Source: a virus. From it: a stretch of 26,881 bases of DNA. The stretch is taken from IMG/VR virus record IMGVR_UViG_3300034375_009923, positions 1 to 26,881 of that record. The stretch is one strand, 5' to 3'. The position numbers and the translations under genes were made by a program. The notes beneath the pieces were generated by a model. It had not been told where the DNA came from, made no database searches, and saw only the letters and a program-made list of their open reading frames with translations. Shown here in pieces: positions 1 to 26,881 of this stretch; within the stretch, counting starts at the first letter, position 1, and each line of letters starts with the position of its first letter.

Positions 1-104
1 TCTATATTAACTAGATGTTCATAAGGAGGCACTTTTGCACTCCACATTTTTCCTGCCACAGCAGAGTCTAGTTTAGTAATAATTTTTGTTTTACCTTCTA
101 TCAT
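1..104 (-). CDS. Partial unknown protein, N-terminal 34 residues
   Basis: An ATG at 104-102 opens a frame that runs off the left edge without a stop. A ribosome binding site, CAGGAAAA, sits just upstream. The visible product begins MIEGKTKIITKLDSAVAGKM and is followed by a Trp and a Pro-Pro-Tyr stretch. I do not recognise the family. It lies directly downstream of the tRNA, so it may be expressed from read-through of that transcript. That it is coding is supported by the start, the RBS and the open frame; nothing can be said about function. Confidence 0.6.
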   Translation of the reverse strand, partial: MIEGKTKIITKLDSAVAGKMWSAKVPPYEHLVNI

Positions 105-123
105 TTTTTCCTGTTTAAAATTT

Positions 124-200
124 TGGTGCGCCCGGCTGGACTTGAACCAGCGACCTTCGAATTATGAGTTCGTTGCTCTAACCTACTGAGCTACAGGCGC
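124..200 (-). tRNA. tRNA with anticodon CAU, probably tRNA-Ile2 (AUA-decoding)
   Basis: A full cloverleaf can be drawn. The acceptor stem is GCGCCTG paired with CGGGCGC, followed by A and an encoded CCA. The D stem is GCTC/GAGC, the anticodon loop is CTCATAA, and the T arm is GCTGG-TTCAAGT-CCAGC. Anticodon CAU could mean elongator Met, initiator Met or Ile2. The G1-C72 pair argues against the initiator. Pairs C4-G69 and C5-G68 are known positive determinants for TilS, which converts C34 to lysidine in tRNA-Ile2, and the T arm matches my memory of the E. coli ileX T arm. Ile2 is therefore favoured over elongator Met, by inference. It would help an AT-rich phage read AUA codons, using host TilS. 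Confidence 0.9.
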
Positions 201-206
201 ATATTT

Positions 207-845
207 TTAACGATCGCAAAGGTTAGCAATAGGTCTACATTTGTGATTATTGTTATATTCAATTATATATATTTTTTCTAGTTTTTTTCTTTGTACATAG
301 TAATATTCTGAAACATTTCTTGCAAAAAAAGTTAGAGTTTTATTATCTAATAAATCTGGATAAACTAACCGTCTTATACGTTCATCAGTATCCAATTTAC
401 CATTATACGATAAATCTTTCATAAGCATTCTACCAAATCTGTTATCTGTACTTTGTATTGGTTGTGATGAATTTTTAGATCTTTTTCCTAGTACCATACC
501 TGTTTCTCCAAACTTAATAATTTTTCCATCTAACAACATAATATATATCCATCCCTGTGATTTACTATACATTACATTATTATCTATATTACCATACTTC
601 CATCTATTAAACATAGGATTATCTAATACAACATCGCAAACTTTAACAAAACCATCGTTTAAATATGGTGCAATTTCTGTATTACAGTAATTGTATTCGT
701 CTTCTTCAAAAAGGTCATTTAAAAAAGTTTTTCTAGTAACATTATATACACTTTTATCTAATGTTATTACACCATTTTTTTCAGGCTTTAACTTAAAATT
801 AGATAAATCTCTATCTTCAATAATTAAGGAATTTAAATTTAACAT
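207..845 (-). CDS. Putative GIY-YIG-like (T5orf172-type) nuclease
   Basis: A 212-aa soluble protein. Around residues 98-116 it has the pattern GWIYIM, then a short turn, then IKFGETG. This resembles the first two strands of variant GIY-YIG domains (x-Y-I-x ... KxGxT). An Arg follows at 122, and a C-terminal LEKIYIIEYNN stretch (about 190-200) could supply the catalytic Glu and Asn of the fold. The first 90 residues are not recognised. GIY-YIG proteins in phages are often homing or repair nucleases, and this one sits 7 bp upstream of the tRNA, a common insertion point for such genes. The family call rests on short motifs and could be wrong. The ribosome binding site is weak. Confidence 0.45.
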   Translation of the reverse strand: MLNLNSLIIEDRDLSNFKLKPEKNGVITLDKSVYNVTRKTFLNDLFEEDEYNYCNTEIAPYLNDGFVKVCDVVLDNPMFNRWKYGNIDNNVMYSKSQGWIYIMLLDGKIIKFGETGMVLGKRSKNSSQPIQSTDNRFGRMLMKDLSYNGKLDTDERIRRLVYPDLLDNKTLTFFARNVSEYYYVQRKKLEKIYIIEYNNNHKCRPIANLCDR

Positions 846-870
846 TTTTATATATTATTGAGGTTAAAAA

Positions 871-1200
871 TTAGATTTTTTTAAAATTTTGTTGCCGCAT
901 AAAACGTGTTTTTTCAATACACACATAATTGATCTGCTCAAATTCTACTACTTTATCTTGAGGACCATTGTAGAACATATCAATAAATTGGTTATATGTA
1001 TAATTATTTTCATAAAAATCTCCTATACAATGTATAGTTTTGATTGATTCTTCTATTGTTAATATATTATCATAAGTCCTATACTCCATTGCAGTATTAA
1101 ACATCAAATTTACATAACTTTGTTTATCAGTTTCAGACCATGAACCAAAAACTGGGTTAGATAACAAGTATAAAGTAGCACAAAGTATAAATTTTTTCAT
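871..1200 (-). CDS. Small secreted protein, related to its upstream neighbour
   Basis: A 109-aa product with a classic signal peptide: MKK, a hydrophobic core, and a likely cleavage near VFG-SW at about residue 20. The mature part is about 90 residues with two cysteines. From residue 48 on it aligns almost without gaps with the protein encoded at 1229-1570: an aromatic or Leu followed by Thr, a Cys 12 residues in, a YY/FY pair, Y, F-x-N-x-P and a final Y-x-C. The shared Cys spacing suggests one disulfide in the periplasm. No family recognised. It is probably a duplicated phage envelope protein, for example for lysis control or exclusion, but no function is shown. Confidence 0.6.
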   Translation of the reverse strand: MKKFILCATLYLLSNPVFGSWSETDKQSYVNLMFNTAMEYRTYDNILTIEESIKTIHCIGDFYENNYTYNQFIDMFYNGPQDKVVEFEQINYVCIEKTRFMRQQNFKKI

Positions 1201-1228
1201 AAAACCACTAGTTTTATTATGTTATAAA

Positions 1229-1570
1229 TTATTCCACATACCAAGTTTGCGTAGGATTACCTAGTATAAATGAAGTACAATCATACATTGCATTATATGC
1301 TTCTCTCATACTCTCTTCTGTAGGATTATTAAACAAAATACTAAATTTTTTAAAATCAGGATATTTACTGTCATAATATACACATACACAATCACAAACA
1401 TCTAATATTTGTTTCATAGTAAATCTAGCAGCAATATCAGGATCTGCAGTTAAATTATTAACACAATACCTATTAAATTCATTAGTATTAGCAGGTTTCC
1501 AATTTCTAGCATATAAACTAACTGGTATTAAAAATATTATAATTAAATTAAGGATTATCTTTTTTTTCAT
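1229..1570 (-). CDS. Small secreted cysteine-containing protein, paralogue of next gene
   Basis: A 113-aa product beginning MKKKIILNLIIIFLIPVSLYA, a good Sec signal peptide with cleavage after about residue 21. The mature region has five Cys, including C-D-C-V-C near the middle and one near the C terminus. Its C-terminal half shares spacing with the protein at 871-1200 ([FL]-T-[MI], Cys, Y, F-x-N-x-P, Y-x-C), so the two look like a tandem duplication that diverged. The start overlaps the end of the preceding reading frame by 23 bp, which suggests translational coupling. Function unknown. The location should be periplasmic because of the signal peptide and Cys residues. Confidence 0.6.
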   Translation of the reverse strand: MKKKIILNLIIIFLIPVSLYARNWKPANTNEFNRYCVNNLTADPDIAARFTMKQILDVCDCVCVYYDSKYPDFKKFSILFNNPTEESMREAYNAMYDCTSFILGNPTQTWYVE

Positions 1571-1856
1571 AAAATTTTTCTATTAGACAGTTGTGGATAT
1601 CTATACCACCAGACATTTGAACTGTCATATAACTTCCTGGTAGATTAAATAAATCATACACCATTGTACGGTAACTACCACCTTTTTCCATATGTCTATT
1701 TAACTTTTTAAGTACCCAACAGACAATAAATTCTCGTTGTTCTTCTGTTAATGAATCAATATATTTTTCCATCGCATCATTAAACTCTAATTCAAAATTC
1801 CTAAATATATCGCTAGATTTATCTAACGCTTCTAATAAATCAGGTTTCTTATCCAT
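1548..1856 (-). CDS. Hypothetical acidic protein, 102 aa
   Basis: A soluble, charged protein with no signal peptide or membrane segment. The N-terminal half (residues 1-60) is predicted-looking helix rich in Glu, Asp and Lys, with the stretch SLTEEQREFIVCWVLKKLN. The C-terminal half carries GGSYRTMVYDLF and a Gly-Gly turn. No family recognised. It overlaps the preceding gene (1849-2052) by 8 bp and the following signal-peptide gene by 23 bp, so it belongs to a run of small co-translated accessory genes. Confidence 0.55.
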   Translation of the reverse strand: MDKKPDLLEALDKSSDIFRNFELEFNDAMEKYIDSLTEEQREFIVCWVLKKLNRHMEKGGSYRTMVYDLFNLPGSYMTVQMSGGIDIHNCLIEKFYEKKDNP

Positions 1857-2052
1857 TTATTGTTTCTGGAAATAGACTATTTTTGTCTTTTAAATTGTAA
1901 AGGTCAAATGTTTCATAAATATAACCTTTGAGTTTACAAAACACTTCATATTCTTTTAGTTCTTGTTCAGTTTTAAAATATTTAACTTCTTCTGGATAAC
2001 TTGTTGGACCTCCATTATCACTCATTAAGTAAACAAGGTAATTATTATTCAT
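1849..2052 (-). CDS. Hypothetical small protein, 67 aa
   Basis: ATG at 2052-2050. The product begins MNNNYLVYLMSDNGGP and contains a short charged helix (KTEQELKEYEVF). There is no signal peptide or membrane segment and I do not recognise it. It is the first gene after the inverted repeat at 2105-2127 and overlaps the next gene by 8 bp. The tight packing and full-length frame support it being real; function unknown. Confidence 0.5.
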   Translation of the reverse strand: MNNNYLVYLMSDNGGPTSYPEEVKYFKTEQELKEYEVFCKLKGYIYETFDLYNLKDKNSLFPETING

Positions 2053-2104
2053 AAAAAATTATCAATTAGGGTTTATTTTTAAACATGCGTTTGCAGAGGT
2101 TCAT

Positions 2105-2127
2105 ATCCTATATTCTACATATAGGAT
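2105..2127. repeat. Perfect 8-bp inverted repeat with 7-nt loop in an intergenic gap
   Basis: ATCCTATA at 2105-2112 is exactly complementary to TATAGGAT at 2120-2127, with loop TTCTACA. It lies in the 85-bp gap between the gene ending at 2138 and the gene starting at 2052. On the minus strand it is not followed by a T-run, so it is not a standard terminator. Also on the minus strand, TTGAAC precedes TATAGG by 16 nt, so a sigma70-like promoter overlapping the repeat is possible. It could be an RNA-processing stem, an operator or a weak terminator. Confidence 0.45.
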
Positions 2128-2137
2128 TGTTCAAAAA

Positions 2138-3058
2138 CTATTTAACTTTTAAATTTTTTGCAAGCAAATTCCAATCGTTAGGACCAAAAATATTGCCATC
2201 ATCCTTATACTGGCTTTCTACTAAAAGTTCATTCCAACTACTGTCTTGTCTACTGTGCTTGCTATAAAATTCCTCAAATCTCTGACTAAAAACTATGTGA
2301 GCACTTAAATAAGCATTAATGCCATGAAATAATTTTGTAGCATAGGTATTATAATTTCTAATAAAATGTTCATCTATAAAAATAAATTTTAAAAGATAAT
2401 TTATAAACAACTTTATTAAAAATATATGTGCAAAAACTGTAACAGGATGTAGCTCATAAAGCAAAAATGTTAAATTTAATTCTTTATCTGTTAATATGTT
2501 TTCTGGCCAATAAGGCTTATTTTTAGACTTTGTATATCTATATTGATGACTATATGTTTTATTATTAAACGGTATATTTAAATTCCATCCTGTTTCATTT
2601 GCATTAGACTTAAAATCTGATTTTTTTCTATATTGATCATAATTATAATCTATACCATCTAATACTTTACTATATTGCCTTTCAAAATCTTTTTTACAAA
2701 AAGTTATAGTAAAATCATATTCCTTTGCATTAGAAGTTTTATTTATATTTAAATTATTTAATAAAACAGATTGATCAAAACTACAAGCTGACCCTAACTC
2801 TTTTCCAAAGTTATAAATCCAGCTTTGACCTTTAACGATCCAATCATTAAGTTCTAATTTATCATGTAAATCAAAATTAAAACTTTTTTGTGTGAATGGC
2901 TGTATTGCCTGTAAAAAACTAGGTTTTGCAGATAAAACCTTTTTTTCTATTGAAAAATCATCATATGTGATTTGTAAATTACTAAATTGACTTTGAAACA
3001 TACTTGTACAAATTGCAGCAAATATGTTAGATCCTTCAATCTTTAAAGAGTTTATCAT
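2138..3058 (-). CDS. Hypothetical protein, 306 aa
   Basis: A long open frame with good phage-like composition. The start overlaps the end of the previous gene by 23 bp. The middle (about residues 100-200) is rich in Asn, Lys and Tyr. A hydrophobic helix-like block (about 205-232, VFAHIFLIKLFINYLLKFIF) could be a buried helix or one membrane segment. The C terminus is rich in aromatic residues and charge. No signal peptide. I do not recognise a family or a catalytic motif. Confidence 0.6.
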   Translation of the reverse strand: MINSLKIEGSNIFAAICTSMFQSQFSNLQITYDDFSIEKKVLSAKPSFLQAIQPFTQKSFNFDLHDKLELNDWIVKGQSWIYNFGKELGSACSFDQSVLLNNLNINKTSNAKEYDFTITFCKKDFERQYSKVLDGIDYNYDQYRKKSDFKSNANETGWNLNIPFNNKTYSHQYRYTKSKNKPYWPENILTDKELNLTFLLYELHPVTVFAHIFLIKLFINYLLKFIFIDEHFIRNYNTYATKLFHGINAYLSAHIVFSQRFEEFYSKHSRQDSSWNELLVESQYKDDGNIFGPNDWNLLAKNLKVK

Positions 3059-3305
3059 TCCTATATTTGGCTAATCTACGCTGTTTCAAATTATCTAGCA
3101 TTTCTGCAAATTCAGGATTAATCCACACATCATTCATTTCTTCATCTGTAATTTTATACTCAGGATTGGCTTGAGCTATTTCTTTCTGTTTTTCTAAAAA
3201 TCTTTGCCTTTTTTCTTCCTTAACTTTAATTAACTTTTCTTGTTGATTAATATACCTCCACTGCGGAGTAGTTTCATCAGGATTTCTACGTGTAACTTTT
3301 GCCAT
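3036..3305 (-). CDS. Hypothetical basic helical protein, 89 aa
   Basis: The start is placed at the ATG 3305-3303, giving MAKVTRRNPDETTPQW. It overlaps the TGA of the upstream gene (TGATG), a typical coupled start; a longer frame to 3320 has no reason to be used. Residues 25-50 form a Lys/Glu/Gln-rich helix (KEEKRQRFLEKQKEIAQ), and the C terminus is again basic. It may bind nucleic acid, but no family is recognised. Confidence 0.5.
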   Translation of the reverse strand: MAKVTRRNPDETTPQWRYINQQEKLIKVKEEKRQRFLEKQKEIAQANPEYKITDEEMNDVWINPEFAEMLDNLKQRRLAKYRNDKLFKD

Positions 3306-3505
3306 CAAATAGACTCGCACTTACGCAATTCAACAGCCAAGTATTCTACTTTTTCTTGCCAACTATAAAATTCGTCAGGAGTTCTAGCAGTTTTAACTCT
3401 TTCATATGCCTCTTGTAATTGCGGAATAAGCTCTCGTTTCCTTGCTTTAGCTTGTTGTTTGTTAAAATATTTTTTATTTTGGCTATTTCTTGTAACTACG
3501 TTCAT
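3305..3505 (-). CDS. Hypothetical small basic protein, 66 aa
   Basis: Two ATGs are possible, at 3520 and 3505. The first is followed at once by AGGAGAA, which is itself a strong Shine-Dalgarno sequence correctly spaced from the ATG at 3505-3503. The shorter product, beginning MNVVTRNSQNKKYF, is therefore chosen. The protein is rich in Lys, Arg and Gln in the first 25 residues and helical after that. Family unknown. It is coupled to the next gene by a one-base TGATG overlap. Confidence 0.5.
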   Translation of the reverse strand: MNVVTRNSQNKKYFNKQQAKARKRELIPQLQEAYERVKTARTPDEFYSWQEKVEYLAVELRKCESI

Positions 3506-3686
3506 TTGTATTCTCCTCATGTGGAAATAAATTAATTTGCTTGTAAAAAAAATTAGCTTCTGGCAAGCTAGATTTCCAATACTCTAACCTATGTGTTAAT
3601 GCAAACTTACCTAACACATACTCTATACTATATTGTAAATTAGACTTCTTGTCAACACCTATAATTTCATATTTAGGAAATGCCAC
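3483..3686 (-). CDS. Hypothetical protein, 67 aa, GTG start
   Basis: The frame starts with GTG at 3686-3684 (MAFPKYEIIGVDKK), two bases after the uvsE stop, so re-initiation after uvsE is likely. It ends inside the next gene. It holds a short beta-like N terminus and YWKSSLPEANFFYKQINLF. No family recognised. Its position between uvsE and a strong internal Shine-Dalgarno sequence supports translation, but confidence is modest. Confidence 0.45.
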   Translation of the reverse strand: MAFPKYEIIGVDKKSNLQYSIEYVLGKFALTHRLEYWKSSLPEANFFYKQINLFPHEENTNERSYKK

Positions 3687-3688
3687 CT

Positions 3689-4699
3689 TTACTTACTCCA
3701 ATCTTTGTAAAACTTAATGCTAGCAAGATTCTTAGCCTTGCTTTCGCACATAATATCAAAATCTGGCCAAAACTGTATGGCCCATTCATTTACTGCTGAG
3801 TTCCAGTAGTAATCACTGTGAGCTCGTAGCTTTTGTTTTTTGTAACCTTGTTGCAAAAGAGATTCCAAATTAGGCCTTACATCAGTAGGATGATCTGGTA
3901 GGTAATCTTCTTTTGTTACACTGTAATGCATTGTGGGTCTTACCCCTCTCCAACTCTCTAAAACCATTTTAACTCTATGATCATTATGACTAATGTACTC
4001 ACCTGTTTTTACCCAATGATGATGAATATCTAAAACTGTAGGCACAATATCTGCAAGTTCCAAACAATCTTCTAAACCCCAACTTATTTCTTCATTTTCT
4101 ACAGTAATTGTGTTTCTGGCTTCAGGTGTAAGTCTACCAAAAACTTTTCTAATACCTTGTGGACCGCCTCTACCAGAAATATGTATGTTACATTTTGCAT
4201 CTTGGAACTTTTTTCCATATCCCATCCAACGCAACAAATCCACATGATACTCAAATTCATCAATGCTACGTTCTACAATATCAGGATTATCACTCGCTAA
4301 TACAACAAATTGTCCTGGATGGAAACTAATTCTAACATCTAATTTCCTAGCAGCATCCCCTACCTTACTATATAATTTACTTGCTCTTTCTCTAACATCT
4401 GGTTTTTGCCAATAATAACCAAAATCCTCCTGTGTATAACATGGTAACTGATTACTACCTAGCCGGACCATACGTAATTCAGGATCCAAACTACCTACAT
4501 ATTCCACCAACTTTAGTGCCGCATTTCCATTATGCTCCATTATATCCCATAACCTTTGTTCTGCATCTGCTTTAGTTTGCCTAGATAGCCAAGCTACAGT
4601 TGTATTTTTTTCTGTGTATGGACGTTGAATTTCTTCTAGTATACGTGGTGTCTGTGTTTGATCTGAGTCCAAATATTTACAAGCAAAACCAATTCGCAT
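3689..4699 (-). CDS. uvsE: UV damage endonuclease (UvdE/UvsE)
   Basis: A 336-aa TIM-barrel repair enzyme that nicks DNA 5' of UV photoproducts and other lesions, starting alternative excision repair. It begins MRIGFACKYLD, as in the family. Metal-binding motifs are visible in order: SFHPGQFV, a NIHISGRGG block, TVENEE, LDIHHHWV and MHYSV. The ATG at 4699 is chosen because AGGAT lies about 8 nt upstream; the TTG two codons earlier has no such support. The length fits the family. It is preceded by a 53-bp gap with no clear late promoter. A repair gene of this type suits a phage of sunlit surface water. Confidence 0.92.
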   Translation of the reverse strand: MRIGFACKYLDSDQTQTPRILEEIQRPYTEKNTTVAWLSRQTKADAEQRLWDIMEHNGNAALKLVEYVGSLDPELRMVRLGSNQLPCYTQEDFGYYWQKPDVRERASKLYSKVGDAARKLDVRISFHPGQFVVLASDNPDIVERSIDEFEYHVDLLRWMGYGKKFQDAKCNIHISGRGGPQGIRKVFGRLTPEARNTITVENEEISWGLEDCLELADIVPTVLDIHHHWVKTGEYISHNDHRVKMVLESWRGVRPTMHYSVTKEDYLPDHPTDVRPNLESLLQQGYKKQKLRAHSDYYWNSAVNEWAIQFWPDFDIMCESKAKNLASIKFYKDWSK

Positions 4700-4752
4700 A
4701 AGCAATCCTGTTTAAGGTTATGATATTAATATACATTATTTCTAAAAATATA

Positions 4753-5055
4753 TCAAGATATTTCTTCAAGTGTGACTTGTAAAGGATAGTTATTTTGTTT
4801 TGCTAACATTTTGGTTTCGTATGCTTTTTGCTCTGCAACTTGAAAACTATATAATCCTGCTTGAGCCTTTCCTTTTTGATGAACTGATAACATTATTTGA
4901 AAAGCAGATTCCTCAGATTTACCAAAAACTTGCTGCAATACATACATTACAAATTCCATAGTAGTATAATCGTCATTAATTAACATGACCGCATACATCT
5001 TGGGTTTTTTAGTTTTAATTTTATCTTGTGTATAAAATTCTGCATCAGTTGTCAT
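4753..5055 (-). CDS. clpS: ClpS, N-degron adaptor for the Clp protease
   Basis: A 100-aa protein with the whole ClpS core: MYAVMLINDDYTTMEFVMYVL, then FGKSEESAFQIMLSVHQKGKAQAG, then AEQKAYE and PLQVTLEE. The N-degron pocket residues of the family are present: Asn27, Asp28-Asp29, Met33 and His59. The N-terminal tail of about 18 residues, which in other ClpS proteins enters ClpA, is kept. ClpS delivers proteins with N-terminal Leu, Phe, Tyr or Trp to ClpAP and blocks ClpAP from degrading ssrA-tagged proteins. It overlaps the upstream membrane-protein gene by 11 bp. A second, altered ClpS lies at 17461-17742. Confidence 0.93.
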   Translation of the reverse strand: MTTDAEFYTQDKIKTKKPKMYAVMLINDDYTTMEFVMYVLQQVFGKSEESAFQIMLSVHQKGKAQAGLYSFQVAEQKAYETKMLAKQNNYPLQVTLEEIS

Positions 5056-5560
5056 ATTTTTTCCGTGGTATAGTTTTAGTTATATCTATTTTCAATAAAT
5101 TAAATGTACCACCTTTGCTTTTTAACGTACCGTCATTTGCTTGACCATTTTGATCAGGATGTTGTTCTTTCATACCTATATCAGCATCTTCTGCATTTAC
5201 AAATTCTCCTTCTATAGGTTCTCCATTTTTTAACGTTTCATCCATTCCTTGTAATGCTTTATGGTCTTCTGGGCTATAAGGAATTGTGATTGCTTTTGGT
5301 TTGTCTTCTCCTTTTAAAATAACCCACAAATAAATTTGATCTTCCTCTGCTCCAATAAAATAGTTTAATAAATAAAAATCTTTTTCATTCGTTTTTACTG
5401 TTGGATAACCAAAAAGATCATTTATATAAAAATAAGTTCCAATTATAAAAAACAAACTTAAAGGGATAATATAAATTAAATGTATACTTTGCTTTAATTC
5501 TATTAACAAATATAAAAAAATACTAGTTAATATAACACAAAATATAACCAAATAAATCAT
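5045..5560 (-). CDS. Two-helix membrane protein of the ExbB/ExbD-like cassette
   Basis: A 171-aa product. Residues 1-20 and 26-48 are hydrophobic membrane helices separated by a short loop. The remaining 120 residues are hydrophilic, with a beta-rich part (DQIYLWVILKGEDKPKAITIPYS) and an acidic, Gly- and Asp-rich C-terminal part. No family recognised. It begins 2 bp after the ExbD-like gene and ends inside clpS. The tight linkage to the channel genes suggests it is a third component of the same membrane complex. That is inferred from position only. Confidence 0.6.
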   Translation of the reverse strand: MIYLVIFCVILTSIFLYLLIELKQSIHLIYIIPLSLFFIIGTYFYINDLFGYPTVKTNEKDFYLLNYFIGAEEDQIYLWVILKGEDKPKAITIPYSPEDHKALQGMDETLKNGEPIEGEFVNAEDADIGMKEQHPDQNGQANDGTLKSKGGTFNLLKIDITKTIPRKKYDN

Positions 5561-5561
5561 G

Positions 5562-6227
5562 TTAAAATCCTGATGTAGAAGTAGACGTAGGCATTGGAGA
5601 TAGTAACGTAACTATTTTTTTACTTAAAACATTTACATCCTTGTAACTTCCATCACCTTTTATAGTAAATCTACCAAATGTTTCTTCTTGCCCTACTCTG
5701 TTGAACTTTTTCTCAGCAGTATGCACAACACTATAAGGATTTAATTTATATATGCTTACATTTACAGTTATTTCTCGAGCAACTTTATTATTTCCCATAG
5801 TATTGAATATTCCATCTTTATTTCTACCTCCATAAAAATGTGCATTTACAATATATTCTCCCGGTTCAAAAGCCCGTATATTAACTATTTCTCTATTGAT
5901 ATACACAACCTCTGATTTACTAGATCCCATACTAGAGTATGTATCATTCCTGTGTCCTAGATCATCTTTATCTAAAAACACACTACCTACTTGCGGATTC
6001 ATAAAGCCAACTTTACCATGTGGAGTTTCTACCCACAAATCAATATCACTATCAGATTCGTCGTCCCAGTCCAGGACTATCATATATTCTGCTTTTTGTT
6101 CTATTTCACTTTTCTTTTCAGGATCATTAATCATCAAGAAACTCAACACGAATAAAAAAACAAATCCCAAAATCAAGTTAAATAATAGATCAATAAAAGC
6201 TAGGTTACTGTTGTATTTGCTTGTCAT
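5562..6227 (-). CDS. ExbD/TolR/MotB-like protein with periplasmic beta domain
   Basis: A 221-aa product with one N-terminal membrane helix (about residues 9-32) reading NLAFIDLLFNLILGFVFLF. An Asp at the start of the helix is placed like the proton-carrying Asp of ExbD, TolR and MotB. The outer domain (about 45-221) contains DSDIDLWVETPHGKVGF, LDKDDLGHRNDTYSS and GEYIVNAHFYGGR. These resemble the DxDLxVxxPxG ... DDxG pattern seen in YfaP/DUF2135-type beta domains rather than a normal TolR or OmpA-like domain. The start overlaps the ExbB-like gene by 23 bp. Together they look like a stator-type ion channel coupled to an unusual periplasmic head. Confidence 0.6.
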   Translation of the reverse strand: MTSKYNSNLAFIDLLFNLILGFVFLFVLSFLMINDPEKKSEIEQKAEYMIVLDWDDESDSDIDLWVETPHGKVGFMNPQVGSVFLDKDDLGHRNDTYSSMGSSKSEVVYINREIVNIRAFEPGEYIVNAHFYGGRNKDGIFNTMGNNKVAREITVNVSIYKLNPYSVVHTAEKKFNRVGQEETFGRFTIKGDGSYKDVNVLSKKIVTLLSPMPTSTSTSGF

Positions 6228-6666
6228 TTGTCAAAACTAACTGACATTTTAGTAATACACTACTAGTTAAACCTACTAGGGTTGTTAACAATGCAGTACC
6301 CATGCCATTTGCCATTGTACTTAAACTGGCTTTTATAATTGAAGTATCTCCAACATCTAAATTACCAAATACTGTATAGAGCATGTAGATAAAACCTATA
6401 ACTGTACCTATCATTCCCAAACTAACCAAGATTTCACTAACAAACCATTCTGTTTCATAGGTATATGTATCTACTTTTTCTATAAACTGTTTATATATTT
6501 TATAACCAACAATTATGCTTGAAATTGTGAAAAACAATAAGATTACAAGGCTCAATTTAGTTAAATCATTTTCATACAAAAATTTATCAAAATCGAAATA
6601 TATGCTAACACATGATCCAATTACTGATAAAACGATGATTAACCACCATTTTAAAAAAACATTCAT
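6205..6666 (-). CDS. MotA/TolQ/ExbB-type proton channel protein
   Basis: A 153-aa integral membrane protein with helices at about residues 8-24, 37-56, 82-105 and 117-140. The diagnostic blocks of the MotA/TolQ/ExbB family are visible: LGMIGTVIGFIYMLY, then STMANGMGTALLTTLVGLTSSVL. Family members form the ring of a proton-driven motor around ExbD/TolR/MotB helices. It lies directly behind a late-type promoter at 6735-6742 and overlaps the ExbD-like gene, so the two should be made together. It is shorter than cellular ExbB (about 240 aa) because the long cytoplasmic loop is reduced. Confidence 0.75.
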   Translation of the reverse strand: MNVFLKWWLIIVLSVIGSCVSIYFDFDKFLYENDLTKLSLVILLFFTISSIIVGYKIYKQFIEKVDTYTYETEWFVSEILVSLGMIGTVIGFIYMLYTVFGNLDVGDTSIIKASLSTMANGMGTALLTTLVGLTSSVLLKCQLVLTNDKQIQQ

Positions 6667-6734
6667 TTTAACTTTCCAAATATAAATAGATTTTCACTAG
6701 ACGTGTATATCATGATGTGGTAAAATATATAATA

Positions 6735-6742
6735 TATTTATT
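6735..6742 (-). promoter_or_regulatory. T4-type late promoter element (AATAAATA)
   Basis: On the minus strand this reads AATAAATA, matching the NATAAATA late-promoter element of T4-like marine phages. It lies in the 78-bp gap between the GroES-like gene and the ExbB-like gene, about 70 bp before the latter's ATG, on the correct strand. It is the only promoter candidate I see in this gap. The exact start site is not determined. Confidence 0.5.
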
Positions 6743-6744
6743 AC

Positions 6745-7041
6745 TTATACAGATTTAGGCAAGTGTTCAGATTTTGCCATAATACTTTTGCTTTCCACAA
6801 TCCAAAAGTCTTCTTGATCATGGTTAATTTTCCTAGTCCATCTTCCGTGTTCTACTAGAACATAATCTCCAGCAGAGATATCTTCTTCCTCATCAGGATG
6901 GGTTTGTAGTACCTTAAACCATCTAGGTCTTACACCAATATCTTTTCCATCATCATCTAATATAATAATACCAGCGTCTGTTACTCTTTCACCTTTATCT
7001 ACTGCTTCAGTTACTACTTTTCCTTTTAATGGTCTTTTCAT
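6745..7041 (-). CDS. GroES-like co-chaperonin (gp31 analogue)
   Basis: A 98-aa small beta protein. The N-terminal part has MKRPLKGKVVTEAVDKGERV, followed by TDAGIIILDDDGKD, which resembles the GroES mobile loop that docks on GroEL (GGIVL in E. coli). GDYVLVEHGRWT near residue 60 corresponds to the GroES GD-x-V strand. T4-like phages need their own co-chaperonin, gp31, to fold the capsid protein with host GroEL, and marine members encode short GroES-like proteins; this fits. RBS AAAGGA is well placed. It overlaps the previous gene by 4 bp. Confidence 0.7.
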   Translation of the reverse strand: MKRPLKGKVVTEAVDKGERVTDAGIIILDDDGKDIGVRPRWFKVLQTHPDEEEDISAGDYVLVEHGRWTRKINHDQEDFWIVESKSIMAKSEHLPKSV

Positions 7042-7358
7042 TTTACTGTCCTTTCTTCAATACTACCATCTTCATGTTCCCATTCCTCTATAATTTTACC
7101 TTTTCTAGTATAAGAATTAATTAATTTAGGATATTCTGTTTCTGTATCAGATTCTTGTCCTAAACCTATGCTTTCCTCTTGTTTTATTGTATTTAAATTT
7201 TCACGTTGCTTATAAGTTTTAACAATTTTTCCTCCTTTTCCCAATAAATCTCCTCTAGCATTAACATTCATATTTCCTACTGCTACTGCAGTTTCATTTT
7301 TTTTAATTAGAGGAACAATATTAAAAGTTTTTCCTCTTGCAGTTTTGATCTCTTTCAT
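7038..7358 (-). CDS. Hypothetical conserved phage protein, 106 aa
   Basis: A hydrophilic product. The N-terminal part has TARGKTFNIVPLIKKNE followed by VAVGNMNVNARGDLLGKGGKIVKT, which I recognise loosely as a motif (N-x-RGD-x-LGKGG) found in small proteins of marine T4-like phages. The C-terminal 50 residues are rich in Glu, Lys and Thr and probably disordered. No function known. It sits between the DnaE fragment and the GroES-like gene, overlapping both by 4 bp. Confidence 0.55.
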   Translation of the reverse strand: MKEIKTARGKTFNIVPLIKKNETAVAVGNMNVNARGDLLGKGGKIVKTYKQRENLNTIKQEESIGLGQESDTETEYPKLINSYTRKGKIIEEWEHEDGSIEERTVK

Positions 7359-7831
7359 TTTAAAAATTCCTTTAAATCTAAATTGTATTTTAAACTATCC
7401 ACCTTATGAACTCCTATTAAATATAACAAATAAGAACTTACAGAGCTGCCTCTACCTACACCCCAAATTATTTTATTTTCTCGCATCACATCTACCAAAT
7501 AAATCATTAATTTTAAAATAATCAATAATCCTTTTTTATTATATATTGCTAATTCATAATCAACTCTATTTTGTTGACTTAGTTCTAAATTAAATTGTTT
7601 AAAAAAATCATATATATCAATATCTAAATACTTTTTAGGAATCATCCATTTTAAATCATTATGTTTTGTAGATATTTGTGTTTGTGATAGCTTGTTATAT
7701 TTTTTAACATCATTACAGTCTTCTAAAACAAATTTATTTATGTCTCCTCCTGACTGCAATATATCTATAGCTTTGTCAATAGGTAGTGTTATTTCACCTT
7801 TGCTATTAATATAATTATTGAACCACATCAT
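7355..7831 (-). CDS. Stand-alone DnaE (Pol III alpha) palm fragment with GRGSS motif
   Basis: A 158-aa protein whose last 70 residues match the start of the bacterial family-C polymerase palm: YELAIYNKKGLLIILKLMIY, then a NKIIWGVGRGSS block (residues 119-130), SYLLYLIGVHKVDSLKYNL and EFLK. DnaE has WGPGRGSAAGSLVAYLLGI at this point. The protein stops just after this region, before the catalytic Asp residues, and there is no PHP, thumb or finger domain. It cannot be a polymerase. It may bind nucleotide or primer end, or mimic part of DnaE. The ends are clean, with 4-bp overlaps on both sides, so it is not an obvious frameshift remnant. Confidence 0.7.
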   Translation of the reverse strand: MMWFNNYINSKGEITLPIDKAIDILQSGGDINKFVLEDCNDVKKYNKLSQTQISTKHNDLKWMIPKKYLDIDIYDFFKQFNLELSQQNRVDYELAIYNKKGLLIILKLMIYLVDVMRENKIIWGVGRGSSVSSYLLYLIGVHKVDSLKYNLDLKEFLK

Positions 7832-8037
7832 CCAATGTTTAAATAATTATTAAATTCCGACTTATTATTGTCAGCATCTTTATTTGTAAATTCTTTTTTC
7901 TTTTGATCTATTTCATTTTTAATTTGTGTCATTTGATAATATGCACTAGAATTGATACTTTTTTTATATTTTTCTAAAAAAACTTTTTCGTATTCTAATA
8001 AGTCTTCTAAGTTTTCAAAATTAGGTATCCAAAACAT
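7828..8037 (-). CDS. Hypothetical small coiled-coil-like protein, 69 aa
   Basis: Begins MFWIPNFENLEDLLEYEKVF and continues as a Lys/Glu-rich helix ending in an Asn- and Asp-rich tail. No membrane segment and no family recognised. It overlaps the upstream gene by 17 bp and the DnaE-fragment gene by 4 bp, which supports coupled translation within the long operon. Confidence 0.5.
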   Translation of the reverse strand: MFWIPNFENLEDLLEYEKVFLEKYKKSINSSAYYQMTQIKNEIDQKKKEFTNKDADNNKSEFNNYLNIG

Positions 8038-8359
8038 TTTTTAAATACTCATTATTATATATGATTTTATCTAATGCTAAATAATTTTTTTCTAAATCTA
8101 TGTTAATTAATTCAAATACAAATAAATCATAATTTATTTCATCAATTATTTTATAATGTTGTAGTTTTTTTCTACAAACTTCCCAATTTGCTGTAAAATA
8201 TCCTGTTCTGTTTATAATTTTTGGTTGGGTATTAGTACTTAATATAAAATCATTCAAATTATAAATTTTAGAATCTATTGTAATGTCACATACGTGAATG
8301 CAAGGATAAAAATCTGGACCAATTTGGCAAGTCAAACCAGATATAATAATATCAGTCAC
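8021..8359 (-). CDS. Hypothetical protein, 112 aa, GTG start
   Basis: GTG at 8359-8357 is preceded by GGAGATTT and overlaps the mazG stop (GTGA), so the start is well supported. The product has a beta-rich N-terminal half (TDIIISGLTCQIGPDFYPCIHVCDITID) with three Cys in 25 residues, and a helical C-terminal half with YKIIDEINYDLFVFELINIDLEKNYL. The Cys could bind metal, but the spacing matches no ribbon I know. Function unknown. Confidence 0.55.
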   Translation of the reverse strand: MTDIIISGLTCQIGPDFYPCIHVCDITIDSKIYNLNDFILSTNTQPKIINRTGYFTANWEVCRKKLQHYKIIDEINYDLFVFELINIDLEKNYLALDKIIYNNEYLKNVLDT

Positions 8360-8781
8360 AAATCTCCGTCTTTCCTATTTTCTGAAAACCAACTGTCAAA
8401 TTTTCCTCCAGGATATCTTTTAGCAAGCTTATCTATATTCATTTTTATAACTTCATTAGGATCAATATTGAGAGCCATACAACCTTGTACCCAATACCAA
8501 ATTATATCTCCTAGTTCTCGTTTCATGTGCCATTCTGTATCTGAATCACATGGCTTTCCCTGGAAAATTATTTTTTTAACAATTTCAGCAAACTCTCCTG
8601 ATTCACTTGATAGACCAATGGCTGCTGTAAGCATTCTAGGAATATTAACACTGTCATCTACGTGAGGTCCTGCCTCTAAACTAGCTAATCTACTTGCAAA
8701 ATCACTATATTGTTTACTTTCTTTGCTTGTAACTGAATCTACAAATTCAGCATAATCATTTAAATTGACATTTGCATCCAT
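8356..8781 (-). CDS. mazG: MazG-like nucleotide pyrophosphohydrolase
   Basis: A 141-aa all-alpha NTP-PPase. The metal-binding signature is visible as SSESGEFAEIVKK (E-x-x-E type, about residue 57) followed by MKRELGDIIWYWVQG (E-x-x-D, about residue 85). ALNIDPNEVIKMNIDKLAKRYP is the usual closing block of the MazG/phage pyrophosphatase family. Such enzymes hydrolyse dNTPs or alarmones and are common in marine T4-like phages, where they have been proposed to adjust host nucleotide or ppGpp levels. It overlaps the A-type carrier gene by 22 bp. RBS CAGGAAAA is clear. Confidence 0.85.
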   Translation of the reverse strand: MDANVNLNDYAEFVDSVTSKESKQYSDFASRLASLEAGPHVDDSVNIPRMLTAAIGLSSESGEFAEIVKKIIFQGKPCDSDTEWHMKRELGDIIWYWVQGCMALNIDPNEVIKMNIDKLAKRYPGGKFDSWFSENRKDGDL

Positions 8782-9131
8782 GATGGTTTTTCCTGAAATT
8801 CAAAGTTATCCGGAATGCTAAAACTGGTGCTACATCCACAAGTAGCTTTAGCACGGGGGTTATTGTAACGTGGACCTGGAGCAGCAAGATCAGTATTCCA
8901 ATCAATCTCCAATCCATCTATTAAAAGATGACTTTTTCTATCTACACAAATATTAACATCTTTGTCTGTGAACACATGATCTCTTTCTTCTGGAAAGTCA
9001 AATTCTAACACATATTCATATCCGGCGCAACCTCCTCCTTTAACTTGTACACGTAAATGTTTGTCAGTTGCTTCCTGATCTTCTGCTAATCTTTTAAAAT
9101 TTTTTGCTGCTAAATTTGTTAAATGTATCAT
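8760..9131 (-). CDS. sufA: A-type Fe-S carrier (SufA/IscA/HesB family)
   Basis: A 123-aa carrier that takes new Fe-S clusters from SufBCD to target proteins. The three ligand cysteines are in place: Cys35 in KGGGCAGYEY, and Cys98 and Cys100 in ATCGCSTSF, the C-x(62)-C-x-C spacing of the family. The C terminus is extended by about 20 residues (PDNFEFQEKPSWMQ) compared with typical 107-120 aa members. It is the last suf gene in the run and overlaps the mazG start. RBS AAGGAGAT is strong. Assignment as SufA rather than ErpA or IscA comes from context. Confidence 0.9.
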   Translation of the reverse strand: MIHLTNLAAKNFKRLAEDQEATDKHLRVQVKGGGCAGYEYVLEFDFPEERDHVFTDKDVNICVDRKSHLLIDGLEIDWNTDLAAPGPRYNNPRAKATCGCSTSFSIPDNFEFQEKPSWMQMSI

Positions 9132-9502
9132 TAATCATCTCCTTTTCCTGGATTGGTGCTAATGTGTTCTCTTTTTTCTGGATCTCCATCATAACCTTTT
9201 TGTGGATTCCATTTATCAGCATCTTCTAGAGGCCCCCTATTTTCTGTAATATTAGGCCATACTTTACTAAATTTAGTATTGACTTGTAACCAAAAATCTA
9301 TTTTTTCTCTAGGCGTTTCTTTATGTGTGTCAGGAATAATAGCTTTTGCAGGACATTCAGGTTTACATACTCCACAATCAATACATTGATCAGGATCAAT
9401 TACTATCATGTTTTCACCTTCGTAAAAACAATCTACTGGACATACTTCTACACAATCCAAATATTTACATTTAACACATTCTCCTGTAACAATATATGTC
9501 AT
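9131..9502 (-). CDS. fdxA: Seven-iron ferredoxin (FdxA type)
   Basis: A 123-aa protein with nine cysteines at 9, 12, 17, 21, 25, 40, 43, 46 and 50. This is the pattern of Azotobacter ferredoxin I, shifted by one (one 3Fe-4S and one 4Fe-4S cluster). The blocks [20 protein letters not shown] and [16 protein letters not shown] are nearly standard, and [10 protein letters not shown] matches the FdxA C-terminal region. A charged 25-residue tail follows. It carries electrons at low potential and is itself an Fe-S client, lying between sufT and sufA in the operon. RBS AGAGGAT is present. Confidence 0.93.
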
Positions 9503-9882
9503 TCTGAATCCTCTATTTGGCGATGCATCATATCATAATCATATTCATATATAGGTTGGCTCATTGAGTACATATCCATTTCTGCTTGAGCTTCTTCACT
9601 CATCATATGTGGTCCCCACTCAGGATCAAAAGTAATGTTTACATCACAAGTTTTTATACTATCTATATTTAATACTGCTTCTTTGACCCATTCAGGTAAT
9701 TCTTCTGCTACTGGACAAAAAGGACTTGTTAAACTCATTAAAATTTTAATATTTTCTGAATCTTCAACATCTATATTATATATTAATCCTATGTCGTAAA
9801 TATTTATTGGTATTTCAGGATCATAAACAGTTTTTAACTGTTCTATAATTTCATCCTTTAAGGATTGCATCAAGTTCACCAT
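9499..9882 (-). CDS. sufT: SufT-like MIP18/DUF59 Fe-S maturation factor
   Basis: A DUF59 protein of up to 127 aa. Visible signatures are [37 protein letters not shown] with the conserved Cys at about residue 56, and [20 protein letters not shown]. SufT proteins help load clusters onto recipient enzymes. The C-terminal 20 residues are Tyr-, Met- and Asp-rich and unusual. The start could be the ATG at 9882 or the one at 9870; both overlap the glutaredoxin gene and neither has a strong Shine-Dalgarno sequence, so coupled translation is likely. It overlaps fdxA by 4 bp. Confidence 0.88.
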
Positions 9883-10156
9883 TTAGATATAATTCTGTTA
9901 TTATGTCGCAACCTCCTAAAAATTCTCCCTTCACATATAACTGAGGGATTGTAGGCCAATCACTGTATTCTTTTATTGCCTGCCGTAGTTGAGGATTCAT
10001 CAAAACATCTTCTGAGTTATATTCGGCATTTAAAACTTCCAAAATATGTACAACTTTGGCACTAAAACCACATTGGGGTTCCTCTGGAGTCCCTTTCATG
10101 TATAACATAACTTTATTATTAGTTATAGCTTCATCTATTTGTTGTTTAATGTCCAC
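9851..10156 (-). CDS. grxD: Monothiol glutaredoxin (Grx4/GrxD, CGFS type)
   Basis: A 101-aa protein with the CGFS active site at residues 29-32, preceded by MLYMKGTPEEPQ and followed by TIPQLYVKGEFLGGCDI, the glutathione- and cluster-binding segment. CGFS glutaredoxins bind a bridging [2Fe-2S] cluster as dimers and pass it on, often with A-type carriers. The start is GTG at 10156-10154, with AAAGGAAA upstream. Overlaps of 11 bp with sufE and 32 bp with sufT place it firmly in the suf run. The length is typical. Confidence 0.95.
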   Translation of the reverse strand: MDIKQQIDEAITNNKVMLYMKGTPEEPQCGFSAKVVHILEVLNAEYNSEDVLMNPQLRQAIKEYSDWPTIPQLYVKGEFLGGCDIITELYLNGELDAILKG

Positions 10157-10523
10157 TTTTAATTTCCTTTAATTTAAAAATAAGATTTACCATGCCATTA
10201 GATCTACTAGGACTTAAAACAAACCCTAACTTTGTAATCATTTTAGGATCAAATAACTTGGATTCTTCTACAGTAAAATTATTAAATAAATCACAAAACA
10301 TTGCTGCTAATCCTTTTGTAATAACAGCATCTGCTTCACTTTTAATTATATTATCATCTATGTTAATCCATAAATTACTAGCGCATCCGGGAATTAGATT
10401 ACGTTCTACACACTTATCTTTTGGTAAAACAGGGCTATGATTTGCCCAATCTAATATATTTTGGTATCTATCAAAATTGTCAAGTCCTTTAAATTCTTCT
10501 ATTAGTGCAGAAAAATGATCCAT
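10146..10523 (-). CDS. sufE: SufE sulfur-transfer protein
   Basis: A 125-aa protein that accepts persulfide sulfur from SufS and passes it to SufB. The sulfur-accepting Cys47 lies in NLIPGCASNLW, the SufE active-site loop. DNFDRYQNILDWANHSPVLP matches the family N terminus, and SKLFDPKMITKLGFVLSPSRSNGM the C terminus. It is slightly shorter than E. coli SufE (138 aa). It lies two genes downstream of sufS, separated by rpiB, and overlaps the grxD gene. Confidence 0.93.
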   Translation of the reverse strand: MDHFSALIEEFKGLDNFDRYQNILDWANHSPVLPKDKCVERNLIPGCASNLWINIDDNIIKSEADAVITKGLAAMFCDLFNNFTVEESKLFDPKMITKLGFVLSPSRSNGMVNLIFKLKEIKSGH

Positions 10524-10525
10524 AT

Positions 10526-10951
10526 TTAACTAAATTTTCTAATTCTAGTTTCGTGTCTTCCGCCTTCGAACTCTGTTTTAAGAAAAATATTAACAATATC
10601 TCTTACAATAGAAGGATTCACTGTCCTTGCTCCTAAACATAATACATTTGCATCATTGTGTTTCCTAGTCATTTCTGCAGCATAAACATCATTACATAGT
10701 GCTGCCCGAATAGTAACAATCTTGTTTGCAGCCATACTCATACCTATACCTGTGCCGCAAACTAAAATACCAAAGTCTGCACGATCCTGCAAAATTTCAG
10801 CACACACTTTTTTAGCATAATCTGGATAATCAACACTATCAGGTGTATTGCAACCTAAATCTGTTATTTCAATATTATGTTGCTTCAAATGATCTACAAT
10901 CATGTCTTTTACTAAATAACCTGCATGATCACTTCCTATTGCTATACGCAT
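10526..10951 (-). CDS. rpiB: Ribose-5-phosphate isomerase B
   Basis: A 141-aa enzyme that interconverts ribose-5-phosphate and ribulose-5-phosphate. MRIAIGSDHAGYLVKD is the phosphate-binding start. Cys65 in GILVCGTGIGMSMAANK and His98 in MTRKHNDANVLCLGAR are the catalytic residues of RpiB. Full length and intact. It could feed ribose-5-phosphate into nucleotide synthesis, as other phage pentose-phosphate genes are thought to do. Its place inside the suf run, 2 bp from both sufS and sufE, is odd and is discussed as a finding. Confidence 0.94.
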   Translation of the reverse strand: MRIAIGSDHAGYLVKDMIVDHLKQHNIEITDLGCNTPDSVDYPDYAKKVCAEILQDRADFGILVCGTGIGMSMAANKIVTIRAALCNDVYAAEMTRKHNDANVLCLGARTVNPSIVRDIVNIFLKTEFEGGRHETRIRKFS

Positions 10952-10953
10952 GT

Positions 10954-12141
10954 TTACTCTTTGTTGGAATTTTTAGTTAATGTATCTAAACTTTTTTGTA
11001 AAGCTACTTTAAACATTTTAACATCTTTTTCATCATTAATCAAGCCTGAACTTGCTCTTACTACACCTTTTTTACTTATACGTTTTACATAAGGCTCTGC
11101 ACATAAATTACCTCCCCTAACGGCAACATTCTGTGATCCTAATAAACTTGCAACATCAAAAGCATCAAACTCTGATATAAAGCTACAAATGCAATCTGAG
11201 TTTTCATTAACAACTTCACAATTCAACCCTTTTACAATAATATTTAATTCTTGGATAATCTCTTTTGAATACTCTTTTGCTTTTTCTCTACCAATGTCTG
11301 TTAAAAAATTACAAGATTCTGCAAAACCCAATGCTCCAGCAATATTAGGAGTTCCAGCTTCAAACTTAGCAACTCCTTCACTGTATACTGCATTACCGAT
11401 AGTAACTCTGTCTACAGTACCTCCACCTACTTGCCAAGGTTTCATTTTTTCTAATAATTTTTGGTCTACACATAAAGCACCTATACCAGTAGGTCCGTAC
11501 ATTTTATGAGCACCAAAACTAACAAAATCTGCTTTAGGATAGGTATGATATTTAATACTTTGTGCTGCATCAACATGCAAGTAACAATCAAAAGTTTTAG
11601 CAAAATAAGCTATTTTTTCTAAAGGTTGCTCTATACCTGATACGTTCCCTACATGAGCTAATGTTAATAATTTTCGTTTACTAATACTTTGTGTGCTTTT
11701 TAAAACATCTTGCAGGTTATCTAAATCTATCAAACCATTGTTGTCGTACTCTAGCCAATATATTTTTACACCTTGCCTTTGTTGTAACTCGATCCAGGGC
11801 AGCATGTTACTGTGATGCTCACAACTTGGAACATATATACCATCATCTTTTCCCCAGTCGCTACAAAAACTATAAGCTAATAAGTTAATACTTTCCGTTG
11901 TTCCTCTTGTAAAAATACACTCAGGAGAACTAAACCCTGCAAATTCTGCAACTGTTTCTCTAGCATTTTCATATGCTACAGTAGCTTGTTGTCCTAGTTC
12001 GTGTGGAGAGCGATGTATGTTAGCTCTCATTTTTTCGTAGTATTTGTATTCACTATTAATTACTGATGTAGCTGTAGGGCTTGTGGCAGCATTATCAAAA
12101 TATGCCCATTCATCGTTATTATGAAATAAGTCTTTGAACAT
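10954..12141 (-). CDS. sufS: SufS cysteine desulfurase
   Basis: A 395-aa PLP enzyme that removes sulfur from cysteine to start cluster assembly. Visible features: AYFDNAATSPT at the N terminus, VPSCEHHSNMLPW (PLP-stacking His), VDAAQSIKYHTY (PLP Asp), SFGAHKMYGPTG with the Schiff-base Lys at about 213, and RGGNLCAEP with the active Cys at about 347. In typical SufS the last motif is R-x-GHHCA; here HH is replaced by NL. The ATG at 12141 is preferred over the TTG at 12144 because of an upstream GAGAG. It overlaps sufD by 23 bp. Confidence 0.95.
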   Translation of the reverse strand: MFKDLFHNNDEWAYFDNAATSPTATSVINSEYKYYEKMRANIHRSPHELGQQATVAYENARETVAEFAGFSSPECIFTRGTTESINLLAYSFCSDWGKDDGIYVPSCEHHSNMLPWIELQQRQGVKIYWLEYDNNGLIDLDNLQDVLKSTQSISKRKLLTLAHVGNVSGIEQPLEKIAYFAKTFDCYLHVDAAQSIKYHTYPKADFVSFGAHKMYGPTGIGALCVDQKLLEKMKPWQVGGGTVDRVTIGNAVYSEGVAKFEAGTPNIAGALGFAESCNFLTDIGREKAKEYSKEIIQELNIIVKGLNCEVVNENSDCICSFISEFDAFDVASLLGSQNVAVRGGNLCAEPYVKRISKKGVVRASSGLINDEKDVKMFKVALQKSLDTLTKNSNKE

Positions 12142-12703
12142 CAATTAATCTCTCTATGTGTTTATCAGCTTCTGCTGATTGTACTAGCATTGAATTAATA
12201 ATTCCCTGTAACAACAGCTCTTTTGCATTTTTAATTCCTCTAGTATTAAGATAGAAAAGCTGATCTGCATTAAAATATCCCATTGAGCATCCATGACTAC
12301 ATTCTACACTATCTGTATGGATATATAAATCAGGTCGTGCTAGTATTACACTAGAATTATGAAGCAAAAAGTTTTTGATATTTACATGAGCTGAATTGGC
12401 TTTAGTACCTTTGTTAATTGTAACTCCTACAACATTGGTGATACTACTATCTTTGCCTGCAATGTTGAGTGACTTTACAGTTACTGAATTATTATTACCA
12501 GTACATTTAATATTTATATTCACTTCTGTTTCAAAATCAACAGCAGTATTTACAATATAAACATTGGCATTATTATTATTACCAAGGTTGATAGATGTAT
12601 TTATCTGTTCTGAAGCACCATAATAACCAAATATCTCCAAATTTGCATAGTGATAAACTTGATTAGATTTAACATCTTTAAGTGAACTGATTATATCCTT
12701 CAT
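12119..12703 (-). CDS. sufD: Half-length SufD scaffold protein
   Basis: A 194-aa protein, less than half of cellular SufD (about 420 aa). It keeps the end of the beta-helix and the C-terminal domain: INIKCTGNNNSVTVKSLNIAG strands, HNSSVILARPDLYIHTDSVE, then CSHGCSMGYFNADQLFYLNTRGI. The His in CSHG corresponds to the SufD His360 thought to help form the cluster at the SufB-SufD interface. The N-terminal helical domain is missing. No stop or frameshift remnant is seen: the start lies within the sufC end (26-bp overlap). This looks like a streamlined working SufD that still pairs with SufB and SufC. Confidence 0.85.
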   Translation of the reverse strand: MKDIISSLKDVKSNQVYHYANLEIFGYYGASEQINTSINLGNNNNANVYIVNTAVDFETEVNINIKCTGNNNSVTVKSLNIAGKDSSITNVVGVTINKGTKANSAHVNIKNFLLHNSSVILARPDLYIHTDSVECSHGCSMGYFNADQLFYLNTRGIKNAKELLLQGIINSMLVQSAEADKHIERLIDVQRLIS

Positions 12704-13391
12704 TTTTTATTTTTTGTAACATATTTGGTTTATAAGTATTCAATTTGGAGTTTGCTATTACATGAACTTGTGATGGCTGCAAATAGTCATATAACTTAAA
12801 GTTGTGACTTACAACAATACAAGCAGTATCAGATGTTAAATAATTTTTAATTAGTTCTGCTATAATATGCAATGCATCTACATCTAGTCCACTATCGATT
12901 TCATCTAGTAACAACAATTTGGGTTTAAGCATCAGCATTTGTAAAATTTCCATTTTTTTACGCTCTCCACCACTAGCATTCAAATTGAACAAACGTTGGT
13001 GCCAATCTTGTCCTAGTTCTAACTTATTTGCATTATCTTTAAATTCAGTTAGTATTTGTTTAATTTTAACTGTGCTATCACGTTCTCTTACAGATTCTCT
13101 AACAACAGCCATGTTACTGATTCCTTCTATTTCTATAGGCTGTTGAAATGTCATGAATATTCCAGCTTTTGATCTTTCATCTGGAGGCAACTCTGTAATG
13201 TCTTTGTCGTTAAAAAATGTTTTACCTGTTACATCAAAAGTTTTTCCCATTATTGCATTTAATAATGAACTTTTGCCACTGCCATTTGGTCCAAGCAAGG
13301 CATGTATTTCACCTGGATTGATAGCAAAGTTTACCTTGTCTAATAATTTTTTTCCATTAATACTAACAGAATAATCTAGTAATCTAAGCAT
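12678..13391 (-). CDS. sufC: SufC ATPase of the SufBCD scaffold
   Basis: A 237-aa ABC-type ATPase. Walker A GPNGSGKS is at 34-41, the Q-loop FQQP at 81-84, the signature ASGGERKK at 138-145, Walker B LLLLDEIDSGLDVD at about 158-171, and the H-loop His at 195 in VVSHN. SufC binds SufB and SufD and changes the scaffold's shape on ATP binding. It has no membrane partner here, as expected. AAGGAGA lies right before the ATG. It overlaps sufD by 26 bp and the upstream small gene by 8 bp. Confidence 0.96.
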   Translation of the reverse strand: MLRLLDYSVSINGKKLLDKVNFAINPGEIHALLGPNGSGKSSLLNAIMGKTFDVTGKTFFNDKDITELPPDERSKAGIFMTFQQPIEIEGISNMAVVRESVRERDSTVKIKQILTEFKDNANKLELGQDWHQRLFNLNASGGERKKMEILQMLMLKPKLLLLDEIDSGLDVDALHIIAELIKNYLTSDTACIVVSHNFKLYDYLQPSQVHVIANSKLNTYKPNMLQKIKNEGYNQFT

Positions 13392-13650
13392 GTCTCCTTT
13401 TTGCTTCTAAAGCCTGTTGTCTTAATACATTTGCATTGTGTTCACAAATAAGAGCTTCTATTTCACAAACCTCAGCGTGAAGTTCATCTTTTCTAGCTTG
13501 TAGTTTACTTAAAACATCTTGAGGTATAACATTATTTACAAAATAATTTTCTTTAGTATATTTTAGCATAATATTATCTGTGTACCAGGTTTTACGAAGT
13601 TGTTCTACTTTTCTTGCATTTTCTGCTATTAAATCTCTATAATCTGACAT
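13384..13650 (-). CDS. Unknown 88-aa coiled-coil protein between sufB and sufC
   Basis: A soluble, mostly helical product with a likely coiled coil from residue 45 on (LSKLQARKDELHAEVCEIEA) and a basic C terminus. It has two Cys (about residues 62 and 69) and no known Fe-S motif. It overlaps sufC by 8 bp and follows sufB by 18 bp. I do not recognise it. Its fixed position within the scaffold genes suggests a phage-specific partner of SufB or SufC, but nothing in the sequence proves that. Confidence 0.6.
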   Translation of the reverse strand: MSDYRDLIAENARKVEQLRKTWYTDNIMLKYTKENYFVNNVIPQDVLSKLQARKDELHAEVCEIEALICEHNANVLRQQALEAKRRHA

Positions 13651-13668
13651 ATAATTTTTTATTGATTG

Positions 13669-15093
13669 TTATCCTATTGCTCCTTCTAACTGTACTTCTA
13701 ATAATTTATTTGCTTCTGCAGCAAATTCCAAAGGTAATTTATTAAATACATCTTTACAAAAACCATTTAGTATAAGAGTACTTGCTTTTTCTGGACATAA
13801 ACCTCTTGTATTAAGATAGTATAGTTGATCTTCGTTTAACTTACTAGTGGTTGCCTCATGTTCTATTATAGCATCTTTTCTACTATTTTCAATATAAGGA
13901 ATTGTTACAGCACTACATTTGTTTCCTAATAACAAACTATCACACTGAGTAAAATTCCTGGCACCTTGTGCTTCATCAGCCACCCTTACTAAACCTCTAT
14001 AAGCATTACTACTTGATCCTGCTGATATTCCTTTACTGATTATCCTGCTTCTGGTATTTTTACCTAAATGGATCATCTTGGTTCCAGTGTCTGCAACTTG
14101 ATGATTATTTGTGAGTGCAACACTGTAAAATTCTCCTATACTGTTATCTCCACGTAAAATACAACTAGGATATTTCCAGGTTATCGCACTACCAGTCTCT
14201 ACTTGTGTCCAACTAATTTTGCTTTTGTTACCTTTACACAAACCACGTTTGGTTACAAAATTATAAATACCACCTTTTCCGTTTTCATCTCCTGGGTACC
14301 AATTTTGTATTGTACTATATTTAATTTCAGAATTTTCCATAGCTACTAGCTCTACTATTGCAGCATGTAGTTGATTTTCATCTCTCATTGGAGCCGTACA
14401 ACCTTCTAAGTAACTCACATAACTGTTGTCGTCTGCAATAATTAATGTCCTTTCAAACTGTCCTGTTTCACGTTCGTTTATACGGAAATAAGTGCTTAAC
14501 TCTAATGGACATCTAACTCCTTTAGGAATATAAACAAAACTACCATCACTGAACACTGCAGCATTTAAGCAAGCCCAAAAATTATCAGTATATGGTACAA
14601 CTGTACCCAAATACTTTTTAATAATATCTGGACACTTCTGTACACCTTCATTAAAACTACCAAATATAATTCCTTGCTCAGCAAGTTTTTCTTTGTATGT
14701 AGTACCTAAACTAACACTATCAAATACAGCATCAACAGCAACACCTGCTAATGCAGCCTGTTCTTTTAGTGGTATACCTAATTTTTCAAAATCAGCTAAA
14801 ATTGCAGGGTCAACTTCTTCTAAACTTTTAGGACGATTTTTAGGTTGACTGTAGTAGTGAATGTCTTGAAGATCAATACTTGATAAATTAAAACTGGCCC
14901 ATTTAGGTTGTTTTAAAGTAAGCAATCGCTTATATGCCTTTAAACGATACTCTAATAACCAACTAGGTTCAGAATTTTTTTCGCTTATAGCACGAATTGT
15001 ATTTTCAGACAATCCTTTACTGAATACCTCAGATTCAACATCAGTAACAAATCCAGCATTGTATTTTTGATTGACTATGTTTTCTATACTCAT
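13669..15093 (-). CDS. sufB: SufB Fe-S scaffold protein
   Basis: A 474-aa protein, close to full cellular length (about 480-495). It has [37 protein letters not shown] and the long beta-helix region with [33 protein letters not shown] contains the Cys equivalent to E. coli SufB Cys405, and [19 protein letters not shown] carries the conserved Glu-His-Glu. These are the residues implicated in sulfur acceptance and cluster formation. The C terminus ([21 protein letters not shown]) is typical. It overlaps the upstream gene by 4 bp. No catalytic residue appears to be lost. Confidence 0.97.
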
Positions 15094-15359
15094 TTATATT
15101 TCATTAAAAATAAACTTAAATTACTCTGTTTTTTAAATCTAAGGAAAAGCTTTTGTACAAAAGCATACTTTCTACTTGACCAGTCTTTACCATTAGGTCC
15201 CAATTCTGATTCTAACAAGGTATTCATTGCACTACACCATCTGGGAAATCCATTATTAGTTAAACTTTTCTCTTTCCATTCATCACTAGGTCTAAGTATA
15301 ACTAACCAATAATATGGATGTGCTTCAATTTCATTAACTTCTAATATATCAAATATCAT
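15090..15359 (-). CDS. Hypothetical protein, 89 aa
   Basis: Begins [20 protein letters not shown] and has a Trp- and Lys-rich centre ([30 protein letters not shown]) with a basic C terminus. No membrane segment and no family recognised. It overlaps sufB and the exonuclease gene by 4 bp each, a pattern shared by the whole run. Function unknown. Confidence 0.55.
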
Positions 15360-15913
15360 CTAAATTCAGTAATACCTAATTGTTTTACTGCTCTTTGTAA
15401 TGCTACTATTTGATTTACACAATCATATAAAGCATGGTGCTTGTATTCGTTAGGTATTTCTGTATTAGCACATTTATATATAGTTCTATAATCCATTACT
15501 TGCCAATACTTCCAAGGAGTAGATTGTTTAATTTTTCCGTAAACAGTTTCCATGATAGGAAAATCAAAGTAAGAACCATTAGACCAGTAATAAACAGCAC
15601 CTTTACTCCATTTATAAAATTCTTTTGCAACTTTTTTAATATCATTTCTATCAGTATCTGTAAATGCTTCTTCTAAAACTGATTGTTCTTGTTTAGCCCA
15701 CCATTCTATAGTGCTTTCATCTATGGTTAGATCTAATTCTTCACATGTAGATAAATCAATCCTTTTATAAAAACAATCCAAATTATGTATATTACCATCT
15801 TTTATACTTAAACTATTATCTTTAAAAGGATCAAATCTGATTGCAGCAAATGTTAACCAAGAACTACTAGGAGTTGTGCCTAGTGTTTCTAAATCAATCA
15901 TTATATGTTTCAT
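15356..15913 (-). CDS. dexA: DexA/DnaQ-like 3'-5' exonuclease
   Basis: A 185-aa DEDD exonuclease. Exo I is MIDLETLGTTPSS (Asp and Glu), Exo II lies in YYWSNGSYFDFPIME, and Exo III reads HHALYDCVNQI (His plus Asp). It resembles T4 exonuclease A (DexA). ATG 15913 is chosen because it overlaps the stop of the upstream gene (ATGA) and starts right at the Exo I strand; the longer frame to 15958 lies inside that gene. It probably degrades host DNA or single strands for nucleotide reuse. DexA identity is from similarity; other DnaQ-fold nucleases are possible. Confidence 0.8.
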   Translation of the reverse strand: MKHIMIDLETLGTTPSSSWLTFAAIRFDPFKDNSLSIKDGNIHNLDCFYKRIDLSTCEELDLTIDESTIEWWAKQEQSVLEEAFTDTDRNDIKKVAKEFYKWSKGAVYYWSNGSYFDFPIMETVYGKIKQSTPWKYWQVMDYRTIYKCANTEIPNEYKHHALYDCVNQIVALQRAVKQLGITEFR

Positions 15914-16131
15914 AAAAGTTTTAACATAGGAATTGCAGTAGGATCTGGTACAAACCATTTTCTATCTAAATTTTGATAGCCTAGCTCTAACTTATATAAA
16001 GTATGACGTTGTGTTCTCCAATTTCCGTGTCCAAAAAGCCTATTACTCATTGCAACAAGCTGGTAAAAATGATCTCTATCTCTCACACAAAACTGTGCTT
16101 CATGTAAATCTTTTTTACTGATTTTAGACAA
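15910..16131 (-). CDS. Hypothetical basic protein, 73 aa, TTG start
   Basis: There is no ATG in frame. The TTG at 16131-16129 follows GAAAGGAAT at proper spacing, so it is preferred to an earlier TTG at 16146 that lacks a ribosome binding site. The product begins MSKISKKDLHEAQFCVRDRD and contains FGHGNWRTQRHTLYKLELGY, rich in His, Arg and aromatic residues, and ends with FVPDPTAIPML. Not recognised; possibly nucleic-acid binding. It is coupled to the exonuclease by an ATGA overlap. Confidence 0.5.
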   Translation of the reverse strand: MSKISKKDLHEAQFCVRDRDHFYQLVAMSNRLFGHGNWRTQRHTLYKLELGYQNLDRKWFVPDPTAIPMLKLL

Positions 16132-16142
16132 ATATATTCCTT

Positions 16143-16451
16143 TCAATCACTGTTAATAACTTTGACCTTAGCCCCATCCCATGATTCATCTAATTTAATT
16201 TGACATCCCAATCTACTATTATCATAAGATTCAAAAACAAAAGCATCGATAGTGTCCTGTTCATCAGCTTGCTTTTCTGAACTACCTCCTGATTCTACTA
16301 CGATATGACAGGTTCCGCAATCTAAAAATCCACCACATATACCAAATCCTTCATCAAGATTATTTTGAATCATCAAACTTGTGAGTTTTTGCTTATTACG
16401 AAATTCATAGTCATTTGTGTTGCCATTTTTGTCTGTAATTGTTATTTTCAT
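16143..16451 (-). CDS. [2Fe-2S] ferredoxin, adrenodoxin/ISC type
   Basis: A 102-aa protein with cluster ligands Cys39, Cys45, Cys48 and Cys83: C-x5-C-x2-C in GICGGFLDCGTCHIVVE and the last Cys in RLGCQIKL. This spacing is that of adrenodoxin and bacterial Fdx used in Fe-S assembly and P450 reduction, not of plant photosynthetic ferredoxins in general. It lies 2 bp after the reductase gene, and a clear AAAGG precedes the ATG. The likely job is to carry electrons from the reductase to the SUF system or to another reductase. Confidence 0.93.
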   Translation of the reverse strand: MKITITDKNGNTNDYEFRNKQKLTSLMIQNNLDEGFGICGGFLDCGTCHIVVESGGSSEKQADEQDTIDAFVFESYDNSRLGCQIKLDESWDGAKVKVINSD

Positions 16452-16453
16452 TT

Positions 16454-17464
16454 TTACCTTTTTAACATTTCTATCAAATTTGTACTTGTTGTTGTGTACT
16501 GAAATTCAGGAGTTTCACCTTTTATACGTTTGTACGCAGATTGAACTGCAAGTGTGGTTTCGTGAAATCCACTTAAAATCAATTTTAATTTACCTGGATA
16601 GGTATTACAATCTCCTACAGCATATACACCGGGTATATAGGTTTGGAAATTTTCTGTGTTTACATTAATAAGTCCATTGATACCCCATAATGCTTCAAAA
16701 CTCTCTATGTTAGCTTTTGACATAATTAAACCAAAAAACATGTAAATTTTATCTGCGTTTAAAAAATATTCTGATTCTTTTTGATTAATTAATACGCCTT
16801 TATCATTAATGCTAATTGCATTACTATTTAAATACAAACTTATTTCATTTTTTGATACTTTATCCATTAGTGCATCAACACTGTGCGGAGCAGCTCTAAA
16901 TTTACCTGTTCTATGTACTAGCGTTAATTTTTTAGGAATTTGTCTTTCATTAAGTAACAAACACCAGTCTAATGCAGAATCTCCTGCTCCAAAGATAACA
17001 ACTTCCTTGTCTTTAAGACTATCTATATTTTTTAATGTATAATTTACAAGTCCTGAATTTTCGTAAACATCTAAATTTTCTAAATTAGGCTTTTTAGGAA
17101 CAAATTTTCCTCCTCCACTTGCCATGAAGATACTACCAGCACTAATAAATTCACCAGATTTTAATTCTATTATAAATAGGTTTTCTTTTTCTTTGTTAAC
17201 TGTGAGTATTTCGTTATTTAAATATAAATCATAGTTAAAAGGTTTAATTTGTTCTAGTAAAGCATCAACATGTTGTTGTGCAGTTTGGTAAGGAACTCCA
17301 GGTATATCGTAAATTGGTTTTTCTGGATATAATTCAGTACATTGTCCACCTGGTCTATCCAACGCATCCACAATACCACAGGTTAATCCCAGTAGACCTG
17401 CTTCAAATACTGTGAAAAGACCAACAGGGCCAGCACCGACAACAAAAATGTCATAATATTTCAT
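16454..17464 (-). CDS. fnr: Ferredoxin-NADP+ reductase, thioredoxin-reductase-like type
   Basis: A 336-aa flavoprotein of the YumC type. The FAD dinucleotide fold is at 9-15 (VGAGPVG), RPGGQCTELYPEKPIYDIPG matches the family, and the NADPH fold is at 159-166 (GAGDSALDW) followed by LVHRTGKFRAAP. A second FAD motif is GVYAVGDC near 279-286. The redox-active CxxC of thioredoxin reductase is absent (residues ASGGG at that point), which supports FNR. It lies between a ClpS-like gene (4-bp overlap) and the [2Fe-2S] ferredoxin, so it can pass NADPH electrons to that ferredoxin. Confidence 0.93.
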   Translation of the reverse strand: MKYYDIFVVGAGPVGLFTVFEAGLLGLTCGIVDALDRPGGQCTELYPEKPIYDIPGVPYQTAQQHVDALLEQIKPFNYDLYLNNEILTVNKEKENLFIIELKSGEFISAGSIFMASGGGKFVPKKPNLENLDVYENSGLVNYTLKNIDSLKDKEVVIFGAGDSALDWCLLLNERQIPKKLTLVHRTGKFRAAPHSVDALMDKVSKNEISLYLNSNAISINDKGVLINQKESEYFLNADKIYMFFGLIMSKANIESFEALWGINGLINVNTENFQTYIPGVYAVGDCNTYPGKLKLILSGFHETTLAVQSAYKRIKGETPEFQYTTTSTNLIEMLKR

Positions 17465-17742
17465 AAAGATTTTATTTCAATGTTTAAATCGATTTTTTTA
17501 AGTTTAGCAATAGAGTAAGCTTCTAATGCCTTTTGCTCAGCAATTTCATAGTTATATTTGCCTGCTGTAATTTTTCCATTTTGTAACAAATCAGACATTA
17601 ATTGCACAGTATGTTCAACATCATGATTAAAAATGTCTTTTAGTATTTCAGAAAATTGAGACAAATCATTACTAGAAGTTTTTTCTACAACAACTTCATA
17701 TTTACTAGGTAATTTTAATTGTGTTTTTGTAGATACTTCCAT
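17461..17742 (-). CDS. Degenerate ClpS-like protein
   Basis: A 93-aa ClpS relative. The second half, NGKITAGKYNYEIAEQKALE, aligns well with GKAQAGLYSFQVAEQKAYE of the phage ClpS at 4753-5055, and the helix before it also matches. The N-degron pocket is broken: NDD becomes NDL, and the key His is replaced by Leu (residue about 53). Most of the ClpA-entering tail is kept in length but not in sequence. AAGGAGT before the ATG at 17742 is a clear RBS; a TTG nine bases upstream overlaps it and is rejected. It is the first gene after a late promoter and leads the SUF run. Confidence 0.75.
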   Translation of the reverse strand: MEVSTKTQLKLPSKYEVVVEKTSSNDLSQFSEILKDIFNHDVEHTVQLMSDLLQNGKITAGKYNYEIAEQKALEAYSIAKLKKIDLNIEIKSL

Positions 17743-17763
17743 AAAAACCAACTCCTTATATTA

Positions 17764-17771
17764 TATTTATT
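17764..17771 (-). promoter_or_regulatory. T4-type late promoter element (AATAAATA)
   Basis: On the minus strand this reads AATAAATA, 22 bp before the ATG of the ClpS-like gene, with the RBS in between. It is well placed to drive the whole reductase-ferredoxin-SUF run downstream. It overlaps the stop codon of the lipoprotein-like gene by one base. If active, it makes the SUF pathway a late or middle-late function. Confidence 0.6.
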
Positions 17772-18358
17772 TAATCTACGGTTAGTATATATGTAACTGG
17801 CTCTAATTCTATTACATTAGTATTGTTTTTTAAGTATGTATACAATTTTGTTTGATAAAATAGTTGGACATCTGAAACATTATCTGGATTCACTATAGCA
17901 CCAGTGTAAGTCATTTGAGATCTATTTAAGTTAAAACTAAAGAATCCATTATCAGTAACAACGTAATTAGAATTGGCAGGTGTAATTCCTGTTTGATTCA
18001 TAGCAACACTATCTACATCTCCATGTACATGAAATTCCAATGCAGTTAGGTTATCTGCTGTCCAATTTGCAGATGTTACAGTTCCTGTGGTGCCGCCTTT
18101 TAATGATAATTCATAAACCGATTGAGTCAATATAGGTTGTGTGTTGGTAGTATTGTCTTGTAGCCTTGTATCAGTTATATATACAGTGTTAATAGTTTCA
18201 TTATTAGTGACATGATCTAAATCTGTAGTTGTAGTAACTGTAGCAGTATCAATAAGAGTATAGTTGTCTTTGATGGTAACTTCTTTTTCTAACTCTGTCC
18301 TAGGCCATTCAGAACAAGAAGCTGCAAATACCAATGCAGTTAAAAATATTTTTTTCAT
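17771..18358 (-). CDS. Putative secreted or lipoprotein-like protein, Thr/Asn-rich
   Basis: A 195-aa product with an N-terminal signal, MKKIFLTALVFAASCSEWP. A Cys at position 15 after FAAS gives a weak lipobox, so it may be a lipoprotein anchored in the envelope. The mature part is rich in Thr, Asn, Asp and Val, consistent with an extended beta structure (LSLKGGTTGTVTSANWTADN, then LEFHVHGDVDSVA). No enzyme motif. It has a strong RBS (AAGGAGAAA) and lies between the hsp20 hairpin and a late promoter. Role unknown; receptor masking or superinfection exclusion are typical roles for phage lipoproteins. Confidence 0.6.
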   Translation of the reverse strand: MKKIFLTALVFAASCSEWPRTELEKEVTIKDNYTLIDTATVTTTTDLDHVTNNETINTVYITDTRLQDNTTNTQPILTQSVYELSLKGGTTGTVTSANWTADNLTALEFHVHGDVDSVAMNQTGITPANSNYVVTDNGFFSFNLNRSQMTYTGAIVNPDNVSDVQLFYQTKLYTYLKNNTNVIELEPVTYILTVD

Positions 18359-18385
18359 TTTTTCTCCTTATATAGTATTTAACAG

Positions 18386-18413
18386 AACTGGGAGGATAGT
18401 AATCCTCCCAGTT
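18386..18413 (-). terminator. Strong hairpin terminator after hsp20
   Basis: AACTGGGAGGAT (18386-18397) pairs perfectly with ATCCTCCCAGTT (18402-18413) over 12 bp with loop AGTA. It begins six bases after the hsp20 stop. The T-tract on the minus side is weak (CTGTTAAAT), so it may act mainly as a transcript-end stabiliser or a partial terminator. The symmetric GC-rich stem stands out in an AT-rich genome. Confidence 0.75.
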
Positions 18414-18418
18414 TGGAA

Positions 18419-18877
18419 TTAACCTGTTACGACAGGAATTTGCTTAGGACGTTCTTCTTCTGGAATAATTTGTTCTAAGTCTACAGTCAACAAACCATTC
18501 TTTAGTACAGCATTTTTTACCTGTACATGTGGTCCTAATCTGAAAGTTCTTTCAAACCCTCTTGTTGCAATTCCTCTGTGCAAGTAGTTCTTCTTTTCTG
18601 AAGCATCTACTGTTTCTTTTTTGCCGCTAATTGTCAACACTCTTTCCTTTTGAGAAACGTTGATTTCTTCTTCAGCAAAGCCAGCAATAGCCAAGCTGAT
18701 TGTCCAATTGTTTTCATCGACTTCCTCAATATTGTATGGAGGATAGCCTACATCACGTGTAGGATAATTAGAGTGGAAAGTTTCCAAATCTCTGAAAATA
18801 CTGTTCATTCCTACTGTGAATGGAATCAATGATGAAATAGCGTCATTTAAAGATGAGGTTGTAAGATGTCGTGTCAT
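18419..18877 (-). CDS. hsp20: Small heat shock protein Hsp20 (alpha-crystallin family)
   Basis: A 152-aa chaperone. The alpha-crystallin domain is visible from NWTISLAIAGFAEEEINVSQ through VLTISGKKE to FRLGPHVQVKNAVLKNGLLT, and the C-terminal tail carries QIPVV, the I-x-I/V anchor. The ATG at 18877 is chosen because AAGGAGAAT precedes it; the longer frame to 18937 starts upstream of the RBS and just after the promoter. Hsp20 is a frequent gene of marine T4-like phages. It has its own late promoter (18943-18950) and a hairpin after the stop, so it is an isolated transcription unit. Confidence 0.95.
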   Translation of the reverse strand: MTRHLTTSSLNDAISSLIPFTVGMNSIFRDLETFHSNYPTRDVGYPPYNIEEVDENNWTISLAIAGFAEEEINVSQKERVLTISGKKETVDASEKKNYLHRGIATRGFERTFRLGPHVQVKNAVLKNGLLTVDLEQIIPEEERPKQIPVVTG

Positions 18878-18942
18878 GTTATTCTCCTTATTAAGCAAGA
18901 CATATAAAATGCAAGCACCCACAATTGGCATGCTCACATAAT

Positions 18943-18950
18943 TATTTATA
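18943..18950 (-). promoter_or_regulatory. T4 late promoter, exact TATAAATA
   Basis: On the minus strand this reads TATAAATA, the exact T4 late consensus, 65 bp before the hsp20 ATG in the gap after rpsU. Together with the hairpin at 18386-18413 it makes hsp20 a monocistronic late unit. Confidence 0.7.
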
Positions 18951-18969
18951 CAACAAATTTAATTTTTTG

Positions 18970-19197
18970 TCAATAATATTTTATATATTTTTTGAGTTGT
19001 TTGTTAATTTCACGTTCACGTCTAGCAATAGATTTTTGTTTTTCTATTCTTTTTTTATCACTGGGTTTTTGATAAGCTTTACGATTATAATATTCTTTTA
19101 TTATTCCGCTCTCTAAAGTCATTTTTTTAAATCTTCTAATTGCCTTGTCTGTTTCATTATATTTTACATAAACAATAAATCTAGTTGCGTTTGCCAT
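18970..19197 (-). CDS. rpsU: Ribosomal protein bS21
   Basis: A 75-aa basic protein matching bS21: VKYNETDKAIRRFKKMTLES, then GIIKEYYNRKAYQKPSDKKR and a Lys/Arg-rich C-terminal helix. bS21 sits near the anti-Shine-Dalgarno end of 16S rRNA and affects start-site choice. bS21 is one of the ribosomal proteins most often carried by phages, including phages of SAR11. The start overlaps the end of the IF-3 gene by 17 bp, so both are co-translated. The length is near the cellular 70 aa. Confidence 0.95.
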   Translation of the reverse strand: MANATRFIVYVKYNETDKAIRRFKKMTLESGIIKEYYNRKAYQKPSDKKRIEKQKSIARREREINKQLKKYIKYY

Positions 19198-19684
19198 TCG
19201 TTAGTATTGCAATAATCTTGTTATGATTTACTGTGGGTTTCTGTTCCCATTCAGTATCAGGAATCATTTCTTTGACTTTGTCAAGTAATACAACTCCCTT
19301 ATCAGCTTGCTGAATTTGCCTGCTAAATAACTTCACAACAAGTTTAACTTTCTTGTTTATATTTATGAAATTCTTTATTTTATTTGCTTTAACTTCTAGA
19401 TCATGTTGTTGAGTCATTAACTTGAACTGCATTTCTTTTGTTTCTATTATACTTTGACGTTGTTTTTGTTTGTTTTTTTTGTCTTTGCGACTCTGCTCAT
19501 AAAACCATTTGCCTTTATCACAAATTTTGTAGACTGGTGGATCTGCTTTATCTGTAACACATACTAAATCTAATTGCCGCTCTTTAGCAATTACTGATGC
19601 TTCAAAATAACTTACCACTCCTTGTTGTGTTCCGTCATCTAAAATAAGTCGTACTTGTTTTGGTTTTGGTTTAAATTCTTTCAT
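19181..19684 (-). CDS. infC: Translation initiation factor IF-3
   Basis: A 167-aa protein with both IF-3 domains. The N domain has VRLILDDGTQQGVVSYFEAS, then LDLVCVTDKADPPVYKICDKGKW. A Lys-rich linker helix (about residues 68-85) follows. The C domain has KEMQFKLMTQQHDLEVKANK, FININKKVKLVVKLFSRQIQ and the closing beta strands. Residues that bind 16S rRNA in the C domain (Lys and Arg around KVKLVVKLFSRQ) are present. It is slightly shorter than E. coli IF-3 (180 aa), at the N terminus. The start is ATG, unlike the rare AUU of cellular infC, so that autoregulation is lost. Confidence 0.93.
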   Translation of the reverse strand: MKEFKPKPKQVRLILDDGTQQGVVSYFEASVIAKERQLDLVCVTDKADPPVYKICDKGKWFYEQSRKDKKNKQKQRQSIIETKEMQFKLMTQQHDLEVKANKIKNFININKKVKLVVKLFSRQIQQADKGVVLLDKVKEMIPDTEWEQKPTVNHNKIIAILTNGKRN

Positions 19685-19686
19685 AT

Positions 19687-20091
19687 TTAAAAAAAATATT
19701 CTCCTAATTCATCTAAGGTATTAATGTATACTGCTTGGGATTTATAAAAACATAATGATTCTAAATTTTTATCTGGATTTTCGCTAAAAACAAAAGTTTT
19801 TTTTGTTTTAGCAAAATTAGTTATAAACGCTATTTTTTCTAAAGTAATATTGTTAAAATCTACAATTATATGTTGTACTTGCTCTGCTGTTGACATATTC
19901 CAACTGATTGTATCAATATTATGCCAATCTTCTTGTAAATAAAATATAAAATCTTTTAGTATTGCACTATCTTCTATTGTGCTTACTACTTCAGCTATCC
20001 ATTCAGGATCTTCACTGGCTAAGAAAAAACTCATTTCTCTAGACGGAACAAACAAACTAGGATAGGTTATTGTTATAGACTCATTACTCAT
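19687..20091 (-). CDS. Hypothetical acidic protein, 134 aa
   Basis: A soluble product with many Glu and Asp residues. Visible parts: YPSLFVPSREMSFFLASEDP, EWIAEVVSTIEDSAILKDF, a VQHIIVDFNNITLEKIAFIT strand-helix unit, and KTFVFSENPDKNLESLCFYK. The alternating strands and helices suggest a Rossmann-like or CheY-like fold, but no catalytic motif is seen. It is coupled to the membrane gene by an 8-bp overlap and lies 2 bp before infC, so it could act with the translation genes. Not recognised. Confidence 0.55.
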   Translation of the reverse strand: MSNESITITYPSLFVPSREMSFFLASEDPEWIAEVVSTIEDSAILKDFIFYLQEDWHNIDTISWNMSTAEQVQHIIVDFNNITLEKIAFITNFAKTKKTFVFSENPDKNLESLCFYKSQAVYINTLDELGEYFF

Positions 20092-21466
20092 GTGCTGGTT
20101 TATTTAAAAATACTTTTGTGGGTTTTTGATTTGGTTTTATAACTTCATCAATTATTTTTTGAGGGTTTTCTTTATTTTGTTTTATTATTTCTTTTTCTTG
20201 TACTGTAAGTTCTTGTATAACTTCTTGTTTAATATCTATTTCTTCTGAAGTTATAGTATTATTTATAGTTTCTTTTTTTCCAAAAATATTTATTTCTTCA
20301 TTAGGTATCCATTTATCTCGGTTAATTAATGTCATGTTAGCTGCAATTAGCAATAAAACTGCCAATGGATCAAAAACAAAAATAATTAATATAATTACCC
20401 ATTTTACTGCTTTTTCTAATAAATTTTTATCTGCTTGTTCTCCATAAACAAATTCTGCAATATATTTAATAGGACCAACTTCAGCTTCTAATTTTCTGTA
20501 GTCTGATTCTATTTGATACTTTTGCTCAGTCAAAATATCTATTTGACTGTTGCTATCAGTAATTTTTTTAAGTTCTTCATCTATCAAAGTTCCCACATTA
20601 ACTTGATCTGAACTTTGTAATTGTTGTTGATATTGTTGTATCAGGTTATTAGATTCAGATATTTGTTTATCGGCTTGTGTTCTAAGTCTTGTTATTTCCT
20701 GTCTTGCTGCAACTGTGTCTGGACTGTTTGAACTATTTTGTATCTTTTCTAACCAACTGTTTCGTTCTGCATTTTTAATATCTTGGAAATTTTGGAATGC
20801 AGCAGCAGTAGCAGGTCCATATTTACCATCAGCCTTTGTACCAACAATACCTTGTGCTTTAGCTATTTCATTATTATCAATATAGCTATTGAGTGTAGAC
20901 AAAATTTCATCTATTTTGTTTAATTCTTGTTGATATAATTTTGTGGAATTTTTGATTATTTCATTTTGCTCATCAACAAGTGGTTGTATTCTAGCATAAG
21001 CGTTATCAATACGTTCCTGTTCAATATTTATTTGCGTTTGTACACTGGCTTGTATACCAGTTCCTTTTGATTCTAATGATGTAATTTTTTCTTCAGATCT
21101 ATTAATTATACTTTCATATCTAGCAATATCATTTTCTATTCTTTCTACTTGTGCTAGATTTTCTATATTAGCACTGGTCTGTTCAACATGAGCTTTTGAC
21201 AAAAAACCAAATATACCCATTGACGTAATGAACATCAATACTATGACAGCACTTGTAAGATAATATTTGATTAATTTAGGAACGTAAAACCAATAACGGT
21301 AAAGCCAACTTGCACTTACAAGTTTAGCAACTTCAAGTGCAGAGCCCATAATAGCGACAGGAATAGCAGCACTAGCAAAAATTGCAATCAACCCTGCAAT
21401 CGAATACCATGCTGCTATGAAACTGATTGTAAGAGCAGTAAAAAATACTAAAAATGTAAAAATCAT
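20084..21466 (-). CDS. Membrane protein with coiled coils and a peptidoglycan-binding motif
   Basis: A 460-aa product. Hydrophobic helices lie at about residues 1-20, 24-45 and 70-89, and another at 355-378 (VKWVIILIIFVFDPLAVLLL). Between them is a long Gln/Glu-rich coiled-coil region (about 95-330), broken at 203-228 by AQGIVGTKADGKYGPATAAAFQNF, which matches the PG_binding_1 pattern (G-V-x-x-DGxFGPxT). The C-terminal 80 residues are charged and cytoplasmic-looking. The family is not recognised. The layout suggests a protein that spans the inner membrane and holds the cell wall, perhaps for lysis timing or exclusion. Confidence 0.6.
   Translation of the reverse strand: MIFTFLVFFTALTISFIAAWYSIAGLIAIFASAAIPVAIMGSALEVAKLVSASWLYRYWFYVPKLIKYYLTSAVIVLMFITSMGIFGFLSKAHVEQTSANIENLAQVERIENDIARYESIINRSEEKITSLESKGTGIQASVQTQINIEQERIDNAYARIQPLVDEQNEIIKNSTKLYQQELNKIDEILSTLNSYIDNNEIAKAQGIVGTKADGKYGPATAAAFQNFQDIKNAERNSWLEKIQNSSNSPDTVAARQEITRLRTQADKQISESNNLIQQYQQQLQSSDQVNVGTLIDEELKKITDSNSQIDILTEQKYQIESDYRKLEAEVGPIKYIAEFVYGEQADKNLLEKAVKWVIILIIFVFDPLAVLLLIAANMTLINRDKWIPNEEINIFGKKETINNTITSEEIDIKQEVIQELTVQEKEIIKQNKENPQKIIDEVIKPNQKPTKVFLNKPAHE
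20260..20267 (-). promoter_or_regulatory. Possible internal late promoter (TATAAATA)
   Basis: An exact TATAAATA on the minus strand lies inside the 3' end of the membrane-protein gene, about 170 bp before the next start at 20091. It could give extra late transcription of the downstream unknown gene, infC and rpsU. Being inside a coding region of an AT-rich genome, it may be a chance match. Confidence 0.25.
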
Positions 21467-21469
21467 TAA

Positions 21470-22027
21470 TCAAAAGGAGCCAGCAGGCGAATCTACAACT
21501 ATAGCATAATCAGCTGGCGTAACCATGGGATTTGCGGTTACTTCTTCTCTTATTGTAGAAGGATCTTGACCTGAAATAAATTTGTGTCTTAATCCTGTAT
21601 TAACTTTTGCTAAACTTGCTTCTATTGCCTCTTCAATAAATGTACTACCAGTCACTAAAGTACCATTAGGATATCCTGATGGCTCTCTGCTGTATTCTAC
21701 ACTTATTGTAAAAGATGTAGTATTATTTAGTTTTCCAGTTGCATCTACAGTATCGCCAAATGCTTGTACTGCTACTGGGTTTTCATTTTCACTTAATGCA
21801 GCAATGATAGATGCAAACCGCATGTTACCTCTTTCTATAGCCAAGCTGATATCATTGGTATTTACAGTTACTGTGCCTGCAGCATCTAAGCTTTCTGCAC
21901 TATGCGGCACATAATTTCCTTGGGCTGCAACCCCGCCTGCTGCTTGAGTATTTGTGAATATCACTCTATATCTAAAATCTCTAGCATTGTTAAAATCACT
22001 TTTATAAGCGTATGCTTCTGTTGACAT
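21470..22027 (-). CDS. Hypothetical protein, probably particle or tail-related, 185 aa
   Basis: A beta-rich product with many Ala, Thr, Val and Asn: RYRVIFTNTQAAGGVAAQGN, GTVTVNTNDISLAIERGNMR, TSFTISVEYSREPSGYPNGT. No signal peptide or membrane helix. The composition is like phage structural or decoration proteins rather than enzymes. It has a strong RBS (AGGAGAG) and a late promoter 24 bp upstream, which also fits a structural role. The family is not recognised, so the role is an inference. Confidence 0.55.
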   Translation of the reverse strand: MSTEAYAYKSDFNNARDFRYRVIFTNTQAAGGVAAQGNYVPHSAESLDAAGTVTVNTNDISLAIERGNMRFASIIAALSENENPVAVQAFGDTVDATGKLNNTTSFTISVEYSREPSGYPNGTLVTGSTFIEEAIEASLAKVNTGLRHKFISGQDPSTIREEVTANPMVTPADYAIVVDSPAGSF

Positions 22028-22050
22028 TTGTCTCTCCTAACACTTTATAT

Positions 22051-22058
22051 TATTTATT
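22051..22058 (-). promoter_or_regulatory. T4-type late promoter element (AATAAATA)
   Basis: Minus strand AATAAATA, 24 bp before the ATG at 22027, with the RBS AGGAGAG between. It overlaps the stop of the SNase-like gene. It is placed to drive the unit ending with infC and rpsU. Confidence 0.6.
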
Positions 22059-22377
22059 CAGAAGTGTTAAATTTTTCGGCATAACCTTGTTCGATTAATT
22101 GTTCCGCAATATTTGTTTTTTTATCTGTTTTTTGTATAAAAATCGAACCTAAACACCTACCAACTTTTCCTCTTTTACTACTTACAGTTTCTACCTCAAA
22201 TTCATATGTATGTAAAGTATCAGTTATATAGTCAACTGCTTCTTTTTGTTTTTCTGGATTAATTTTTATTCCATACAATTTAACTCGCTGTTTTATATAA
22301 ATGTAAAAGCCTAAATCTAAATATACATCTATACCGTCAGCTGTGGCTTTAATAAACCTAGCTTTGTAAATGTACAA
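22054..22377 (-). CDS. Degenerate staphylococcal-nuclease-like protein, TTG start
   Basis: A 107-aa product with the SNase outline: YKARFIKATADGIDVYLDLG, then IKQRVKLYGIKINPEKQKEA, a GKVGRCLGSIFI strand and NIAEQLIEQGYAEKF. In active SNase-type nucleases the first part reads D-G-D-T and the second R-L-x-G-I-D-T-P-E. Here these have become DGID and VKLYGIKINPE, so the key Asp and Thr residues appear lost, though the C-terminal Arg (GRCLG) is kept. It is likely inactive, or a binding protein. The start is TTG at 22377, fixed by AAGGAGT just upstream; there is no ATG in frame nearby. Confidence 0.6.
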   Translation of the reverse strand: MYIYKARFIKATADGIDVYLDLGFYIYIKQRVKLYGIKINPEKQKEAVDYITDTLHTYEFEVETVSSKRGKVGRCLGSIFIQKTDKKTNIAEQLIEQGYAEKFNTSE

Positions 22378-22412
22378 TGTAATACTCCTTGATTCCCGAA
22401 GGATTATACATA

Positions 22413-22420
22413 TATTTATT
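22413..22420 (-). promoter_or_regulatory. T4-type late promoter element (AATAAATA)
   Basis: Minus strand AATAAATA, 35 bp before the TTG start of the SNase-like gene, in the gap after the hydrolase gene. The RBS AAGGAGT lies between the two. Confidence 0.55.
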
Positions 22421-22435
22421 TAAATATAGTTTTTA

Positions 22436-22978
22436 TTACATGCGATAAAATATATGTTGACCTATTGTTGCAACACGTTCATAGTGTTTTGCCCACCAAG
22501 GTTTTACATATCTAGCATGATAAAATAAGCTACCTTCAGCAAAATCATAAAAAGGATATCCTGATAACAACTTATGTGCTATATCATAACTTTCATACCA
22601 ACGATGGCCTTTCCAGGGTTCATCTTCCAATCCATCACAATACCAACTAAACTGACATTTGTTTTTGACTGGTAAACCATTGTTATAGTGGATTCCTTGT
22701 TTTACAACTTCACATACTGTATTAGGATAGTCTGAATGTTCTACTCTGTTAAGTACAACTTGACCAATTGCAATTTTTCCTTCACGAGGTTCTAAAGCAC
22801 TTTCAAAATATATGTTAAGTGCCATGCATTCTAATTGGACTGGATCAGGTTCGGGAGGGATGTAATAAACGATTACTTTTTCTTTAATTTTATTAAAAAC
22901 ATTATGTACATGTAAATCATTACTTACACTACTAGTATGTACAATAGTTAATATGATAATAGATATTAATGTCTTCAT
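22436..22978 (-). CDS. SleB/CwlJ-type cell wall hydrolase (probable endolysin)
   Basis: A 180-aa enzyme. Residues 1-18 form a signal peptide or signal-arrest helix. The SleB hydrolase domain follows: LECMALNIYFESALEPREGK with the likely catalytic Glu at 59, AIGQVVLNRVEHSDYPNTVC, CQFSWYCDG, and GSLFYHARYVKPWW near the C terminus. This family cuts the glycan strand of peptidoglycan and is used as endolysin by several marine phages. It follows a terminator, and AGGAAATTAA precedes the ATG. An N-terminal signal would let it reach the periplasm without a classic holin. Confidence 0.85.
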   Translation of the reverse strand: MKTLISIIILTIVHTSSVSNDLHVHNVFNKIKEKVIVYYIPPEPDPVQLECMALNIYFESALEPREGKIAIGQVVLNRVEHSDYPNTVCEVVKQGIHYNNGLPVKNKCQFSWYCDGLEDEPWKGHRWYESYDIAHKLLSGYPFYDFAEGSLFYHARYVKPWWAKHYERVATIGQHIFYRM

Positions 22979-22998
22979 TTAATTTCCTGAAAAGATAG

Positions 22999-23027
22999 AA
23001 AAAGGTAGTAATATTTCTATTACTACC
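22999..23027 (-). terminator. Rho-independent terminator after the phasin-like gene
   Basis: GGTAGTAAT (23004-23012) pairs perfectly with ATTACTACC (23019-23027), loop of 6. On the minus strand the stem is followed by TTTTT, a standard intrinsic terminator. It ends the transcript of the phasin-like gene, so the hydrolase downstream may depend on read-through or an unseen promoter. Confidence 0.8.
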
Positions 23028-23046
23028 TAGTTTATGTTTTCTAAAA

Positions 23047-23352
23047 TTATTTAGTAGACTTTGTTTTTCCGTCTTTGCTTTCTACAAAACCATAAAGCTC
23101 TTGTGCTTTTTGCAAAACGTCTTCCATAGTGTATTTTTCCGGCATAATTTTTTTCCATGTATCTACTGTGAGTTTATTTTGTTCTTGCATAAACTCCATG
23201 TTTTTTACAGCCATTTCATGTTGCATCTTGTATGCATCATCTAGATACTGTTTTGCCATTTCTAAAATTTTAAAACGCAATTCAAATGGTGAAGTCATAG
23301 CGGCTCCCATAAAGGTTTTTTGAAAGTCTTTGATTGTATCTGTGGTAAACAT
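23047..23352 (-). CDS. Phasin-like helical protein, 101 aa
   Basis: A wholly alpha-helical product with many Met, Gln, Lys and Glu residues: FKILEMAKQYLDDAYKMQHE, then KNMEFMQEQNKLTVDTWKKI. The amphipathic pattern and length resemble phasin-type proteins, which coat polyester granules or act as small chaperones. The match is in general style, not in specific residues. RBS CAGGAAAA is clear, and a terminator follows. It could instead be a small virion or scaffold protein. Confidence 0.5.
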   Translation of the reverse strand: MFTTDTIKDFQKTFMGAAMTSPFELRFKILEMAKQYLDDAYKMQHEMAVKNMEFMQEQNKLTVDTWKKIMPEKYTMEDVLQKAQELYGFVESKDGKTKSTK

Positions 23353-23376
23353 TTGTTTTTCCTGTGTATATGTGTG

Positions 23377-23466
23377 TTAAATGACATTTGACACTATTAT
23401 CAAAAATGTCATCATTAGTGTTAAAGAAAAAAGCAAAGCAAACTGTTTAGGATTTGGATTAGGCAT
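23377..23466 (-). CDS. 29-aa single-helix membrane peptide
   Basis: ATG at 23466-23464 overlaps the last codons of the zinc-ribbon gene by 8 bp. The peptide starts MPNPNPKQFALLFS and continues as one hydrophobic helix (about residues 9-28) ending at TAA 23379-23377. AGAGAAGA lies upstream as a moderate RBS. It lies between two real genes in a space otherwise empty. A small membrane peptide of this kind could be an antiholin, an inhibitor or a spacer; no homologue known to me. An inverted repeat (TGACATTT/AAATGTCA) lies within its end. Confidence 0.45.
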   Translation of the reverse strand: MPNPNPKQFALLFSLTLMMTFLIIVSNVI

Positions 23467-23668
23467 TTTTCTTCTCTTTTACTTGAGGTTTTTGATACAA
23501 ATCTTTGTACCAACCTCCTCCTTTAAGAACAAAGCTATTACGGCTTACAACCCTATTTAGCTTGCCTTTTTTGCAAACAGTACAATCTGTCAAACTGTCA
23601 CTAAAACTTTTAGCAAACTGTTCGACTATTGTACTGCAACTATCACATTGATATTCATATATTGGCAT
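23459..23668 (-). CDS. FmdB-type zinc ribbon protein
   Basis: A 69-aa protein starting MPIYEYQCDSCSTIVEQFAK, with a second Cys pair in LTDCTVCKKGKLNRVV and the family end FVLKGGGWYKDLY. The C-x2-C ... C-x2-C pairs should bind one zinc. FmdB proteins are proposed regulators of unclear function, and small versions occur in marine phages and bacteria. The C terminus is basic. It follows the previous gene with 1 bp between. Confidence 0.85.
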   Translation of the reverse strand: MPIYEYQCDSCSTIVEQFAKSFSDSLTDCTVCKKGKLNRVVSRNSFVLKGGGWYKDLYQKPQVKEKKNA

Positions 23669-23669
23669 A

Positions 23670-24011
23670 TTAAGAATATTGTAATTTATGGTTTAAAAAA
23701 GATATATTTCTGTTTTTTTGGGAATCCCAGTTACGTTGTCTTTGCTCTAAATCAGTGAGATCTTGTGCTTGAGAAAGATAGGTTTCCATTTCTTTTTTTT
23801 CGTCGTAGATCACACTGTTTGCAACATTAGTAACATAGCTCCAAAAATGTTGAAACCATTTAACAATTGTTTGATCTGCTTTATGTGAATCTATAAAACT
23901 ACACAAATGATATTCTGCTTCACTAGCTGTTCTATATTCACTTATGTAATAACTTGCAAGTGGATGGGATCCATATTCTTGAAAATAACTTTGACGATCA
24001 TATACTAACAT
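23670..24011 (-). CDS. Hypothetical protein, 113 aa
   Basis: A soluble helical product rich in Tyr, Ser, Glu and Gln: LVYDRQSYFQEYGSHPLASY, ISEYRTASEAEYHLCSFIDS, then a Trp/Phe-rich segment and EMETYLSQAQDLTDLEQRQR. No membrane part or catalytic motif. RBS AGGAGG is strong and a late promoter lies 36 bp upstream of the ATG, so it is probably a late protein. Family not recognised. Confidence 0.6.
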   Translation of the reverse strand: MLVYDRQSYFQEYGSHPLASYYISEYRTASEAEYHLCSFIDSHKADQTIVKWFQHFWSYVTNVANSVIYDEKKEMETYLSQAQDLTDLEQRQRNWDSQKNRNISFLNHKLQYS

Positions 24012-24046
24012 ATTGGCCTCCTTTGTGTGTTGTGTTATGTACTATG

Positions 24047-24054
24047 TATTTATC
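24047..24054 (-). promoter_or_regulatory. T4-type late promoter element (GATAAATA)
   Basis: Minus strand GATAAATA in the 54-bp gap between the small basic gene and the gene starting at 24011, followed by AGGAGG. It matches NATAAATA. Confidence 0.55.
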
Positions 24055-24065
24055 AATTGGATTTA

Positions 24066-24212
24066 CTAACCTTGGCCTCTATAACGTTTCCAGCTACGCC
24101 TTTTGTGCTTGTTTAAAGGTTTACTATTACGACCTTTTCCTTGGCTTGTACGCTTTCTTCTGTTAGCATTTAAACTAAATTTATTTTTTACTGTTGTTGT
24201 TTTTTTAGACAT
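24066..24212 (-). CDS. 48-aa very basic protein next to tmRNA
   Basis: ATG at 24212-24210 with AAGGAAAT upstream; TAG at 24068-24066. The product is MSKKTTTVKNKFSLNANRRK, then a stretch of Arg, Lys, Ser, Gly and Asn, ending WKRYRGQG. About a third of the residues are Lys or Arg. It has no hydrophobic core and must bind RNA or DNA if folded; it resembles small ribosomal proteins in composition only. It starts 15 bp after the last helix of the tmRNA coding piece and shares its transcript. A role with the tmRNA or ribosome is a guess from position. Confidence 0.65.
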   Translation of the reverse strand: MSKKTTTVKNKFSLNANRRKRTSQGKGRNSKPLNKHKRRSWKRYRGQG

Positions 24213-24221
24213 ATTTCCTTT

Positions 24222-24480
24222 TTGTGGTAGGGAGTTTCTGTTCCCAGGTACTCCCTAAACCCGTTCAGCTTATGCTGCTAATGCAACCTGAGCTGGAGAA
24301 TAATCGCTGTTGTTTGCAATTATAAAGTTGATGGTGGTCATCACCCTATTTGCTCTCTCTGTTACTATCATTTACTGTCGAATACCTAAACACCCCCATG
24401 TGTTGAAATGTTATGGTGGAGGTGGCCGGAATCGAACCGGCGTCCAATAAACTACCCTTACAGGTCTACAAGCAAACTAT
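24222..24480 (-). ncRNA. ssrA: Permuted two-piece tmRNA
   Basis: In transcription order, the acceptor piece comes first. Its T arm is GCCGG-TTCGATT-CCGGC, followed by acceptor strand CACCTCC, A, and CCA ending at 24414. A 16-nt spacer follows (24413-24398). The coding piece then starts at 24397 with GGGGGTG, which pairs with CACCTCC (one G-U), then GGTATTCGACAG, the tmRNA D-loop, and a tag frame ending at 24270. A stem TAGGGAGT/ACTCCCTA (24228-24257) closes the 3' end. AGTAAA (24371-24376) can pair with TTTATT (24446-24451) to join the pieces. This permuted order is known from alphaproteobacteria and some cyanobacteria. Outer ends are approximate. Confidence 0.93.
24270..24317 (-). other. tmRNA tag frame: ANNSDYSPAQVALAA
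   Basis: From a GCA resume codon (24317-24315), the frame reads ANNSDYSPAQVALAA followed by TAA. The last residues, ALAA, are the usual degron end seen by ClpXP and ClpAP. The start AN and the polar middle part are typical of tmRNA tags. The length (15) is slightly above the common 8-15 range in alphaproteobacteria. The resume codon is inferred from tag convention. Confidence 0.9.
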
Positions 24481-24489
24481 TAATAAGTA

Positions 24490-24497
24490 TATTTATT
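24490..24497 (-). promoter_or_regulatory. T4-type late promoter element before the tmRNA
   Basis: Minus strand AATAAATA, about 10-15 bp before the likely 5' end of the acceptor piece of the tmRNA. Since -10 elements of late promoters lie about this far from the start, the tmRNA can be expressed as a phage late RNA. Confidence 0.6.
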
Positions 24498-24509
24498 TTT
24501 AGAAAAAAG

Positions 24510-25199
24510 TCAAGTAAATTTTCTATATCGCAATGTAGGATTTATAAACTCATCATATACTGATTCTAATAATAGTAAATTAAAATTATTACAAGTTTCT
24601 ATAAATTTTTCTTTAGAAGTATACAAATCTTCATAGTACAATATGGGTATATTTAGACGATTAGATATATTTGTTACTACTTCTATTGAATGTAATAACA
24701 AATTAGTATTTGTTACACAAACCTGATCATACTTTACATCTATATCTTTATATTTTTTATGAAAGACACTGATTTTTGGAGTTAGTGTATTATTCCAAGT
24801 ATAATCTGCTATTATTTTGCTTTTGATTTGATCTCCTATATTTTTTCTTAATAATAATATTATTCTATCAAAATTTTTTGCATATTTTAAAAAAAAGTTA
24901 GTTTGTTCTTGTAAAAAATTTTTAGATAAATATTCATTTTTTTGAATATTTTTTTCTTCTTCTACAACTAGCTCACTTTTAAATTGTGTAGGCCAATGAT
25001 TAAACCAGGTAAGGCACTTATATACTTCGTTATTCTTTATTTTATCAGGTGCATATTTAAATCTATACAATCTTTCACTATCAGGATTTACATCATAATT
25101 GAAAGGTTCATGATTGGGTTTAAGATTATAAGCTTTACTTATCGCTTCTAAAAATTTTGTGCTTCCTGTTCTAGGAGCAGCTATTATAAAAATATTCAT
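24510..25199 (-). CDS. Sulfotransferase-like protein
   Basis: A 229-aa product starting MNIFIIAAPRTGSTKFLEAI. APRTGST (8-14) is the 5'-phosphosulfate-binding loop of PAPS-dependent sulfotransferases and Stf0-like proteins. HEPFNYD follows, and FDRIILLLRKNIGDQIKS (about 110-127) matches the 3'-phosphate-binding region (R...S). The C terminus has IPILYYEDLYTSKEKFIE, also typical. It would transfer sulfate from PAPS to a sugar or other acceptor. It is coupled to the glycosyltransferase by a one-base overlap, so both may modify the same phage or cell-surface glycan. The substrate cannot be told. Confidence 0.75.
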   Translation of the reverse strand: MNIFIIAAPRTGSTKFLEAISKAYNLKPNHEPFNYDVNPDSERLYRFKYAPDKIKNNEVYKCLTWFNHWPTQFKSELVVEEEKNIQKNEYLSKNFLQEQTNFFLKYAKNFDRIILLLRKNIGDQIKSKIIADYTWNNTLTPKISVFHKKYKDIDVKYDQVCVTNTNLLLHSIEVVTNISNRLNIPILYYEDLYTSKEKFIETCNNFNLLLLESVYDEFINPTLRYRKFT

Positions 25200-26209
25200 T
25201 AATACCTAATTTTTCTTGCAGGAAAATTAACTAATCCTAATGTATTAGGTTTGTAATCTACAGGAAAATCCAAGAAGTCTACCCATGGAATCTGTATCTC
25301 ATGCATTTTTCCTTGATTTTCATACACTGTAAATTTTTCTACACAACCAGTCATCCATTCTAACCATCCGTGTCCAGCATTAGTTTCATTATACCATTGT
25401 ACAGTGCCACCTATTCTTTGATCATAAACATAAGTAGGATATATTTCATGCAAAAAATGCAAATTTAATCCAGTTTTTACCATAGCATCTTTTAACTGGA
25501 AAAATTGTAGAGTATCCTCACCTACCATTAAATCTTTGTCAAATCTATATTGTGCTGCATTGCGGCTATATAAAACAATTCTACAATGAGTTTCCCATTG
25601 ATTTATATATTTGTACTCAAACTGCATTAATTCCTGATGCTTATCACTAAGTTGTTTTGTAAAGTCGTCCCAATGCTCTACTAAATTACCTGATAAAGCT
25701 CTGTCCCACCATTGTTTAGAACGTTGAAAACATCTATAACCGAATCCATGTATACATTCTTGATCGTACGGATCTGCAGCATGAGTCCATGCGCTTCTAT
25801 CTCTGTTCATATAACTCAAAGACCATGTGTACCCTTGATTAGGTACAATGCCATATTGGTATGATAGAGCCACAGCATCTGGAGGATTTTCAGATTGAAC
25901 TATCATATTATAAACTACTAAACCATGAGGAGTTATGAAATCATCTCCATCAACAAGTACCATATAATCATTGTCAGATTGTAAGAATAAATCAAATACA
26001 CTATTTTTTCCAGTAGCAGGAGTTCCATCACTTTGGGTGACATAATATTCTATTTGATTTTCTTTACACCATGCAACTGCCTCTTGTAAATAAGGTTCAT
26101 CCCATGTGTTAATTACAATTACAAGATTTTCTTTAGGTATTCTTTTTAAATGTCTTTTAGTTGCAGCTATTCCATAACTACATAAAGCATAATATTTTAA
26201 TTTTTTCAT
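25199..26209 (-). CDS. GT-A type glycosyltransferase
   Basis: A 336-aa protein with the GT-A start: KYYALCSYGIAATKRHLKRI, VIVINTWDEPYLQEAVAWCK, then DYMVLVDGDDFITPHGLVVY with DGDD at 87-90 as the metal-binding D-x-D. A Trp-rich acceptor side follows (QWWDRALSGNLVEHWDDF). There is no membrane helix. Glycosyltransferases with this layout are common next to tail genes of marine T4-like phages. Donor and acceptor are unknown. It lies between the fibre-assembly-like gene and the sulfotransferase. Confidence 0.8.
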   Translation of the reverse strand: MKKLKYYALCSYGIAATKRHLKRIPKENLVIVINTWDEPYLQEAVAWCKENQIEYYVTQSDGTPATGKNSVFDLFLQSDNDYMVLVDGDDFITPHGLVVYNMIVQSENPPDAVALSYQYGIVPNQGYTWSLSYMNRDRSAWTHAADPYDQECIHGFGYRCFQRSKQWWDRALSGNLVEHWDDFTKQLSDKHQELMQFEYKYINQWETHCRIVLYSRNAAQYRFDKDLMVGEDTLQFFQLKDAMVKTGLNLHFLHEIYPTYVYDQRIGGTVQWYNETNAGHGWLEWMTGCVEKFTVYENQGKMHEIQIPWVDFLDFPVDYKPNTLGLVNFPARKIRY

Positions 26210-26210
26210 C

Positions 26211-26747
26211 TTAATTAATTGGCTTTATAGGCCATATAACACTATCTGGAAAGGTTTCTTGATCAGTTATATCCCTTAAACTTTGTCTATAATCTAATAG
26301 TTCTTGAGTAATATTTCTATCTGTAAGTGCCTCATTATCACACTCTTTCAGAAGAGAGTCACGTTTATATCGTATATTAAATGCCTTTTCTTCTAATGGT
26401 AAATCTTGCACTTCCCAATTTTTGTACCTGGTTGTTTCATCTTCTGTGTATATAGGAACTACTGTTTCCACTAAATCGTTATAAACTGGCTTTGCTGCAA
26501 TTTCTAAATCCTTAAAACTTTTTTCATCTACAGTTAAAGTAATAGCATTACTGGTTTTTTCCTCTAGTAAATTCCAATACTCAACAGCTTCTTCTATACC
26601 TTTTTCTGCAATTTCATGAATTATTTCTTCATTAAAATTTACAGGAAGAGCTTGCATCATATAATAATCTTCTTTTTGATCTTTTGTATATTTTATTTGT
26701 ACAAAATTTTGCACAAAATCTAATTTCATTATTTTGTATGTTATCAT
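26211..26747 (-). CDS. Tail fibre assembly-like protein
   Basis: A 178-aa product whose C terminus, LLDYRQSLRDITDQETFPDS followed by VIWPIKPIN, matches the end of Caudo_TAP/gp38-type tail fibre assembly proteins (YRQxLRD ... FPxxVxWPxKP). The N-terminal 120 residues are acidic and not typical of the family. These proteins help fold or cap tail fibres. The start may be ATG 26747 or ATG 26729; neither has a clear RBS. A fibre or fibre-tip gene should lie upstream, and the partial gene there may be that. Confidence 0.65.
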   Translation of the reverse strand: MITYKIMKLDFVQNFVQIKYTKDQKEDYYMMQALPVNFNEEIIHEIAEKGIEEAVEYWNLLEEKTSNAITLTVDEKSFKDLEIAAKPVYNDLVETVVPIYTEDETTRYKNWEVQDLPLEEKAFNIRYKRDSLLKECDNEALTDRNITQELLDYRQSLRDITDQETFPDSVIWPIKPIN

Positions 26748-26753
26748 TTTATG

Positions 26754-26881
26754 TTACCAATATATAAATAGGTCTATTATTGTCATACCCATCTTTTAAC
26801 CAATCACAAATAACTTGTACGCCACTTTGAGTTTGCCACTTCCATCCATAAGCGTAGATATTACCTGTGTAATTAGCTTTA
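26754..26881 (-). CDS. Partial gene, C-terminal end of unknown protein
   Basis: An open frame entering from the right edge and ending at TAA 26756-26754, with 41 visible residues: KANYTGNIYAYGWKWQTQSG, then a Val-rich strand, WLKDGYDNNRP and a hydrophobic end. The beta-rich, Trp/Tyr/Gly-rich style is like a receptor-binding or fibre tip, which would agree with the fibre-assembly-like gene next to it. Not recognised. The rest lies outside the window. Confidence 0.5.

Follow-up and report, generated by a model that had tools for sequence, protein, structure and literature searches.

IF3 and bS21 genes in the window

The window analysed here, meaning the whole stretch of 26,881 bp, is the IMG/VR virus record IMGVR_UViG_3300034375_009923 with a GC content of 30%. 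Essentially every gene is located on the minus strand, and the family matches include an endolysin and a tail-fibre-assembly protein of phage type as well as UvdE. An infC-like gene at 19181..19684 (minus strand) starts with ATG and encodes a translation initiation factor IF3 of 167 aa. It is followed by an rpsU-like gene at 18970..19197 (minus strand), which encodes the ribosomal protein bS21 (75 aa) and has its ATG start within the 3' end of the IF3 gene. The two genes share 17 nt (19181..19197, minus strand), and the IF3 stop codon TAG falls inside bS21. A sequence-only reading of this DNA had already named the overlapping pair, and both its coordinates and its gene identities are borne out by Pfam, PHROGs and PDB sequence searches, with structure as a further line of evidence for IF3.

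The IF3 protein matches both IF3_N (E 7e-21) and IF3_C (E 3e-16) of Pfam past the cut-offs, as well as phrog_9787 'translation initiation factor', and has the family architecture of N-terminal domain (NTD), linker helix and C-terminal domain (CTD). Its AlphaFold model (pLDDT 88) places the linker helix at residues 57-81 and matches the solved structures 1tig (CTD, TMt 0.86), 1tif (NTD, TMt 0.73) and 5lmn. The pTM of the model is low, as expected for two domains joined by a flexible linker. The RINxxIR N-terminal segment is absent from the window IF3. The bS21 protein matches Pfam Ribosomal_S21 past the cut-off (E 3e-11) and phrog_21469 'ribosomal protein S21', and the RRFK and YxKPS-type motifs of the family are present as IRRFKK and AYQKPS.

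Several neighbours of the pair are also part of a conserved arrangement described below. Upstream lies a gene for a 134-aa protein (19687..20091, minus strand), ending 2 nt before IF3 and overlapping by 8 nt the gene of a 460-aa putative membrane/coiled-coil protein (20084..21466, minus strand). The latter gave no match in Pfam and PHROG searches; its GTKADGKYGPATAAAFQNFQ stretch recalls peptidoglycan-binding repeats. Downstream of bS21 are an Hsp20 chaperone gene identified by family match (18419..18880, minus strand) and a ClpS-like adaptor gene (17461..17742, minus strand), the start of the latter being an ATG three codons inside the longest open reading frame. Both have the strong Shine-Dalgarno (SD) motif TAAGGAG.

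Overlapping junctions are frequent in the window (28 of 51), hence the overlap alone is unremarkable and informative only through its conservation; the idea that it is special in itself was rejected. The starts of the two genes are more telling. The sole SD-like motif for IF3, AGGAG, is 16 nt from the ATG and not well placed, and the bS21 start inside IF3 has no SD. Because neither start has a well-placed SD, bS21 is likely started by translational coupling to IF3. The sequence-only reading had pointed to good SD motifs in many genes, and a usably spaced SD-like motif does precede 21 of the 52 mechanical gene calls, but neither IF3 nor bS21 has a well-placed one. Its link to GTG or TTG starts was not upheld, as only 7 of the 52 calls have them and some of these contain an in-frame ATG with an SD. 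The cellular infC operon is infC-rpmI-rplT with an AUU start. The window gene belongs to the same IF3 family but differs in its bS21 partner and its ATG start. Escape from AUU-based control, another suggestion of that reading, is thus literally true; however, with no well-spaced SD at the IF3 ATG, the gene is more likely controlled through coupling to its upstream neighbour.

Conservation of the pair in other phages

A bicistron was defined as bS21 directly after IF3 on the same strand, either overlapping or with a gap of at most 5 nt; the window pair has this form. IF3 adjoins or overlaps bS21 in 16 viral contigs; this count takes in the window and several contigs that are near-copies. The junctions comprise overlaps of 17, 8 or 4 nt and gaps of 2-5 nt. 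The exact 17-nt overlap is kept in a near-identical contig (L002) and in a diverged one (L004). Compared with the window, L004 has the same gene order, with 76% aa identity in IF3 and 100% in bS21, and the IF3 genes differ by dN 0.17 and dS 1.14 (NG86; dN/dS about 0.15), a sign of purifying selection. Since order and overlap are kept at such dN and dS values, IF3 and bS21 are not chance or decaying reading frames. Further viral IF3s with bS21 directly downstream were found at about 40% identity by a profile scan of viral contigs. Among them, L240-L246 have a 4-nt ATGA overlap with the SD-like GAGGAAAG, and L248/L249 show a 64-nt overlap by longest open reading frame, where an internal ATG after GAGGAAAG gives the same ATGA overlap. 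An 8-nt overlap is found in L247 and L251 (the same contigs as L083 and L084), and gaps of 5 and 2 nt in L250 and L252, respectively. L077 has a gap of 52 nt and is outside the count of 16. With 16 contigs and at least three overlap geometries, the pairing has outlived divergence to about 40% identity. Within regions of roughly 3 kb around 30 cellular IF3 genes, bS21 was absent.

The pair is part of a shared cassette with the order membrane protein, ClpX or small protein, IF3, bS21, Hsp20 and ClpS, in which every paired phage compared keeps the 460-aa protein upstream of IF3 and bS21. The slot upstream of IF3 holds ClpX in L247, L250, L252 and L077 and a small protein in the window, L240 and L248; the window 134-aa protein is weakly similar to the 141-aa protein that fills this slot in L240. 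SufS/SufB genes are near the cassette in some phages, with SufB/SufS homologues near the pair in L247 and L252.

Two side observations concern individual contigs. In L247 (3649-5841, plus strand), ClpX, IF3 and bS21 are successive overlapping genes (4 nt, then 8 nt), an order that ties proteolysis to initiation in one operon. Between the window and L004, similarity drops at about 19570 (about 5625 in L004): identity is about 99% in bS21 and Hsp20, against 58-77% (nucleotides) in the IF3 N-terminal half and the upstream genes. A recombination boundary inside or near IF3 is likely on this pattern.

The two genes also occur together beyond the bicistron. Among 50 mostly large viral records picked by IF3 similarity, 34 also encode bS21, and in all 34 both genes are on the same strand within 20 kb (median distance 6.7 kb). 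The control was a sample of viral contigs of at least 40 kb drawn with two random exact 14-mers (n=39), in which bS21 was found in 3/39 and IF3 in 0/39, in agreement with the earlier remark that phage IF3 is uncommon. The difference in bS21 (34/50 versus 3/39, Fisher p 5e-9; for records of at least 80 kb, 31/47 versus 2/18, p 8e-5) should be read loosely as the records are not independent. It is common for bS21 to occur in the absence of IF3 (HTVC008M, Aegir, SCTP-2), but the reverse is seldom seen. In two huge phages of 636 and 735 kb, IF3 and bS21 are hundreds of kilobases apart.

Phylogeny and residues of phage IF3

A tree of 66 rows included nine non-redundant paired IF3s and 23 sampled cellular IF3s, one Pelagibacteraceae genome among them. 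The nine paired IF3s and that of Xanthomonas phage XaC1 form one group of ten (bootstrap 93, SH-aLRT 86). The window IF3 belongs to the phage IF3 clade, and the cellular IF3s, Pelagibacteraceae included, fall outside it. Because it groups with phage IF3s and apart from the sampled cellular ones, the window IF3 is, as judged by this tree, an old phage protein and not a fresh host copy; recent capture from a host is ruled out among the cellular IF3s sampled. In XaC1, ClpS adjoins IF3 and no bS21 was detectable. Strict monophyly of the paired IF3s was not retained as the unpaired XaC1 lies inside the group, although a tree holding the pairs together is not rejected (p-AU 0.415).

In Thermus thermophilus IF3, Arg91, Arg123 and Arg159 sit at the start codon or anticodon stem-loop (PMC5037330), and alignment maps them to R99, R131 and R168 of Escherichia coli. 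The corresponding residues are K88, F120 and N155 in the window and K, L and N in L004. Asn at E. coli position 168 is present in 9/9 paired IF3s, 0/28 cellular IF3s and 18/72 other viral IF3s. Accordingly, R168N is clade-wide among the paired proteins, and Arg131 is lost in the window lineage. A literature search on the IF3 R131P mutant found no report. The sequence-only reading had regarded missing rRNA-contact residues as decisive against its proposal. The outcome is mixed: cellular-conserved arginines are lost (R112N, R116N, R131F, R168N) or conservatively swapped (R99K, R129K, R147K), but R25, Q33, Y75, K110 and R133 are kept. Mutation of Tyr75, intact here, lowers fidelity but leaves the affinity for 30S unimpaired (PMC5037330). 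These changes are read as altered rather than absent IF3 function, and we infer that 30S docking is retained and the codon check altered. They suggest that the start-codon or SD-context check of phage IF3 is different and probably relaxed, the direction being a guess. As several 30S-binding arginines are lost, weak 30S binding is also possible.

A putative translation-initiation module

The adjacency of a divergent IF3 and bS21 in phages that are only distantly related suggests that phages use the two together to control initiation on host ribosomes. With slightly better than even confidence, we prefer to read the pair as a phage module for translation initiation that is made by coupled translation and refits host 30S subunits. 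One polycistronic mRNA would yield both proteins, ribosomes finishing IF3 starting bS21 at the overlap without an SD. On the 30S platform, next to where 16S rRNA carries its anti-SD end, phage bS21 would then stand in for the host protein, and close to the P site phage IF3 would fill the sites of IF3. With both acting on the same newly formed 30S initiation complexes, initiation would move in favour of phage mRNAs, in which genes are tightly packed and an SD is often lacking. The altered CTD residues close to the codon would give a different, probably relaxed, start-codon or SD-context check. The joint role in initiation put forward by the sequence-only reading fits the conserved pairing and co-occurrence; altered start selection is something we infer. 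Against the module speak the two huge phages in which the genes are far apart, XaC1, which shares the IF3 clade but has no detectable bS21, and the lost 30S-binding arginines.

The putative relaxed-selection step was added because host-type IF3 in excess reduces SD-less re-initiation in E. coli (PMC2268962), and a phage IF3 without changes would thus work against the proposed role. From the same effect, IF3 may possibly be a negative regulator of its own coupled partner bS21. A stronger version is rather unlikely in our estimate. It holds that the pair is an ancient dedicated device supplying a relaxed-fidelity IF3 (R168N, with R131 lost here) in fixed proportion with its own bS21, such that the refitted 30S accepts SD-less coupled phage starts which host IF3 would reject. 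If true, such 30S subunits would be in an initiation state specialised for the phage.

A simpler explanation, unlikely but deserving the most weight among the alternatives, is that the phage tops up IF3 and bS21 after host shut-off with start selection unchanged, and pairing keeps the two in step. Purifying selection, the domain architecture and most structural residues kept in both proteins agree with it, as does the general maintenance load of the contig (tmRNA, tRNA, Hsp20, ClpS, SUF operon). However, a spare copy has no need of the codon-proximal Arg changes, clade-wide for R168N (9/9) and extended to R131 in the window lineage. It is very improbable that IF3, bS21 or both instead poison or sequester host ribosomes, or serve as an anti-association factor, without aiding phage initiation. 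Pelagiphage bS21 does enter E. coli 70S ribosomes and cut translation to about 5% (Mizuno 2019, PMC6375957), and M13 fails to grow in E. coli when IF3 alone is overproduced (PMC2268962). Yet phages need working ribosomes to the end, the host in the bS21 test was non-native, and in other phages the peak of bS21 transcripts coincides with that of structural genes (PMC9723584).

Equally improbable is that the genes are neighbours through ancestry and dense packing with no joint function. The many overlapping junctions of the window would allow this, and the wider synteny common to paired phages means that the pair could have been inherited with the block. On the other hand, the pair persists at about 40% IF3 identity while other genes around it change, with ClpX in place of small proteins or SUF genes inserted, and IF3 and bS21 show looser linkage in other large phages.

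Relation to known systems

Phage bS21 was known, as the sequence-only reading stated, even alongside IF3 (PMC7162821, PMC11242549). IF3, IF1, S1, S21 and L7/L12 were described in huge phages together with a proposed redirection of host initiation (Al-Shayeb 2020, PMC7162821). The S21 proteins there carry basic/aromatic N-terminal extensions, as in L247, L250 and L252, unlike the window bS21 with almost none; the passages covered describe neither an adjacent or overlapping IF3-S21 pair nor altered IF3 residues. IF3 was also noted in a few jumbo phages (PMC7824862). The Sinorhizobium jumbo phage AP-J-162 carries IF3, S21 and L7/L12 (PMC11242549). Like Phosso, it has IF3 and bS21 in one genome with ClpX adjoining IF3, but the two genes are apart, unlike in the window (gp547 versus gp532 in AP-J-162, about 7 kb in Phosso). 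HTVC008M, the phage of Mizuno 2019, has bS21 as in the window but no IF3, and additional virus or host factors were suggested there as perhaps needed (PMC6375957). In Chen 2022 (PMC9723584), phage bS21 is linked to late expression and has Hsp20 and Clp genes nearby, like the window, and the clades treated there carry bS21 and the structural genes on opposite strands; IF3 is not among the neighbours in the passages covered.

Hence, that phages carry IF3 and bS21, sometimes within a single genome, was already published, as was the hijacking model (Al-Shayeb 2020; Mizuno 2019; AP-J-162). The new part is a conserved IF3-bS21 bicistron with a clade-specific IF3 change; a search of the main texts of openly available papers found no report of an adjacent pair. 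Where there were only separate hijacking candidates, the bicistron offers a unit of two defined parts, open to expression and testing, and a specific residue prediction on start-codon checking. A missing IF3 partner may explain why ribosomes were crippled by phage bS21 alone in the only biochemical test found. The idea that viruses remodel ribosomes in favour of their own mRNAs would then be open to a direct in vitro test.

Other genes of the contig

Another translation gene, away from the pair, is a permuted two-piece tmRNA of alphaproteobacterial type (24179..24517, minus strand) with the tag ANNSDYSPAQVALAA. Because of its type, an alphaproteobacterial host is suggested for the window phage; marine phages such as Melnitz are known to carry a two-piece tmRNA (PMC9004378). 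SufB was uninformative as a host marker, its matches of 65-71% being spread over many phyla. A tRNA with anticodon CAU (124-200, minus strand) resembles tRNA-Ile2. Read by eye, it pairs G1 with C72 and its anticodon stem lacks GGG/CCC, features for which a role as initiator tRNA of the phage was rejected.

A near-complete SUF iron-sulfur assembly operon occupies 10146-15093 (minus strand) and comprises SufB, SufC, SufD, SufS and SufE, with a short SufD (194 aa) and RpiB between SufS and SufE. At 16143-17464 (minus strand), a ferredoxin-like 2Fe-2S protein adjoins a pyridine-nucleotide-disulphide oxidoreductase, and the two are possibly the electron supply for the SUF genes.
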